A stretch of DNA of 64,000 bases from an uncultured Alphaproteobacteria bacterium (GTDB taxonomy: Bacteria; Pseudomonadota; Alphaproteobacteria; Rhodobacterales; Rhodobacteraceae): positions 1-64,000 of the forward strand of contig CAJWEI010000010.1 in the NCBI GenBank assembly GCA_913031285.1, read 5' to 3'. Under the pieces are notes generated by a model, which worked only from the letters and a program-made list of their open reading frames with translations, was not told where the DNA came from and ran no database searches. The position numbers were made by a program, and so were the translations under genes. Shown one piece after another: positions 1-64,000 of this stretch (position 1 is the stretch's first letter; each line of letters starts with the position of its first letter).

Positions 1-612
1 TCACTAATATATGCGACCATTCAAAGCCGCTAATCTTATTTTCTAAAAAAAATTATATATCAACATCCTGACGGATATCTAATAAGTCATGGTTCACATT
101 TCAGAAGTTGGCGAAACTCTTTCAGCAACAAAAGGTTTTCACTCAGCTATTTTTTCCCCAGCCCATTTTTTGTATTAAGAATAAAATTGATCAAATCTCT
201 GGTATACTCCAACCTTCAATCAGATCTAATTTACTAGCGAAGCAAAAAAATCGCTCATCTTCGCAGAAAATTACAACGCTGAATGTATTGAAATGGATTT
301 ACAATAAAACATTGTTTTTTAGGTTAAATATTTTGGTATGAAATAGTTTATAGAATGGCTCAAGGTCTGTTATTTACATGAACATCAATAATTTGGTGAC
401 AGATGCTAACCTATAATATAAAAATTATGAATAAATATACATTTTAAGTGCGATTAAAAACTTAAATCATATTGGGGGAATAAATCTAATCTTAGAAGGT
501 AGTGTAACAAATCATGCACTCCAAGCTTACTATTTTTATGTCAGGCTCAATAGTAGGAATTTTTAAGTAACGAAGAAGACAGTAAAGATAATTTAAGATA
601 AGGAAAAATAAT
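1..612. other. AT-rich gene-free stretch upstream of coiled-coil gene
   Basis: No reading frame here has a recognisable product, and neither strand gave family-like segments on translation. A TATAAT hexamer at 412-417 could be a -10 box for the gene starting at 613, but no good -35 lies at the usual spacing, so a promoter is only a guess. If real, it would give a leader of nearly 200 bases. The start of the window cuts off whatever lies further upstream. Confidence 0.5.
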
Positions 613-1326
613 ATGGCTACTAAAGAAGCAAACAAAGAAGCGATTGCAAAGAACCGGAAAACTATTTTCTCGATAGAATCTGAAGTTTTATCAAATAAGG
701 CTCTAGTCTATCAATCACGATCAATGATCGAGGAGAACCGGATGATGATTTTGAGTAACTATGCCGCGGCATTTATGGGCAACCGCCAATTGGCAAATGC
801 GAATACCGATGAAATTTTTTCGAACCGAGCCGCCATTCTGCAAAACATGAATACAGCGAATGAAGTAGAGCAGAACTATGTTGATGCTCAAACTAATAAG
901 TCTAATCTAGACTTCCTTAAACACCGCTCTGCTTTGAATTCTTCGGTACTTGAGATAAGTAAAAAAATGGCTGAGGTTAATGCACAGCTTGTAGCAATCA
1001 ATCGGGAAATAATGGATGCGAATAAATCCATTGTCGAGTTTAATAAAGGCGAGATAGCCGCTAATGCCGAGATGCTGAGCGGTTCTTTGTCCGCAGAGTC
1101 GGCAACTCCTCAAAGCAATGCAGACATAATTGCTAGCAACACTGCTTTAATGGCAGAGCTGACCGCAAATATCACTAACAACCGTGGCACCATATTGGCG
1201 GTATTGGAAACATCTGAAATGAACTCAGCGGCTCTTATGAAGAATAAGGATGAGATCAATGAGAGACGTATTTCAATTATGGAAAACCGCAAAGGTATTG
1301 CTGATAACAAAGCGAAAATTGGCTAG
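613..1326 (+). CDS. Asn-heptad coiled-coil protein, unknown function
   Basis: I do not recognise this 237-residue protein as a named family. Almost its whole length is a seven-residue repeat in which Asn recurs every seven residues and Ile, Leu, Met or Val sits four residues after each Asn (for example NKEAIAK, NRKTIFS, NRAAILQ, NREIMDA, NKSIVEF, NRKGIAD). In coiled-coil notation this is hydrophobic at a and Asn at d. The phase slips near residues 60 and 155-165. There is no signal peptide or membrane segment; I see no Cys or Trp and only one Pro. N-at-d layers are known from the trimeric stalks of trimeric autotransporter adhesins, but no membrane anchor is present here, so a soluble oligomeric rod is the simplest reading. 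An AAGGA ribosome site stands 8 bases before the ATG, and a strong hairpin follows the gene, so it is probably a single-gene transcript. Confidence 0.85.
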   Translation: MATKEANKEAIAKNRKTIFSIESEVLSNKALVYQSRSMIEENRMMILSNYAAAFMGNRQLANANTDEIFSNRAAILQNMNTANEVEQNYVDAQTNKSNLDFLKHRSALNSSVLEISKKMAEVNAQLVAINREIMDANKSIVEFNKGEIAANAEMLSGSLSAESATPQSNADIIASNTALMAELTANITNNRGTILAVLETSEMNSAALMKNKDEINERRISIMENRKGIADNKAKIG

Positions 1327-1392
1327 TTCTAGTTACCGAATTTCTTAGTACTATCCCTTGCGGCTAAGAAACTTTTGATTAGCTTGGCAGTT

Positions 1393-1424
1393 AGGCGGGC
1401 CACTCCAAAAAAGGGCCCGCCTTT
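1393..1424 (+). terminator. Rho-independent terminator of coiled-coil gene
   Basis: A perfect 9-bp stem (AGGCGGGCC at 1393-1401 with GGCCCGCCT at 1414-1422) encloses a 12-base loop and is followed by a short T run. It lies about 65 bases past the stop codon and is the clearest intrinsic terminator in the window. The GC-rich stem contrasts with its AT-rich surroundings. The T tract is weak, so efficiency is uncertain. Confidence 0.75.
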
Positions 1425-1430
1425 GATGTT

Positions 1431-1957
1431 AGTATAACGTATTAAAGCCGGTACTTAGATGCGTCTCCAGCTAGGCAAAAGCAAAGCGGTCCGCAAGCAT
1501 TAGCTCAATTTTAGAACAGTTATATATATGGTTAATATTATTTGGAATTTTACTTTATCGCTTTTCAAGGCTTTGTATCAGTCATAGATCAATTCGCAGT
1601 AAAGTATCTGCATTTCTTTCACTTTGTTTATTGTAGTAGCCTCTACAATGCTAATGACATTTTTATCAATTGATTAATTCTAACTTAATTATTGAAGGGT
1701 CTGATGAAGATTTTCTGATTTTGAAATCATGCTTTTAATCCAGACATGTGATGGATGAATTAAAAAAAACAACATGGTTATGTTTTAAAAAATAAGAGGC
1801 TATCGGTTAAACATGCTTTTCATACGTTAAACGATTAAAAGACTCTTCACTTGGGTCCAAAGAAAAAATTATCGCTCAAAGACAATTACTTACAAAAAAC
1901 GTAAGTGCACATACAGGTGATAACCTAATAAATATTTAATAAGCTTGATTTGCTTAA
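1431..1957. other. Gene-free AT-rich spacer
   Basis: About 530 bases between the terminator and the tRNA gene. Translation of both strands gave no segment resembling a known protein, and no hairpin or repeat stands out. Confidence 0.5.
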
Positions 1958-2034
1958 TGGTCGGGACGGCAAGATTCGAACTTGCGACCTACGGTACCCA
2001 AAACCGTCGCGCTACCAGGCTGCGCTACGCCCCG
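1958..2034 (-). tRNA. tRNA-Pro (anticodon UGG)
   Basis: Read on the minus strand, 77 bases fold as a standard tRNA. The acceptor stem pairs CGGGGCG with CGTCCCG (one G-U). The anticodon stem ACGGT/ACCGT encloses the loop TTTGGGT with TGG at positions 34-36. The T arm contains GTTCGAAT, and CCA is encoded at the 3' end. The UGG anticodon reads proline CCA, CCG and possibly CCU codons. Confidence 0.96.
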
Positions 2035-2350
2035 ACTGAGCATTTTGCTACTCGATCGTATGCCAAGTATCAAGCTATCTTCCGAAAAAATATCTTCCAA
2101 CATTCATTTAAATTTATCAAGATCAAACGGAAGGTACAAAACAGACTAAATTACACAAATTCATCCGCATAGAATACAGCATAAAACCTTTTGGAAGTGG
2201 TTTACGGTACCCATTTTCATAGATTATGCATAGGATATACACACATTGCCGTTCTTTTAAAAACAAAACTTGATAAAATCATTTTTAGAAATAAGTGGCG
2301 GGTCGCCAGCGCAGTTTGGTTCCAAAAATATTTAGGTTGTATTTACTATT
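2035..2350. other. Spacer between tRNA-Pro and DUF192 remnant
   Basis: About 316 bases with no gene I can support. It holds the upstream side of the minus-strand tRNA and the downstream side of the DUF192 pseudogene. No consensus promoter was convincing. Confidence 0.4.
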
Positions 2351-2815
2351 TTATTCACAGGCCCAACTCGCCTTGTACATAATCACCGGATGTCTCATCT
2401 CTGACCCAACATGGAATTCATACCGCTCGGAAAAAACTCCTTTTTTTCTTAAACAAATTCCTCATTTTACCGCCAAGAATAGGTGTTTCATCATAAGGTC
2501 TTGCAGTTTCATTAATTTGAACGATTTTACCTATGCAATCGGCGAAGGCTGTATCTAGCGGGACGGTTGTGTTTTTCATCCAGAAAGAAACACTTTGGGG
2601 CGTCGTTTATACAAAAAGCATTCCTTCGCACTGCTCAAGATCTGAATTATTCATCAACCCTTGCGCACAGGATTTCTGCATATCAGCAATGATCACTCCA
2701 AAACGAACATGACCAAAAGTGCCGCATAGATCTATCTGATCAACTGAACATTTTTGAGAAACCGCACTGATTGGAGAAATGATACAACAAGTAACCCAAA
2801 CTAATGATCCATGCA
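2351..2815 (-). pseudogene. DUF192 family protein, degraded
   Basis: Minus-strand translation shows the DUF192 (COG1430) pattern in order: a signal-peptide-like start, GHVRFGVIIAD, AQGLMNNSDLEQCEGMLFV, then a TAA codon at 2607-2609, then SFWMKNTTVPLDTAFAD, GKIVQINETARPYDETPI. Near the end the frame shifts and the usual closing VGSEMRHP appears in another frame, ending with TAA at 2351-2353. The family's hallmark QGLM, GMLFV and FWMKNT-PLD blocks are all there, so the identity is secure even though the gene is dead. DUF192 proteins are small exported proteins of unknown function. In Rhodobacteraceae I recall this gene beside a double cold-shock gene, which is what precedes it here. The 5' limit is approximate. 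Confidence 0.8.
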
Positions 2816-2829
2816 GTAAAATTTAAATA

Positions 2830-3271
2830 TTTGCCTAACTCTTCTCTCACTTTTAAAACAGCAAGAGCGTAGAGAAACAATATGTTTATATCCCTAAATT
2901 TATCTTCACTACATTTATAGATATTAGCATACCTAAATCTTTTTGGTAGTATTAAAACTACTAGATCCGTGTGGACTTTATGTCTAAAGCACCTTTATCT
3001 TCTGTCCTAAATTTTCCAAATCTCAAAAGACTTTTATTCATTCTCATAAGAATTTATCGTATTCCATAAAACTGTAAACCACGGTCAGCGTATTGCGCAA
3101 AAACCCTAGGCATGTACTAGCGGCAACCGAGTTTTGCCCATATTCTTTTGCATACTGCCATGCAGCAAAATGTTTTCTTTGGGCCCAGTTTATAAATTGA
3201 ACCTAGATTCTCGACAAAGTTGAGCCGCTTCACATATCCAAATATGTTTGTTTCGCTTGTTCTACCCACAT
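2830..3271 (-). pseudogene. Double cold-shock-domain protein (CspA-like), degraded
   Basis: Pieces of a two-domain cold-shock protein can be read in shifting minus-strand frames. A start-like GTG or ATG lies at 3267-3271, followed by IFGYVKRLNFVENLG (compare GRVKWFDxxKGFG). ILLHGSMQKN at about 3145-3171 matches ILLHxNVLRN. YGQNSVAAS and ADRGLQFYGIR follow, and finally KRFRYANIYKCSEDKF at about 2895-2946 matches the second domain's KGFGFANVFxxxEDVF. Several stops and frame changes make it non-functional. The RNA-binding aromatic residues of the first domain are already lost (KRLNF for KWFD). It runs directly into the DUF192 remnant, so the two probably formed one decayed unit. Confidence 0.65.
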
Positions 3272-3396
3272 CCCCACCCTTAAAAAAAATTCTAACGTAT
3301 TGAAAGTGTTATAAAACAGCCCTTAGTTCTAAAAAAGCTATTTTAAACAAGATATTGGTCTTCGCGTTAAGAAAATAACTTCATAATTATATATAG

Positions 3397-4002
3397 TTAG
3401 GGTGATAATCGTGTGATATCCCAAGGCGCATTCAGGGTCCTACGTCTCCATACGAACCGATCATGTAAACGAAATTCGCCATCCGACCAAAACTCTATCT
3501 CCACTGGAGACAATCGAAACCCACCCCAATGTGGCGGACGTTCCGGGTTTTCTCCATGTTCTAAAGTAACCTTATTAACTTGATCTTTCAAAACTTGGCG
3601 CGTCTTTAACGGCGCAGACTGTTGAGACGCCCATGCTCCTATTCTACTTCCAAGTGGCCGAGACTTGTAGTAAGCGTCCGCAATTGCGCCATCCTCTTTC
3701 TTAATCTGTCCTCTGACCCGAATTTGTCGGCGCAAAGATTTCCAATGCATTACGAAGGCTGCTTGACCCGATGCAAAAAGCTCGCGCCCCTTAGTGCTTC
3801 GATAATTTGTATAAAAAACAAATGCATCATCCTCAATACTTTTCAACAGAACGATGCGTACATTTGGTAAACCCGTGTCATCAACACTTGCCAGTGCAAT
3901 CGCATTTGGATCGTTGGATTCAGAACAAGTTGCCTCTTTCAACCACGCCTTAGAAATTTCAAATGGATCACTTCCCTCAAATATCCCATCCCGATCACTC
4001 AT
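3397..4002 (-). CDS. pdxH: Pyridoxamine 5'-phosphate oxidase
   Basis: An FMN enzyme that oxidises pyridoxamine or pyridoxine 5'-phosphate to pyridoxal 5'-phosphate in B6 synthesis and salvage. The 201-residue length is standard. The FMN-binding split-barrel core covers about residues 30-125, including [20 protein letters not shown] and RQIRVRGQI. The C-terminal dimer segment with [14 protein letters not shown] and the final RRR motif is complete. It is divergent from fabI, separated by about 125 bases. It now borders the dead cold-shock gene on its downstream side. Confidence 0.96.
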
Positions 4003-4129
4003 GGCCTTATTCTCCGCGTTCTGTATTTTGGTTAATTCTTTTTATTCCTCGACATAGACAATCGGTGCACTTGATGCATCCCACGCAATCGCCTACATGC
4101 TTGATAGCAAAGTAGATGGAGATTATTGC

Positions 4130-4954
4130 ATGTCAAACAAACTCATGAATGGCAAGAGAGGCCTTATTATGGGTCTGGCCAACGATAAATCGATTGCATG
4201 GGGCATTGCTAAGGCCTGCGCTGACGGGGGAGCAGAGCTATGTTTTTCGTATCAAGGCGAAGCATTAAAAAAGCGGGTGGGGCCTTTAGCAAAACAAGTT
4301 GGCAGCGATTATATGATTGAATGTGACGTCACCCAAAGCAGTGATCTTGATGCACTTTTTGCAAACATAGAAGAAAAATGGGGAGCGTTAGATTTTGTGG
4401 TCCACGCGATTGGCTTTTCTGACAAAGCAGAACTAAGAGGCCGTTATGTAGATACGAGCCATGATAATTTCACCATGACTATGGATATATCAGTCTACTC
4501 TTTCACTGCTGTTGCCCAACGGGCTGAAAAACTGATGTCAGAGGGCGGTTCAATGCTAACGCTTACATATTACGGGGCAGAACAAGTGATGCCACATTAT
4601 AACGTAATGGGAGTAGCGAAAGCGGCGCTGGAAGCTTCAATAATGTATTTGGCGGAAGACCTAGGAAAAGATGGTATTCGCGTGAACGCAATATCTGCTG
4701 GCCCAATAAAAACTCTAGCAGCCTCAGGTATTGGGGATTTTCGCTACATTATGAAATGGAATGAACTAAACTCGCCTTTGCGTCGAAATGTAAATATTGA
4801 GGATGTAGGTAAATCAGCTTTTTACTTACTATCAGATCTGAGCTCAGGAGTTACAGGAGAAGTCTTGCATGTTGATGCCGGTTATCATGTTGTCGGAATG
4901 AAAGCAGTCGATGCCCCAGACATAGATGCTGTAACGGGAAGGAAAACATCATGA
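4130..4954 (+). CDS. fabI: Enoyl-[acyl-carrier-protein] reductase [NADH]
   Basis: Catalyses the last reduction step of type II fatty-acid elongation. The short-chain dehydrogenase fold begins with [20 protein letters not shown], the nucleotide site typical of FabI. The FabI active site Tyr-X6-Lys is present in [10 protein letters not shown], with the second conserved Tyr in TYYGAEQ. I chose the ATG at 4130 (274 residues) rather than the in-frame ATG at 4097. A GGAG ribosome site precedes 4130, and family members start MxNxLMxGKRG. The stop overlaps the next start (ATGA), so it is translationally coupled to gpt. Confidence 0.95.
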
Positions 4955-5454
4955 GCAATCGTTTACCCCATGAAAAAGGCTTTCATGTAAGCTGGGACCA
5001 ATTGCATCGGGATGCGCGGGCACTCGCTTGGCGTCTGGATGGACAGGGACCCGGTGATGGCACGTGGCACGCTGTAGTTGCAATTACCCGTGGAGGAATG
5101 GCGCCCACAATGATTATAGCCCGCGAGTTAGATATCCGCATCGTTGATACTATCAGCGTAAAATCCTATGATTATCAATCTCAAAACGAAGCCACTATAA
5201 TCAAAACTCCCGACGCATCTGTTATTGGTGATGGGACTGGTATTCTTGTAATTGACGATCTGGTAGACACAGGCAAGACAATCGAAGTCGTACGAGAAGC
5301 GATGCCAAAGGCGCATTTTGCGACGATCTACGCCAAACCAATAGGCCGCGAGCAGGTCAATAGTTTTATAACTGAAGTAAGTCAGGATACGTGGATCTTT
5401 TTTCCTTGGGATATGGCCTTGCAATATGTCGAGCCTTACCGCGGTTCGGACTAG
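4951..5454 (+). CDS. gpt: Xanthine phosphoribosyltransferase
   Basis: A purine-salvage type I phosphoribosyltransferase that converts xanthine or guanine plus PRPP to the nucleotide. The PRPP loop is [13 protein letters not shown] at about residues 98-110. The pyrophosphate loop is ITRGGMAP near residue 47, and the C-terminal [10 protein letters not shown] fits Gpt. Its length of 167 residues is close to the E. coli protein. Four bases overlap fabI and only four separate it from the downstream aminotransferase. Confidence 0.92.
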
Positions 5455-5458
5455 ATAA

Positions 5459-6661
5459 ATGGGCTCCGCGCATAATACTTTCACCGGGCGAACATCGCGC
5501 TCTGGCTATGCACCTATCAAAGCGGCCCAAGGCTGGCTAGACGGTGTGGAGTTTTCTTCAGACAAACCGTTGCTTGATGTATCTCAGGCGGCGCCAATTG
5601 AACCCCCACCGAAAATTATGCGCGATGCCATAGCCGATTACGTCCTAAATGTGCCACAGGCGCATACATATGGCCCCATCTTAGGAATGCCCAAGCTAAG
5701 AGAGCAACTCGCCCGCCATTGGTCGGAGACGTATGGCTGCGATGTCGGACTAGATCGCGTCGCCATTACATCAGGATGTAATCAAGCATTTTGTGCAACC
5801 ATTAGTGCTCTCGCAGATGAGGGCGATAACATTATTTTGCCGACCCCTTGGTACTTTAACCACAAAATGTGGTTGGACATGGCTGGTATCAAAACACAAC
5901 CCCTTATCTGCGGTTCAGATATGCTTCCTTCCCCCCAAAACGCTGAACAACTGATTGGTCCAAAGACACGCGCCATTTGCATTGTGTCTCCCAATAACCC
6001 AGCAGGTGTTGAATATCCGCAGTCTTTACTTGACGCATTTTATCAAATTGCCAAAAAACATAACATCGCATTGGTTTTGGATGAGACCTACAAGGACTTT
6101 CATTCAAACCCACAAAACCCACACCTTCTTTTGCAAAACCCTAACTGGGACGAGACCCTCATTCAGCTTTATTCTTTTTCGAAATCCTTTCGTCTGACCG
6201 GACATCGGGTGGGTGCCATCATCACTTCGAAGCGTAGAATGCAAGAAATTGAAAAGTTTCTGGATACAGTTGCTATTTGCCCGTCTCAGGTTGGTCAATT
6301 TGCTGCTCTTTGGGGTCTTGAAAATTTAGATGACTGGCTTTCAGAACAACGCAACGAAATCGTGTTGCGCCGCAGACATCTTCAAACCCATTTTCGTAAA
6401 ATTGAAAACCAAGGCTGGAAATTATTAGGATCGGGCGCTTATTTTGCTTATTTTGAACATCCATATGAAATAAATGGTATTGAACTGGCGCAACTCCTTG
6501 TAAGAGACGAAGCTATACTGTGCCTTCCCGGAGAGATGTTTGCCCCACAAGAGATTCAGCAGGCAAACCGTAATTTAAGGGTTGCTTTCGCCAACATTGA
6601 CTGCCCTGACATAGAAAGTTTACTTAACAGACTATCGAAATTCCGCTTGCCGCTTGCCTAG
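5459..6661 (+). CDS. Class I/II PLP-dependent aminotransferase
   Basis: A 400-residue fold-type I aminotransferase of the aspartate-aminotransferase superfamily. Visible landmarks are HTYGPILGMPKLREQLA, the substrate-domain ITSGCNQAF, VSPNNPAG and LVLDETYKDF. The PLP-lysine segment SFSKSFRLTGHRVG lies near residue 243, and RNLRVAFAN carries the carboxylate-binding Arg. The substrate cannot be told from sequence. It probably shares a transcript with fabI-gpt, since only four bases separate it from gpt. Confidence 0.88.
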   Translation: MGSAHNTFTGRTSRSGYAPIKAAQGWLDGVEFSSDKPLLDVSQAAPIEPPPKIMRDAIADYVLNVPQAHTYGPILGMPKLREQLARHWSETYGCDVGLDRVAITSGCNQAFCATISALADEGDNIILPTPWYFNHKMWLDMAGIKTQPLICGSDMLPSPQNAEQLIGPKTRAICIVSPNNPAGVEYPQSLLDAFYQIAKKHNIALVLDETYKDFHSNPQNPHLLLQNPNWDETLIQLYSFSKSFRLTGHRVGAIITSKRRMQEIEKFLDTVAICPSQVGQFAALWGLENLDDWLSEQRNEIVLRRRHLQTHFRKIENQGWKLLGSGAYFAYFEHPYEINGIELAQLLVRDEAILCLPGEMFAPQEIQQANRNLRVAFANIDCPDIESLLNRLSKFRLPLA

Positions 6662-6713
6662 TGCCGTAGAGAGGCGTAGACAACAATGAAATTAAAAACC
6701 GTTTGAGGCAATT

Positions 6714-8561
6714 ATGGCACGTAAGTCATCTTCTCTATCAAAAACTTTTGTATGGATTTTATTGGCACTGCTAATCGTTGGGTTGGCAGGGTTTGGTGCA
6801 ACAAACTTGGGAGGTCGTGTCAATAAAATTGGCAGTGTTGGAAAAGAAGAAATTCTCGTCCCCCAATATGTGCGAGCTTTACAGAATGAAATGCGCTCAG
6901 CTTCAGCACAGTTTGGATCTACTATAACCTTCCAACAAGCAGAAATTTTTGGCATTCAACAACAAGCTCTAAGTCGCTTGGTATCAGAAAAGACCCTAGA
7001 TAGTGAGACCCAGCGCATTGGTATATCGGTGGGCGACGAAACAGTACGTGACCAACTAATGGAAGTCCGTGCATTCAGGGGTGTAGACGGCATATTCGAC
7101 AGAAATGCTTATAGCTTTTCACTTGAGAATGCCGGTTTGAAAGAAGCCGAATTCGAAGTAGAACTCCGCGACGAAACTGCCAGATCTCTGCTACAAAAAG
7201 CTATTGTGACTGGCACTGTTATGCCAAGTATTTTTGCGGAAAAGATCCTCGAATATCTGGCTGAAGAGCGCAGTTTTTCCCTTTTAAAAGTCACTGAACG
7301 CGATCTCCCATTACCTATTGTTATTCCCACGGATGCTGATCTAAAAACATTTTATTATGCCAATATCGCAGATTTTTCTTTGCCCGAGAGCAAAGCCATA
7401 ACATTGGCAAAGCTGACGCCCGACATGATGGTAGGCGAAATTTCAGTAAGCGACGATGATCTAAGCGCTCTGTATGAAAAAAATATTGACAAATATAAAA
7501 AACACGAGCGACGTCTTGTAGAACGTTTGAGCTTTTTGAATATGGCAGCAGCACTAGATGCAAAACAGCGCCTTGACTCCGATGAAATCGATTTTGAGAC
7601 CCTCGTCAGCGAAAGAGGGCTCCAGTTAGCAGATATTGACATCGGAGATGTCTCTCAAGCAGAGCTAGACGCCGCTGGCGAAGTCGTTTTTGCTCTAAAA
7701 ATAGGCGATATCAGTGCGCCAATTGAAAGTGATTTAGGCCCAGCACTTTTCCGCGTAAATGGTATTTTAGCCGCCCAAGAAAAGACGCTTCAAGATGCCT
7801 CTAAAGAGTTAAAAAGCCAGCTAGCCGCTGATAAAGCTCGCCGTAGGATTGACACAGAAATTGCGCGCATTGAGGATTTGCTTGCGGCAGGAGCAACCTT
7901 GGAAGAGCTGTCCCAAGAAACCGACATGAAAATTGAGAATGTCGTATACTATAATGGTGTCGAAGCTGATATTGCAGTATATGAAGCCTTTCGGCTAGCG
8001 GCTAACATGCTCAGCGAAACAGACTTCCCCGAAGTTATTAGGCTTTCAGATGGCGGTATACTTGCGATGCGCCTTGACGAAATGATTGCCGAACGGCCCC
8101 AAGACTTTGAGGTTGTACGAATTGATGTTGAGCAAGCGTGGAAAGCCGATGCGTTGTCCCAAGCTCTCACCCTAGCTGCTGACTCTATAGTAGCTTCTGT
8201 CGAATCTGGTGAAACGCTTGCGTCCCAAGGCGGCGTTTTTCAATCACATGCAAATCTACGGCGAGACGCGTTCCTACCCGATACGCCTTCGCTAGTGGTA
8301 TCTCGTGCGTTTGAGCAAACCCTAGAAAATTTGGACAAAATCGAAGCGGTCTCTGAGATCTATATCATCCAACTCAACGAGATAAAGGCGGGCGGTTTTG
8401 AGTCAGACATTGCAATAAAAATGGACGCGCAAATAAACGAACAGTTAAACCAGAGCCTTTCGAGCGACATCTTCCAAATATATATGAATGAAGTTCAACA
8501 ACGCGCGACTGTTGCTATAAACGAGCAGTCTCTCAACGCCGTGCATAGCAGTTTCCAGTAA
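6714..8561 (+). CDS. ppiD: PpiD-type peptidyl-prolyl isomerase (SurA_N family)
   Basis: A 615-residue inner-membrane-anchored periplasmic folding factor. A basic N-terminus precedes one membrane segment (about residues 11-32), followed by a SurA_N-like helical chaperone region at about 40-165. A parvulin-like region lies around 260-355 (LVERLSFLNMAAALDAKQRL to IGDISAPIESDLGPALFRV), with a second helical part after it. The parvulin domain is divergent, as usual in PpiD, so isomerase activity may be lost. It is 8 bases upstream of trpE, as in other Rhodobacteraceae. Confidence 0.88.
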   Translation: MARKSSSLSKTFVWILLALLIVGLAGFGATNLGGRVNKIGSVGKEEILVPQYVRALQNEMRSASAQFGSTITFQQAEIFGIQQQALSRLVSEKTLDSETQRIGISVGDETVRDQLMEVRAFRGVDGIFDRNAYSFSLENAGLKEAEFEVELRDETARSLLQKAIVTGTVMPSIFAEKILEYLAEERSFSLLKVTERDLPLPIVIPTDADLKTFYYANIADFSLPESKAITLAKLTPDMMVGEISVSDDDLSALYEKNIDKYKKHERRLVERLSFLNMAAALDAKQRLDSDEIDFETLVSERGLQLADIDIGDVSQAELDAAGEVVFALKIGDISAPIESDLGPALFRVNGILAAQEKTLQDASKELKSQLAADKARRRIDTEIARIEDLLAAGATLEELSQETDMKIENVVYYNGVEADIAVYEAFRLAANMLSETDFPEVIRLSDGGILAMRLDEMIAERPQDFEVVRIDVEQAWKADALSQALTLAADSIVASVESGETLASQGGVFQSHANLRRDAFLPDTPSLVVSRAFEQTLENLDKIEAVSEIYIIQLNEIKAGGFESDIAIKMDAQINEQLNQSLSSDIFQIYMNEVQQRATVAINEQSLNAVHSSFQ

Positions 8562-8569
8562 GATGAAAA

Positions 8570-10084
8570 ATGTCAATTACTCCTGATTTTGTCAGTTTTG
8601 AAAAACGTTATAAAGCTGGTGAAAATCAGATAATTTTTACTCGGCTTGCGGCTGATCTTGATACGCCTGTTTCACTTCTATTGAAGCTTACAAATGCAAG
8701 AAAAGATGCTTTCATCCTTGAGTCTGTAACCGGGGGAGAGGTCCGTGGGCGGTATTCAATCGTTGGTATGAAGCCAGATCTAATTTGGAAATGCCATGGA
8801 AAAAAAAGCTACCTCAATAGGAAGGCACGCTTTGACAGCGATGCATTCGAAGCCCAAGCTACATCTCCATTGGAAGCATTTCGTGCTGTGCTGGCTGAAA
8901 GCCACATTGATCTGCCAGAAGATTTACCACAGGCCTCAGCTGGAATGTTCGGCTACATGGGATACGATATGATCCGCCTTGTGGAGAATCTACCAAATAT
9001 GAATCCAGATCCATTGGGCCTGCCTGATGCTTTATTCCTAAGGCCCTCTATAGTGGCAGTTCTGGATGGCGTGAAAGGGGAAGTAATACTTGTCGCTCCT
9101 GTTTGGGCAGCGCATGAGCAATCGGCAAAGGCAGCTTATGCTCAAGCTGCGGAACGCATTATGGACGCTGTGCGAGATCTGGAACATCCATTGCCTGATC
9201 CACGCGATCTTGGAACTCCAGGCGAAAATGCGGAGTTCGTTTCGAATTTCTCCAAACAAGGTTACATGCAGGCTGTTGAAAAAGCGAAAGAATATATCCG
9301 TGCCGGCGACATTTTTCAAGTTGTTCCAGCCCAGCGGTGGACACAAGATTTTCCCCTTCCCCCCTTTGCGCTCTATCGGTCACTCAGGCGCACCAATCCA
9401 TCGCCCTTCATGTTTTATTTTAATTTTGGTGGCTTTCAAGTGATTGGCGCAAGCCCCGAGATATTAGTCCGGGTATTTGGCAACGACATCACAATTCGTC
9501 CCATTGCTGGAACTCGCCCGCGCGGAAGAACGCCAGAGAAAGATCTGGCGCTTGAACAGGATCTTATGAACGATAAAAAGGAGCTCGCAGAGCATCTGAT
9601 GCTACTAGATCTGGGACGTAATGATGTCGGGCGCGTCGCAAAGATAGGAACGGTTAAGCCAACTGAAGAATTTATCATTGAACGCTACAGCCATGTTATG
9701 CATATAGTTTCCAATGTAGTGGGACAGCTTTCCAAAGAGCATGATGCTCTTTCTGCTTTCTTTGCGGGCATGCCAGCCGGAACTGTGTCTGGCGCACCCA
9801 AAATCCGGGCAATGGAAATTATTGACGAATTAGAACCAGAAAAGCGCGGTGTTTATGGTGGTGGCGTGGGATATTTTAGTGCAGGCGGTGATATGGATAT
9901 GTGTATTGCACTGCGCACAGCAATCGTCAAAAACCAGAAACTCTATATTCAGGCGGGCGGTGGCGTAGTTTATGACAGTAATGCCGAATCCGAGTTTATG
10001 GAAACTGTTCACAAATCAAATGCAATCCGCCGGGCTGCAGCAGACGCTGCTATGTTTGTGGACAGCAGTTCACGCAACAGCTAA
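8570..10084 (+). CDS. trpE: Anthranilate synthase component I
   Basis: The large subunit of anthranilate synthase; it turns chorismate plus ammonia into anthranilate, the first committed step of tryptophan synthesis. The 504 residues comprise a TrpE N-terminal domain (about 15-160) and a chorismate-binding domain (about 225-490). The latter carries QVVPAQRW, IAGTRPRG, GMPAGTVSGAPK and IQAGGGVVYDSN. The ammonia-supplying partner trpG lies 1 kb downstream, separated by a dead minus-strand yibQ gene. There is no clear attenuator between ppiD and trpE. Confidence 0.96.
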   Translation: MSITPDFVSFEKRYKAGENQIIFTRLAADLDTPVSLLLKLTNARKDAFILESVTGGEVRGRYSIVGMKPDLIWKCHGKKSYLNRKARFDSDAFEAQATSPLEAFRAVLAESHIDLPEDLPQASAGMFGYMGYDMIRLVENLPNMNPDPLGLPDALFLRPSIVAVLDGVKGEVILVAPVWAAHEQSAKAAYAQAAERIMDAVRDLEHPLPDPRDLGTPGENAEFVSNFSKQGYMQAVEKAKEYIRAGDIFQVVPAQRWTQDFPLPPFALYRSLRRTNPSPFMFYFNFGGFQVIGASPEILVRVFGNDITIRPIAGTRPRGRTPEKDLALEQDLMNDKKELAEHLMLLDLGRNDVGRVAKIGTVKPTEEFIIERYSHVMHIVSNVVGQLSKEHDALSAFFAGMPAGTVSGAPKIRAMEIIDELEPEKRGVYGGGVGYFSAGGDMDMCIALRTAIVKNQKLYIQAGGGVVYDSNAESEFMETVHKSNAIRRAAADAAMFVDSSSRNS

Positions 10085-10100
10085 GCGACAACGGTGCGCT

Positions 10101-10990
10101 CTATTCTAAAACTTTTATTTTAATGAGAAGCACCTTTGAGAGTGGCACCTTAACAACCGATATGGAAGGCTCTTGTAAGTTCCAAATTTTTAAAGCGTTG
10201 ATCCTAAGGCTAATGGCACGTGCCACTACAATTGAATGGCTTCGTTGGCGGTCTCGAAACGCTGCACCATCCAAATAACGGCGAATGGTTCTTTCGTCCC
10301 TTTTTTGATCATCAAGAGCCCGGTAAATTGTCTTCGCAGTTACACCAACTTTAGTGGAGTATTGCGGGCCGGTGTTTAAGCCCGTTTCATAAAGTAGCCA
10401 AATGTGTTCAGTCGTTTGTAAAAGGTCACTAGTCCGTGTAGTAATCCCTTCAGCCTCCTGCACCATTCCAGGCCGCCAATCCATTACTGCAACAGCAACT
10501 AGTATATTTTCTTGGGCAGATAATAAGACAACTTCTATGTCATCCGCTTTTACTCCCTCAGGGTAATCCACCAGCGCAACCGCTTCAAAGCCGTAGTTTA
10601 TTTAATAGCACATCAAAGATTTATCTGCAGGCGTTTCTGATCGAAACGCAACATTAATGGGATAAGCAAACGTTCCTAGAATCAATAGATGAAGACGACG
10701 ATTCTTAAAGTCAGTCAAAACAATAAAGAATACGGCTTTACCCATTGCATCCACTGCAGGTGCCCAATATTGCTCAATAGCAGGCTTCAACGTCATTTTA
10801 CTAACCGATAATTCTATAAATTCTTCACGGAAAGTGATATCATCAACAGATGCTTGTTTGTTTAGTGGGCACGCTGCTTGCAAACCTGTATAGCATGCAA
10901 CTATAAATGATAGCCCGAGTGACAGGCCTAAAAAAACCCCCGAAAAAATTGCATGACACTGAATTGTCCTGTACTAGACAAGCGTTTCTA
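10101..10990 (-). pseudogene. Divergent polysaccharide deacetylase (YibQ/DUF610), broken
   Basis: One continuous minus-strand frame of about 290 codons is interrupted by a single TAA at 10602-10604, and no proper ATG start is visible. It begins with a membrane anchor (LGLSLGLSFIVACYTGL). It ends with typical YibQ features: YGFEAVALVDYPEGV, YETGLNTGPQYSTKVGV, RTIRRYLDGAAFRDRQ and VARAISLRINALKIW. Intact Rhodobacteraceae homologues are, from memory, about 400 or more residues and occupy this same slot between trpE and trpG. The middle therefore also seems deleted, including much of the NodB-like start. The single stop suggests a recent death. Confidence 0.8.
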
Positions 10991-11107
10991 ATGTCAGCTG
11001 GCCGCAAAATTATCACCACCTCTTGACGGCTGGAAAAAACCCTGAGCATCTATAGCGCACGCGTTGCCCATTGGGCCAGGCCAAATCAAATATGTGAAAG
11101 AAACAAG

Positions 11108-11689
11108 ATGCTATTGCTTATAGATAACTACGACAGCTTTACATATAATCTTGTACATTATTTTGGAGATCTTGGACAGGATGTGGTTGTCAAGCGGAAC
11201 GATGAATTAGACCCACAAGCGGCCTTAGCACTCAATCCAGCAGGCATAGTTCTGTCGCCAGGTCCCTGTGATCCAAAGCAAGCTGGTATATGTTTGGCTT
11301 TAGTCGATGCGGTAAAGGAGACAAAAACACCAATGTTTGGTGTATGCCTTGGCCATCAGACAATAGGAGAGGCCTTTGATGGAAAAGTCGTGCAATGCCA
11401 TGAGATCGTCCACGGCAAACTAAGCGAGATAAAAAATAAAGGCCAGGGCGTCTTTAGAGGCCTGCCCAGCACTTTTAAAGCGACGCGATACCATTCCTTG
11501 ATCATAGAACGAGAGAGCCTGCCTGAAGCACTTGAAATTACAGCCGAGTTGGATGACGGGACAATAATGGGAGTGCGTCATAAAGCACTTCCAATCGAAG
11601 GAGTTCAGTTCCACCCAGAATCCATTGCTTCTGAAAATGGGCATCAATTACTCCAGAATTTCATTTACAACCTAAAGGTTCAAGCATGA
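11108..11689 (+). CDS. trpG: Anthranilate synthase component II (glutamine amidotransferase)
   Basis: Supplies ammonia from glutamine to TrpE. The class I glutamine amidotransferase triad is visible: catalytic Cys in FGVCLGHQ near residue 79, and His and Glu in QFHPES near residue 170. The N-terminal [19 protein letters not shown] is typical of TrpG/PabA. Its length is 193 residues. The stop overlaps the trpD start by four bases. It may also serve aminodeoxychorismate synthase, because no separate pabA is visible here. Confidence 0.95.
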
Positions 11690-12708
11690 GTGACGCTCTT
11701 AAGCCATTGATTTCAAAAGCCGCGGATGGGCCACTGTCACCGAATGAAGCACAGATTGCATTTAAAATACTCTTTGACGGTGCTGCTACACCCGCACAAA
11801 TAGGCGGGTTTTTAATGACACTGCGCACACGCGGCGAAACAGTTGATGAGTTTGCAGCAGCCGCAACTGTAATGCGGGCCAAATGTAACAAAGTGACTGC
11901 CCCTGTCGAGGCCATGGATATTGTTGGAACTGGCGGTGATGGCAAGGGCACGCTAAATATCTCGACTGCAACCGCACTTGTTGTAGCCGGTGCAGGCATC
12001 ACAGTTGCCAAACATGGAAATAGAAACCTATCTTCCAAATCTGGTGCTGCTGATGCGCTTGGGCAATTGGGAGTAAAAGTAATGCTTGGTGCGGGTGCTG
12101 TCGAACAAACATTGGCACGAGCTGGGATCTGTTTTATGATGGCTCCAATGCATCATCCAGCGATGGCACACGTCGGTCCAGTCCGGGCAGAACTTGGATC
12201 TAGAACCATCTTTAATATTCTAGGGCCTTTGACTAATCCAGCTGGTGTAAAACGGCAACTTACAGGGGCTTATGCACGCGAACTGATCCGTCCCATGGCG
12301 CAAACGTTGGCTCAGTTGGGAACTGAGAGGGCCTGGCTCGTACATGGCAGTGATGGCACAGATGAACTTGCTATATCGGGTGTAAGCTGGGTCGCCATGC
12401 TAAATGAAAACGGTGCAATTATCGATGCTGAGATACACCCAGAAGACTTTGGACTGAAACCATATCCTTTTGAAGAAATTTTAGGCGCTACGCCAGCTGA
12501 GAACGCTCAGGCATTGAGCAAACTGCTTAGCGGTGAAAAATCTGCTTACCGAGAGGCGGTTTTGTTGAACTCAGCCGCTGCTTTGATCGTCGCGGGTAAA
12601 ACAGAAAATAAACAAGAAGCGGTCGAGATGGCGCGTACTAGCATCGATAGTGGAGCCGCCCAAAACAAACTTGATATGCTAGTTAAAATTACATCGGAGG
12701 CATCGTGA
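11686..12708 (+). CDS. trpD: Anthranilate phosphoribosyltransferase
   Basis: Transfers the phosphoribosyl group of PRPP to anthranilate. The 340 residues show the helical N-terminal domain and the PRPP-site GTGGDG near residue 82. [25 protein letters not shown] and [11 protein letters not shown] follow, all signature blocks of the family. It overlaps trpG and trpC by four bases at each end, so the three are tightly coupled. Confidence 0.96.
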
Positions 12709-13514
12709 ACAGTACAGTTCTGGACCGAATAAAAGCCTATAAGCTTGAAGAAATTGCAAAAGATAAAGCGCATAAACCGCTCAGCAGTGTTGAGGCGGAC
12801 GCAAAAGCCGCGACTGCGCCAAGGGGCTTTTATAATCGACTATTGACTGCATCCAAGACTGGATATGGACTAATTGCAGAGATTAAGAAGGCATCGCCAT
12901 CGAAAGGTCTTATCCGGGGTGATTTTAACCCAATAGCACTTGCAAAAGATTATGAAGATGGCGGCGCCAGCTGTCTGTCAGTTTTGACCGATACACCCAG
13001 TTTTCAGGGGAAAAAAGAGTATTTAGTACAAGCACGTCAAGCTACATCTCTACCCACTTTACGCAAAGACTTTATGTATGATACCTATCAAGTTGCAGAA
13101 GCCCGCGCTCTGGGTGCGGATTGTATCTTAATCATTTTGGCCTCAACCAGCAATAATCAAGCGATAGAGCTTGAAGAATCGGCTTTTTCTTGGGGTATGG
13201 ATGTTTTGGTTGAAGTGCATGACGCTCAAGAGCTTGAACGTTCAGCCGAACTCAAATCACCAATGATTGGTATTAACAATCGAAATTTGAAAACGTTTGA
13301 AACCACATTGAGTACTACACGAGATTTATCTCGTATGGTACCAAAAGGCCGCTTGATCATCTCAGAATCCGGCCTGACATCGCAGGAAAATTTGGCAGAT
13401 ATGGCTACTTTTGGAGCACGCTGTTTTTTGATAGGTGAAAGTTTGATGCTAAAAGAGAATGTGCGCCAAGCAACGCAGCATATTTTAGAAAATCCAACCC
13501 AGGGAGATCGCTGA
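12705..13514 (+). CDS. trpC: Indole-3-glycerol phosphate synthase
   Basis: Closes the indole ring in tryptophan synthesis. It is a 269-residue TIM barrel. Signature segments are [63 protein letters not shown] and [11 protein letters not shown]. It is stand-alone, with no TrpF fusion. The TGA stop shares one base with the moaC ATG. trpF, trpA and trpB are not in the window. Confidence 0.96.
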
Positions 13515-13990
13515 TGTCAGGTCTATCTCATTTTGATAATCAAGGTCAGGCTTTTATGGTTGATGTCTCAGAAAAAGCCCATACTGACAGAATCGCAGTC
13601 GCGGCTGGCTGGATCAAAATGAAACCTGCAACTTTTAACCTTATTTCTGAAAGTGGAACAAAAAAGGGCGATGTGCTCGGCATTGCTCAGCTTGCTGGCA
13701 TCATGGGGGTTAAAAAGACACCCGACTTGATCCCATTATGTCACCCGCTGACGATTAGCAAAGTATCGGTTAACCTCACACTTGAACCCACACTCCCAGG
13801 AGTACAGATCAACGCAACGGTTAAGACCACGGGCCAGACTGGTGTAGAGATGGAAGCGTTAACAGCGGTCAGCGTCGCTGCTTTAACAATCTATGATATG
13901 GTAAAGGCTGCTGATAAAACAATGGAGATCGGCGGTATTAAACTACTGCTCAAAGATGGCGGAAAATCAGGCCGCTACGAAGCTCTATGA
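13514..13990 (+). CDS. moaC: Cyclic pyranopterin monophosphate synthase
   Basis: Second enzyme of molybdenum-cofactor synthesis; it converts the MoaA product to cyclic pyranopterin monophosphate. The 158 residues match the family length. The active-site stretch [13 protein letters not shown] is near residue 75. [21 protein letters not shown] and the C-terminal KSGRYEAL are diagnostic. It is coupled to trpC upstream and overlaps moeA by four bases. Confidence 0.96.
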
Positions 13991-15159
13991 TCTCTGTCGA
14001 AAAGGCTCTTGAGACTCTATTCCAATTGGTCCAACTAATGTCCACCCAAGTTGTTCCTCTGCGATATGCGCACAAACGTGTCCTTGCAGAAAATGCTGTC
14101 GCGCCGCGCGATCAACCTACATTTTCCTCATCCGCTATGGATGGCTACGCTATTTCTGATATGGACGCGGGACCTGGGGCAATGTTCGACGTAATTGGTG
14201 AAGCCGCAGCCGGGCATCATTTTTCCGGATCGATCGAATTGGGACAAGCTGTTCGGATTTTTACGGGAGCTCCCCTCCCAAGCGGTGCAAAAAGGATTAT
14301 CATCCAAGAAGAGGTGATGTGCAAAGCAAAGCAAATCACTCTTGGAAAAAAGATCACCCAGTCAGAATTCATACGTCCAGCAGGAGGTGATTTTTCTAAA
14401 GGCTTTAAAATCAAAGCAAATTGTCGTCTTAACCCGTCAGACATTGCCCTCCTAGCCTCTATGAATGTGGCAGAAGTCACTGTTTTTAAAAAACCCGTTG
14501 TTGCATTGATCTCAACAGGCGACGAACTCGTGATGCCTGGCGAAAATCCTAAGCGAGATCAAATCATTGCCTCGAATACGTTTGGTCTCGCGGCTCTGCT
14601 AGAAGATCACGGAGCGAATGCAAAGATTTTGCCAATAGCGCGCGATACTCATTTATCATTAAAATCTGTTTTTGACCTCACACACGACGCAGACCTTATT
14701 GTTACAATAGGTGGAGCTTCGGTCGGGGATCATGATCTGGTCGCAGAGGTGGCCATGAAGCATGGCTTTAAACAAAGTTTTTATAAAGTTGCGATGCGCC
14801 CCGGTAAACCTCTTATGGCGGGTCATTTTAACAACACACCCCTCGTTGGACTTCCCGGCAACCCAGTCTCTGCCATGGTATGTGGACATATTTTTTTAGT
14901 GCCTATGCTGCATGCGATGCTTGGGCTTGGTCAGGCTGCTAGGGAAACCATGAGAGCTCCATTGGCACACGGCGTAGAAGCCAATGGCGGTCGTAAACAC
15001 TATTGTCGCGCTATATTACGCCCAGACGGTTTACACATCGCTGAAAGACAAGACAGTTCACTTTTAAGTATTTTAGCTGGAGCCAATGCCCTCGTAATCC
15101 GCGAGTTAAATGCACCACCAGCGCGTTCTGGGGAATTAGTAGAATATCTACCTATTTAG
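13987..15159 (+). CDS. moeA: Molybdopterin molybdotransferase
   Basis: Inserts molybdate into adenylylated molybdopterin. The 390 residues contain the MoeA N-terminal region with [25 protein letters not shown] follows, then the MoaB/Mog-like domain with STGDEL and [11 protein letters not shown], then [11 protein letters not shown]. The C-terminal beta domain ends with LVEYLPI. It is the last gene of the trpGDC-moaC-moeA run before lexA. Confidence 0.96.
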
Positions 15160-15191
15160 ATCTACTGGTTACCACACTTGACACAAAACAT

Positions 15192-15206
15192 GAACACATA
15201 TAGAAC
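15192..15206 (+). promoter_or_regulatory. LexA-binding SOS box upstream of lexA
   Basis: The sequence GAAC-ACATATA-GAAC is a direct repeat of GAAC with seven bases between, the SOS box (GTTC-N7-GTTC in the other orientation) known for alphaproteobacterial LexA. It lies 31 bases before the lexA GTG, where a repressor would block its own promoter. Its presence inside the longer upstream reading frame supports the downstream start. Confidence 0.85.
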
Positions 15207-15237
15207 AAACTATAGAAACTACGTATGGAGGCGAGCG

Positions 15238-15933
15238 GTGCTGACGCGCAAACAATTGGATCTTTTAGACTTTATCAATAAAAAACTTCAAAATGAGGGT
15301 GTCCCACCATCCTTTGATGAAATGAAAGTAGCACTTGATTTGCGTTCGAAATCCGGCATTCATCGGCTGATAACAGCTTTGGAAGAACGCGGTTTCATCC
15401 GGCGACTCGCGCATCGAGCACGGGCAATCGAAATTGTAAAATTGCCTGAAACCCTGGGTGGAGAGGCTGCCAACTTTACACCAAAAGTCATCACAGGCGG
15501 AAAAACTGTTAAAGGGCAAAGTAACGCCACACCAATTGAAAAAATTCACGCTATGGAACTGCCCGTAATGGGACGGATCGCCGCCGGCGTGCCTATTGAA
15601 GCAATTTCGCAAGTATCACACAGCGTTGCAGTCCCAGGGCAAATGTTGCGAGGCTTAGGTGAACATTACGCACTTGAAGTCAAAGGCGATTCGATGATTG
15701 AGGCGGGCATCAATGACGGAGATGTAGTAGTTATACGTGAAACGAAAACTGCGACTAATGGCGATATCGTAGTAGCATTAATTGAAGACCACGAAGCTAC
15801 CCTTAAACGGTTTTTTCACCGTGGTGAAGCAATTGCACTAGAAGCGGCAAATCCAGCCTATCAAACGCGAATTCTATCGCAAGATAAGGTTAAGGTGCAA
15901 GGACGCTTAGTGGGACTGATAAGAAGTTATTAA
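15238..15933 (+). CDS. lexA: SOS regulator LexA
   Basis: Repressor of the DNA-damage response, inactivated by RecA-stimulated self-cleavage. I start it at GTG 15238, preceded by GGAGG six bases upstream. The protein then begins [13 protein letters not shown] like other alphaproteobacterial LexA proteins and has 231 residues. An in-frame ATG at 15178 would run through the SOS box. The winged-helix DNA-binding region includes [18 protein letters not shown]. The Ala-Gly cleavage site is in GRIAAGVP, the catalytic Ser is in GDSMIEAG and the catalytic Lys is in ATLKRF. It should repress itself through the box upstream. Confidence 0.96.
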
Positions 15934-16351
15934 GAAAAGTTATTAGATATATAGCAGAATTAATTCAAAGCCGCCTTGCCGCAAAAAAATTATTTTAATA
16001 CGGTTTAGCTGGCGGCATATGATTGACATTCTGCACAGACAAATTTGAGACATATCAGTATAATTGTAAACTTCCTAGCTTCTATCGGGGCTTAGCTGGG
16101 ATAAAAGCCAGCATCCTTTTAAAAATATTAAAAGAAATGTAATTATGATGTATGCTGTCAAGGAGAATGTAAAAATTATGTGTGTCCGGGCCGCGAAAAG
16201 TGCGAGAGTCCAATGGGAGAGATAACTGCATTCAACAGGGGTTTTCAGGATAATTATTTAACTAGTGCTGAGCGTGCTTGTCCTAATGCTTGACGACCGT
16301 TAGACACAACGCGAACTGGAATTAAAAACTTATCCAAAGGTTAAACTGATC
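15934..16351. other. Gene-free interval between lexA and gltX
   Basis: About 420 bases with no supportable gene. An inverted repeat (GCCGCC at 15970-15975, GGCGGC at 16011-16016, with inner CCG/CGG) could form a weak structure after lexA. From memory, many Rhodobacteraceae carry comEC between lexA and gltX. I searched both strands for ComEC-like segments and found none, so the gene seems removed rather than recently broken. The gltX promoter should lie in the 3' half. Confidence 0.45.
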
Positions 16352-17761
16352 ATGAGCGCCATTGTAACTCGCATCGCCCCTTCGCCAACTGGTTATATGC
16401 ATATTGGGACAGCCCGAACGGCGCTATTCAATTGGCTGTATGCGCGTGGTCGAGGCGGAAAATTCCTACTGCGCGTTGAGGACACTGACAAAGAACGATC
16501 TTCAGCAGAGGCGACAGAAGCTATTTTTAGAGGGCTTGAATGGCTTGGCCTTGATTTTGACGAAACGCCCGTTTTTCAGGCTTCGCGGGCAGACCGCCAT
16601 GTCGAGATTGCCACCAAGCTACTCGCTTCAGGAAATGCTTATAAGTGCTTTTCAACCCAAGAAGAGATAGTAAAATTTCGCGATGCGGCTTACGCTCGGG
16701 GTAGTTCGACACTTTTTCAAAGCCCTTGGAGAGATGCAGACGACATCACTCATCCCAATATACCTTATGTCATTCGTATTAAATCTCCCAATGAGGGTCA
16801 TACTATTATCAAAGACCAGGTACAGGGCGACGTAAAAATAAAAAATGACCAATTAGATGATATGGTTCTTTTACGCTCAGATGGCACTCCTGTCTATATG
16901 TTGGCTGTTGTTGTCGACGATCATGATATGGGCATTACCCATGTGATCCGCGGCGACGATCATCTGAATAATGCTGCAAGACAAATGCTCATTTATAAGG
17001 CGTTGGATTGGCCAATTCCTGTCTATGGACACTTGCCCCTTATTTTGGGTCCAGACGGAAAAAAACTATCAAAACGCCATGGAGCGACAAGTGTCGAAGA
17101 CTATCAGCTTATGGGTTATCCCGCCTCTGGTATGCGTAATTACCTTGCTCGTCTAGGTTGGAGCCATGGCAACGACGAATTTTTTAGCGATGACGAGGCC
17201 AAAATTTGGTTTGATTTAGATGCAATCGGAAAATCTGCTGCGCGCTTTGATTTTAAAAAACTTGAAAACCTTTGCAAACAACATATAGCCCAAACACACG
17301 ATGATGCATTGCTGCATGACATAGTGCAGTACAAGATAATAAAAGACGGTGAAGACGAGGCCCTAAAAGTCAGTGAAAGGTTATTACCAACCCTTTACTG
17401 CATCAAAAATAGGGCGAAAACATATGGGGAAATTATTGAAAAAGCTAACTTTATCCTCATCAACCGTCCAATAGAAATTAATGAAAAGGCATTAAAAAAT
17501 TTGTCAGAAGACGCAATTTTAATGTTGAATAGATTGACGTCGCTATTGCGGAATGTTAGCTGGACGAGAGAAAAACTCGAAACGCTCAGCGAGTCTGTAG
17601 CCGAAACCTTTGACACCAGCTTCGGAAAACTTGCCGGACCGCTTAGGGCAGCTTTGGCCGGACAGACTATAACCCCAAGTGTGTTCGATATGATGCTGAT
17701 CTTGGGACGAGATGAGACCATCGCAAGACTTGCGGATATTACCGCAAAGGGATCACACTGA
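16352..17761 (+). CDS. gltX: Glutamyl-tRNA synthetase
   Basis: Charges tRNA with glutamate (class I synthetase). The HIGH-type motif is in [20 protein letters not shown] near residue 11. The KMSKS-type motif is [11 protein letters not shown] near residue 240, and IRGDDHLNN lies between them. The C-terminal half is the helical anticodon-binding cage. Its length of 469 residues is normal for alphaproteobacteria, many of which have two gltX copies, one acting on tRNA-Gln. Which type this is cannot be told here. Confidence 0.95.
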
Positions 17762-17849
17762 CCTTATGCAAAGGTTTGTAATTTAATCCTTACAAAGAAC
17801 AAAATAACTAATGGCGTGGGCCAATGTCGGGAAGTGAGAAGGAAAAAAT

Positions 17850-19145
17850 ATGGCTAAAAAGACGAAAACTGCAAAGTTGATCCTCGATGGCAAAGAATAT
17901 GATCTTCCAATCCACTCCCCAAGTGCAGGTCCTGATGTGATCGATATCAGAAAACTATATGCTCAAGCAGGTGTTTTCACTTATGACCCCGGATTCACGT
18001 CGACAGCAAGCTGCGACAGTACGATCACATTTATCGATGGTGATAAGGGTGAGCTTTTACACCGAGGCTACCCAATAGATCAGCTGGCCTCGAAATCACA
18101 TTATCTCGAGGTGTGCTATCTTCTTTTATACGGCGAACTCCCTTCGCCGGCCAAACTGGAAGATTTTGAAAGCCGTGTTACAAATCACACCATGATACAC
18201 GAGCAAATGATGTATTTGTTCCGCGGCTTTCGCAGAGATGCGCATCCTATGGCAATTATGACAGGTGTTGTTGGAGCAATGTCAGCATTTTATCATGACA
18301 GCACCGACGTCAGTGACCCTTGGCAGCGTGAAGTGGCGTCAATTCGTATGATTGCCAAAATGCCTACGATTGCCGCAAATGCATATAAATATACAATCGG
18401 ACAACCGCTAGTCTATCCCCGCAATGATCTCGATTATTCTTCAAACTTTTTGCGCATGTGCTTTTCTGTACCAGCCGAAGATTATCAAGTGAACCCAATC
18501 TTGAGCCGTGCAATGGATCGGATATTTACTCTACATGCTGATCACGAACAAAATGCGTCTACCTCTACAGTCAGATTAGCCTCTAGCTCGGGCGCAAATC
18601 CTTTTGCCTGCATTGCTGCTGGAATTGCCTGTTTGTGGGGACCAGCGCATGGTGGAGCCAATCAGGCATGTCTTGAAATGCTGCGAGAAATTGGAACTAC
18701 GGATCGCATCCCAGTTTTTATTGCTCGCGCTAAAGACAGAGATGATCCATTCCGCCTAATGGGCTTCGGTCATCGAGTGTACAAAAACACCGATCCCCGA
18801 GCGACCGTTTTAAAGCAATCAGCCGATGAGGTTTTAGAACTTTTGGGAGTGGAAAATAATCCATTATTGCAAGTCGCCAAAGAGCTCGAGACAATGGCAC
18901 TGAATGACCCATATTTCACAGAGAAGAAACTATTCCCAAACGTTGATTTTTACTCAGGAATAATTCTCGAAGCAATGGGTTTTCCAACATCTATGTTTAC
19001 ACCGATCTTCACGGTTAGCCGTACTGTAGGTTGGATTTCTCAGTGGAAAGAGATGATTGCTGATCCACAAATGAGAATTGGCAGGCCAAGACAGCTATAC
19101 CTTGGAGACATAACCCGAGATTATGTGAACATAGAGAACCGTTAA
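17850..19145 (+). CDS. gltA: Citrate synthase
   Basis: Condenses oxaloacetate and acetyl-CoA at the entry to the TCA cycle. The 431 residues fit the type II (hexameric, NADH-sensitive) group. Catalytic residues are the His in GPAHGGAN, the His in MGFGHRVYK and the Asp in [14 protein letters not shown] sits just before the ATG. It directly follows gltX, a conserved Rhodobacteraceae pairing. Confidence 0.97.
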
Positions 19146-19199
19146 AATACTTACTGGCATCCCCAAGAAACCCAGTTTTAATCGCACTTTTTCATGGAC

Positions 19200-19985
19200 T
19201 TAACGGCCCTGAAATTTTGCTGGCCTCTTTTGAATAAATGCACTGACCCCTTCGCCAAAATCACGTGTAGCGCCACAAGATTTTTGTAGTTTTGCCTCTA
19301 AAGATAGTTGCTCGTCCAACGAATTTCCCAAAGAGGCACGCAACGCCTTTTTGATGTTCTGATAGGCAACGGTTGGCCCTTGAGCTAGGTGCGCAGCGCG
19401 CGCTTTCCAAGTTGCTTCGAAATCTTCATCCGGTACAGCTTCCCAAATTAGGCCCCAATTATCGGCCTGTTTCGCCGAAATTTTTTCCGCAAACAATGAG
19501 GCTCCCATGGATTTAGCCATACCAACCGCCCGCGGAATGACAAAGGTGCCGCCGGCATCTGGCATCAGCCCAATGCGAGTAAATGCTTGCATAAGATAAG
19601 CCGAATACGCTCCAATGACTACATCCGCAGCCAGAGCGAGATTTGCCCCCGCCCCGGCCGCAGCGCCATTTAGCGCCGTGATGGTTGGCACGGGACAATT
19701 GATTATAGCACGAAGCATCGGTTCATATTCGTCACGCAAAGTTCGCTCCATATCAATATTAGCAGCATTGGATCGGTCTCCTAAATCCTGACCAGAACAA
19801 AACGCACTACCGGTCCCAGTAATCACGACCACCCGAGCCTTTTGGCTTAGTTCGCTAACAGCGGCCGTAATCTCAGCACGCATTTGCGTATTGAGTGCAT
19901 TCATAACTTCTGGCCGATTTAAGGTTACGCAGCCAATATTATCTTCAAAAGTTACGTCTAAAGTTTTGTAATCCATACCGATCAA
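19200..19985 (-). CDS. Enoyl-CoA hydratase/isomerase family protein
   Basis: A 261-residue crotonase-fold enzyme. The oxyanion-hole segments are GTGSAFCSGQDL and LNGAAAGAGANLALAADVV, and IGLMPDAGGTFVIPRAVG follows. The last block resembles PaaG-type isomerases, but no phenylacetate genes are nearby, so the substrate is unknown. It lies downstream of ccmH on the same strand, 64 bases away, and may be a read-through passenger of the argC-ccm transcript. Confidence 0.85.
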   Translation of the reverse strand: MIGMDYKTLDVTFEDNIGCVTLNRPEVMNALNTQMRAEITAAVSELSQKARVVVITGTGSAFCSGQDLGDRSNAANIDMERTLRDEYEPMLRAIINCPVPTITALNGAAAGAGANLALAADVVIGAYSAYLMQAFTRIGLMPDAGGTFVIPRAVGMAKSMGASLFAEKISAKQADNWGLIWEAVPDEDFEATWKARAAHLAQGPTVAYQNIKKALRASLGNSLDEQLSLEAKLQKSCGATRDFGEGVSAFIQKRPAKFQGR

Positions 19986-20049
19986 ACCTCTTAGATTGTT
20001 AGAGATAACAGAAATTTAAGTTAAGCCCGAATGCAAAGCAAACCTTGCG

Positions 20050-20508
20050 TCACTCATTTAAAATATTTTTAAGGTTCTCTTTCTCAATGCTATCTAGTGG
20101 AAGTTCTTGATTACGATCCGCATGTTTGGAACGGGAACGTATAAAGACAAAGCCAAAAATTAGCCCTATCAATAACATTACAGGCGCAGCTATCCACAAA
20201 ACGATATTAATCCCCGATGTAGATGGAGCTAAAAGAACAAACTCTCCATAACGTTCGACGACAAAATTAAGGACTTGTTTGTCACTATCCCCAGCTGTGA
20301 GACGTTCGCGCACTAGCAGTCTGAGATCGGCTGCAAGACTTGCAGAACTCTCGTCAATACTCTCATTTTGGCACACAGGACAGCGGAGGACTTTAGAAAT
20401 TATTCTGGCACGTTCTTCCAAAATTTCATCAGCAAGTATTTCGTTTGGTTCAACCGCAAAACTTGGAGAGGCAATTAAAGTTAACACTATAATAAAAAGA
20501 AATCTCAT
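20050..20508 (-). CDS. ccmH: Cytochrome c maturation protein CcmH
   Basis: A membrane-anchored periplasmic thiol protein that helps reduce apocytochrome c before haem attachment. It has a signal peptide (about residues 1-19). The redox motif LRCPVCQNESI follows, then the conserved SLAADLRLLVRERL and VERYGEFVLL, and one membrane segment near residues 100-125. Its length of 152 residues matches the short CcmH/CycL form. It overlaps ccmF by four bases. No CcmI-type extension is present. Confidence 0.93.
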   Translation of the reverse strand: MRFLFIIVLTLIASPSFAVEPNEILADEILEERARIISKVLRCPVCQNESIDESSASLAADLRLLVRERLTAGDSDKQVLNFVVERYGEFVLLAPSTSGINIVLWIAAPVMLLIGLIFGFVFIRSRSKHADRNQELPLDSIEKENLKNILNE

Positions 20509-22475
20509 TCTGCTGGTGATACTTTGGCGGTAGGATCACGACGACTAGTACCCACACCAAGACGTAAGCGGCGATCAGACAAACTAAGAAACCCACCAAA
20601 CGCCATTATGATTGCACCCGCCCAGATCCAGTTGGCCAACGGTTTGATATAAGTCCTCACGGTCCATCCGCCGTTGTCCTGACTATCACCCAAAACAATA
20701 TATACGTCTCGCAACAGTCTATAATCTATTCCAGCTTCTGTTGTTGGCATTTTGGCAACAGGGTAGAACCGCTTTTCAGGGTTAAGCATGGAAATTGTCG
20801 TGCCATTCTGGGATAGGATAATCTCTGCAACATCGGCTTGATAATTTGGTCCAAGCACGGTACGGACGGTACTTAGGGTAAAATCAAACTGACCAACAGA
20901 CCATTTGTCATTAGGCATAACGACTCTGATATCCTCTTCGGACCATGCCAACATACCAGCAATCGCAAACATAGTCACGCCAAGCCCACTATGGGCTAGC
21001 GATTTACCCCAGTCAGCCCTTGGCACGCTTAACAGACGTGTGAAATCTCGCGATTTACTTATGCGACTAAGCAGATCGGTCGCTGCTCCAAAGACCAACC
21101 ATGTACCCAGAAACAAACCTACAGGAGCCTGAAGGCTTTTGCCGCTTTGAATTGCCCATGCCAGACCTGCACAGGCCAGAGCGGCCACAAAGGGTACCCT
21201 AAGATTGATAATTGATTTACCAATCTTCCCCCTCTTCCAAGGCAGCATTGCGCCAACCGGTAAAATAACACCTAATACAATCATAAATGGGGTGAAAGCC
21301 AGGTTGAAGAATGGTGGTCCGACACTTAGTTTGCGATCAAACAACATTTCCGCAACAAGTGGCCAGATAGTACCTACAAACACCACAAAGGCTGACACCG
21401 CTAGCAAAATGTTATTCAAAACAAGGGCAGTCTCGCGACTTTTTATTGAAAAAATGGCTTGGCTTTGCATCATCGGCGCTCGTACCGCATAAAGTGTTAA
21501 AGCCCCACCGACAAAAAGCGTTAAAATTCCAAGAATAATAACACCCCGGTCAGGATCATTCGCAAAGGCGTGCACAGAAGTCAAAACACCCGACCGAACA
21601 ATAAATGTCCCGATCAGCGAAAAGCCAAACGCCAGAATTGCAAGTAAAATAGTCCAGCTTTTAAGGCTCTCACGTTTTTCAACTACAATAGCAGAGTGAA
21701 GAAGAGCGACGGCTAAAAGCCACGGCATAAAGGAAGCGTTTTCCACCGGGTCCCAGAACCAAAATCCTCCCCAGCCCAATTCATAATAAGCCCACCAACT
21801 GCCTAGGGCGATACCAATAGTAAGAAAAACCCAAGCTGCTAGAGTCCATGGCCTTACCCACCGCGCCCAAGCAGCATCGACGCGTCCTTCAATCAAAGCC
21901 GCGACAGCAAAAGAAAATGCCATGCTAAGTCCCACATATCCAAGGTATAGAAACGGGGGATGGAACGCGAGGCCAGGATCCTGCAGGAGAGGATTCAGAT
22001 CCTGTCCGTCAAAAGGAGGGAAGTCTACACGTTCAAATGGATTGGACGTAAACAAAATAAATCCTATGAAAGCAAAGCCAATTCCACCCTGTACTGCCAA
22101 AGCACGAGCGCGGAAACTATCTGTCAGATTTTGCCCAAACCAAGCCGCAAATGCGCCAAAAAGAGATAAAATAAGTACCCAGAGTAACATCGACCCTTCG
22201 TGGTTACCCCAACTCCCACTCACCTTGTATAGCATAGGCTTGAGGGAATGCGAATTTAGAACCACCAATCGAAGGGTAAAATCTGACGTTACAAACGCAT
22301 GAATAAGAGCACCAAAGGACCCAATCAAAAGAAAAAACTGAGTGACAGCCGCCAAACGCGCAAACGCCATTAGGCCGTAATGATTTAGGTGCGCTCCAAT
22401 TAGAGGAGCAATTGATTGCAGAAGAGCCACGAAAAAAGCAAGCGTGAGGGCAAAGTGTCCAAATTCAGTAATCAT
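20505..22475 (-). CDS. ccmF: Cytochrome c haem lyase subunit CcmF
   Basis: A polytopic membrane protein of the system I cytochrome c maturation pathway; it takes haem from CcmE to apocytochrome c. The 656 residues contain many membrane segments. The tryptophan-rich haem-handling motif is LGWGGFWFWDPVENASFMPWL near residue 230. The periplasmic His-bearing loops around VSGSWGNHEGSMLLW and FHPPFLYLGYVG are intact. It sits between ccmE (upstream) and ccmH (downstream). Confidence 0.95.
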   Translation of the reverse strand: MITEFGHFALTLAFFVALLQSIAPLIGAHLNHYGLMAFARLAAVTQFFLLIGSFGALIHAFVTSDFTLRLVVLNSHSLKPMLYKVSGSWGNHEGSMLLWVLILSLFGAFAAWFGQNLTDSFRARALAVQGGIGFAFIGFILFTSNPFERVDFPPFDGQDLNPLLQDPGLAFHPPFLYLGYVGLSMAFSFAVAALIEGRVDAAWARWVRPWTLAAWVFLTIGIALGSWWAYYELGWGGFWFWDPVENASFMPWLLAVALLHSAIVVEKRESLKSWTILLAILAFGFSLIGTFIVRSGVLTSVHAFANDPDRGVIILGILTLFVGGALTLYAVRAPMMQSQAIFSIKSRETALVLNNILLAVSAFVVFVGTIWPLVAEMLFDRKLSVGPPFFNLAFTPFMIVLGVILPVGAMLPWKRGKIGKSIINLRVPFVAALACAGLAWAIQSGKSLQAPVGLFLGTWLVFGAATDLLSRISKSRDFTRLLSVPRADWGKSLAHSGLGVTMFAIAGMLAWSEEDIRVVMPNDKWSVGQFDFTLSTVRTVLGPNYQADVAEIILSQNGTTISMLNPEKRFYPVAKMPTTEAGIDYRLLRDVYIVLGDSQDNGGWTVRTYIKPLANWIWAGAIIMAFGGFLSLSDRRLRLGVGTSRRDPTAKVSPAE

Positions 22476-22627
22476 AATCTAGTTATAGGCGCAAAATTCG
22501 TCCTGACCATCCACAAATGCAGTCTATTTGTCGCGGGTGTGCTTTTTTTGAAGCCGCAGAGCATGATTAATTTTCTATTTTCACAAGCTCAAAAAAACGA
22601 CAAATTTATATCAAAGAGCCCACTCGT

Positions 22628-23071
22628 CTAGTTTTCAATATCTTGATAGATACCCTGCTCTTTCAGAGCATCCACAATTTCTTTTGGCATATAACTTTCA
22701 TCATGTTTGGCTAATATCTCTGAAGCAACAAAAACCTCACCAACAAGACTACCCATGCCAATCATACCTTGCTTCTCAGCAAAAAGATCCGGAAGCACAC
22801 CGTTGAATGTTACTTCTGTGACAGCACCTCCATCGGTCACTCTAAATAAGATCTCACCATCGTTTTTTTTGCGCAGTGACCCTTCTTGCACTAAACCGCC
22901 TAACCGGAAAATCTCACCCGTTGTTGGAGGGTTCTCGACCAGATCGCTAGGGGACCTAAAATACTTGATCCCATCGCGCATAGCATAACCGATCAAACTC
23001 GTTGAGACTGCCAAAGCCACGAAGCTTAGAACAATAATCTGTATACGTCTTTTTTTGCGCAGGCTTCTCAT
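22628..23071 (-). CDS. ccmE: Cytochrome c-type biogenesis haem chaperone CcmE
   Basis: A periplasmic haem chaperone with an N-terminal membrane anchor (about residues 9-29) and an OB-fold domain containing FRLGGLV and VTFNGVLPDLF. The covalent haem His and following Tyr are in LAKHDESYMP near the C-terminus. It has 147 residues. It lies 17 bases downstream of argC and 152 bases upstream of ccmF. The other ccm genes (A, B, C, D, G) are elsewhere. Confidence 0.94.
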   Translation of the reverse strand: MRSLRKKRRIQIIVLSFVALAVSTSLIGYAMRDGIKYFRSPSDLVENPPTTGEIFRLGGLVQEGSLRKKNDGEILFRVTDGGAVTEVTFNGVLPDLFAEKQGMIGMGSLVGEVFVASEILAKHDESYMPKEIVDALKEQGIYQDIEN

Positions 23072-23087
23072 TGTCCAACCCCAAAAA

Positions 23088-24119
23088 TTACGGGAAAAGC
23101 GGCGCCATCATAAGGCCAGCCGACTCGTCTTGGCCCAGCATTATATTGGCATTCTGCAAAGCCTGTCCACTGCTACCCTTTGTCAGGTTATCCATAGCAC
23201 AAATCACAATCGTCCGACCGCCAATGCGATCACAAGTCACTCCAATATGACAAAAATTAGACCCACGAACATGATGCGTGCTTGGTGTTTTGCCGAAAGG
23301 CAGCACGAATATAAACGGCTCGTTTTCATAGGCCAACATCAATGTTTCATAGACCTCTTGAGGTTCTCCTTTCACATAACCGGTCGCCAAAATCCCCCTA
23401 TTAACTGGCATGAGATGCGGTGTGAACTGGATTCTAACTGACTTACCAGCTAATGCACTAAGTTCTTGATCAAATTCACCCAGATGGCGATGTGTGCCAC
23501 CCACAGCATAGGCGTTGAATCCTTCTGACAACTCCGCATGTAGTAGGTTTTCCTTTAATGAACGCCCTGCCCCAGAGACGGCACATTTCATGTCCAGAAT
23601 AATCTCATTTGTGTCAATCGTATGGTTTTGTATAAGTGGACGCAGCATATACAGACCAGCAGCAGCATTACAGCCTGTTCCCGCAACCAATCTCGCTACA
23701 GCTATTTGTTCCCGGTAAAACTCTGTAAGCCCATAGACTGCATCTTTTTGATCGTCTAATGCCATATGCGGCGTTTGATACCATTTTTTGTAGGCTTCTG
23801 CATCTCGAAGTCGGAAATCTGCACTTAAATCTACAACCCGCAGTGATTTTGGGAGTTTAGCAATTGCTGTTTGCGAGGTTTTATGCGGCAATGCGCAAAA
23901 ACACAAATCAATTTCGTTAAAGTCTATTGCTTCCAGCCGTACCAAATCTGGAAGCTCAAGATGCGCGAGATGAGGGTAAACGTCCGACATAGCTTGTCCA
24001 GCTTTCGTATGCGCAATAAGAGCACCAATTTCGAATGTAGGATGCGTTGTAATGAGCCGGATAAGCTCTGCTCCAGTATAACCAGAGGCCCCAATAATAG
24101 CAATTCTATGTGTCATCAT
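23088..24119 (-). CDS. argC: N-acetyl-gamma-glutamyl-phosphate reductase
   Basis: The third step of arginine synthesis, an NADP-dependent reduction of N-acetylglutamyl phosphate. The nucleotide-binding start is [18 protein letters not shown]. The catalytic Cys is in [11 protein letters not shown] near residue 149, and the His-bearing segment is [10 protein letters not shown]. The 343-residue length is the common long form. Two adjacent ATG codons make the start uncertain by one residue. It begins the argC-ccmE-ccmF-ccmH run and follows murI. Confidence 0.95.
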
Positions 24120-24145
24120 ACTCTCAAATTTAGGCTTTTAAATAT

Positions 24146-24958
24146 TTACAAGGCTTCAAAAACTACTTGTCTACGCAAAAACTGAGTTGCGCGATCCGAT
24201 ACATGCGACGCTTGACCAGTTGTAAAGAATTTCGACAGTTCGCCCACTCCAAACATATTTGGGTGACGTTTAAGATAATCTAAAAGGCTTTCTGCTACAA
24301 TGTTTGCCTGAGAAAATACCTTAACATTCGGTCCCAAAGCACTTTGGAAAACATTTTCTAGTAGAGGATAATGTGTGCAGCCCAAAATAGCCGACTGGGG
24401 TTTAGGCATTTTTCTCAGCAGGGCAGAGACATGACTACGGACGAGCGCCTCTGCAAGAATAAGATCCCCTTCCTCAATCGCGTCGACAATGCCACCGCAC
24501 GACTGAGCTTCGACATCCACACCAATCGCACGGAAAGCAAGCTCTCGCTGAAATGCACGGCTAGCAATTGTTGCAGGGGTAGCGAAAAGAGCCACATTTT
24601 TAACTGCAACTTCGCGAGGCGGCGAGTTATCACCCCAATTTCGCTCAGTCAACGCTTCAATGAGTGGAACAAAAACTCCAAGTACTCGTTTGTCGGGTGG
24701 AATGGAATTTTCTTGCATTCTACGCAAAGCGGCCGCAGAGGCGGTATTACAGGCTAATATAACCAAGTCACAGCCTTGATCCCAGAGATAGGAAACAGCC
24801 GATGTCGTCAGTTCGTAAATATCCTCTGCATCGCGGACACCGTATGGCGCGTGTGCACTATCGGCAAAATAAACAAGCGGTAAATCTGGTAAACAACGGT
24901 TTACCTTATCAAAAACTGTTAGACCGCCCAAACCTGAATCAAAAATACCTATTGCCAC
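24146..24958 (-). CDS. murI: Glutamate racemase
   Basis: Makes D-glutamate for peptidoglycan. The 270 residues start with [14 protein letters not shown]. The two catalytic Cys residues are in [11 protein letters not shown] (near residue 70) and [10 protein letters not shown] (near residue 195). PYG after YFADSAHA is also conserved. It is 14 bases downstream of the acyltransferase and 26 upstream of argC on the same strand. Confidence 0.95.
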
Positions 24959-24972
24959 AATAAAAGCCCTTC

Positions 24973-25908
24973 TTAGGCGCGATACCGTTCTTCGAATTCG
25001 TAACCATAGCTATTTGCATCAACTCGCTCCTTACTAAGCTCGTAAGTCTTTTGTCGCAGAAAGTCCATAAGCTTGCTCGGATCATGCAGATAATTAGTCA
25101 TCTCATCCCGACCAAGCGGATCTCCAATCGATATCTTCAAAGATGTGTCTACGCGCCGTGCAAACTCTTTAATCAATAAGCCCATGCGTAGTGTTGCATG
25201 CATGTGGCTAGCAAGTTGGAACAATCTGCTGGTGTGTCCATAAAAATATATTGGCACAACCACTGATTCAGATTTTGCGATCATTTTTGCCGTAAAGCTG
25301 CGCCATCTGGGATCCTTGGGATGATTAAATGGGGTAATCGCTGTTGATACGGTACCACCCGGAAATATCCCAATCGCTCCTCCTCTATCGAGAAATTTCA
25401 ATGCGTTTTTACGAGTTTTTAGATTTAATTGAAGTGCGTTTTTGGTATCTTTAAATGATAAGGGTAGTATAGTACCGCTTAAATCATCGTATTGTGAGAA
25501 CACATCATTCGCAAATATCCGGAAATCACCACGCGTTTCAGACAATAAGTATCCCATGGTCAAGCCATCTAAAATGCCATAGGGGTGATTGGCTGTGACG
25601 ATGACCGGACCATTTTTTGGAATTTTATCGATACTCCCGTTCACCACATCCAGATCAATCCCATAACATTCGATCATTACCCGCCAAAAGCTAAGACCAT
25701 CCGCTATTCTGGCCTCATAGCCCCTCGACCTTTTCAACAAGCTTCCACGCCCTCCAGCATGCTCCATAAAACGGATAAGAGCACGACCTGCCTTGGTATG
25801 GGCAGAAGACGCGTAGCTTATCTGACGCATATGTTTGGTTTGCCGGTTCAAATCAGCGAACCCCGTCGCTTTTAAATTTACATCTTGTTTACCGAGATTT
25901 GAAATCAC
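24973..25908 (-). CDS. Lysophospholipid acyltransferase family protein
   Basis: A 311-residue acyltransferase with the motif [13 protein letters not shown] (the NHPxGxLDG form seen in hemolysin-like and ornithine-lipid acyltransferases) and GIFPGGTVS as the second block. It probably transfers an acyl chain to a lyso-lipid or lyso-aminolipid at the inner membrane. Roseobacter aminolipid acyltransferases (OlsA or SalA type) are candidates but cannot be separated from ordinary lipid enzymes here. It lies only 8 bases from the oxidoreductase gene upstream. Confidence 0.82.
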
Positions 25909-25916
25909 CGGTTGAA

Positions 25917-28900
25917 TTATTCTGCCGCAAATTCCAGTTTTTTTTCTGGATGGTAGAGCAAATGCAACAGCTCTTCACGCCTTTTGGCCGCTTTCTGCTC
26001 ATTTATTAACTTTACTGGTCCAAAACCACGGACTGTTATTGGCAATTCCGCGAGAGCGACAACTACTGCTTTGGTTTCATTTGAAAATAAAGGTAAAGCT
26101 TTGGCGATATCATTCTCATATTGGCGTATTAGATTGCGCTCCATTTTTCGTTCCGGTGAATATCCAAAAATATCTATCGCCGTACCGCGTAATACTTTCA
26201 GCCTTGAGAGAAGAGCAAATCCATGAAACATCATAGCGCTAAACTGACGCTTTTTAGGGCGACCGTCCGCCCCTATTTTCGAAAATAGCGGAGGCGCAAG
26301 ATGATAACTCATATCGTCTATGTTATCAAAGTGCTCTTTGGCCATATCACGCGTCTTCAAGTGAAGGCGCGCAACTTCATATTCATCTTTATATGCCAGA
26401 AGCTTATGATATCCTTTTGCAATTGCCTCTTTTAACTGCTCATCCTCAATTGGTTGCAGGAATTTAAGATATTTCTTTGCAAGCCAGCGGCTTTGGTAAT
26501 TGACAAGATGCTCCGCCCGAAATTTAATTTTTTCCTCAAGCGATTTCACTAAATTAGCAGTGGTTGGTGCCGTCATCGACAGGGCTTTTTCAGGATATAA
26601 GACCGCCCATCTGCCTAGTTCAAACGCACGCTTATTTTTATCAACAGCAGCCCCATTAAGTTCAATAGCTGCATTAATTGCCCCGTGACTAATGGGGACC
26701 AAACCCCGCTGCCATGCTGCTCCGAAGACCATCATATTGGAGAAAATGGAATCCCCCATCAACTCAGTTGCAAGTTTGGTAGCGTCAAACAGGCTAAGTC
26801 TGTTCTTTATACGTGCTTGTAACGCCACCAACAATCGGTCTTGGGGTATTTTAAATTCTGCGTTTCTGGTAAACTCACCCGTAACCGTTTCATGATTATT
26901 TACAACTGCGCCCGTCCTCCCTGAACTGGTTAGTCCAATTGTTTTGGCACCGGAAGACACAACGAGATCACCGCCTATCAAAGCGTCACATTCGCCAGTT
27001 GCCACACGGATTGCACTGATATGGTGTGGTGTTTCAGCCAATCTACAATGAATGTGCACAGCGCCACCCTTTTGAGCAAGCCCCGCCATTTCCATCATGC
27101 CAGCCCCTTTGCCATCTATCTGAGCTGCCTGAGCTAAGACCGCACCGATTGTAACAACTCCTGTTCCACCAACACCAGTAACAACGATGTTATGCGTGCC
27201 TTTGATCGGCTCTATAATGGGATTAGGCATCTGAGGCAGGTCAAAGTCTAGAACCAAACGCTTTTTTGGAGTTGCACCGTGCAGAGTAACAAACGAGGGA
27301 CAAAAGCCATTCAAGCAGCTAAAGTCCTTGTTGCAGGCGGATTGGTCAACAGCCCGCTTCCTGCCAAACTCAGTCTCAACCGGTATCAATGCAACACAAT
27401 TTGATTGTACTCCACAATCGCCGCATCCCTCGCACACATCCTTATTTATAAATATTCGCTGATCAGGATCGAGAAACTGACCACGCTTGCGTCTACGGCG
27501 TTTCTCAGCAGCGCATGTCTGGACATAGACGATGCAAGAAACTCCTTTAATCTTTGAATAGCTCTGTTGAATGTTCATCAAGTCTTCACGCTCATGTTTA
27601 GCGATTGTTTTGGGAAAGGCTTGCAGGTCTAAGTCCTCTTTTTCGTCATAGACTAACGCCAGATTTTCAACTCCTATGGCCAGTAACTCTTTAATTATGC
27701 GTAATGCTGAGAGACCACCGTCATTTCCTTGACCTCCCGTCATAGCGACAGCGTCATTAAAGAGAATTTTATAGGTTATGGTCGTGCCAGCGGCCAAAGC
27801 CGCGCGTATTGCCTGAACACCAGAATGGTTATAAGTGCCATCGCCCATATTTTGGAAAACGTGATCACGATTAGAGAATTGCTCTTCCCCAATCCAATTA
27901 GCGCCCTCACCGCCCATATGAGTATAACCTAAGGTTTCTCGATCCATCCACTGCGCCATATAGTGGCAGCCAATACCTGCATAAGCGCGCGAGCCGGGCG
28001 GTACTTTGGTCGAACTGTTATGCGGGCACCCAGCACAAAAATAGGGAACGCGTGCGGCAATATCGGCAGCATTATCAGCCCAACGCGCCTTCGCGATCTC
28101 TGCTAGACCGTTTTCGATTAATTCATTGCTGCAACCTTCTTCGATAAGAATGCCGCCAAGCATTTCTGCAATTAAATTAGGATCAAGGGCGCCTTTTGAC
28201 GGAAATAAATTATCTCTTGAAAATCCCTTTGAACCACCATATACGCGTCTCCCCCGTAAATCGTCAAAAAGCGCATCTTTTATTTGTCCTTCTATGAGCT
28301 TTCGTTTTTCTTCAACGACCACAATAACATCAAGTTCATCTGCCCATTCAGAAAATGTCTGTCGGTCTAGAGGCCAAGTCTGAGCCACTTTATAGGTAGT
28401 AACGCCAAGGCGCTTGGCTTGTTTTTCATCGATATTTAGCAAGGATAAGGCATGCACAAGATCAAGCCAGTTCTTACCAGCAGCCACAAAACCGACCTTA
28501 GCTCCCTTCTGCCCCAAGACGCGCTTGTCAATCCTATTGGCTCTTGCAAAGGCTTCAGCTGCACCAAGTTTGTAATCTAGCAATCTGGCTTCCTGAAGAG
28601 CTGCTGTGTCTACAAGCCTGATATTCATCCCCCCCTCGGGCAACGCAATATCGGGGCGCACGAAGCTCAAACGATGGGGATCCGCCTCTACCACAGAGGT
28701 AACCTCAATAGTATCCTTCATTGTTTTCAGACCGACCCAAAGCCCTGAAAAACGAGAGAGTTCGAACCCGTAATGGCCAAAATCAAGAATTTCTTGAACA
28801 CCCGCCGGGCTGACAATTGGTATGTGGGCATCAACCATGGCAAAATCGGATTGGTGGAGTGTTGTAGAGCTTTCGCCCGTATGGTCATCGCCCATGGCCA

Positions 28901-29318
28901 TAACCACACCACCCTTCGAGCTAGTTCCTGCCATATTTGCATGGCGAATGGCATCTCCACTTCGGTCAACGCCTGGGCCTTTACCGTACCAAAGACCAAA
29001 TACACCGTCATATTTACCCTCTCCCCGCAGCTCGGCTTGCTGGGTGCCCCACAGCGCAGTTACTGCAAGATCTTCATTTAGACCTTCCTTAAATATAACT
29101 GAAGCAGCCGTCAGCGCGGGCTCCGCGCGGCGCATCTGAAAATCAACAGCACCCAGAGGGGATCCACGATACCCAGTGACATATCCCGCCGTATCCCAGC
29201 CTTTCTCAGTATCTCGTTCTTTTTGCGCAATCATTAAGCGCACCAAAGCCTGTGTCCCGTTAAGCAAAACCCGCTTCTTTGAAATATCAAATTTATCATC
29301 AAGCGACACATTAAGCAT
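25917..29318 (-). CDS. Indolepyruvate ferredoxin oxidoreductase, fused subunits
   Basis: A 1133-residue fusion of the alpha and beta parts of 2-oxoacid:ferredoxin oxidoreductase, used to oxidise aryl (and probably branched-chain) 2-oxoacids to acyl-CoA. The N-terminal pyrimidine domain comes first. The thiamine-diphosphate part has MGGEGANWIGEEQF and AMTGGQGNDGG near residues 475-535. A cysteine-rich Fe-S segment (VCEGCGDCGVQSNC, then a second Cys set) lies near 640-690. The gamma-type domain starts at VVTGVGGTGVVTIGAVLAQAA near 735. It is divergent from a LysR regulator, which may control it. Confidence 0.92.
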   Translation of the reverse strand: MLNVSLDDKFDISKKRVLLNGTQALVRLMIAQKERDTEKGWDTAGYVTGYRGSPLGAVDFQMRRAEPALTAASVIFKEGLNEDLAVTALWGTQQAELRGEGKYDGVFGLWYGKGPGVDRSGDAIRHANMAGTSSKGGVVMAMGDDHTGESSTTLHQSDFAMVDAHIPIVSPAGVQEILDFGHYGFELSRFSGLWVGLKTMKDTIEVTSVVEADPHRLSFVRPDIALPEGGMNIRLVDTAALQEARLLDYKLGAAEAFARANRIDKRVLGQKGAKVGFVAAGKNWLDLVHALSLLNIDEKQAKRLGVTTYKVAQTWPLDRQTFSEWADELDVIVVVEEKRKLIEGQIKDALFDDLRGRRVYGGSKGFSRDNLFPSKGALDPNLIAEMLGGILIEEGCSNELIENGLAEIAKARWADNAADIAARVPYFCAGCPHNSSTKVPPGSRAYAGIGCHYMAQWMDRETLGYTHMGGEGANWIGEEQFSNRDHVFQNMGDGTYNHSGVQAIRAALAAGTTITYKILFNDAVAMTGGQGNDGGLSALRIIKELLAIGVENLALVYDEKEDLDLQAFPKTIAKHEREDLMNIQQSYSKIKGVSCIVYVQTCAAEKRRRRKRGQFLDPDQRIFINKDVCEGCGDCGVQSNCVALIPVETEFGRKRAVDQSACNKDFSCLNGFCPSFVTLHGATPKKRLVLDFDLPQMPNPIIEPIKGTHNIVVTGVGGTGVVTIGAVLAQAAQIDGKGAGMMEMAGLAQKGGAVHIHCRLAETPHHISAIRVATGECDALIGGDLVVSSGAKTIGLTSSGRTGAVVNNHETVTGEFTRNAEFKIPQDRLLVALQARIKNRLSLFDATKLATELMGDSIFSNMMVFGAAWQRGLVPISHGAINAAIELNGAAVDKNKRAFELGRWAVLYPEKALSMTAPTTANLVKSLEEKIKFRAEHLVNYQSRWLAKKYLKFLQPIEDEQLKEAIAKGYHKLLAYKDEYEVARLHLKTRDMAKEHFDNIDDMSYHLAPPLFSKIGADGRPKKRQFSAMMFHGFALLSRLKVLRGTAIDIFGYSPERKMERNLIRQYENDIAKALPLFSNETKAVVVALAELPITVRGFGPVKLINEQKAAKRREELLHLLYHPEKKLEFAAE

Positions 29319-29491
29319 AATTAATCGTGAACTCCCCTGCCAATTTGAATATAGGTAAGTCAGTATGACACAAACATATTTAAAAATGTTTCTTTTACCA
29401 GCATTAAATTTATTTTACTTATACTTATTCTCGGTAATAGGGTTCTTAATTTATTAAATTTTCGTGTACAGAGAATAAAAAGGATATGTTC

Positions 29492-30394
29492 ATGGATTGG
29501 GACAAATTACGAATTTTCCACGCTGTTGCAGATGCGGGCAGCCTTACCCACGCAGGCGATACTCTGCGCTTGTCTCAAAGTGCAGTGAGCCGTCAAATAC
29601 GTGCTTTAGAAGAGAGCCTAAACACAATTTTATTCCACAGGCATGCAAGGGGATTGATTTTAACTGAACAGGGCGAACTACTTTTTGACGCAACCAAAAC
29701 CATGAACAAACGGATTGAAGCGGCAGCAGCCAGAATTAAAGATAGCGAGGAAGAGGTTTTTGGAGAATTGCGCGTCACCACAACAACTGGGATCGGGACA
29801 CTTTGGCTAGCGCCCCGTCTGAGAAATCTTTACGAAAAGTATCCTGAGCTCAAGATAGATTTAATGATGGAAGAACGCGTTTTAGATTTGCCAATGCGCG
29901 AAGCTGATGTAGCTATTCGAATGAAGGAGCCAAGCCAGGCAGACCTTATAAGAAAACGTCTTATGTTTGTAAGGGTTGGACTTTATGCTACGCCTGAATA
30001 TCTGCTCCAAAATGGAAAACCTAAAACAATAGATGATATGAGGGACCACCGTTTAATCTGCCAAAACCCGCGTTCGCCCCAAGTTGCTGCAGGCCTTAAC
30101 CTAGTGCAGAAGCTGATGACGTATAAAATTGGATCGACCCTCACTGTTAACAATTACTTTGGAGTCCTGCAGGCAGTAAGTAATCATTTAGGGATCGGGG
30201 TTTTACCTAATTATGTAAACAATGCGTTCGACGGTGTAATTAAGGTCCTACACAAAGTTGAAAGCGTAGACGTTCCAGTTTATCTTGCCTACCCAGAGGA
30301 GCTGCGGCACTCGAAGCGTATTGAAGCATTCAGAGACTTCGTCCAATCCGAAATCATCAAAGATCGGAGAAAGCTGCAAAAAAAGAGCATGTAG
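29492..30394 (+). CDS. LysR-family transcriptional regulator
   Basis: A 300-residue regulator with the LysR winged helix at residues 1-60 (LTHAGDTLRLSQSAVSRQIRALEE) and a periplasmic-binding-like effector domain from about 90 on. I prefer the ATG at 29492 over 29486. AGGA at 29481-29484 is then seven bases away, while for the earlier ATG it would be one base away. The effector is unknown. It is divergent from the indolepyruvate oxidoreductase gene across about 170 AT-rich bases that should hold both promoters. Confidence 0.88.
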   Translation: MDWDKLRIFHAVADAGSLTHAGDTLRLSQSAVSRQIRALEESLNTILFHRHARGLILTEQGELLFDATKTMNKRIEAAAARIKDSEEEVFGELRVTTTTGIGTLWLAPRLRNLYEKYPELKIDLMMEERVLDLPMREADVAIRMKEPSQADLIRKRLMFVRVGLYATPEYLLQNGKPKTIDDMRDHRLICQNPRSPQVAAGLNLVQKLMTYKIGSTLTVNNYFGVLQAVSNHLGIGVLPNYVNNAFDGVIKVLHKVESVDVPVYLAYPEELRHSKRIEAFRDFVQSEIIKDRRKLQKKSM

Positions 30395-30429
30395 TAAGCT
30401 CATTTTAAGTTATCGTAAATAAGGATATA

Positions 30430-30837
30430 GCAAGTGAACGGATGGCTTTGCGACTTGAACATTCCTCTTGAACTCATGGACGCGCGATTTGCTCTATAAA
30501 ACTCACATATGCCGTCTGGGTGTAATGAGAGGCCGCCAAGCCGATTTTTCACACCTTTAAAGCCTATGCCTTAAGATGGAGCAAAGCACTGAAGACCCAA
30601 CAATTTTTCTGATATCGACACTGAGTTTCACCGCGCTCTTTGCAGATGTTCGGGAAATACATTGTTAATCTGGATGCTGGACCAAATTGCATCTGTAAGA
30701 AATCAAAGCGACTGGACACGCATGCGACATCTTACTTTGAACAAGACCATAATAGAGCAGTACAATCTGCGGCGAACGTTATGAAAGAGCATCTTGAGAC
30801 CGCTCGGCTTTCATTAACTCATGCTGCAGAAACATAA
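30430..30837 (+). pseudogene. GntR/FadR regulator fragment (FCD domain), degraded
   Basis: Translation in shifting plus-strand frames gives the effector half of a FadR-type regulator: a helix end like ALRLEHSS, then LELMDARFAL, then NFSDIDTEFHRALCRCSGN (the FCD motif DxxFHxxL-SGN) near 30612-30660. MLDQIASVRNQSDWTRMR follows, and after a frameshift MKEHLETARLSL. Stops and at least two frame changes kill it. The N-terminal winged helix is missing, and only about 40 bases separate the piece from the LysR gene. A deletion probably removed it. Confidence 0.72.
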
Positions 30838-30838
30838 C

Positions 30839-31559
30839 CTATAAATTAGCCGCTGTTTGCAGCCAGTTCATGAAAAGACGCTCAGCGATTGTATTGAAAA
30901 CGCCCATTTTAGCTTTTCACTCAGCTTCAAGCTTTGATGCGCCACACTGCCCCATAGCTAAATCTAAAACCTCAGCTTACTGAGGAGCTTTAGCGCAATT
31001 CTGCGCGGTATCTAGTTCTATTTCGAGATGAAACTGAAGCGAATATGCTCTAGGTCCCCAAGACATAGCCGGGACTGCAAAGTCGGGAGATGTCGCTAGA
31101 ACCTGAGCCCCGTCTGGCAAAACGCTTAGCCTCTACGCCATGCCACTGCGAACATTGAAATACGCTTGGAATACAGTCTAAAAATACCCTCGTTGCGCCT
31201 TTTTCAGTCAACTGCACGTCCATCACCCTAATTTCAGGTACAACTGACTTTCCAACTTCGCCACCTAAGGCCTCTGCTACCAACTGATGTCCAAATCACA
31301 AACCAAGAAAAGGTAGCTATGTACCGGAAACTGCATCCGCTGTAAACTTTTTCTCTCGATTTAAACAAGGGTATTTATCCTCTTCCCAAACATCCATAGG
31401 CCCTCCCATAACCCACAATGCGTCAAAGCCTTTAACATCTGGCAATGCCTCACCCTCGTCAAGGTTAACGACCTCACAAATATGGCCATCTTCTTAAAGA
31501 AAATTTTTAAAAATTCCCAGGTGTTCCACGCGTGCATGTTGAACTACGAGTATGTGCAT
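30839..31559 (-). pseudogene. Type 1 glutamine amidotransferase, dead
   Basis: A GuaA-like glutamine amidotransferase. It keeps an AGGAG ribosome site, an ATG and the protein start MHILVVQHARVEHLG. It also keeps VMGGPMDVWEEDKYPC, FGHQLVAEALGGEVGKS and FQCSQWHGVE. After a frameshift it reads AYSLQFHLEIE (catalytic His and Glu), and it ends NTIAERLFMNWL. In-frame stops occur at codon 22 (TAA, 31494-31496), codon 81 (TAG, 31317-31319) and codon 88 (TGA, 31296-31298). The last stands exactly where the catalytic Cys should be. The closing bases nearly touch the GntR remnant on the other strand. Confidence 0.85.
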
Positions 31560-31615
31560 TTGGCGCTCCTAAATTCACCCAAAACTTGACGAGCATTTTT
31601 GTAATTTGCAAGACC

Positions 31616-32572
31616 TCACAGAAATCCAGAAGGTGGTTTTCCAAAATATCGCGAAAACAAACTTGAAAAATGACTTGAGTTTGCAAAGCCTGTTGCCAAG
31701 GCAATTTCAGTAAGTGGTAAAGGAGAATTTATCAACAAATTTCGCGCCTTATTGAGCCTAAGACTACGGTAATACTTCATCGTGGAGCAGCCAAGCTTTT
31801 CCTTAAAAAGGCGATTTAGTTGACGTGGGGATATGTCTGCTTTCTCTGCTAATTTGATTAGGGTTACCGGATGCGCGATATAACTTTCCATTGTTCGTAC
31901 GGCGTCTAGAATCACCCGATTTGTAGACCCAACGCGTGCAGCAAGACCACTTCTCTGCGGTCCAATAGATGGGCGTATTTCTGTGTGCATAAACCAGTCA
32001 CTTACAAGGTTGGCAAACAAAGGACCGTGATGGTCGCTAACCAGTCCCAGCATCAAATCAAGCGCTGCAGTGCCCCCAGCACAAGTTAAACGGTCACGAT
32101 CAATGACATAAAGTGTGCGCTCAATCATTAGATGGGGTAAAATTTCAGTTAGAGCTTCGGCATGCTCCCAATGGACTGTCATACGGCGCCCATCCATAAG
32201 TCCAGCTTTTGCCAAAATAGCAGGACCTGCCGACACACCCCCCAAACGTGTTCCAAATCGTGATATACGAGCAAGCCAAGAAAAAACTTCTTTATTTTCA
32301 TAAGACATCGGATTGCCACCAGCTACGACGAACAGGTAATCCAATTCAATTTTGTCTTTAATAGATGTTTGCGGGGATACACTACCAGCGCCAGAGCTGG
32401 CAATCAGTTGATCGTCTAGGCCAATATTTATAACATCGTATAGTGGGCTATCACTTAGCATATTTGCAGCACGAAAAGGTTCAACGGTTGAAGCATAAGC
32501 CATTAAAGCAAAACCCTTAAGAGGCAAGACACCAACCTTCCAGCATTTTAGTTGAGAACCAATTTGTTCCAT
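31616..32572 (-). CDS. GlxA-family AraC-type transcriptional regulator
   Basis: A 318-residue regulator with a DJ-1/PfpI-like N-terminal half (about 10-190: FALMAYASTVEPFRAANML, GVSAGPAILAKAGLMDGRRMTVHWEH, TCAGGTAALDLML). An AraC helix-turn-helix pair lies at about 225-318 (ISPRQLNRLFKEKLG, ATGFANSSHFSSLFSRYFG). It is divergent from soxB across 83 bases. This layout and family resemble GbdR, the glycine-betaine and dimethylglycine regulator of Pseudomonas, so control of the sox genes by a methylated glycine is a reasonable inference. Confidence 0.88.
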   Translation of the reverse strand: MEQIGSQLKCWKVGVLPLKGFALMAYASTVEPFRAANMLSDSPLYDVINIGLDDQLIASSGAGSVSPQTSIKDKIELDYLFVVAGGNPMSYENKEVFSWLARISRFGTRLGGVSAGPAILAKAGLMDGRRMTVHWEHAEALTEILPHLMIERTLYVIDRDRLTCAGGTAALDLMLGLVSDHHGPLFANLVSDWFMHTEIRPSIGPQRSGLAARVGSTNRVILDAVRTMESYIAHPVTLIKLAEKADISPRQLNRLFKEKLGCSTMKYYRSLRLNKARNLLINSPLPLTEIALATGFANSSHFSSLFSRYFGKPPSGFL

Positions 32573-32655
32573 TTTGGAACATTAAGTGACTTTTTTAGAA
32601 AAGTATATAAAAGAGAATCCGGCCACGCTGCTACTTGCATGACGAGGGCTTGTAA

Positions 32656-33906
32656 ATGAGGTATTCTGGTTTCAGAGTTTTTCTTGAAGGACTAAGAGGA
32701 AATAGGGGATGGGTCCCTGCATGGCGCGAACCTGACCCCAAAAGTGACTATGATGTTATCATAATTGGAGCAGGCGGGCACGGTCTTGCAACAGCTTACT
32801 ATCTATCCAGAGTATACGGCGTTAACAATGTTGCAGTTCTTGAAAAAGGCTGGCTTGGATCTGGGAATATCGGTCGCAATACCACCATTATCAGATCTAA
32901 CTACATGTTGCCGGGCAACGAACCTTTTTACGAGTTTTCACTCAAACTTTGGGAAGGGCTCGAACAAGATCTCAACTATAACGCGATGATCAGTCAGCGC
33001 TCAATACTGAACTTGTTTCACTCAGATACCCAGAGAGATGCATTTGTGCGCCGCGCAAATGCCATGATGTTAGCCGGCGCAGATGCGGAACTAGCGGATG
33101 AAACCCAATTGAGAAGAGAGCTTCCATTCTTAGACTTTGACAATGCACGTTTTCCAATAAAAGGTGGACTTTATCAAAGACGTGGCGGCACAGTGCGCCA
33201 TGATGCAGTGGCTTGGGGGTATGCCCGCGGAGCAGACAGTAATGGCGTAGACATCATCCAAAACTGCGAAGTAACTGGGTTCCATATTAAAAATGGAGTG
33301 TGTAAAGGAGTCCAGACGACAAGGGGCGCCATTAGCGCAAAGAAAATTGCCGTTTGTGTTGCGGGTTCATCCGGCCGCGTCATGGCGAACGCTGGACTGC
33401 GCCTGCCGATAGAGAGCCACGTTCTGCAAGCCTTTGTATCAGAGGGCTTAAAGCCAATTCTTCGAGGTGTTATTACATTTGGAGCAGGCCATTTCTACGT
33501 CAGTCAATCCGATAAAGGCGGTCTTGTTTTTGGCGGTGACTTGGATGGTTATAATAGCTATGCGCAGCGCGGCAACCTACCCGTTATTGAGGATGTTGCT
33601 GAAGGTGGAATGGCAATTATGCCCATGATAGGACGCGCCCGATTACTTCGCAGCTGGGGAGGCATAATGGATATGTCTATGGATGGTTCACCATTCATAG
33701 ACAAAACAGATATAAAGGGTCTCTATTTTAACGGAGGTTGGTGTTACGGAGGCTTTAAGGCAACTCCAGCGAGCGGCTACTGCTATGCACATCTTCTTGC
33801 AAAAGACGAACCCCACCCCGTAGCCACCGAAATGCGCCTAGATCGATTTAAAAGAGGCCATTTAATCGATGAAAAGGGCCAGGGAAACCAGCCCAATCTA
33901 CATTGA
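32656..33906 (+). CDS. soxB: Heterotetrameric sarcosine oxidase, beta subunit
   Basis: The catalytic flavin subunit of the soxBDAG complex, which oxidatively demethylates sarcosine or a related N-methylglycine. The 416 residues have the FAD-binding start VIIIGAGGHGLATAYYLS near residue 35, then GRNTTIIRSNY. A region RRGGTVRHDAVAWGYARGA contains the His that aligns with the covalent-FMN site of known beta subunits. The C-terminal GGWCYGGFKATPASG is conserved. The actual substrate could be sarcosine or dimethylglycine. Confidence 0.9.
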   Translation: MRYSGFRVFLEGLRGNRGWVPAWREPDPKSDYDVIIIGAGGHGLATAYYLSRVYGVNNVAVLEKGWLGSGNIGRNTTIIRSNYMLPGNEPFYEFSLKLWEGLEQDLNYNAMISQRSILNLFHSDTQRDAFVRRANAMMLAGADAELADETQLRRELPFLDFDNARFPIKGGLYQRRGGTVRHDAVAWGYARGADSNGVDIIQNCEVTGFHIKNGVCKGVQTTRGAISAKKIAVCVAGSSGRVMANAGLRLPIESHVLQAFVSEGLKPILRGVITFGAGHFYVSQSDKGGLVFGGDLDGYNSYAQRGNLPVIEDVAEGGMAIMPMIGRARLLRSWGGIMDMSMDGSPFIDKTDIKGLYFNGGWCYGGFKATPASGYCYAHLLAKDEPHPVATEMRLDRFKRGHLIDEKGQGNQPNLH

Positions 33907-33976
33907 CATGACCTGTCCGACTTACATTCATGACCGTCTATTATCTAATAAATGTTTAAATAAAAAAGGTGACTGA

Positions 33977-34264
33977 ATGATCATCAATCATCCTCTTCTT
34001 GGGCCTCGGGATGCCGCAGAGTTTGTATACTTTGGCGATGAAAGTCTTATTGATCGCCCAAATCCAGATAACGACAATGCAAACAATCAGTTTTATGAAT
34101 ACGGGTATCTGCGCGATAATCCTGCAGGAGATCTACGGGAATTATGGTACCACGAGCAAGGAGATCGCTCTTGGCTTGTGGTTACACGCAACACTCTTAC
34201 CCACGAAATAACGTCAGTCGAAATGGCACGAGATGTTGCCAAAGAAAAGGGTCGTGACAGATGA
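33977..34264 (+). CDS. soxD: Sarcosine oxidase, delta subunit (zinc-ligand-poor form)
   Basis: The small structural subunit, 95 residues, with the family pattern GPRDAAEFVYFGD, YLRDNPAG and SWLVVTRNTLTHEI. Classical SoxD binds zinc through Cys residues in CPYCG near the start and a later Cys. Here the start reads HPLLG and the later site reads EQGDRSW. The protein has no Cys at all, so it cannot bind zinc that way. It overlaps soxA by four bases. Confidence 0.88.
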   Translation: MIINHPLLGPRDAAEFVYFGDESLIDRPNPDNDNANNQFYEYGYLRDNPAGDLRELWYHEQGDRSWLVVTRNTLTHEITSVEMARDVAKEKGRDR

Positions 34265-37212
34265 CTAAACAACCCTATCGCATCCAAGGTGGCCTTATCG
34301 ATCGTAGTATTACTCTCGATTTCACGTTTAATGGCACTCCCATGCAAGGTTATAAAGGTGACACATTGGCATCTGCTCTTTTGGCGAATGGGCAAAAGTT
34401 GGTTGGGCGTAGTTTTAAATACCATCGACCCAGAGGCGTATTCTCTGCTGGCCCTGAGGAACCCAATGCATTGGTTCAATTACGCTCTGGAGCGCACCAA
34501 GAACCAAACACAAGAGCCACAGTAGCTGAGCTATTCGACGGGCTTGTAGCGAAAAGTCAAAACCATCGCGGCTCATTAGAATACGATTTAATGTCAATAA
34601 CAGACCTCATAGCACCTTTTCTAAGTACTGGTTTTTATTATAAGACGTTTATGTGGCCCAAGGCTTTCTGGGAAAAAATTTATGAGCCAATTATAAGAAG
34701 CTCAGCGGGATTGGGATACCTCTCAATGGAGCCTGATCCGGATACTTATGACAAAGGATTTTTACACTGTGATCTGCTGATTATTGGAGCCGGGCCAGCT
34801 GGATTGGCAGCAACACTTGCCGCTGGACGAAGCGGTACAAGGGTAATCCTTGCCGAAGAGGATTTTGCTGTTGGAGGACGATTAAATAGCGAGAGTTTTA
34901 AGATCGATAGAATTAACGGCAGCCATTGGGCCAAACAGGCTTTAGCAGAGCTTCAGTCCATGGAGAATGTGAGGATCATGACCCGAACGACAGTGTATGG
35001 GTCCTATGATCACGGCGTTTTTGGCGCACTAGAAAGATGTACCGACCACTTAAAGACATCCAACGGGAAACCACGGCAAGTCTTGTGGAGAATTTATTCA
35101 AAGCGCTCTCTGCTGACGGCAGGAGCCACCGAACGCCCAATAGTATTTGGAAATAATGACCGCCCAGGGATCATGTTGGCAGGAGCAGTTCGCACTTATG
35201 CAAATCGTTTTGGCGTCACTCCCGGCAAACAAGTCTCGGTATTCACCAATAATGATGATGGTTGGCGCACAGCTTCAGACTTAGTAGAAAAGGGCGTCAA
35301 CGTCACGGCAGTAATAGATACCCGCATTGGTGCAGACCCTCGAGCAATTACTGGTGCAGAAATTATTATGGGCCAGCAGATAATCGATACGGCAGGCCGT
35401 AAAGGGCTCCGCTCAATTACACTCAACTCTGGCAAGGTTGTTCAAACTGATTGCTTGGCTGTGTCGGGAGGATGGAACCCAAATGTACACCTGACCTGCC
35501 ATCAACGGGGTAAGCCAGAGTGGAACTCTGACATACTTGCATTTGTTCCGGGTGGGACATTACCCACAGGCATGATGATAGCAGGGGCGGCAAACGGTAC
35601 ACTGGGCCTCTCTTCAGGCATGGCTGATTCTGTTCAGGCAGTTCAAAAAATTGTTCGAGACCTAGGTGGGAGGCCTGCGACTTACGATATACCGTCATCA
35701 GAAGACGAACTCCAAAATGGAGCCGCAATCTGGCATGTAAAGGATAGTAAAAAGCGTGCGTGGGTTGACCTACAAAACGATGTGACGGTGAAAGACATTA
35801 AACTATCCTATCAAGAAGGGTTTCGTTCAGTGGAACATCTCAAGCGGTATACAACTCTTGGCATGGCCACAGATCAGGGAAAGACATCAAATATTGCCGG
35901 CCTTGCGATTATGGCGGAATGCTCCGGTAAAACCATCCCAGAAACGGGTACGACAATCTTCCGTCCTCCTTACACACCCATCCCGATCGGTGCACTTGCT
36001 GGACGCTCACGGGGGAAAAATTTTCGTCCCTATAGACTAACCCCAAGCCACAAGTGGGCAACTCAAAACGGAGCCACGTTTGTCGAAACAGGAAACTGGC
36101 TAAGAGCGCAATGGTTTGTCCGTCCTGGTGAAAAAGGCTGGCGTGACAGCGTGGACAGAGAAGTTGAGATGACGCGTAGGTCCGTTGGTATTTGCGATGT
36201 CACCACGCTTGGCAAAATTGATATTCAGGGTAAAGACGCGGCCGAGTTCCTGAACCATGTGTATACCAATGCCTTCCTAAAGCTTCCTGTCGGCAAAATT
36301 CGCTATGGTTTGATGCTGCGCGAAGATGGTATTGCATATGACGATGGAACCACGGCGCGTATGAGTGAGCACCACTTTGTCATGACGACCACAACCGCCA
36401 ATGCAGTTTTGGTTTTCCGCCGGCTAGAATTTGCGCGCCAATGCCTCTGGCCAGGTCTTGATGTACACATGATATCCACAACAGATGCCTGGGCACAGTT
36501 TGCAGTAGCGGGTCCGAATTCGCGCAAGCTACTCTCAAAAATTGTGGATGCATCATTTGACATGTCAAATGAAGGCTTCCCGTTCATGACATGCGGTGAG
36601 TTAACTATCTGTGGCGGAACCCCTGCTCGACTGTTCAGAATTTCTTTTTCGGGAGAGTTAGCCTACGAAATTGCAGTCCCGACAAAATACGGCAATTCCT
36701 TGATGGGCGCTCTAATGAAAGCGGGCCAAGAGCTTGATGCGGTTCCTTATGGTACCGAAGCGCTAGGTGTCATGCGCATTGAAAAAGGACATGCGGCAGG
36801 CAACGAACTGAATGGACAAACTACCGCACTCAACCTTGGCCTCGGTGGATTTGTAAGTGACAAAAAGGACTGCATTGGCAAAACTCTTTCACAACGGCCT
36901 GAGTTAAATCGAGATGATGCAATACGTCTTGTCGGTTTCAAACCATTGAAAAAAAAAGAAACCTTACTAGCAGGATCACATTTCATCACTAAAGGTAAAG
37001 AGGCTAACATGGATAACGATCAAGGATGGATGTCCTCAGTTGCCTATTCTCCAACACTTGGCCATTACATTGGTCTTGGTTTTATCAAGAAAGGCCATCA
37101 ACGCATGGGCGAGACTATTCGCGTGGTCAATCCAGCACGTGGGGTGGAGGTAGAAGCTGAGATTGTTTCACCTCATTTTTACGATCCAGAGGGGGGGCTT
37201 CAACGTGGGTGA
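34261..37212 (+). CDS. soxA: Sarcosine oxidase, alpha subunit
   Basis: The 983-residue large subunit. A ferredoxin-like N-terminal region comes first (GYKGDTLASALLANG, SFKYHRPRG). The NAD-binding region is LLIIGAGPAGLAATLAAGRSG near residue 170. A C-terminal folate-binding aminomethyltransferase (GcvT-like) half starts around 600, with RSVGICDVTTLGKIDIQG and YGTEALGVMRIEKGH. In characterised complexes this half passes the released one-carbon unit to tetrahydrofolate. Order, overlaps and lengths match soxBDAG operons. Confidence 0.92.
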   Translation: MTKQPYRIQGGLIDRSITLDFTFNGTPMQGYKGDTLASALLANGQKLVGRSFKYHRPRGVFSAGPEEPNALVQLRSGAHQEPNTRATVAELFDGLVAKSQNHRGSLEYDLMSITDLIAPFLSTGFYYKTFMWPKAFWEKIYEPIIRSSAGLGYLSMEPDPDTYDKGFLHCDLLIIGAGPAGLAATLAAGRSGTRVILAEEDFAVGGRLNSESFKIDRINGSHWAKQALAELQSMENVRIMTRTTVYGSYDHGVFGALERCTDHLKTSNGKPRQVLWRIYSKRSLLTAGATERPIVFGNNDRPGIMLAGAVRTYANRFGVTPGKQVSVFTNNDDGWRTASDLVEKGVNVTAVIDTRIGADPRAITGAEIIMGQQIIDTAGRKGLRSITLNSGKVVQTDCLAVSGGWNPNVHLTCHQRGKPEWNSDILAFVPGGTLPTGMMIAGAANGTLGLSSGMADSVQAVQKIVRDLGGRPATYDIPSSEDELQNGAAIWHVKDSKKRAWVDLQNDVTVKDIKLSYQEGFRSVEHLKRYTTLGMATDQGKTSNIAGLAIMAECSGKTIPETGTTIFRPPYTPIPIGALAGRSRGKNFRPYRLTPSHKWATQNGATFVETGNWLRAQWFVRPGEKGWRDSVDREVEMTRRSVGICDVTTLGKIDIQGKDAAEFLNHVYTNAFLKLPVGKIRYGLMLREDGIAYDDGTTARMSEHHFVMTTTTANAVLVFRRLEFARQCLWPGLDVHMISTTDAWAQFAVAGPNSRKLLSKIVDASFDMSNEGFPFMTCGELTICGGTPARLFRISFSGELAYEIAVPTKYGNSLMGALMKAGQELDAVPYGTEALGVMRIEKGHAAGNELNGQTTALNLGLGGFVSDKKDCIGKTLSQRPELNRDDAIRLVGFKPLKKKETLLAGSHFITKGKEANMDNDQGWMSSVAYSPTLGHYIGLGFIKKGHQRMGETIRVVNPARGVEVEAEIVSPHFYDPEGGLQRG

Positions 37213-37780
37213 ATTTACTCTGAAAGCCGAACCTTTTCTCGGAGGATATGAAAACAGCTTTAGCTTTCTCTCAATCAAAGAGTTACATGAGCAAGCGATT
37301 GTCTCTCTTGCAATCCCAAACGGTGGCAAAACCAGAGCCAAAAAAACGCTCAAAATGCTCTTTGGTGTGGACTGTCCAAGGGTTGGCAACTCGGCTTTAT
37401 CAAAAGACGGCGGCGCACGCCTGATCCGCCTAGGGCCAGATCAGCTGTTTTGCCTTTTAAGTGATAAGCGAGACACGTTTTCTGCCTACCGAGAAATTAC
37501 CCAAAAACTTGGTCAGGATATCTATACAACAGATCAAAGCGATGTTTGGGTTTGCCTTGAATTTTCAGGCGCTCAAACACTCAAGGCATTAGAGCGTATT
37601 TGTCCTATTAATTTGCATCCGGACCATTTCATCGTTGGAAACATAGCACAAACTATGATGGAACACTTAGGCACCATCATTCTGCGCTCGGACGAAGACA
37701 CTTATATCCTATTATCCGCCAGTTCCTCCGCAAAATCATTTTTGCATGCGATGGAAACGTCCATACAAAATACCCAGTAA
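37205..37780 (+). CDS. soxG: Sarcosine oxidase, gamma subunit
   Basis: The fourth subunit, GcvT-like and needed for assembly. I start it at GTG 37205, giving 191 residues and an eight-base overlap with soxA. A purine-rich GAGGGGGGG run precedes it. The in-frame ATG further up would lie deep inside soxA. SoxG proteins are poorly conserved; RLGPDQLFCLL, DQSDVWVCLEFSGA and ERICPINLHPDHF are recognisable. It closes the operon; a dead regulator follows. Confidence 0.82.
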   Translation: MGEFTLKAEPFLGGYENSFSFLSIKELHEQAIVSLAIPNGGKTRAKKTLKMLFGVDCPRVGNSALSKDGGARLIRLGPDQLFCLLSDKRDTFSAYREITQKLGQDIYTTDQSDVWVCLEFSGAQTLKALERICPINLHPDHFIVGNIAQTMMEHLGTIILRSDEDTYILLSASSSAKSFLHAMETSIQNTQ

Positions 37781-37823
37781 CAAATTATAATGTAATTTTA
37801 GAAAGATCAAAATAAGTCGAACC

Positions 37824-38829
37824 TTGGGAGACAGAGATGTATCTAACAACGATAAACGCCTTAGAAGATATAAGCATAGAAAATTCGAGCGGACTGCAGA
37901 GCATTACGCAAGAACTTTCTTTTTATCACAAAACGAGAAAACACGGTATGCTTCCGAAGTCTGTATCGATGTTTTGCGTGCAGCTAATATTATAATTGGT
38001 AAAGTACGTTACACTTGGTGCAACCACATTGCAAATTACCACGACTTTAACGTGAACCAGGGCAACACCAATCACACGCTAATTCTTGCCAGTGATATTT
38101 TCGAACCTTGGCTGGCTTCTAAGGATCAACTTTCTCAGTTCAGATCACACATGAGGACAGCAGCACGGCTTTGCGTTATTGGTTCGGCTATCTTCATTCG
38201 GCATTGTGCAGGTATTTTGAAAACGTAAAAAACGTCTTTGCACCCGCAATTCCATGCAGCCTTAAAAGAGTGCGGCTATCTGTGCGATTTTCATAATGAC
38301 AAATTTTGCCACTAAGCCTCCTTAAGTAGTGCCATTAGTCCAAATGCAGCGATCGAAATGATGATACAATTGGTTGCTGCCCGAAACGGTGCTTTTATTG
38401 CCACAGCCCTGCGAGCCCAGTTGGGCTTGACCTCTGATCAGTCTATTTCAAGTTCACGAGAACGTTGGTATTATAAAAAACTGGCCGAAGGTAATTGGGT
38501 TATAAGCGAAGCACTTGATATCATACAGAATCATTTAGAGAACACACTGACTGTTGGCCAAATAGCAGAGGTAATGGCCGTTTCTTTTAAGCAACTGGAA
38601 CGAAGTTTTAGTGAAACAATTCAAAGGTCCCACTACAGGTTTATCGATCTTTACGTCTTGAGCAAGCTGAAAAACTTCTTATGCAAACACAACTTCCAAT
38701 ATCAGAAATTCCTATCGCGTGCGGGTTTTCAAATGTCATGCTGTTAATAAAATGGTACCGTCAAAAAAACTGGGTATTCAGCCATTATTGGCACCAAGAA
38801 AGGCCTATAAAGGTAAATTTGCCGCATAA
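37824..38829 (+). pseudogene. GlxA-family AraC-type regulator, frameshifted
   Basis: The remains of a third GlxA-type regulator. The N-terminal part shows DVLRAANIIIGKVRYTW and RTAARLCVIGSAIF. A stop-rich middle follows, then SPNAAIEMMIQLVAARNG. The AraC part starts at ALDIIQNHLENTLTVGQIA and MAVSFKQLERSFSE. A frameshift near 38650 is needed to continue with RLEQAEKLLMQTQLPISEI and IACGFSNVMLLIKWYRQK. A further shift reaches the end at TAA 38827-38829. The DNA-binding half is almost intact in sequence, so loss is fairly recent. Its 5' limit is uncertain. Confidence 0.78.
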
Positions 38830-40352
38830 AAAAAACCCTTGAGCTTCTTTGGATGACAATCTGCTTGGTGAGAAAGAAGCAAGATATGAAGCGGTCATCA
38901 TTTGCCTCGTATTTTGTACTTTGATCATAATCGATGCATCTATTTATATCAATTTAATTGAGAATTTTGCACGTATGACAGCTAGTTTTCACTTAATAAA
39001 CTCTGAGATATCCGCAAAAGATCCAATTCTATTTGAAGAAATTTAAGAAATTTGACCAAAATCAGACCAAACCTATATAAATTTGTACGCCTTATTCTGA
39101 CAACTTAAATCAAAATATAGTAAAATAAATTTACATTATGATTTTGAGCAATAAATCACCACGAATTAGAGTCTCTACATAATTCAAAAATCGACACTCA
39201 ACTTTAACGCAAAAAAATTGAGTAAAAGTGACTTCTAAACCTTACAAATTACCGATAAACAGGAACAACTTGGCTAGTATTTTTCAGATGTAATAACCAT
39301 AAATTTTGACGATCATTTTGATAAATCTAATGTTTCCAATGGTTCGATAAAAGTTCCAGCCCCGCCTCAGCTAAATTGATCTCACAAAAGCTCTTATGCA
39401 CTCCAAAGGCCGCCAACTGGCGCGCCACCGTTAGAAGCATGTTGGCATCGCGATCAACAAAATTATCCCCAGCGCACATGATTTTACGGTGGGCCAATAA
39501 AGAGTATTTATTCCAACCTTCCATCAGAAAAAGCATGTCTTGCGCTGCCTTAAAGGCCGCTACTAGGTCAATTAGAATATACGATATATAAGTTGTACAA
39601 CCTTCATCTATCGAACCAGGAGAAAGAGAACCATGCTGAATGCTTCCTTCAAAGAGGATAGCTCCCGCAAGTTTTCATGCATATCTTCAAAAGATCACCC
39701 ATTGGATTAAAAGTGTGATGTTTTTATACGCTGATAGCACAAGATCAAAACATTCGCCTATGTCTACAAATTTATCCCAAGTACTCCAAAGGTTATGTTT
39801 TCATCGATTTCTTAAACCATACCGCCCGAACCTGTTCCCAAATGTTGATCCAGACCAAACAATGATGTCACCAAATTTCGATCAATTACACGCAAATGGT
39901 ATCAGCACATCCCCATCTTAAAGAGGCGTATGGTCCCCGAGGAAGCCAGGATCATCGATCCTCTAACCAAACAGGCAAGGTGAATCTGTCAAAAAACCAA
40001 TCATTAGTGTGATACCAGTCTACCAAAAAGCTACACTATGGCAACGATCACATTTTGCTGCTTTGGCTCTTATCAGAATTATCCTCACCAGCTTTCCCGC
40101 CAATAAAGGCTCATCTAAAGCCTCTAATTCTTTGTCAACTAACTCGACATAACGGCAACATCACAAGAATTTTTTACCAACTATATGAGGCATTTAGAAG
40201 ACGGCGGTAGTCACTTTATCTGTTGCGACCCAATACACCAATGTCCCCAAACAACCCCCGCCCGAGCAGCCATCATTAAAGCCGTGTTATATATGCAATT
40301 CCCACTTCTAACCCCACTCATTTAAAGAGCAGCGGAAATGCTGGGTCAGTAC
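38830..40352. other. Coding-like debris, family not identified
   Basis: No intact gene. The minus strand holds several stop-free stretches with protein-like composition. One of about 115 codons ends at 39327 (AGAILFEGSIQHG, FKAAQDMLFLMEGWNKYSL, TVARQLAAFGVHKS). Another near 40020-39955 reads DWYHTNDWFFDRFTLPVWLE, and one near 40145-40025 reads VELVDKELEALDEPLLAG. They lie in different frames, as expected for one or two decayed genes read leftward. I could not assign a family. The stretch 38830-39320 looks non-coding. Confidence 0.45.
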
Positions 40353-41417
40353 TCACGCAAGGTCTCTGTCAATTAATTGTTGCGCCACATTCATAAACAC
40401 CAAGCTTTGTGGACTTTCGGGTTGACTGACAACGATAGGCACGCCGCCATCTGACGCCACTCGAATATCCAGATCTAAAGGAATTTCCGCCAATAAGGGT
40501 ATGGCGAGCTTTTCGGCCTCTTTAGCAACACCGCCACGGCCAAAGAGATGCTCCTCATGCCCACAATTTGAGCAGATATGGGTCGACATATTTTCAATCA
40601 TTCCAAGCAACGGTATTTTGAGCTGTTTAAACATATCAATACCTTTGCGCGCGTCAAGAAGAGCTACATCCTGCGGAGTACTGACAACAATGGCCCCATC
40701 AAGTTCAGTTTTCTGCGCAAGGCTCAGTTGGACATCCCCCGTACCTGGTGGCAAATCAACTATCAGCAAATCTAGTGCACCCCATTGCACTTGTTTTATC
40801 ATTTGCTGCAAGGCACCCATAAGCATTGGGCCACGCCATACAATAGCTTGTCCTTCGTTCATCATCAAACCCATCGACATCATCGTGACGCCGTGGTTCC
40901 GCAACGGTAGGATAATCTTGCCATCTGGGCTAGACGGACGATCAGACACTCCAAGCATGCGGGGTTGAGATGGACCATAAACATCCGCGTCCAAAAGGCC
41001 TACCTTTTTACCTAGAGCCACCAAGGCACAGGCCAGATTAGACGAAACAGTTGACTTTCCAACACCCCCTTTGCCAGATGCAATTGCTATTACGTGTTTA
41101 ACCCCAGGAATTTTCTCAGCTCCTGCCGGATCAATGCGCCTTTTCGTTTTCAGCTCGGGAGGTTTTCTATTTTCATGTGCCGTCAAAACGATTGAAACTG
41201 ATGTACACCCATCCAAGCCTTTAATCTTTGCCTCAGCATCGAGCCGGACAGAATCATAAAGTTCGGTTTTTGTTGGGTCAATCTCTAAGACAAAACGTAC
41301 TTCACCCGACGCTACCGTCAAAGCTCGAACAAGACCAGCAGTTTGAATATCCTGTGAAGAAACGGGGTCTTTAATGTTTTTCAGAACCGTTAATACGTTC
41401 TCTCGTGTAAGAATCAC
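40353..41417 (-). CDS. mrp: Mrp/ApbC-type iron-sulfur carrier ATPase
   Basis: A 354-residue P-loop ATPase that helps assemble or deliver Fe-S clusters. A MIP18-like (DUF59) N-terminal domain covers about residues 5-85. The deviant Walker A is ASGKGGVGKSTVSSNLA near 112. LLIVDLPPGTGDVQLSLAQ and the cluster-binding pair in STHICSNCGHEEHLFG (C-X2-C) follow. Both domains are complete. It lies downstream of a DUF6494-like remnant. Confidence 0.94.
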   Translation of the reverse strand: MILTRENVLTVLKNIKDPVSSQDIQTAGLVRALTVASGEVRFVLEIDPTKTELYDSVRLDAEAKIKGLDGCTSVSIVLTAHENRKPPELKTKRRIDPAGAEKIPGVKHVIAIASGKGGVGKSTVSSNLACALVALGKKVGLLDADVYGPSQPRMLGVSDRPSSPDGKIILPLRNHGVTMMSMGLMMNEGQAIVWRGPMLMGALQQMIKQVQWGALDLLIVDLPPGTGDVQLSLAQKTELDGAIVVSTPQDVALLDARKGIDMFKQLKIPLLGMIENMSTHICSNCGHEEHLFGRGGVAKEAEKLAIPLLAEIPLDLDIRVASDGGVPIVVSQPESPQSLVFMNVAQQLIDRDLA

Positions 41418-41423
41418 TGTAAT

Positions 41424-41610
41424 TTAACCTTCCATTTTTCCGATAATCTCATGTTCAATATCAAGACCTTTGCTGTTTATATACATTTTGGCTTCATAGG
41501 TCTTTCTAGAATCCATAGATGCATCTCTAAGTATTTTTTGGATCCCCTGCTGCGAGGTTATCCCTAGCCGTTTAAAAATCTTCACTCAATTTTTGCCCTT
41601 CACAGTCTAC
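41424..41610 (-). pseudogene. DUF6494-like small protein remnant
   Basis: The minus strand reads VKIFKRLGITSQQGIQKILRD followed by EAKMYINSKGLDIEHEIIGK and TAA at 41424-41426. This resembles the small DUF6494 proteins (RKFLKxVGVTSQxxIE and AKMxLxIxGLDxEHxxxGE, from memory). A TGA codon stands directly before the VKIFK segment, so the expected ten or so N-terminal residues are cut off. A GTG at 41585 could still start a 53-residue product, so a short functional gene is not excluded. It ends six bases before mrp. Confidence 0.5.
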
Positions 41611-41969
41611 ACATCACTTAGCTGAAATCCGACTGTGGTCAAAGGTTTCTATTACAATCAACTTCGCACCTACACTCTTATGGGCGTTATAAGTCGGCCC
41701 AAAGCACCACAAAATCTTCGAGCAGTCGAGACCGCCGTTAAAGCGTTCTTGCTAGACTTTGTATCGCAGTCGACCAAATGGCCAAGGATTGTTATTTGGT
41801 AAGACGGCTTTATGCTGGGCAATATGTATCTAGGCCTGATGTTGGAGCATTTCTGGAGCATTTGGCATTGTCTGAATAGATTTACCGCACCTAAGCATTT
41901 GTAATAGAATTTTACTTTAAAAATCTATTTATAAACAGCATAGATAGAAGACTTACTGGGCGTGTGGGC
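41611..41969. other. Spacer with possible decayed coding
   Basis: About 360 bases between the DUF6494-like remnant and the carnitine operon's last gene. A 63-codon minus-strand frame around 41670-41861 has some protein-like character but no convincing family match. I treat it as non-coding or heavily decayed. Confidence 0.35.
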
Positions 41970-42755
41970 TTAGCGCCCTTTCCAGAGAGGATCACGTTTT
42001 TCAGAAAACGCGCGCGCGCCCTCAAGTTGATCCTCCGAATTGTAGAGACGATCGATAGTTTCAAATTGCGACTGAGTAATTTTATTCAGGCAATCCTGGA
42101 ACTTTATACCTTCAGCCTCGCGCACAACCTCTTTTATGGCAGCATAAACAAGTGGGGGTCCAGAGGCCAAAAGGTCCGCCATTTTTCGTGCTTCAGTCAT
42201 TAAGTCTTCAGATTTGTACACATGATTAATCATTCCCCAACGCGCAGCTTCGTCGGCCTCAAGCCACCGTCCAGTAAACAACATTTCCATCGCAATGTGA
42301 TAGGGAATACGCTTTGGAAGTTTGATGCTCGCAGCATCAGCAATGGTGCCACTTTTAATCTCAGGCAAAGCAAACGTTGCGTGATCCGCGGCAAGGATAA
42401 TGTCACAAGATAAAGCTATTTCAAGGCCACCACCGCAACATATTCCATTCACAGCGCAGATAACTGGTTTGTTCATCGCGCGCAGTTCTTGAAGCCCTCC
42501 AAAGCCGCCAACACCATAGTCTCCATCTACCGCATCCCCGTCTACCGCCGCTTTCAGATCCCAGCCTGGACAAAAGAACTTTTCATTTTGGGCGGTCAAA
42601 ATCGCAACCCTTAGATCTGGATCATCGCGAAACTCGCAAAACACTTCACCCATGATCCGGCTTGTTACAAGATCGATAGCGTTCGCCTTAGGACGATCAA
42701 TCGTCACCTCAAGTATATGACCATCGCGTTGAGTTTTAATCGGGTCTTCTGACAT
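41970..42755 (-). CDS. caiD: Carnitinyl-CoA dehydratase (enoyl-CoA hydratase family)
   Basis: A 261-residue crotonase-family enzyme of the CaiD type, which interconverts crotonobetainyl-CoA and L-carnitinyl-CoA. Features are IDRPKANAIDLVTSRIMGEVF near the start and FFCPGWDLKAA, where CaiD has a Trp beside the oxyanion hole. AVNGICCGGGLEIALSCDII and the CaiD-like GARAFSEKRDPLWKGR at the end follow. It is the last gene of the carnitine operon and overlaps the acyl-CoA synthetase by 20 bases. Confidence 0.87.
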   Translation of the reverse strand: MSEDPIKTQRDGHILEVTIDRPKANAIDLVTSRIMGEVFCEFRDDPDLRVAILTAQNEKFFCPGWDLKAAVDGDAVDGDYGVGGFGGLQELRAMNKPVICAVNGICCGGGLEIALSCDIILAADHATFALPEIKSGTIADAASIKLPKRIPYHIAMEMLFTGRWLEADEAARWGMINHVYKSEDLMTEARKMADLLASGPPLVYAAIKEVVREAEGIKFQDCLNKITQSQFETIDRLYNSEDQLEGARAFSEKRDPLWKGR

Positions 42756-44793
42756 CTGCTTCTCCTTGTATAATTAAGGCATCCGCTACAATTGCCCGGT
42801 CAAGAGTTACAATTAGCGGATTTATTTCAATTTCTTCGACTTCGTGTACGTTAGCTAAAACATAAGCCTGCAAAGCCATGATCGCCCTAATGATACTTGA
42901 ACAATCTACGCCTGGCTTACCGCGGTAGCCATTAAACAAAGAAGCTATTTTAAGACGATCAAGAGCTCGCGTAACTGCATCTTTATCCACGGGCAGCATA
43001 AGTGAACATTGATCGTTCAAAAGTTCAGTCAAAATACCTCCTGCCGCAATTGTCAGCACAAAACCATGCGCCCGATCACGCATAACGCCAATGAGAAGCT
43101 CACAAATACCGTCTGTGACCATTTCTTCCAAAAGGAAATGTTCGACATTCATCTTTTTGGCGGCTTTATCAACCTCTTCTAGAGACATCAAACCAAGCTT
43201 GACTGCGTCACTTTCAGATTTATGAGCGAGCCATCGCACCTTTAAGACTGCAGGGAATCCAATGTCCGAGCACGCGTCCAAAACTTCGGCTCGAGAGCGA
43301 GCCGTTTTGCGCTTTGGAACCGCAAGGCCAAAAGCCGAAAGACAATCTTTGGCATCAGCTTCATCTATAAGCACAGAATTTATCGGCAGCCGTCCCTGTA
43401 AAATGGGCTCTGGATTGTTTGCGAGCGACTGACCAATAAGTGAAACAGCCTCAATAGCAACGAGGCTTTCGGAAAGACCGCAAAGTGGGATCACATTAAT
43501 CTCCATAAGGCGCTTTGCAACATCTTCAGGCATATTCTCAGGCAGGCTTGCCACGAGTGCAAGCGGCAAAGCCACATTTTGCGTAGTTATTTCAGCCGCT
43601 TCTAAAACGCAATTCCATGCCTCTTGTGAGCACAGATCCGAACGCGGGAAATCCACAATCACGCATCCAATATCCAAATCACCCTGCATCATAGCCGAAA
43701 ATGCAGCGCCCATTACAGCAGCATTGCCCCAAATATAAGTGTGATAATCCAGTGGATTAGCTAAAGATACCATTGACCCAAGAGCGCCACGGAGCCCTAT
43801 CTTCTGGGTCTCATTCAGATCTGGGAAGACAACATTGCGCGACATCCCTGCATCCGCCATCAAGCTGGCCTCACCACCAGAACAAGACATCGAAGCAACT
43901 CGGTTGCCGGTAAGAGGCCCATATACATGCAAAAGCTTTAATGTCTCAAGTAGCTCAGGGAGGCTATCAACGCGTGCAATGCCCAATCGTTGCAAAACAG
44001 CGCGCGCGCCGGCGTCGCTACCAGCAAGGGATGCTGTATGCGAAATAGTTGCGGATTGGGCTTGTTCGGATTGACCAATTTTAATGGCGACAATTCCCTT
44101 TCCCAATTTGCGCGCCTGACTTGCCAGCGCCTCAAAAGCAGGAATATTACCAATGCCCTCAATATGCAGTCCAAGAGCTGTTACCCGCTCATCACATAGT
44201 AGCGCCCGTCCTATTTCAGAAAAACCTATCTGCGCTTGATTGCCAACAGTAACGATATAAGCAAGCGGCAGCCCACGCTGTTGCATCGAAATATTGATAG
44301 CTATATTTGAACTTTGCGTAATGAGTGCGACACCAGAGTCTACTTTTATGCCACCATGCTGATCTGGCCAAAGAGCAGCCCTATCTAGATAATTTATCAC
44401 ACCATAACAATTAGGCCCGATGATTGGCATATCTCCAGCCCCTTCAAGCAGGAGACTTTGAAGTTGCGCTCCATCAGTTGCTTCAGCCTGTGCCTCTAAA
44501 AACCCAGAGGCAAAACAAACCGCCCCGCCCCCGCCACGCTGTTCAAGTGACTTTACGACATCTATAGTGGCATGGCGATTAACCCCGATAAAAGTGGCAT
44601 CTGGTGCAGAGGGCAAATCATCAATAGCGCGAAAAGTAGCATGGCCAGCGAAGTGATCTGCAGTTGAATGAACAGGCCAAAGTGGTCCTTGAAAACCAAT
44701 TTTTTCGCATTGTTCTATGACCGAGCGACACCATGTCCCGCCACCGACAACTGCGATAGATTTTGGCCTCAAAAGACGCGAAAGGTCCCGCAT
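42736..44793 (-). CDS. NDP-forming acyl-CoA synthetase (acetate-CoA ligase family)
   Basis: A 685-residue enzyme that builds acyl-CoA from an acid, CoA and ATP through phosphate chemistry. It has an N-terminal CoA-binding domain (about 5-130, LLRPKSIAVVGG). A succinyl-CoA-ligase-like region contains SHTASLAGSD (about 260), and an ATP-grasp domain lies at about 465-680 (GFPAVLKVRW, ITAAG-like IAAGGILTELL). In this operon it stands where E. coli has CaiC (AMP-forming) and CaiB, so it probably activates carnitine, crotonobetaine or gamma-butyrobetaine. It starts 20 bases past the acyl-CoA dehydrogenase. Confidence 0.82.
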   Translation of the reverse strand: MRDLSRLLRPKSIAVVGGGTWCRSVIEQCEKIGFQGPLWPVHSTADHFAGHATFRAIDDLPSAPDATFIGVNRHATIDVVKSLEQRGGGGAVCFASGFLEAQAEATDGAQLQSLLLEGAGDMPIIGPNCYGVINYLDRAALWPDQHGGIKVDSGVALITQSSNIAINISMQQRGLPLAYIVTVGNQAQIGFSEIGRALLCDERVTALGLHIEGIGNIPAFEALASQARKLGKGIVAIKIGQSEQAQSATISHTASLAGSDAGARAVLQRLGIARVDSLPELLETLKLLHVYGPLTGNRVASMSCSGGEASLMADAGMSRNVVFPDLNETQKIGLRGALGSMVSLANPLDYHTYIWGNAAVMGAAFSAMMQGDLDIGCVIVDFPRSDLCSQEAWNCVLEAAEITTQNVALPLALVASLPENMPEDVAKRLMEINVIPLCGLSESLVAIEAVSLIGQSLANNPEPILQGRLPINSVLIDEADAKDCLSAFGLAVPKRKTARSRAEVLDACSDIGFPAVLKVRWLAHKSESDAVKLGLMSLEEVDKAAKKMNVEHFLLEEMVTDGICELLIGVMRDRAHGFVLTIAAGGILTELLNDQCSLMLPVDKDAVTRALDRLKIASLFNGYRGKPGVDCSSIIRAIMALQAYVLANVHEVEEIEINPLIVTLDRAIVADALIIQGEADVRRPD

Positions 44794-44813
44794 GCAGCTT
44801 ACCTCTTATTTAC

Positions 44814-45974
44814 TCAAGCGCCTAAAGGTCGCAAGAGATCACGGCTGATAATGTGACGTTGAATTTCAGATGTTCCGTCCCAGATCCGCTCAACACGTGC
44901 ATCGCGCCAAAAACGTTCAATAGGTAAGTCATCCATGAGCCCCATACCACCAAAAATTTGTAACGTTGTGTCCGTGATACGGGCCAACATTTCGCTAGCG
45001 TAAAGCTTTGCACTGGCAATTTCTCGATTGGCTGACAAACCTTGATCCAGACGCCATGCTGAGGACAAAGTAAGCCAATCGGCAGCATCAATTTCAGTAA
45101 TCATATCAGCAACCTGAAAGCTCACGCCTTGGAACTTACCAATCTTCTGCCCAAACTGCTCCCGCTGAGAGACGTGATTTAGCGCATATTCAAAACAACG
45201 TCGTGCACGACCAACAGACATTGTCGCAACTGTAATGCGCGTTGCATAGAGCCAGTCATTCATGACCGCAAATCCACCATCAACCTCACCCAGAACTTGC
45301 GCATCTGGCAAGCGGCAGTCATCAAATTCAAGGATCATATTCTTGTAGCCCCGATGGCTGACCGATTTATAACCATCGCGGATCACAAAGCCCGGAGTGT
45401 CGCGATCGACCAGAAATGCTGTAATGCGTTTCTTTGGTCCTTTCCGCGTCTCATCAATGCCGGTTGCAATAAAGACAATTATGAAATCAGCATGATCAGC
45501 TCCGGAGATAAAGTGTTTTGTACCGTTAACAACCCAGTCCCCACCTTTGCGCTCAGCTGCACATTTCATTCCGCGAACATCCGAACCAGCGCTCGGCTCT
45601 GTCATGGCCAAAGCATCCATGCGCTCGCCCCTGACAGCAGGCAAAAGATAGCGCTCTCGTTGGTCCCCATCACAGGCCATAAGAATGTTTTGAGGGCGAC
45701 CAAAAAAATGGTTTAGCGCCATGCTTCCACGACCAAGCTCACGCTCAACCAAAGCGAACTCAAGATGACTCAGGCCAGCTCCGCCAACCTCTTGAGGGAA
45801 ATTGCAGGCATAAAACCCGAGGTCGATAGTTTTCTGCTTAATTGCCTGCGCAATCTCTTCAGGCACTTCACCCGTACTTTCAACTATTTCTTCGTGTGGA
45901 TAAATCTCGTTCTCGACAAAGCTTCGTACGGTTTCAACGATCATCTCTTGTTCTTGGCTCAATCCAAAATGCAT
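44814..45974 (-). CDS. caiA: Acyl-CoA dehydrogenase, CaiA-like
   Basis: A 386-residue flavoprotein with the usual N-terminal helical, beta and C-terminal helical domains. Landmarks are MTEPSAGSDVRGMKC, VNGTKHFISGADHADF, QREQFGQKIGKFQGVSFQ, QIFGGMGLMDDLPIERFWRD and the closing EIQRHIISRDLLRPLGA. In this operon it likely oxidises gamma-butyrobetainyl-CoA to crotonobetainyl-CoA or the reverse. Its ATG overlaps the stop of the preceding gene (TAATG). Confidence 0.85.
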   Translation of the reverse strand: MHFGLSQEQEMIVETVRSFVENEIYPHEEIVESTGEVPEEIAQAIKQKTIDLGFYACNFPQEVGGAGLSHLEFALVERELGRGSMALNHFFGRPQNILMACDGDQRERYLLPAVRGERMDALAMTEPSAGSDVRGMKCAAERKGGDWVVNGTKHFISGADHADFIIVFIATGIDETRKGPKKRITAFLVDRDTPGFVIRDGYKSVSHRGYKNMILEFDDCRLPDAQVLGEVDGGFAVMNDWLYATRITVATMSVGRARRCFEYALNHVSQREQFGQKIGKFQGVSFQVADMITEIDAADWLTLSSAWRLDQGLSANREIASAKLYASEMLARITDTTLQIFGGMGLMDDLPIERFWRDARVERIWDGTSEIQRHIISRDLLRPLGA

Positions 45975-47383
45975 TATATGTTCTCCCCGCGCACTATAGT
46001 TAACGCCTCCATACGTTGCTGAACTTCGGGCAACGGCAAACAGGATTTACGCGTAGTAAGGTTCACGTGCAGCATAAATTGCTCACAGGTGGCCAAAACA
46101 TCCCCCACTTCGTTTTGCATCCGGTGAAAGAGCTTTACTTTTTTACCTTCAGACACCAACACCTTACTCTCGACAGTTACTTTCTCGCCTGCAAGAGTTT
46201 CCTTAATATATTTGACAGTAGTTTCTACGGTGAAAAAGCTATTTCCAGCATCGATATAGGAAGAGTCCGCGCCGATTTTAATCATGAACGCATCTGCCGC
46301 ATCAGAGAAGATTTGTCCATAGCGACCTTCATTCATATGACCATTGTAATCTGTCCAATCGATTGGAATGCTGCGCGAGACTGTCTTCATCAGGGAACTG
46401 TCACCCAATGGCTTTCTCATGGCTTTCTCATGTGCGTTAATGAGTGCCCCTGCGGCAGTTCCTTGCTGTTTTAAAGCCCGCATCATTGCAATCAAATTAT
46501 TGTCCCGAAGACGCTCCAACTCTCGGATCGACTTATCTCCAGATTGAGCATCAGACTGGTCGGCTATCACCTGTGTCAGTTCGTCCGTCAAATCGGGCAC
46601 ATCCATCAACTTTGTCCAAGGCCAGCTAAGACAGGGACCAAATTGTGAGATAAAATGCGCCATACCCTCCTCACCCCCAGCAATACGATAGGTTTCAAAC
46701 AACCCCATTTGGGCCCACCGCAATCCAAACCCATAACGGATTGCGTTATCAATTTCTTCCGTGGTTGCAATGCCATCTTTGATCAACCACAATCCTTCAC
46801 GCCAGACAGCCTCAAGAAAACGATCCGCTATATGCGCATCAATCTCTTTTCGGACATGAAGTGGAAAAAATCCTACCGAGGTTAACATATCTTTCGCATT
46901 TTTGATAAATTTTGAGCCAGTCATACTACTAGGGACCACTTCAATTAGTGGCAAAAGATAGACAGGATTAAAGGGATGGGTAACCATAATCTGTTCTGGT
47001 CTCAAAGTTTTTTGTTGTAGCTCTGATGGTTTAAACCCCGATGTTGAAGACCCAATTATGGCCTCTGGTCGGCAATAGGTCTGTATCTCTGCCAACACCT
47101 TATGTTTAGTATCTAATCGTTCTGGCACACTTTCTTGCACCCAATCAGCATTTCTAACAGCATCTTGCAAAGACGTACAAAATATAAGCTGCCCTTCTTT
47201 AGGCAGTGACTGATCATAGAGCATTGGTAATGCATGACGGGCATTTTCTAAAACAGCAGATATCTTTCCTTTAGCCGAAGGATCAGGATCATAGCATTTA
47301 ATATCCCAGCCATTGAGTAAAAATCGTGCTAGCCATCCTCCACCGATAACACCTCCACCTATAATTGCTGCTGTCTTGTTCAT
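45974..47383 (-). CDS. lcdH: Carnitine 3-dehydrogenase fused to betainyl-CoA thioesterase
   Basis: A 469-residue two-part enzyme. Residues 1-315 are an NAD-dependent 3-hydroxyacyl dehydrogenase-type domain (AAIIGGGVIGGGWLARFLLNG at the start, TSGFKPSELQQ, MVTHPFNPVYLLPLIEVV). This matches L-carnitine dehydrogenase, which makes 3-dehydrocarnitine. Residues about 335-460 form a hot-dog thioesterase (IDWTDYNGHMNEGRYGQIFS), expected to release glycine betaine from betainyl-CoA. Such fusions are known from bacterial carnitine operons. It is followed by the caiA-like gene. Confidence 0.9.
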   Translation of the reverse strand: MNKTAAIIGGGVIGGGWLARFLLNGWDIKCYDPDPSAKGKISAVLENARHALPMLYDQSLPKEGQLIFCTSLQDAVRNADWVQESVPERLDTKHKVLAEIQTYCRPEAIIGSSTSGFKPSELQQKTLRPEQIMVTHPFNPVYLLPLIEVVPSSMTGSKFIKNAKDMLTSVGFFPLHVRKEIDAHIADRFLEAVWREGLWLIKDGIATTEEIDNAIRYGFGLRWAQMGLFETYRIAGGEEGMAHFISQFGPCLSWPWTKLMDVPDLTDELTQVIADQSDAQSGDKSIRELERLRDNNLIAMMRALKQQGTAAGALINAHEKAMRKPLGDSSLMKTVSRSIPIDWTDYNGHMNEGRYGQIFSDAADAFMIKIGADSSYIDAGNSFFTVETTVKYIKETLAGEKVTVESKVLVSEGKKVKLFHRMQNEVGDVLATCEQFMLHVNLTTRKSCLPLPEVQQRMEALTIVRGENI

Positions 47384-47426
47384 TCTTTATCCATCTCAGA
47401 TTTAGCAGGTACTATATCCCATTTAA

Positions 47427-48188
47427 TTAAACCATTCGTTCCGTATTTCCATCCACACTAATGGCTTGACCTGAAACATTTTGGGCTGACTCTGAAGCAA
47501 GGAAAAAGGCCATTTCTGCAATATCTTGTGGCGACATGAATTTGCGCAAAGAGACGCCTTGCGTATATTGCGCTTGCACGGCGGCCTTGCCCTGTCCACT
47601 TGCTGCACTTTCCATATCCAAAACGCGTTCCATGCGATTCCCGTCAACAGAACCTGGACAAATCGCATTGACCCGAACTCCCACCGGACCCAACTCCATA
47701 GCAAGAGTTTTCATGAGCCCGATCAACCCCCATTTAGCAGTGACATAAGGCGCACGATGGGGCACACCAAAAAGTCCCGAAGTCGACGATATGATCAAAA
47801 TTATCCCTGACCCTTGCGCGCGCATTTGCTGCCCAGCCCAACGACAGCTCAGAAAAGCGCCGTCCAAATTAACGCTGACACAATCTTGCCATTCAGAAAA
47901 CTCAAGTGTTTCAAGCGGCCCCACCGGACCTCCCGTTCCAGCATTAGACAGGAAAATATCGACGCCACCAAAATCAGTTTGCACTTGGTCAAAAAACTCC
48001 TGCATCTGCATTTCATCCGTTACGTCGCACCGAAAGCCCAGTATCCCGGGTCTTTCTTTTTTCAGCGCGTCCAAATGAACGCGCGACAAGTCACATACAG
48101 CAACCCGATCTCCCTGTGACAGGAATTTCAGCGCCATCTCGCGCCCAAGGCCCGAAGCCCCACCCGTAATCACAACCCGCCGCGCCAT
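47427..48188 (-). CDS. Short-chain dehydrogenase/reductase
   Basis: A 253-residue classical SDR with the NAD-binding start VVITGGASGLGREMALKF, LSNAG and the catalytic Ser in SSTSGLFG. The active-site YVTAK Tyr-X3-Lys is near residue 155, and the C-terminal end is typical. Its place between the cleavage enzyme and the dehydrogenase suggests oxidation of a carnitine-related hydroxy acid. D-carnitine dehydrogenases of this family have been described, but the substrate is not shown by the sequence. Confidence 0.85.
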   Translation of the reverse strand: MARRVVITGGASGLGREMALKFLSQGDRVAVCDLSRVHLDALKKERPGILGFRCDVTDEMQMQEFFDQVQTDFGGVDIFLSNAGTGGPVGPLETLEFSEWQDCVSVNLDGAFLSCRWAGQQMRAQGSGIILIISSTSGLFGVPHRAPYVTAKWGLIGLMKTLAMELGPVGVRVNAICPGSVDGNRMERVLDMESAASGQGKAAVQAQYTQGVSLRKFMSPQDIAEMAFFLASESAQNVSGQAISVDGNTERMV

Positions 48189-48191
48189 AAT

Positions 48192-49103
48192 CTAGCCCTT
48201 TGGCGCGCGTTTGGTCAGTTTGAGTTTTTCGCGTACTTCTTTAGGCCCGATCACCCTTGCGCCCATCGCTTCGATAATAGTTCGCGCTTTTGCAACTAGC
48301 TGATAATTCTCTGCCAAGACCCCACGCTCAAGCATTAAGTTATCTTCTAATCCCACGCGCACATGACCTCCGGCCAGCACTGCAGCCGCTACATAAGCCA
48401 TCTGATTGCGGCCAAGTGCAAATGCGGTAAAAGTCCAATTATCTGGCACATTATTAACCATTGCCATATACGTATTTAGATCGTCAGGTGCCCCCCAAGG
48501 GACTCCCATGCAAAGCTGTACAAGCGCATTGGGTTCCAAAATACCGTCTGAAATCAGTTGTTTGGCGAACCATAAATGTCCCGTATCAAACGCTTCAATC
48601 TCAGGCTTTACACCAAGGTCAGTCATCATTTTCCCCATAGCCTGAAGCATTCCTGGCGTATTTGTCATGACATAGTCTGCTTCAGCAAAATTCATTGTCC
48701 CGCAATCTAATGTGCATATTTCTGGCAAACATTCGGCAATATGGGCAACGCGTTCTTTGGCACCTACCAAATCTGTGCCTTGCCCCAATGGAAGAGGCAT
48801 TTCTGCTGCACCGAAGACAATATCACCTCCCATGCCCGCCGTAAGATTCAAAACGACGTCTGTATCTGAGTCCCGGATACGACTAGTAACTTCACGATAA
48901 TATTCTAACCTACGACTAGGTGCGCCACTTTCTGGATCTCGAACGTGACAATGTACAACAGCAGCGCCAGCTTTTGCAGCGGCAATCGCACTCCCAGCAA
49001 TTTGCTTGGGGCTACGGGGTACGTGGGGACTTTTGTCTTGTGTGGACCCAGAGCCTGTTACAGCACAAGTAATAAAAACATCGCGATTTAAAGAAAGAGG
49101 CAT
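48192..49103 (-). CDS. Beta-keto acid cleavage enzyme (BKACE), likely dehydrocarnitine-cleaving
   Basis: A 303-residue zinc TIM-barrel enzyme that uses acetyl-CoA to cleave a beta-keto acid. The BKACE start VFITCAVTGSGSTQDKSPHVP is complete. AVVHCHVRDPESGAPS holds zinc-ligand His residues, and the C-terminal HVRVGLEDNLML is typical. Beside a carnitine dehydrogenase, the likely substrate is 3-dehydrocarnitine, giving betainyl-CoA and acetoacetate. It is the first gene of the operon and divergent from the GlxA-type regulator. Confidence 0.9.
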   Translation of the reverse strand: MPLSLNRDVFITCAVTGSGSTQDKSPHVPRSPKQIAGSAIAAAKAGAAVVHCHVRDPESGAPSRRLEYYREVTSRIRDSDTDVVLNLTAGMGGDIVFGAAEMPLPLGQGTDLVGAKERVAHIAECLPEICTLDCGTMNFAEADYVMTNTPGMLQAMGKMMTDLGVKPEIEAFDTGHLWFAKQLISDGILEPNALVQLCMGVPWGAPDDLNTYMAMVNNVPDNWTFTAFALGRNQMAYVAAAVLAGGHVRVGLEDNLMLERGVLAENYQLVAKARTIIEAMGARVIGPKEVREKLKLTKRAPKG

Positions 49104-49182
49104 TTGGCATGTCCTGAAGTTGGAAAATTACTTATACAATACGCCTCTAGCCGAACACAGTAGTTTACATTAAAAGACAATC

Positions 49183-50148
49183 ATGATGCAGGAATGGACA
49201 AAAACGGATGCTGCCACCGTTTCTATAAATTTTCTTTTATTTGATCGTTTTTCAAATATGTGTTTAGCTAATTGTCTTGAACCGATACGCGCTGCAAATA
49301 CTTTGATCGGCCGAGAAATTTACACTTGGCGATTTCTAAGCTTGGAAGGACAAACTGTCTCGTCTTCAAGCGGTCTGCCAGTACTGTCTCAAGGTAAACT
49401 GAGCAATATGGGACATTGTGATTATTTATTCATTTTAACAAGCTACGACTATCACCTACATGACACAGTACAATGTCGCAAAGCACTGCAGGATAGCGCA
49501 CGCAAATCCAAGACTATTGTCGGTCTCGATACAGGACCTTGGCTTATGGCATCCTCGGGTTTGCTAGAGGGACGCCGTGCAACATTGCATTGGGAAATTA
49601 TAGACAGCTTTTCTGAAAAGTTTCTCAATATAGATACTGTGCGTCATCGTGTTGTGAAAGACGGCAATCGTATTACATGCGCGGGTGCAATGTCTGCTTT
49701 TGATCTGACACGCACCATGATTGAAGATCATCTAGGAAGTTCGGTTGCCTTAGATGTCGATGCCATGCTGCTTCGCGATTATCCCTTACCGGCACAGAAT
49801 AGGGGCATCCGATCTGGAGCCAGAAGCACTTTACAACGGGCAATTGCGGCTATGCAAGCAAACGTAGAGCGTCCACTGACCATAACTGAAATTGCAAAAA
49901 TAGCATCCTGCCCTCCCAAGACGTTAGAGCGTCGGTTCAGAGCAGCATTCGATGCAACACCAGGAAAAGTTTATCGACACATCAGGCTAACAGTTGCCAG
50001 ACAATTAGTTGAAACTACATCACTGAGCATTTCTGAAATCTCTTTACGTTCCGGTTATGAAAGTGCAGCGTCCATGAGCCGAGCGTTCCGGCGTAGGTTT
50101 GGAGCTCCCCCGCGGGAATTAGCCCAAAGTTATCGATCAGCCCGGTAG
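49183..50148 (+). CDS. GlxA-family AraC-type regulator of carnitine genes (CdhR-like)
   Basis: A 321-residue regulator with a PfpI-like N-terminal half ([46 protein letters not shown]) and a C-terminal AraC DNA-binding pair ([37 protein letters not shown]). It is divergent from the BKACE gene across about 80 bases, the place where Pseudomonas has the carnitine regulator CdhR. Control of the operon by carnitine is therefore likely. Its 3' end overlaps the end of rlmE by 19 bases on the opposite strand. Confidence 0.87.
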
Positions 50149-50852
50149 CCAGTCGCAACCACAAATTTTTCTGAACTATCTGCACGGCTTGCCGGAGGCT
50201 TTACATTTAAGACTTTTGTAAAACGCTGTTTCAGAATTTTTTGTAAATCACCCTCCGCTCCGCCTGTCAGAACTTTAGCAACAAATGTGCCACCAGAATC
50301 TAAAACATCAAATGCAAAATAAGCTGCTGCTTCACAAAGCATGATGATACGTAAATGGTCAGTTTTTTTATGCCCCGAACTGGCAGCAGCCATATCAGAC
50401 AACACAACATCAGCAGGGCCATTCAGCCAATTCCTTAACTTTTCATCCGAATTGCCAGCCAAGAAATCTAGCTGATGAATTTCGGCACCAGGTATTGGAT
50501 CAATTTCTTGCAAATCTACGCCTAAAACACGACCAACCTTTTTGGAGGTTCTGTCGCCAAGCGCATTTGTGCGCCTCACTGCAACTTGACACCATCCCCC
50601 CGGAGCACAACCAAGATCAATTACCCTAGCGCCTGGGACCAAAAACTTATATTTGTCATCAAGCTCCATGATTTTAAAGGCTGCACGTCCTCTGTACCCC
50701 TGGGCATGAGCACGTTTGACGTATGGATCATTCAATTGACGTTCTAGCCAGCGTACCTGAGCGACTGTTTTGCCTTTAGCATTTTTGACTTTGACCTTTA
50801 GATCCCGCTGACCGCGACCGGAATTATTTTCAGATTTACCCATCATTAACAA
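50130..50852 (-). CDS. rlmE: 23S rRNA (uridine-2'-O)-methyltransferase
   Basis: An FtsJ/RrmJ-type enzyme that methylates U2552 of 23S rRNA during 50S assembly. The 240 residues contain the S-adenosylmethionine motif [15 protein letters not shown] near residue 85. The catalytic K-D-K-E set is covered by [23 protein letters not shown] and [10 protein letters not shown]. It overlaps the Ppx/GppA gene by seven bases. Confidence 0.94.
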
Positions 50853-51958
50853 GGAGCATCCTCTAACACGCCGTCGGCACTCATCTGTGCATAAAGCAAT
50901 CCCTCGCGCAGACCTCGATCCGCAACAGATAAGCGATCAGTTGGCCAACACCGCAATAGCGCCTGCAGTATTGCAGAACCGGACATAATCAAGGCATGCC
51001 GATCATTGCCAATTCTGGGATCATTACGCCGGCCATCAGGACCAAGTTCAAGATAAGAGCCTATCACCTGATTAATCTCATGGGATGTCATTCTAAAACC
51101 ATCTACTTTCGTGCGGTCATATCGATTCAGCCCCAAATGACTCGCTGCAACAGTTGTCACGGTACCAGAGGTCCCAATGATCTGAAACCCATTCTTTTCT
51201 TGAGAGTTTTTATAGGGAGTAAAATTGACCAAATAATCTTCAAAATGGCAACTCATCAGAGCAAAGCGTGCCCCATCATCCTCAACATCATTGAAACAAT
51301 CTCTGAGGGTGGCTACTCCGAGAGGTACACTGATCCAGTCAACAACATTGGCAGCTGGAAATAGGCTTTCATCATTATGAAACCCCGCGTGAAGCCGCAT
51401 GATAGCGCGAGGGCGCTCGCGGGCCAAGAGTTTCGATAAATCGATCCACACAAGTTCAGTTGAGCCACCACCGATATCTATGACCAAAAGTTGCTCAGTT
51501 CGCTTACTCACGAGGGGCGCACAGGAAATAACGGCAAGACGCGCCTCTTCCTCCGCCTGGATTATATCCAATTTCAGCCCAGTTTCGCGAAGAACACGTT
51601 TCTGAAACTCGCTAGAGTTTGAGGCACGACGGCACGCCTCAGTTGCAACAAGTCGCATCCTTTTGACTCGATGACGCTTTAATTTCTGTTGGCATACGCG
51701 TAATGCTTGAATTGTTCGGTTCATAGAGCTTCTGCTGAGCTTACCTGTCTTTTCAAGACCGATACCAAGCTGCACAGACTTCGAAAAACTGTCGATCACA
51801 TGAAACTGACTGCCCTTAGGCTGGGCAATTAGCATTCTGCAACTATTTGTGCCCAGATCCAGAGCGGCATATAGCTCGTTTGGATTGGGCGAAGTAAACG
51901 TTGGGCTTTCGACCACCTTTGGGAAAGCGCCTGCACTTTTGGGACGCTTAGGCGCCAT
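50846..51958 (-). CDS. Ppx/GppA family phosphatase
   Basis: A 370-residue actin-fold phosphatase of the exopolyphosphatase / guanosine pentaphosphatase family. The two phosphate loops are [17 protein letters not shown] and [15 protein letters not shown], and [14 protein letters not shown] lies between them. Its length is the short form without the HD domain. Polyphosphate and (p)ppGpp turnover are both possible. It is cotranscribed with rlmE. Confidence 0.9.
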
Positions 51959-52080
51959 ATTTAACGCCCTCTTTAAATTACACTTGAACCCACGATAGGC
52001 TTACTCGCTCCTTCCCGCAAGTGACCTCAAGCACATTTACCAAAAGAATCTATATTATTTGATACAGACCCACTTAGAGT

Positions 52081-52098
52081 GCCTATTCCCTAATAGGC
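52081..52098. promoter_or_regulatory. Inverted repeat in divergent promoter region
   Basis: A perfect 7-bp inverted repeat, GCCTATT-CCCT-AATAGGC, sits about midway in the 286-base gap between the Ppx/GppA gene and the one-carbon trio. It could be an operator or a small hairpin; there is no T run, so a terminator is unlikely. A second small repeat, GTCGA-AAA-TCGAC, lies at 52177-52189, about 55 bases before the next gene. Confidence 0.4.
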
Positions 52099-52244
52099 AT
52101 TACGGAATTTTCTGAGGCTAGGCTCTCCTTCAAAATCAAAATTATTCAGCTAAAAGTCGCGTTAAGGTCTACATTCGTCGAAAATCGACAGAAGCATGCC
52201 ACCAAGCTGATCTAGAAACAGCAAAGTTTTATGAGGATTCGCAA

Positions 52245-52541
52245 ATGCCCGATATTACGATCGTTTACTGGCGCGATATTCCAGCTCAAGTAATCGTCGG
52301 CAAAGGACGTAATGGATCAAAAAGACAGCTTACAGAGCGCTTTGAGCAAGCGATTGACAGAGCGGCCATGCGCGCTGATATGGTTGGAACGGATGATTAT
52401 CTGACAGAGTGGCGCAAGGGAGGAACTTATTCCCTTGAAGGTGACCCAGAAATGCTTGCACAAAGAGAGGCGGCACGTTTGGAAACTGAGTATACTCCAG
52501 AGCGCATTAGGGCTCTGGTAAATAATTACGGTCGGACATAA
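52245..52541 (+). CDS. Virulence-factor-family small protein
   Basis: A 98-residue protein of the family labelled virulence factor (PF13769 type), recognisable by ITIVYWRDIPAQVIVGKG, KRQLTERFEQAIDRAAM and YLTEWRKG. Its function is unknown despite the name. It is regularly found just before a short methylenetetrahydrofolate reductase and a methyltetrahydrofolate methyltransferase, as here, so a role in one-carbon metabolism is the better guess. AGGA precedes the ATG. Confidence 0.8.
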   Translation: MPDITIVYWRDIPAQVIVGKGRNGSKRQLTERFEQAIDRAAMRADMVGTDDYLTEWRKGGTYSLEGDPEMLAQREAARLETEYTPERIRALVNNYGRT

Positions 52542-52570
52542 ACCGAAAAACAAATCTGTGGGAGGTTACT

Positions 52571-53506
52571 ATGGCGTTGTTAAATTTGAAAAAGAGACCA
52601 TCAAAGACTGCAACAGTCTCCCCAGAACTTGAGAGTTTTCTGAAGGGATATTCGATCGAAGTAATGCCTCGAACGGCAAAAAAAATATCGTCATTTAAAG
52701 AGATACTGCCAAAAGATACACGGGTTTATATTGCCCACTTAGAGGGAACTCCAATCAAGGATATGGTAGCCACTGCCCGCAGAGTTGCGCGCGAAGGCTA
52801 CCCCGTGATGCCGCATTTGCCGGCAAGAATTATAAAAGACCAAGTGACGTTAAAAGATTGGCTAAACCAGTATCGAGGCGAAGCTGATGTGGACCAAGCC
52901 CTTTTGCTTGCAGGAGGTGTTGCCAAGCCGCATGGAGATTTTGAGAGTTCTATGCAGCTTCTTGAGACAGGCCTTTTTGACCAAATGGGGTTTAATAGAC
53001 TGCATGTCGCAGGCCATCCGGAGGGAAATAAAGACATTGATCCAGATGGGTCAACAAAAAACGTTCAAGAAGCGTTGCTTTGGAAACAAAAATTTTCTGA
53101 GCGCACTGATGCGGATATGGCCCTAGCAACTCAATTTACCTTTGAGGCAGCTGCAGTCATCAAATGGGTAGATAATGTTAAAGCGGCAGGCATAGATATA
53201 CCAATCCATATCGGAATTGCCGGACCAGCAAAGCTTCAGATGTTGATAAAATTTGCATTTGCTTGCGGGGTGGGCGCCTCTATAAAAGTTTTACAAAAAC
53301 GAGCAATGGATGTGACTAAACTTCTCTTACCGTATGAACCGACGCAAGTCTTGACAGATTTGGCCAATCACAAGGCTAAAAATCCTGATTTCAACATCAC
53401 AAATGTGCATTTCTTCCCTCTTGGTGGAATCAAAAAAAACGCAATATGGACGATAGAAAATGGTGGGAGCTCAGGCGTTCCCGCCGATAACACTCAAGGA
53501 ACCTAA
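52571..53506 (+). CDS. metF: Methylenetetrahydrofolate reductase, short form
   Basis: A 311-residue TIM-barrel flavoprotein of the MTHFR family that interconverts 5,10-methylene- and 5-methyl-tetrahydrofolate. VYIAHLEGTPIKDMVATARR, YPVMPHLPARIIKD and DVDQALLLAGG are visible. MGFNRLHVAGHPEGNKDI and QFTFEAAAVIKW follow the family pattern. It differs from the usual E. coli MetF and stands within the trio. A GGAGG site precedes the ATG. It is separated from the methyltransferase by two bases. Confidence 0.87.
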   Translation: MALLNLKKRPSKTATVSPELESFLKGYSIEVMPRTAKKISSFKEILPKDTRVYIAHLEGTPIKDMVATARRVAREGYPVMPHLPARIIKDQVTLKDWLNQYRGEADVDQALLLAGGVAKPHGDFESSMQLLETGLFDQMGFNRLHVAGHPEGNKDIDPDGSTKNVQEALLWKQKFSERTDADMALATQFTFEAAAVIKWVDNVKAAGIDIPIHIGIAGPAKLQMLIKFAFACGVGASIKVLQKRAMDVTKLLLPYEPTQVLTDLANHKAKNPDFNITNVHFFPLGGIKKNAIWTIENGGSSGVPADNTQGT

Positions 53507-53508
53507 GA

Positions 53509-54594
53509 ATGACGCGTACGATAGTTGAGTCCCAAACTAAGTCTTCCGTTTTAGGCTTTGACGAGCCGTTCTGCGTGATTGGGGAGAGAATCAACCCCAC
53601 TGGCCGCAAGAAGCTTGCAGCAGAATTGGAAGCAGGGAATTTTTCAACGGTTGAAAAAGACGCTGTCGCTCAAGTCTTAGCCGGAGCAAATATTTTAGAT
53701 ATAAATGCCGGTGTGGTTTACAATTCCAATCCGAACCCCAATGAAACCGAACCTCCACTGATGAAGAAAATGATCGAATTGGTCCAGAGCCTAACAGAAA
53801 CACCACTTTGCATCGATAGTTCAGTTCCAGAGGCTCTGGAAATGGGTTTGCAAACAGCCACGGGCCGTCCCCTGCTGAACTCGGTCACAGGCGAAGAAGA
53901 ACGGCTTGAATTTGTCTTGCCCCTTGTAAAAAAATACAACGTTCCAGTGGTTGCTATTTCAAACGACGACACAGGTATTTCGGAAGATCCAGAAGTTCGC
54001 TTTGCGGTTGCAAAGAAAATAGTCCAAAGAGCCTCAGATTTTGGAATACCTGCTCATGATGTTGTCGTAGATCCTCTAGTGATGCCGGTTGGCGCAATGG
54101 CCACTGCTGGACAACAGGTTTTTGCACTTGTGCGAAAACTACGCGAAGAGCTTGGCGTAAATACGACCTGCGGCGCGTCAAATGTCTCCTTTGGCCTCCC
54201 AAACAGACACGGAATCAACAACGCTTTCTTACCCATGGCAATGGGTGCGGGCATGACCTCTGCGATTATGAACCCAGTCGCCTTACCGATCACCCAAAAT
54301 AAGATCGCTGAGAAAAAAGCAGAATGTGAGGCTGCTGGGATCATTCTGCCTGATGATATGGATGATGAAGCCTTTGTTACTTTTTTTTCCTTAGGTTCCA
54401 CCAAACCGCGTCCTGGAAAAGAAATGGAATCTATTAGAGCGGCGAACTTACTGACGAACAATGACCCCCATGGAGGATCTTGGATCAACTTCAATAAATC
54501 GAGTTTTTCAAGCGGTGAAGCAGGAGCACGCAGCGGCCGGCGCGGCGGTAGACGTAGGGCCTTAACATATCAAGAAACTGACATGTATCGTTAG
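53509..54594 (+). CDS. Methyltetrahydrofolate:corrinoid methyltransferase family protein
   Basis: A 361-residue pterin-binding (DHPS-like) TIM barrel. VIGERINPTGRKKLAAELE is the start, and GANILDINAGV, LCIDSSVPEAL and TTCGASNVSFGLPNRHGIN match MetH pterin domains and AcsE/MtgA proteins. No corrinoid-binding domain is attached. It likely moves methyl groups between methyltetrahydrofolate and a corrinoid protein encoded elsewhere, perhaps for betaine or DMSP methyl groups. The tail GARSGRRGGRRRAL is Arg-rich. Confidence 0.85.
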   Translation: MTRTIVESQTKSSVLGFDEPFCVIGERINPTGRKKLAAELEAGNFSTVEKDAVAQVLAGANILDINAGVVYNSNPNPNETEPPLMKKMIELVQSLTETPLCIDSSVPEALEMGLQTATGRPLLNSVTGEEERLEFVLPLVKKYNVPVVAISNDDTGISEDPEVRFAVAKKIVQRASDFGIPAHDVVVDPLVMPVGAMATAGQQVFALVRKLREELGVNTTCGASNVSFGLPNRHGINNAFLPMAMGAGMTSAIMNPVALPITQNKIAEKKAECEAAGIILPDDMDDEAFVTFFSLGSTKPRPGKEMESIRAANLLTNNDPHGGSWINFNKSSFSSGEAGARSGRRGGRRRALTYQETDMYR

Positions 54595-54681
54595 GAATGC
54601 TGTCTTTGGACTAACGTGATTAGATCGAATTTGGATCATGAACTGGGTCAGGGATTAAAGTTTCATATTAAAAATTTCGCT

Positions 54682-56076
54682 TTAGATATGGATTGCACGG
54701 TCATAGGCGTCCAGCACGCTTTCATGCATCATTTCTGATAAAGTTGGATGAGGGAATACAGTTTCCGTTAAATCTTGCTCAGTGGTTTCAAGTTTGCGAC
54801 CAACAATGTAGCCTTGTATCAGCTCCGTGACTTCTGCCCCTACCATATGTGCCCCAAGCAATTCTCCAGTTTTTACGTCAAAAATAGTTTTCACTATTCC
54901 TTCGGCCTCACCCAAAGCAATTGCCTTACCATTTCCCATAAATGGGAATCTGCCGACCTTGACAGAATACCCAGCTTTCTGCGCCTTTTCTTCGGTATAA
55001 CCGACGCTGGCAACTTGGGGATGGCAATAAGTGCATCCAGCAATACTTTCCGGCTTGACCGGATGTGGATTTAATCCAGCAATAAGTTCAGCGACCATAA
55101 CCCCTTCGTGGCTGGCTTTATGAGCCAGCCAAGGAGCACCGGCAATATCTCCAATTGCGAAAATGCCCGGAGCAGAAGTTCGACAATACGCGTCAGTCAC
55201 AACGTGTGATTTTTTGACAGATATGCCCATGTCTTCCAAGCCAAGGTTTTCTACATTTCCAACGATTCCTACAGCCGAAATGACAGTGTCATAAATTTCT
55301 TTAATTAGCTTCCCATCTTGCTCGATATACGCAGTAACTTTACCCCCTCTACGGTCTAATTTCTTAACAAACGCTTTTCGAAGTAATTGCATTCCCTGTT
55401 TTTCAAATTGTTTCTGAGCAAAGGCGCTGATTTCCGCATCCTCACCAGGGAGAATTCGGTCCAAAACCTCAACAACGCTAGTGTCAGCGCCAAGCGTATT
55501 ATAAAAACTGGCAAATTCTATTCCAATAGCACCTGAGCCTATAACAAGAAGCTTTTTGGGCATTCTTTGCGGGCGCAAGGCGTCCTTATAGTTCCAAACT
55601 AAGTCTGTGTCTGCCTCTAAACCCGGTAATTCACGCGCCCGTGCGCCTGTGGCCAGTACAATATTCTTTGCATTTAGAATTTGCACCCCCTTCGCGCTGG
55701 TAACTTCTACTTTACCTTTACCGCTAAGTCTGGCGGTCCCCATGATCGAGTGTACTTTATTTTTCTTCATTAAAAAGCCAACACCTTGGCTCAATTGGTT
55801 TGCCACCTTGCGCGACCTATCTACAACAGCCTTTAAATCATAGCTTATGTTGTCAGCAGACAAGCCGAACTCTTTAGCCCTATGCATGAGGTGAAAGACT
55901 TCCGCCGAGCGCAGCATCGCTTTGGTAGGAATACATCCCCAATTTAGGCATATACCACCCATGTGCTCACGCTCAATAATCGCAACATGCATTCCAAGCT
56001 GCGATGCCCTAACAGCAGATACGTATCCACCTGGACCCGCACCGATCACCACCAGATCAAAAGAGTTTGAGGACAT
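54682..56076 (-). CDS. lpdA: Dihydrolipoyl dehydrogenase
   Basis: The E3 flavoprotein of 2-oxoacid dehydrogenase complexes. The 464 residues start with the FAD site VVIGAGPGGYVSAVRASQLG. The redox disulfide is in GGICLNWGCIPTKAM near residue 45. The NAD site is LLVIGSGAIGIEFASFYNTLG near 175, and the active-site His and Glu are in FPHPTLSEMMHES. No lipoyl or decarboxylase genes are next to it, so it may serve several complexes. Confidence 0.95.
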   Translation of the reverse strand: MSSNSFDLVVIGAGPGGYVSAVRASQLGMHVAIIEREHMGGICLNWGCIPTKAMLRSAEVFHLMHRAKEFGLSADNISYDLKAVVDRSRKVANQLSQGVGFLMKKNKVHSIMGTARLSGKGKVEVTSAKGVQILNAKNIVLATGARARELPGLEADTDLVWNYKDALRPQRMPKKLLVIGSGAIGIEFASFYNTLGADTSVVEVLDRILPGEDAEISAFAQKQFEKQGMQLLRKAFVKKLDRRGGKVTAYIEQDGKLIKEIYDTVISAVGIVGNVENLGLEDMGISVKKSHVVTDAYCRTSAPGIFAIGDIAGAPWLAHKASHEGVMVAELIAGLNPHPVKPESIAGCTYCHPQVASVGYTEEKAQKAGYSVKVGRFPFMGNGKAIALGEAEGIVKTIFDVKTGELLGAHMVGAEVTELIQGYIVGRKLETTEQDLTETVFPHPTLSEMMHESVLDAYDRAIHI

Positions 56077-56146
56077 ATTTTACTCCAAGAGATAAATTCC
56101 GTTTAATATTAAACTATTATTTTTGGAACTTCAATGAGCGGATCGA

Positions 56147-56722
56147 TTAACTTACCTTATCTAGCTCACGCAGGGTCAAACCATATCCACCTCGGTCCAA
56201 ATATTCGCGCTCAACAGGAGTAAATCTGCGTTCGAGTGCATCATTTCTATAAGGAAACCTGCCAAATTGGCGAATGACTTCACGGTGCGCCTTGGCATGG
56301 ATAAGATTTGAATCACCAGTTACCGTCATTCTCGCATGTATCAATCGCACACACCGATCCTGATCATAAAGGTTTTCAGAATGCATTAAGGGAAGATAAA
56401 AAAACTGTCGCACAGGTTCATCAATCCTTAGGTCCCATCCTCGTTTAATCGAAGATTTTGCTGCTGAAAGTCCAGCCTTGTCTGACGCAAATGCTCGTTT
56501 GGAACCTCTAAACATATTTCGCGGGAACTGGTCTGCAAGAATGATATAAGCACACGCTCCGCTGGGGTAGGTAAGCCAAAGCCCAAAAGCACCCATTTTT
56601 AGTTGAGACCAACCTTTGAGAAATCGGTCGCGAATTTCAGAATCTAGCCTTTCGTCAGTTGCATACCAGCTTTCTGGACCAGCTTTATCTAGCCAAAAGT
56701 CTAGCACCTCATCAGGTGACAT
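56147..56722 (-). CDS. DUF924 family protein
   Basis: A 191-residue helical protein with the DUF924 pattern. It starts VLDFWLDKAGPESWYATDERLD. LILADQFPRNMFRGSKRAFASD, FFYLPLMHSENLYDQ and FGRFPYRNDALERRFTPVE follow. The family is thought to be tetratricopeptide-like, and its function is unknown. It lies upstream of lpdA on the same strand, a neighbourhood I recall from other Rhodobacteraceae. Confidence 0.87.
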   Translation of the reverse strand: MSPDEVLDFWLDKAGPESWYATDERLDSEIRDRFLKGWSQLKMGAFGLWLTYPSGACAYIILADQFPRNMFRGSKRAFASDKAGLSAAKSSIKRGWDLRIDEPVRQFFYLPLMHSENLYDQDRCVRLIHARMTVTGDSNLIHAKAHREVIRQFGRFPYRNDALERRFTPVEREYLDRGGYGLTLRELDKVS

Positions 56723-56827
56723 ATTTGAATCTCTTTTCTGCTTTCTTTTTATATATTTATGTCTATTTTTTCAAAAATGAAACAACTTTTAACACTAAGG
56801 GACACATAAATGGGTGATCATGCAGTA

Positions 56828-58081
56828 TTAAGCGCTGTCTTCAGCAGATGAAACTTCGATAGCGTATTCCTGTGCAATTTCCAGTACCACAAGCGACGCA
56901 GTTGGTGCCACCGCTGCATAGAAACCAGACTCAACAGAAGTCACAGCAGCACGTTGGGTCATCCGGTAAATTGAATAGATAGTGAGAACCGCTACTAAAG
57001 CGAAAATAACCAAAAAGAAGCCGATCGGGCCGAACTGCCCCATAACCCAGCCAACGACTAAAGGACCACTAATTGCACCGATCCCGTGTATAAATAAGAG
57101 ACCGCTGGAAGCTGCAACCATATCATCAAAATCGACAAAGTCGTTCGTATGGGCGATTAAAAGCGAATAAAGTGGGTTTGACATGCCCCCTACTAGGAAC
57201 GCCGCGATAAACAATATATTATAGTTTTCCCAGCCAAATATTCCCAACATCGCTCCAACACCGCAGGTTGAACTCACCAATGCAATCAAAACGCGGCGAT
57301 CCATTCGGTCGGAAAACCAGCCAATTGGATACTGCAGAAAAATTGCACCTATATAAAAAGATGCCACAAAAAATGATATTTGGCTGAGGTCCAAACCAGC
57401 TTCAGCCCCAAACACCGCCGCCATGCCAAACTGCGTCGAGAACACCCCGCCCAATAGAAACATTCCTACGCAACCCAAAGGAGACGTATCTATTAATTTT
57501 TTCAAACTCATTGGGTTAGTCCGCTCAAACGCCGGTGTTGGACTTATGGATAATAAGATTGGTGCAAACGAGATGGATACACAAATTGAAATCATAATGA
57601 AAAGTACAAAGCCAGCCGGATCAGCGACCAAAAGTAAGCCTTGTCCAGCCACCATACCAACAGTTTGAATAATCATATACAAAGAAATCGACTGACCACG
57701 GTTTTCGTTTGTGGATGCATCGTTTAACCAGCTCTCCGCGGTAACATAAACTCCACAAAAGCAAAATCCTAAGATAACTCGGCCAATGGCCCACACCCAA
57801 GGATCGACAAACAACGGGAAAAGAATAAGAACCGCTGAAATAAATGAACCAAGGGCCGCAAACACTCTGACGTGACCAACACGTCTGATCAAATCCGGAG
57901 CCAAACGGGTTGCAGCCAGAAACCCTACAAAATATGCGGACATTATGACCGATATTTCAAAAGTTGAAAATCTTTCTATTTCGCCACGTATGCCCAAAAG
58001 CGTTCCATGCAAACCATTACCAATCATTAAAAGGAGCATGCCGAGCAGAAGAGCCCAAGAATTAACTAGAACTGATAACAT
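56828..58081 (-). CDS. Major facilitator superfamily transporter
   Basis: A 417-residue membrane protein with about 12 membrane segments. Typical MFS inter-helix motifs are APDLIRRVGHVRVFAALGS (loop 2-3) and YPIGWFSDRMDRRVL (loop 8-9). The substrate is unknown. AESWLNDASTNENRGQSISLY resembles a subgroup sometimes annotated YcaD-like. It is probably expressed alone or with queA upstream. Confidence 0.85.
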   Translation of the reverse strand: MLSVLVNSWALLLGMLLLMIGNGLHGTLLGIRGEIERFSTFEISVIMSAYFVGFLAATRLAPDLIRRVGHVRVFAALGSFISAVLILFPLFVDPWVWAIGRVILGFCFCGVYVTAESWLNDASTNENRGQSISLYMIIQTVGMVAGQGLLLVADPAGFVLFIMISICVSISFAPILLSISPTPAFERTNPMSLKKLIDTSPLGCVGMFLLGGVFSTQFGMAAVFGAEAGLDLSQISFFVASFYIGAIFLQYPIGWFSDRMDRRVLIALVSSTCGVGAMLGIFGWENYNILFIAAFLVGGMSNPLYSLLIAHTNDFVDFDDMVAASSGLLFIHGIGAISGPLVVGWVMGQFGPIGFFLVIFALVAVLTIYSIYRMTQRAAVTSVESGFYAAVAPTASLVVLEIAQEYAIEVSSAEDSA

Positions 58082-58166
58082 TGATGCTTCCTTGCAATAT
58101 AAATATTTGAAAAACCCGGCTCTACTATTCCCCTTGAAGCAAATAACAGCTCCTTACTAACCCAAA

Positions 58167-59222
58167 TCACCGTTTAGGGATCAAAAGCGACGCATCTCCA
58201 TAAGAAAAAAACCGATATCTTTTTTCTATTGCATGCTGATAAATTTCTCTAATCGTCTCAGCCCCCATTAAGGCAGAAACAAGCATTAATAATGTCGACT
58301 TAGGAAGATGGAAATTGGTCATTAAACCGTCTGCAACGCAAAATTTATATCCCGGATATATGAAGATGTCTGTCTCACCGGACCAACACGAGATGTCACC
58401 AGTTTCTGCCGCCGCCGTTTCGATTAATCGCAAAGCAGTTGTTCCTACAGCGAGTACACGTCCACCAGACCTATGCGTTTGTTTTATTTCATATGCGGCC
58501 TGTTCGCAAACCTCACCGTATTCAGAATGCATTTTATGGGTCTTTATATCATTTACTTTTACCGGCAAAAAAGTTCCCGCACCGACATGCAGTGTAACGT
58601 AACTAATCTCAATACCCCTATTTGAAAAAGCTGTTAAAATCCCTTCATCGAAATGTAAAGAAGCCGTAGGTGCAGCGACTGATCCAGGAGTTTTTGCAAA
58701 GACGGTTTGATAATCTTCACGATCCAGCGCGTCAGTTAAACGCTTTGAGGCAATGTAGGGTGGCAAGGGCATTTCACCAGCCAAGTCTAAAGCAGCAAAT
58801 AAAGCTTTTTTATCAAGGTTAAACCTCAATTTCGCCTGACCTTCGGATTTCTCAATCAATTCAGCGCTGAGGCCATGCTCAAAGGTAATACTCTCGCCGG
58901 TCACTACCTTTTTCAGGGGTTTGATTAAACATGACCAAAGACCTTCAACATCTGGTTTCAACAAGGTAACTTCCACAGACGCCTCGCCTCCCTGAACAGT
59001 TTTCAGTCGGATACGCTTGCCTTTTAAGCGCGCAGGGATGACTTTGGTATCATTCAAAACCAAACGATCACCTGGGTGGAGTATGTCCGTTAATTCAAAC
59101 ACTTTTTTGTCATGAATTTGATTATTTTCGCACCACAAAAGGCGCGAACTACTACGGGGCGACACAGGACGGGTTGCGACAAGGTCTTCAGGTAACTCGA
59201 AGTCAAAATCACTTAACTGCAC
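58167..59222 (-). CDS. queA: S-adenosylmethionine:tRNA ribosyltransferase-isomerase
   Basis: Transfers and isomerises the ribosyl group of S-adenosylmethionine onto 7-aminomethyl-7-deazaguanine in tRNA, making epoxyqueuosine. The 351 residues start [67 protein letters not shown] and [16 protein letters not shown] are all QueA hallmarks. It follows the AsmA-like gene by six bases. Confidence 0.96.
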
Positions 59223-59228
59223 AGAGTA

Positions 59229-62200
59229 TTACTCTTCATAAGCCGGTGGAGGACGACGAAAAATGTCTCTGAACATACCAGGCGTAAACACTGAAAGTGG
59301 ATTAACATTAATATCGAAATCATTAGCCTTTCCTTTGAGAATAAAACTGAAACCCAAAAGACCCTCTCCCTTTTTAGACAAAACTGACCCCACACCATTT
59401 ATAAGATAAACTGGCGAAACGGTGCCTTGCATATCAAACGTCTTATTATGCAAATCATAATACCCATCAAAAGTTACCCCCATGGATGGACCAAACGCAT
59501 AAGCGCTTTTGACGATAAGCTGATCTTTTGTAACCCGAAACATGCCTTCGATCTCGCTAAAAGAAATACCTGGACCAGAGAGAAGATCAATCAATCCTAC
59601 TATGCTGATCGCATTAAAAAGCTCAGCAAGAATGGGTGCTCCCTGAATTTTAACATTATCCACCTTTAAATATCCATCTGTCGCACTGTCCATTTTTGCC
59701 GGTGTCAAAGATAACAAAAGGTCTCCACCAACGGCATGTTTCACCACCCCAAATTCGGTTAGCACAGCGCCTGCTTGTTGAGACTGAAGCTTAATCTGGT
59801 TTTGACCAAACCATGGTTTCAAAAGCCCTTTAACTCTTGCGCGAGGTCCAAAGTTAGCGGAAAACTCACCAAATAACGACTGTCCAATATCAAGATCACC
59901 AACAAAATTGTTGAGTGATAATTTATTCGTAATTTGCACCTTATCTAACGCGATACTCACGGGTATCTGCTTTTTATACTTTGTCTTAGACTGCTGTGAA
60001 GAGAAAAGATATGGCCTCGCGTCAAAATAACCTTGTTTGATTTCAAGGCTTCCATCAGGTCGCATATAGCCGCTGATATCGATATTTTCATCAATGGCAA
60101 ACTTTTTAAATTTAAAACTTGGTTGGCTGGTACTCTTTGTCAGTTGAGAGTGCCCTAAAATTTCCAACCCTGCCCCGTTGAAAGACAACTTTTCAACGAT
60201 CAAACCGTTTTCAAAATACCCGTCCACAGAAAGATTAGCGATGGTGTTTTGCGGCTTTTTCCAGTTCATATGGTCTAATTTCAAAGCCACGCCCAAAAGA
60301 TTGCTTTTTAAACTAAACGACACTTTTTCGTTTCTTGGAAAAATAATCTCAATATCGGCAATAGCACTACCCGAAATCACACTCCTCGGGATGGGGATCG
60401 AAAAACTGTCAATTAGCTTTTGGTTAATTTCTAAAACGGCCAAAATATAAGACGTTCCAGAAACAAAATTAAATTTTACTTCTGCATCTACCTTGATCTC
60501 CTTATATTTAGTGGTTCCGCGCAAAACAAGTGTATCGCGCGTCAAATCCAACTTTGCTGTCTTGCTAAAAAATGATTGTTCACCAAATAAATATTTCGCC
60601 TCAAAATCTGACACTTCACCAGTTGCAGACACGTTCACATCATTTGCCGCAAGTCCAGGTTTTATCGGGAATGCGAGCTTAGCCTCAATCTTGGCGTTAC
60701 CATCAGCAATATCGATTTTCTGATCAGCATGGTCAAGAATATAAAGAGGTGCAAAATTGAGCAGTTCCAGGACAGTTCGTAATCGGCCCTTCCCTACGAT
60801 CGAAAGTTCTGCAGCGCTGGGTTTGATCTTGGTATCAAGTACAACAAATCGACTTCCTCCAAGGTCTATATTTTCGTCTTTTTTTGATGCAACAACAGCA
60901 TTTTGAAAGCTGACTACTGAGCGATGATCATAATTTGAGTAAACTCCATTTGCTTTTTCAATCAGTGGAAATCCAGGTAGAACTCGAAAAGACATATCAC
61001 TAAAAATAAGTTTTGTATCGGATCGGATGTGTTTCTGAGTATCGTATCTTAAAGAAAACATCACCTCAGAAAAATCTGCTTTTAAAATATTATCCTTCAC
61101 CCATTGACGCGGCTCCGGCTTAAAAAACTCTGGCCAATACGCCAACAGGCTTTCAGATGAAATTTGTTCAATCTCGCTATCCATCGAAATCGTCCAGCCC
61201 TCTGAGTCAGTGCTCACATCGACTGACGCGCGCGCGTGGATACCGCGTGTCTTGTCGTGTACATAAAGTTGTTTCAGCTGAATTTCAAAAGGATCCACCA
61301 AAAATCGAAAATCAACAGTCGCAAAATCCAAACTAATAGGAATTTCATAGGCATTTTGCGGATTGGCTTTTATGTCATTTAGAATAAATTGCCCTACCAA
61401 TGAAACACCTTGATCTTCATTCGTCTGAATAAAAGTGTCACCCTCTGCTTTGAGCGTGATATCTGGACTTTTTAGTATCAAGCTATCAAAGCTTAACACT
61501 TTAGATCTCGGCTCATAAGAAAAATATGTGCTTAATTTATCAAAGCCTAGAGGTCTAGAGTTTACATTGGGTTGTAGGATGCCATCGGAAATATTAAGCG
61601 TTGCATGTAATGATCCGATCTCGCCTGATGCTTTTAGGCTGCCTCTAAGCGCACCAGAAATTGGCGCCTTCAAAGCCGACAACCATACGAAAACCGACGA
61701 TTGTGTCGCAAGAATGTCGGATGGCAGATCAGAAAATTTTAATCCAAACTCCGCCTCTTTTTGCTCGATCTCTGTCTCAAAGTTTGCCTCAAGAACGGCA
61801 ACATCAGAGCCACCTGTCAAAAGTGCCAAATTAGCACGGGCAATAAGATCATCGTTTGATTTTTTGAGATGAAAATTTGCGCCATCTATTGTCCAGTTTC
61901 GATTGGCGAGCCCATCGAAATAGTTAAGTGTTATATTCTGGATCTCAAAAGTCCTAAATGCAGCCAACCGTGGCTGCATAAAAAACTGGTCTAGATGAAA
62001 TTTAAAATCGCCTAGTAATTTTGTTCCTACATCATTTGTTTCTATGCCTCCAAATTGGGTAGCAATACTACCATCTGCATTTTTAAAGACTGATACGATC
62101 AATCCGTCCAAAGCGAGATCGGTTATTGCAATCTGGCCTAGCATTGCCAGCCGTAGAGAAAAAGCGGCATTCATATGACGAAGTCTTAGCAGTGTCTGCC

Positions 62201-62498
62201 CCTCTAAATCAGTCAAGACTGAGGAACCAAAAATCAGCATAGGTCGCCATTGCGAATCCAATGACACTGAGAGGTCAGAATTTTCAAAATTTATACCATT
62301 AAGGCTATCATCAATTTGCATGACGATCGGTTGTGACGCCCAACTTGGAAGCTTAAACTCGTTTTGAGAGAGTAAAAGAATGACTAACGCCAAAGTAAAA
62401 ATGACACTGCCAAACAAAGCACCAAACAGAATGCTGAATAAACGAAATATAACCGGAAGATTTTGTCCCGACTTGACGAAAGTTCCAAGAAGTTTCAC
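59229..62498 (-). CDS. AsmA-like protein with DUF3971 domain
   Basis: A 1089-residue protein with one N-terminal membrane segment (about residues 18-48) and a long periplasmic beta-rich region. DUF3971 covers roughly 230-520. An AsmA-like C-terminal domain occupies the last 250 residues or so (LFNAISIVGLIDLLSGPGISF, TKDQLIVKSAYAFGPSMGVTFDG). It belongs to the AsmA/YhdP/TamB group, now linked to phospholipid movement between the inner and outer membranes. It is divergent from the peroxiredoxin gene. It is somewhat shorter than YhdP of E. coli. Confidence 0.85.
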   Translation of the reverse strand: MKLLGTFVKSGQNLPVIFRLFSILFGALFGSVIFTLALVILLLSQNEFKLPSWASQPIVMQIDDSLNGINFENSDLSVSLDSQWRPMLIFGSSVLTDLEGQTLLRLRHMNAAFSLRLAMLGQIAITDLALDGLIVSVFKNADGSIATQFGGIETNDVGTKLLGDFKFHLDQFFMQPRLAAFRTFEIQNITLNYFDGLANRNWTIDGANFHLKKSNDDLIARANLALLTGGSDVAVLEANFETEIEQKEAEFGLKFSDLPSDILATQSSVFVWLSALKAPISGALRGSLKASGEIGSLHATLNISDGILQPNVNSRPLGFDKLSTYFSYEPRSKVLSFDSLILKSPDITLKAEGDTFIQTNEDQGVSLVGQFILNDIKANPQNAYEIPISLDFATVDFRFLVDPFEIQLKQLYVHDKTRGIHARASVDVSTDSEGWTISMDSEIEQISSESLLAYWPEFFKPEPRQWVKDNILKADFSEVMFSLRYDTQKHIRSDTKLIFSDMSFRVLPGFPLIEKANGVYSNYDHRSVVSFQNAVVASKKDENIDLGGSRFVVLDTKIKPSAAELSIVGKGRLRTVLELLNFAPLYILDHADQKIDIADGNAKIEAKLAFPIKPGLAANDVNVSATGEVSDFEAKYLFGEQSFFSKTAKLDLTRDTLVLRGTTKYKEIKVDAEVKFNFVSGTSYILAVLEINQKLIDSFSIPIPRSVISGSAIADIEIIFPRNEKVSFSLKSNLLGVALKLDHMNWKKPQNTIANLSVDGYFENGLIVEKLSFNGAGLEILGHSQLTKSTSQPSFKFKKFAIDENIDISGYMRPDGSLEIKQGYFDARPYLFSSQQSKTKYKKQIPVSIALDKVQITNKLSLNNFVGDLDIGQSLFGEFSANFGPRARVKGLLKPWFGQNQIKLQSQQAGAVLTEFGVVKHAVGGDLLLSLTPAKMDSATDGYLKVDNVKIQGAPILAELFNAISIVGLIDLLSGPGISFSEIEGMFRVTKDQLIVKSAYAFGPSMGVTFDGYYDLHNKTFDMQGTVSPVYLINGVGSVLSKKGEGLLGFSFILKGKANDFDINVNPLSVFTPGMFRDIFRRPPPAYEE

Positions 62499-62579
62499 TG
62501 TTTTCTATTCCGGCTCTTTGTTCTATAAAGGAGTGTTATAGAGTACGTTACAGTAGCATTCGATTATTAGGAAAGTCCA

Positions 62580-63044
62580 ATGACAAATCTGCCATATATT
62601 GCTCCACAAGTACAACTTCCGCGAGACGGAGGCAGTATCGTGCATTTGCCCGATTTAAAACCATCCGCAGTCGTTTTATTTTTTTATCCGCGAGATAATA
62701 CCAGCGGATGCACAGTAGAGGCAAAAGCGTTTACGTCGCTTCTCTGCGAGTTTGAAGCCTTAAATACAAAGGTTATTGGCGTTTCAAAAGATAGTGTCAA
62801 AAGCCACGAAAAGTTTATAACCAAACAAGAGCTTGGAATTCCACTTTTATCAGATAAACTCAGTAATGTATGCGAAAAATTTGACGTTTGGAAAGAAAAA
62901 TCCATGTATGGAAAGACCTTTTTTGGAATAGAACGATCTACATTTTTAATCAATGGCGAAGGTCAGGTAATACGGGAATGGCGTAAGGTAAAAGTTTCCG
63001 GCCATGTCGAAGACGTTTTAATGGCCGTCAAAGAACTCTTGTGA
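62580..63044 (+). CDS. bcp: Peroxiredoxin, PrxQ/BCP type
   Basis: A 154-residue thiol peroxidase that reduces hydroperoxides. The peroxidatic Cys is in FFYPRDNTSGCTVEAKAF near residue 40. The E. coli-type resolving Cys five residues later is a Lys here. A Cys in KLSNVCEKFDVW fits the other PrxQ class, which resolves from a later helix. The conserved Arg lies in IERSTFLI. It is followed after 12 bases by the DUF455 gene. Confidence 0.92.
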   Translation: MTNLPYIAPQVQLPRDGGSIVHLPDLKPSAVVLFFYPRDNTSGCTVEAKAFTSLLCEFEALNTKVIGVSKDSVKSHEKFITKQELGIPLLSDKLSNVCEKFDVWKEKSMYGKTFFGIERSTFLINGEGQVIREWRKVKVSGHVEDVLMAVKELL

Positions 63045-63056
63045 AAAGCAAATAGA

Positions 63057-63896
63057 ATGTCACACCAAATCCCTTCATTGGCAGAAATGGCCGCTCAGGT
63101 TCTTTCTACATCGGATGGACGAGAAAAAACTCGTCGCTCCCTAGAATTTTCTTCTCAGTGGTTTTCACAAAGGACACAAGGGATAATACCTGAGTTAGGT
63201 CAAGCAAAGCCACCAATGCAACCTGCACGACCTGACAAGCCTGAGCTTTTATTACCACGAGAAGTGCCCAAGCGTAGACCGGGAACACCTCAAGGACGTA
63301 TAGCCATACTGCATGCCGTAGCACATATCGAATTGAATGCGGTTGATTTGCACTGGGATATAATCGCGCGGTTTAGAGATGTCACCATGCCAATTGGGTT
63401 TTACGACGATTGGGTCAAAGCCGCCTCAGAAGAAAGTAAGCATTTTAACCTAATGTCTGACTGTCTTGAAGAGCTTGGTAGCTTTTATGGCGCGATGCCC
63501 GCTCACGCAGGCATGTGGCGTGCGGCAGAAGATACTTCAGACGATTTACTAGCACGACTGGCAGTCGTGCCGATGGTACTAGAAGCACGAGGATTGGATG
63601 TAACGCCAAACATCATAGAGGCATTCAAACGCTCTAAAGAGTCAAAAGCCGTCCAAGCCTTGGAAGTCATTTATTCGGAAGAAGTATCGCATGTGGCGTA
63701 TGGTTCTAAATGGTTCAATTTTTTATGTGGCCGCAACAATCTTGACCCAAAAGATATTTTTCACAAATTAGTTCGAAAGTATTTCAAAGGGGCGTTAAGA
63801 CCGCCCTTTAATGAGGAAAAGCGTGCCGACGCGGGGATACCACCCGATTTCTACTGGCCGCTGACAGATGATATAGAAAAACCTGCTTTTTTATGA
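63057..63896 (+). CDS. DUF455 ferritin-like protein
   Basis: A 279-residue helical protein of the DUF455 family, related to ferritin-like di-iron proteins. Candidate metal ligands are in HAVAHIELNAVDLHWD, AASEESKHFNLM and YSEEVSHVAYG, giving the E-X2-H spacing of di-iron sites. The N-terminus (about 1-75) is Pro-rich and less conserved. Its function is unknown. It is next to bcp, and oxidative-stress handling is a guess. Confidence 0.88.
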   Translation: MSHQIPSLAEMAAQVLSTSDGREKTRRSLEFSSQWFSQRTQGIIPELGQAKPPMQPARPDKPELLLPREVPKRRPGTPQGRIAILHAVAHIELNAVDLHWDIIARFRDVTMPIGFYDDWVKAASEESKHFNLMSDCLEELGSFYGAMPAHAGMWRAAEDTSDDLLARLAVVPMVLEARGLDVTPNIIEAFKRSKESKAVQALEVIYSEEVSHVAYGSKWFNFLCGRNNLDPKDIFHKLVRKYFKGALRPPFNEEKRADAGIPPDFYWPLTDDIEKPAFL

Positions 63897-64000
63897 GCTT
63901 AACAGTGCTAAACCGTGCAGTTAATTAAGCTCCTGAGGTAATAATAGTTAAAATTGTTACGCTAATTCAGACCGATTGTTGAAAATGATCACTCTTTAGG

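Follow-up and report, generated by a model that had tools for sequence, protein, structure and literature searches.

An asparagine-ladder protein family of marine bacteria with a predicted single-chain three-helix fold

What does a stand-alone, soluble bacterial protein do with an asparagine recurring every seven residues along its length? The question is raised by an open reading frame in the window, by which we mean the whole 64,000-nucleotide stretch of DNA analysed here, from an uncultured member of the Rhodobacteraceae. The gene and its surroundings are as follows.

613–1326, plus strand: open reading frame of the Asn-ladder protein (ATG start, 237 aa); a congener has a homologue of 84% identity at the corresponding locus
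600–605, plus strand: Shine-Dalgarno sequence AAGGAA, recognised in the sequence, its GGA 8 nt before the ATG
1393–1424, plus strand: GC-rich hairpin and then TTT, a likely terminator (sequence and RNA fold; region z −2.2)
1958–2034, minus strand: tRNA-Pro(TGG) beside the Asn-ladder gene; the congener G006 has the same tRNA and a sulfotransferase gene instead

The window copy stands alone, with 613 bases separating the gene from the contig end and the tRNA-Pro adjoining it. A preliminary description of this DNA credited the gene with a strong ribosome site and a dedicated terminator. The ribosome site is present (AAGGA at 600–604), and similar G-rich sites lie upstream of homologues, for example AAGGGAGG in L011. 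The terminator is partly borne out: the hairpin at ~1393–1421 is plausible, with a GC stem of 8–9 bp and a 3′ run of merely TTT, but it is not among the listings of a consensus terminator scan. The same description took the product to be soluble, with no signal peptide, anchor or head domain, and here hydropathy, Pfam and an all-helical model agree. The window protein begins with MATKEANKEAIAKNRK, and its mean hydropathy over 19 residues never rises above 0.79; its homologues behave in the same way, the value never rising above 1.24 in any member of the family. Signal peptides and Sec export features were not found in the window protein or any homologue, and no C-terminal YadA-type anchor occurs among the Pfam matches of 28 members, the window protein ending in helix 3. 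The AlphaFold2 model is all-helical over residues 2–236 and contains no head domain. Because the homologues are soluble too, none carrying a signal peptide or anchor, the protein is not a truncated adhesin.

The ladder is conspicuous. The protein contains 31 Asn in 237 residues, 24 of them on a strict 7-residue ladder with hydrophobic residues at N−3 and N+4. Thirteen Asn pairs lie exactly 7 apart, against a mean of 3.8 and a maximum of 11 in 20,000 composition shuffles. In addition, 22 Asn have V, I, L, M or F at +4 (shuffle mean 8.4, maximum 18) and 18 have one at −3, a count reached by 3 of the 20,000 shuffles. The reported pattern of an Asn every seven residues with a hydrophobic residue four later is therefore real. 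When Asn is taken as heptad position d, the a positions are chiefly I, V, L, M, F and A, and Asn fills about three quarters of the d positions. Invariant columns in an alignment of 16 homologues are mostly ladder Asn (columns 42, 49, 57, 64, 71, 109, 123, 130, 137, 151, 176, 211 and 232). Two slips in phase had been counted, whereas our register analysis shows three, from N49 to N57 (+1), from N78 to N88 (+3) and from N151 to N169 (+4). The first sits in helix 1, within the best-conserved stretch of the protein:

757–783, plus strand: intrahelical stutter N49–N57, an 8-residue step, from ladder spacing and register analysis

The preliminary description read the coil as about 30 heptads running the full length. 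The N-at-d coil does cover the whole protein, but since the last two phase changes coincide with predicted turns, it consists of three pieces of about ten heptads each and not one of 30.

AlphaFold2, run with 16 homologues, models the window protein at pLDDT 94.6 and pTM 0.76 as helices over residues 2–77, 84–155 and 166–236, joined by short, well-scored turns.

616–843, plus strand: helix 1, residues 2–77 (AlphaFold2 and register); d positions N N I N S N N / N N N N
844–861, plus strand: turn 1, residues 78–83 (AlphaFold2); homologues differ in length nearby
862–1077, plus strand: helix 2, residues 84–155, antiparallel (AlphaFold2, register, conserved flank switching from e to g); d positions N N L N S N N N N N
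1078–1107, plus strand: turn 2, residues 156–165 (AlphaFold2); site of the insertions seen in L008/L039 and L109
1108–1320, plus strand: helix 3, residues 166–236 (AlphaFold2 and register); d positions N N L N V N N R N N

A second AlphaFold2 model, made from an alignment of nine divergent members alone (18–63% identical to their first sequence), reaches pLDDT 92.2 with the same three-helix layout. Of the two positions flanking the core, the better conserved one in helix 1 is e (2.70 bits vs 2.03 for g); in helix 2 it is g (2.54 bits vs 1.74 for e), and in helix 3 it is e again (1.97 bits vs 1.49 for g). Such an e/g/e switch is expected of an antiparallel middle helix and not of a parallel homotrimer, an argument made without atomic coordinates. 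Length differences among homologues cluster at both turns, as would also be expected with an antiparallel middle helix. The best Foldseek matches are single-chain three-helix coils, the designed bundle 4tql and the HR1 mimic 7zr2, all of them weak (E 0.06–0.47, TM about 0.33), and no solved structure superposes well. Drawn from the short turns, the pTM, these best matches and the e/g/e argument rather than from coordinates, a single-chain up-down-up three-helix bundle is a well-supported prediction for the window protein, with a rod length of ~11 nm (72 residues at 1.5 Å per residue).

The rod had earlier been proposed to be trimeric. Instead, the confident model shows three consecutive helices with short turns, as does that of the divergent subfamily, and on this modelling 'trimeric' would hold solely in the sense that the coil is made up of three helices belonging to one chain. 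AlphaFold may favour an intramolecular bundle where a higher oligomer exists. The heptads themselves recall trimeric adhesins: the [IV]xxN repeats match those of N@d stalks, parallel homotrimers in which Asn at d coordinates chloride (PMC6839023, PMC4786415). A family profile of 28 members, searched against the PDB, weakly matches the stalks of UspA1, SadA and EibD, with E 6e-4 for the UspA1 N@d stalk 2qih; it also touches spectrin repeats, at E 0.002. In addition, one d pattern (NN-hydrophobic-N-x-NN) recurs in the three helices with the best scores in the same register, as if from one helix. A parallel homotrimeric rod binding anions in its core would, however, require ~34 heptads of unbroken helix per chain. 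The two well-predicted turns with their helix breaks, the same in divergent members, the e/g/e switch and the indels at the turns all speak against it, and we regard such a homotrimer as highly improbable.

Like the stalks of UspA1, SadA and EibD, the family has [IV]xxN heptads with Asn at core d. Those stalks are secreted, membrane-anchored, parallel homotrimers, whereas the family protein is soluble with three helices per chain. It is also far denser in Asn, with 24 in phase against eight N@d layers in UspA1 527–665 (PMC6839023). Among the features of trimeric autotransporter adhesins (type Vc), the protein has the N@d heptads and lacks the signal peptide, the anchor and the head. Spectrin repeats, 4tql and 7zr2 share the up-down-up arrangement of three helices predicted for the window protein, though the matches are weak. 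Spectrin is built of ~106-residue tandem repeats; the window protein, unlike it, is one stand-alone unit of 237 aa with helices of ~71–76 residues and a polar Asn core. The Spectrin model PF00435 does not match the window protein and matches one of 28 members at E 0.027, which is no significant sequence relationship.

The three helices resemble one another. The order N-N-hydrophobic-N-(S/S/V)-N-N is common to all of them, in the same direction, and total helix-helix profile scores peak at the common register for all three pairs. The score is 26.6 for H1–H2 (next best 9.4), 27.4 for H1–H3 (next best 23.2, a small margin) and 12.8 for H2–H3 (next best 5.1); per column, a two-heptad shift does equally well. 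This same-register likeness in the sequence hints that the helices may derive by triplication of one ten-heptad helix, and it is suggestive only.

How widely is such a protein distributed? A search for conserved N-at-d homologues, which the preliminary description had proposed for Rhodobacteraceae, yields a real family of 46 aligned sequences. They come from Rhodobacteraceae, Porticoccaceae/SAR92, SAR116-like bacteria (our reading of a group that bears just a family number within the same class) and further marine Alphaproteobacteria. After the congeneric homologue, the closest is WP_044039177.1, a hypothetical protein of Octadecabacter arcticus 238 that is 70% identical over its full length. 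The window copy groups with its congener and Octadecabacter (support 96/94). The Octadecabacter protein, from the same clade, differs in being encoded on plasmid pOA238_160 between IS6 transposase genes, and is uncharacterised. Homologues of 54–64% identity occur in SAR116-like, TMED93 and Pelagibacterales-labelled bins, those of 41–48% in Porticoccaceae/SAR92 and those of 30–44% in alphaproteobacteria with genomes of 1.4–1.9 Mb; divergent homologues of 20–27% were recovered by profile. SAR92-type genomes hold up to 4 copies each, some partial. Three further proteobacterial genomes gave weak profile matches (E 5e-5 to 8e-4, frames of 587–633 aa), which we took for generic coiled coil and did not count.

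The view that the protein belongs to no named family holds: in Pfam and NCBIfam scans, no model covers the window protein or 28 members, the matches being weak coiled-coil noise (SMC, CENP-H, Fib_alpha). PHROGs gave at most similar noise for the window protein, and a single-sequence search of the PDB gave no match to it. We found nothing on an Asn-ladder family in literature on the sequence motif, marine metaproteomes, MORN with flagellum, or DUF1538 with PII. This accessory family, found in marine Alpha- and Gammaproteobacteria, appears not to have been described before.

Conservation within the family shifts attention from the ladder to helix 1.

715–828, plus strand: best-conserved stretch, residues 35–72, SRSMIEENRMMILSNYAAAFMGNRQLANANTDEIFSNR, the proposed partner-binding face, from family alignments

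The motif in this stretch is IEENRxMILSNYxAAFMGNRQLANxNT. Its core, F.GNRQLAN.NT, is kept in most members of 20–27% identity. The fraction of d positions occupied by Asn is 0.5–0.77 in the main group and 0.2–0.4 in these divergent members, in which about half of the Asn are replaced, often by hydrophobics. Because divergent members keep fold and motif despite this loss, the ladder is not obligatory; it is characteristic of the family, yet not required by the fold. The face on helix 1 looks more functional than the ladder, since the motif persists where the Asn fall away. The ladder would probably keep the core hydrated and hydrogen-bonded, fixing register and solubility in this way. Could the polar core itself be the functional site, as a store of anions or small ligands? 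The dominance of Asn, both at d positions and among invariant columns, would suit such a role. Chloride-binding N@d layers, however, need three parallel Asn per level, and an up-down-up bundle mixes a and d between neighbours. Half of the ladder is lost in divergent members, most of which keep the helix-1 motif. This loss argues that ion binding is not the core function, and we consider a ligand store very unlikely.

The protein is probably a scaffold or spacer. Our preferred reading, held tentatively and at somewhat less than an even chance, is a cytoplasmic three-helix rod with an N@d core, acting as an adaptor or spacer that docks a partner through helix 1. In the predicted rod, hydrophobic a layers would alternate with mostly Asn d layers. 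We infer that such a rigid adaptor, with an architecture like that of a spectrin repeat, would dock its partner through the face around GNRQLANxNT. Gene neighbourhoods offer candidates. In all eight members of one supported gammaproteobacterial clade, a MORN-repeat gene lies 31–126 bp downstream on the same strand. These genes, with 6–7 repeats and directly downstream of the family gene in SAR92-type genomes, are at L015 4146–4847, L018 6182–6892, L051 4250–4951, L053 7799–8500 and L102 6698–7432, and in L107, L108 and L047. The two genes apparently form a conserved operon in SAR92-type genomes, and the MORN-repeat protein would probably be one partner of the rod in these bacteria. In four alphaproteobacteria (L039 8704–11258, L093, L094, L095), the gene order is DUF1538 permease, PII, a second PII-like ORF and the family gene. 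The PII matches Pfam P-II at E 4e-6, the gaps to the family gene are 3–24 bp, and the set is possibly a PII-regulated transporter operon. In lineages other than SAR92, the family may have been recruited to flagellar loci as well as to this operon. The solitary gene at the window locus has neither the MORN nor the DUF1538 link. In a SAR92-type genome, a gene for a 2,306-residue protein, which we take to be an M4-like metallopeptidase with calcium-type repeats from our own reading of its sequence, adjoins a third paralogue (L045 8782–15702).

MORN repeats are often associated with membrane lipids. Their presence next door in SAR92, together with a similar size and similar helix lengths and with BAR, I-BAR and SNX domains recurring low in the Foldseek lists, raises the idea of a BAR-like membrane-binding three-helix protein. 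All these BAR-type matches, however, have E > 0.5 and TM 0.35 or below. Net charge is −2 in the window protein and ranges from −17 to +23 in the family, and no conserved basic face was identified. A BAR-like role is improbable, and the adaptor remains our preferred reading.

The family is patchy in every group, occurring in 2 of 7 congeners and in 12 of 61 and 14 of 112 genomes. In the congener G003, the family gene occupies the same place as the window copy, while G006 keeps the tRNA-Pro. Beyond this tRNA (window 1958–2034; L117 5737–6850), congeners differ in having the family gene or the sulfotransferase gene, suggesting an insertion hot spot at the tRNA-Pro. The Octadecabacter copy is flanked by two different IS6-family transposase genes. 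A simple composite transposon was rejected there, as the two genes share no repeat of ≥30 bases. Patchiness, the variable tRNA site and the IS6-family genes are what one would see if the gene were mobile-element cargo, such as a defence or niche-adaptation gene. PADLOC-DB, on the other side, gave no convincing match (best E for the window protein 0.031, over 54 residues), no family member was found in phage records or in viral contigs searched twice, and in SAR92 the chromosomal surroundings of the gene are conserved, a neighbouring gene included. Cargo of this kind seems hardly probable.

Flagella are a further candidate link. FliM and/or flagellin-type domains occur in 34 of 35 carrier genomes, including streamlined alphaproteobacteria of 1.4 Mb, a loose criterion since Flagellin_N also detects FlgL; the window genome was counted through flagellin, without FliM. 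Across two families, 22 of 26 carriers have FliM vs 84 of 147 non-carriers (Fisher one-sided p 0.006, pooled and ignoring phylogeny). The co-occurrence may reflect a cause or a shared lifestyle. Some members also lie in flagellar neighbourhoods. The gene order in L110 is FliM, FliN, FliO, family gene and flagellin; FliM/N/O lie upstream of the family gene in L048, a flagellin lies ~0.7 kb away in L036, and a flagellin remnant lies beside it in L105. Octadecabacter arcticus has flagellar clusters, but strain 238 is reported to be non-motile (PMC3646047). These observations would fit a flagellum or motility accessory protein, for example a filament-assembly helper, a structural part of the base or a regulator of flagellin. 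The members at flagellar loci are, however, the divergent ones (plus the one remnant), and none belongs to the window-type clade, whose members lie away from such loci. The gene is absent from most flagellated relatives, and no flagellar Pfam or NCBIfam family is listed for 28 members. A flagellar accessory role is possible, though unlikely. The broader proposal of a new family in marine bacteria, whose triplicated single-chain N@d coil would be a flagellum-linked scaffold in the cytoplasm, is slightly more doubtful. Within that proposal, and as doubtfully, the soluble antiparallel N@d ladder would be, to our knowledge, the first such intracellular bundle.

In exported adhesin stalks N@d layers are a known feature; the family presents a denser Asn ladder in what is predicted to be a soluble cytoplasmic three-helix bundle. 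It thereby tests the number of polar layers that the core of a natural coiled coil can accommodate. The gene family, which has no name, is also multi-copy and mobile-looking and belongs to bacteria abundant in the ocean (SAR92, SAR116-like and Rhodobacteraceae), and it comes with concrete candidate partners in the MORN protein, the DUF1538-PII operon and the flagellar loci.

Two observations concern the flagellins of carrier genomes. Flagellin_N domains lie in frames of ~1,600 residues, that is, giant flagellins, in several carriers, alphaproteobacterial bins included (G174:C3:759222-759635, G327:C40:53791-54201, G778:C82, G883:C15, G909:C4). In SAR92-type genomes, at least five flagellin genes stand in tandem (G772:C6:103662-117173, G879:C5:50901-60478), one of them with internal stop codons.
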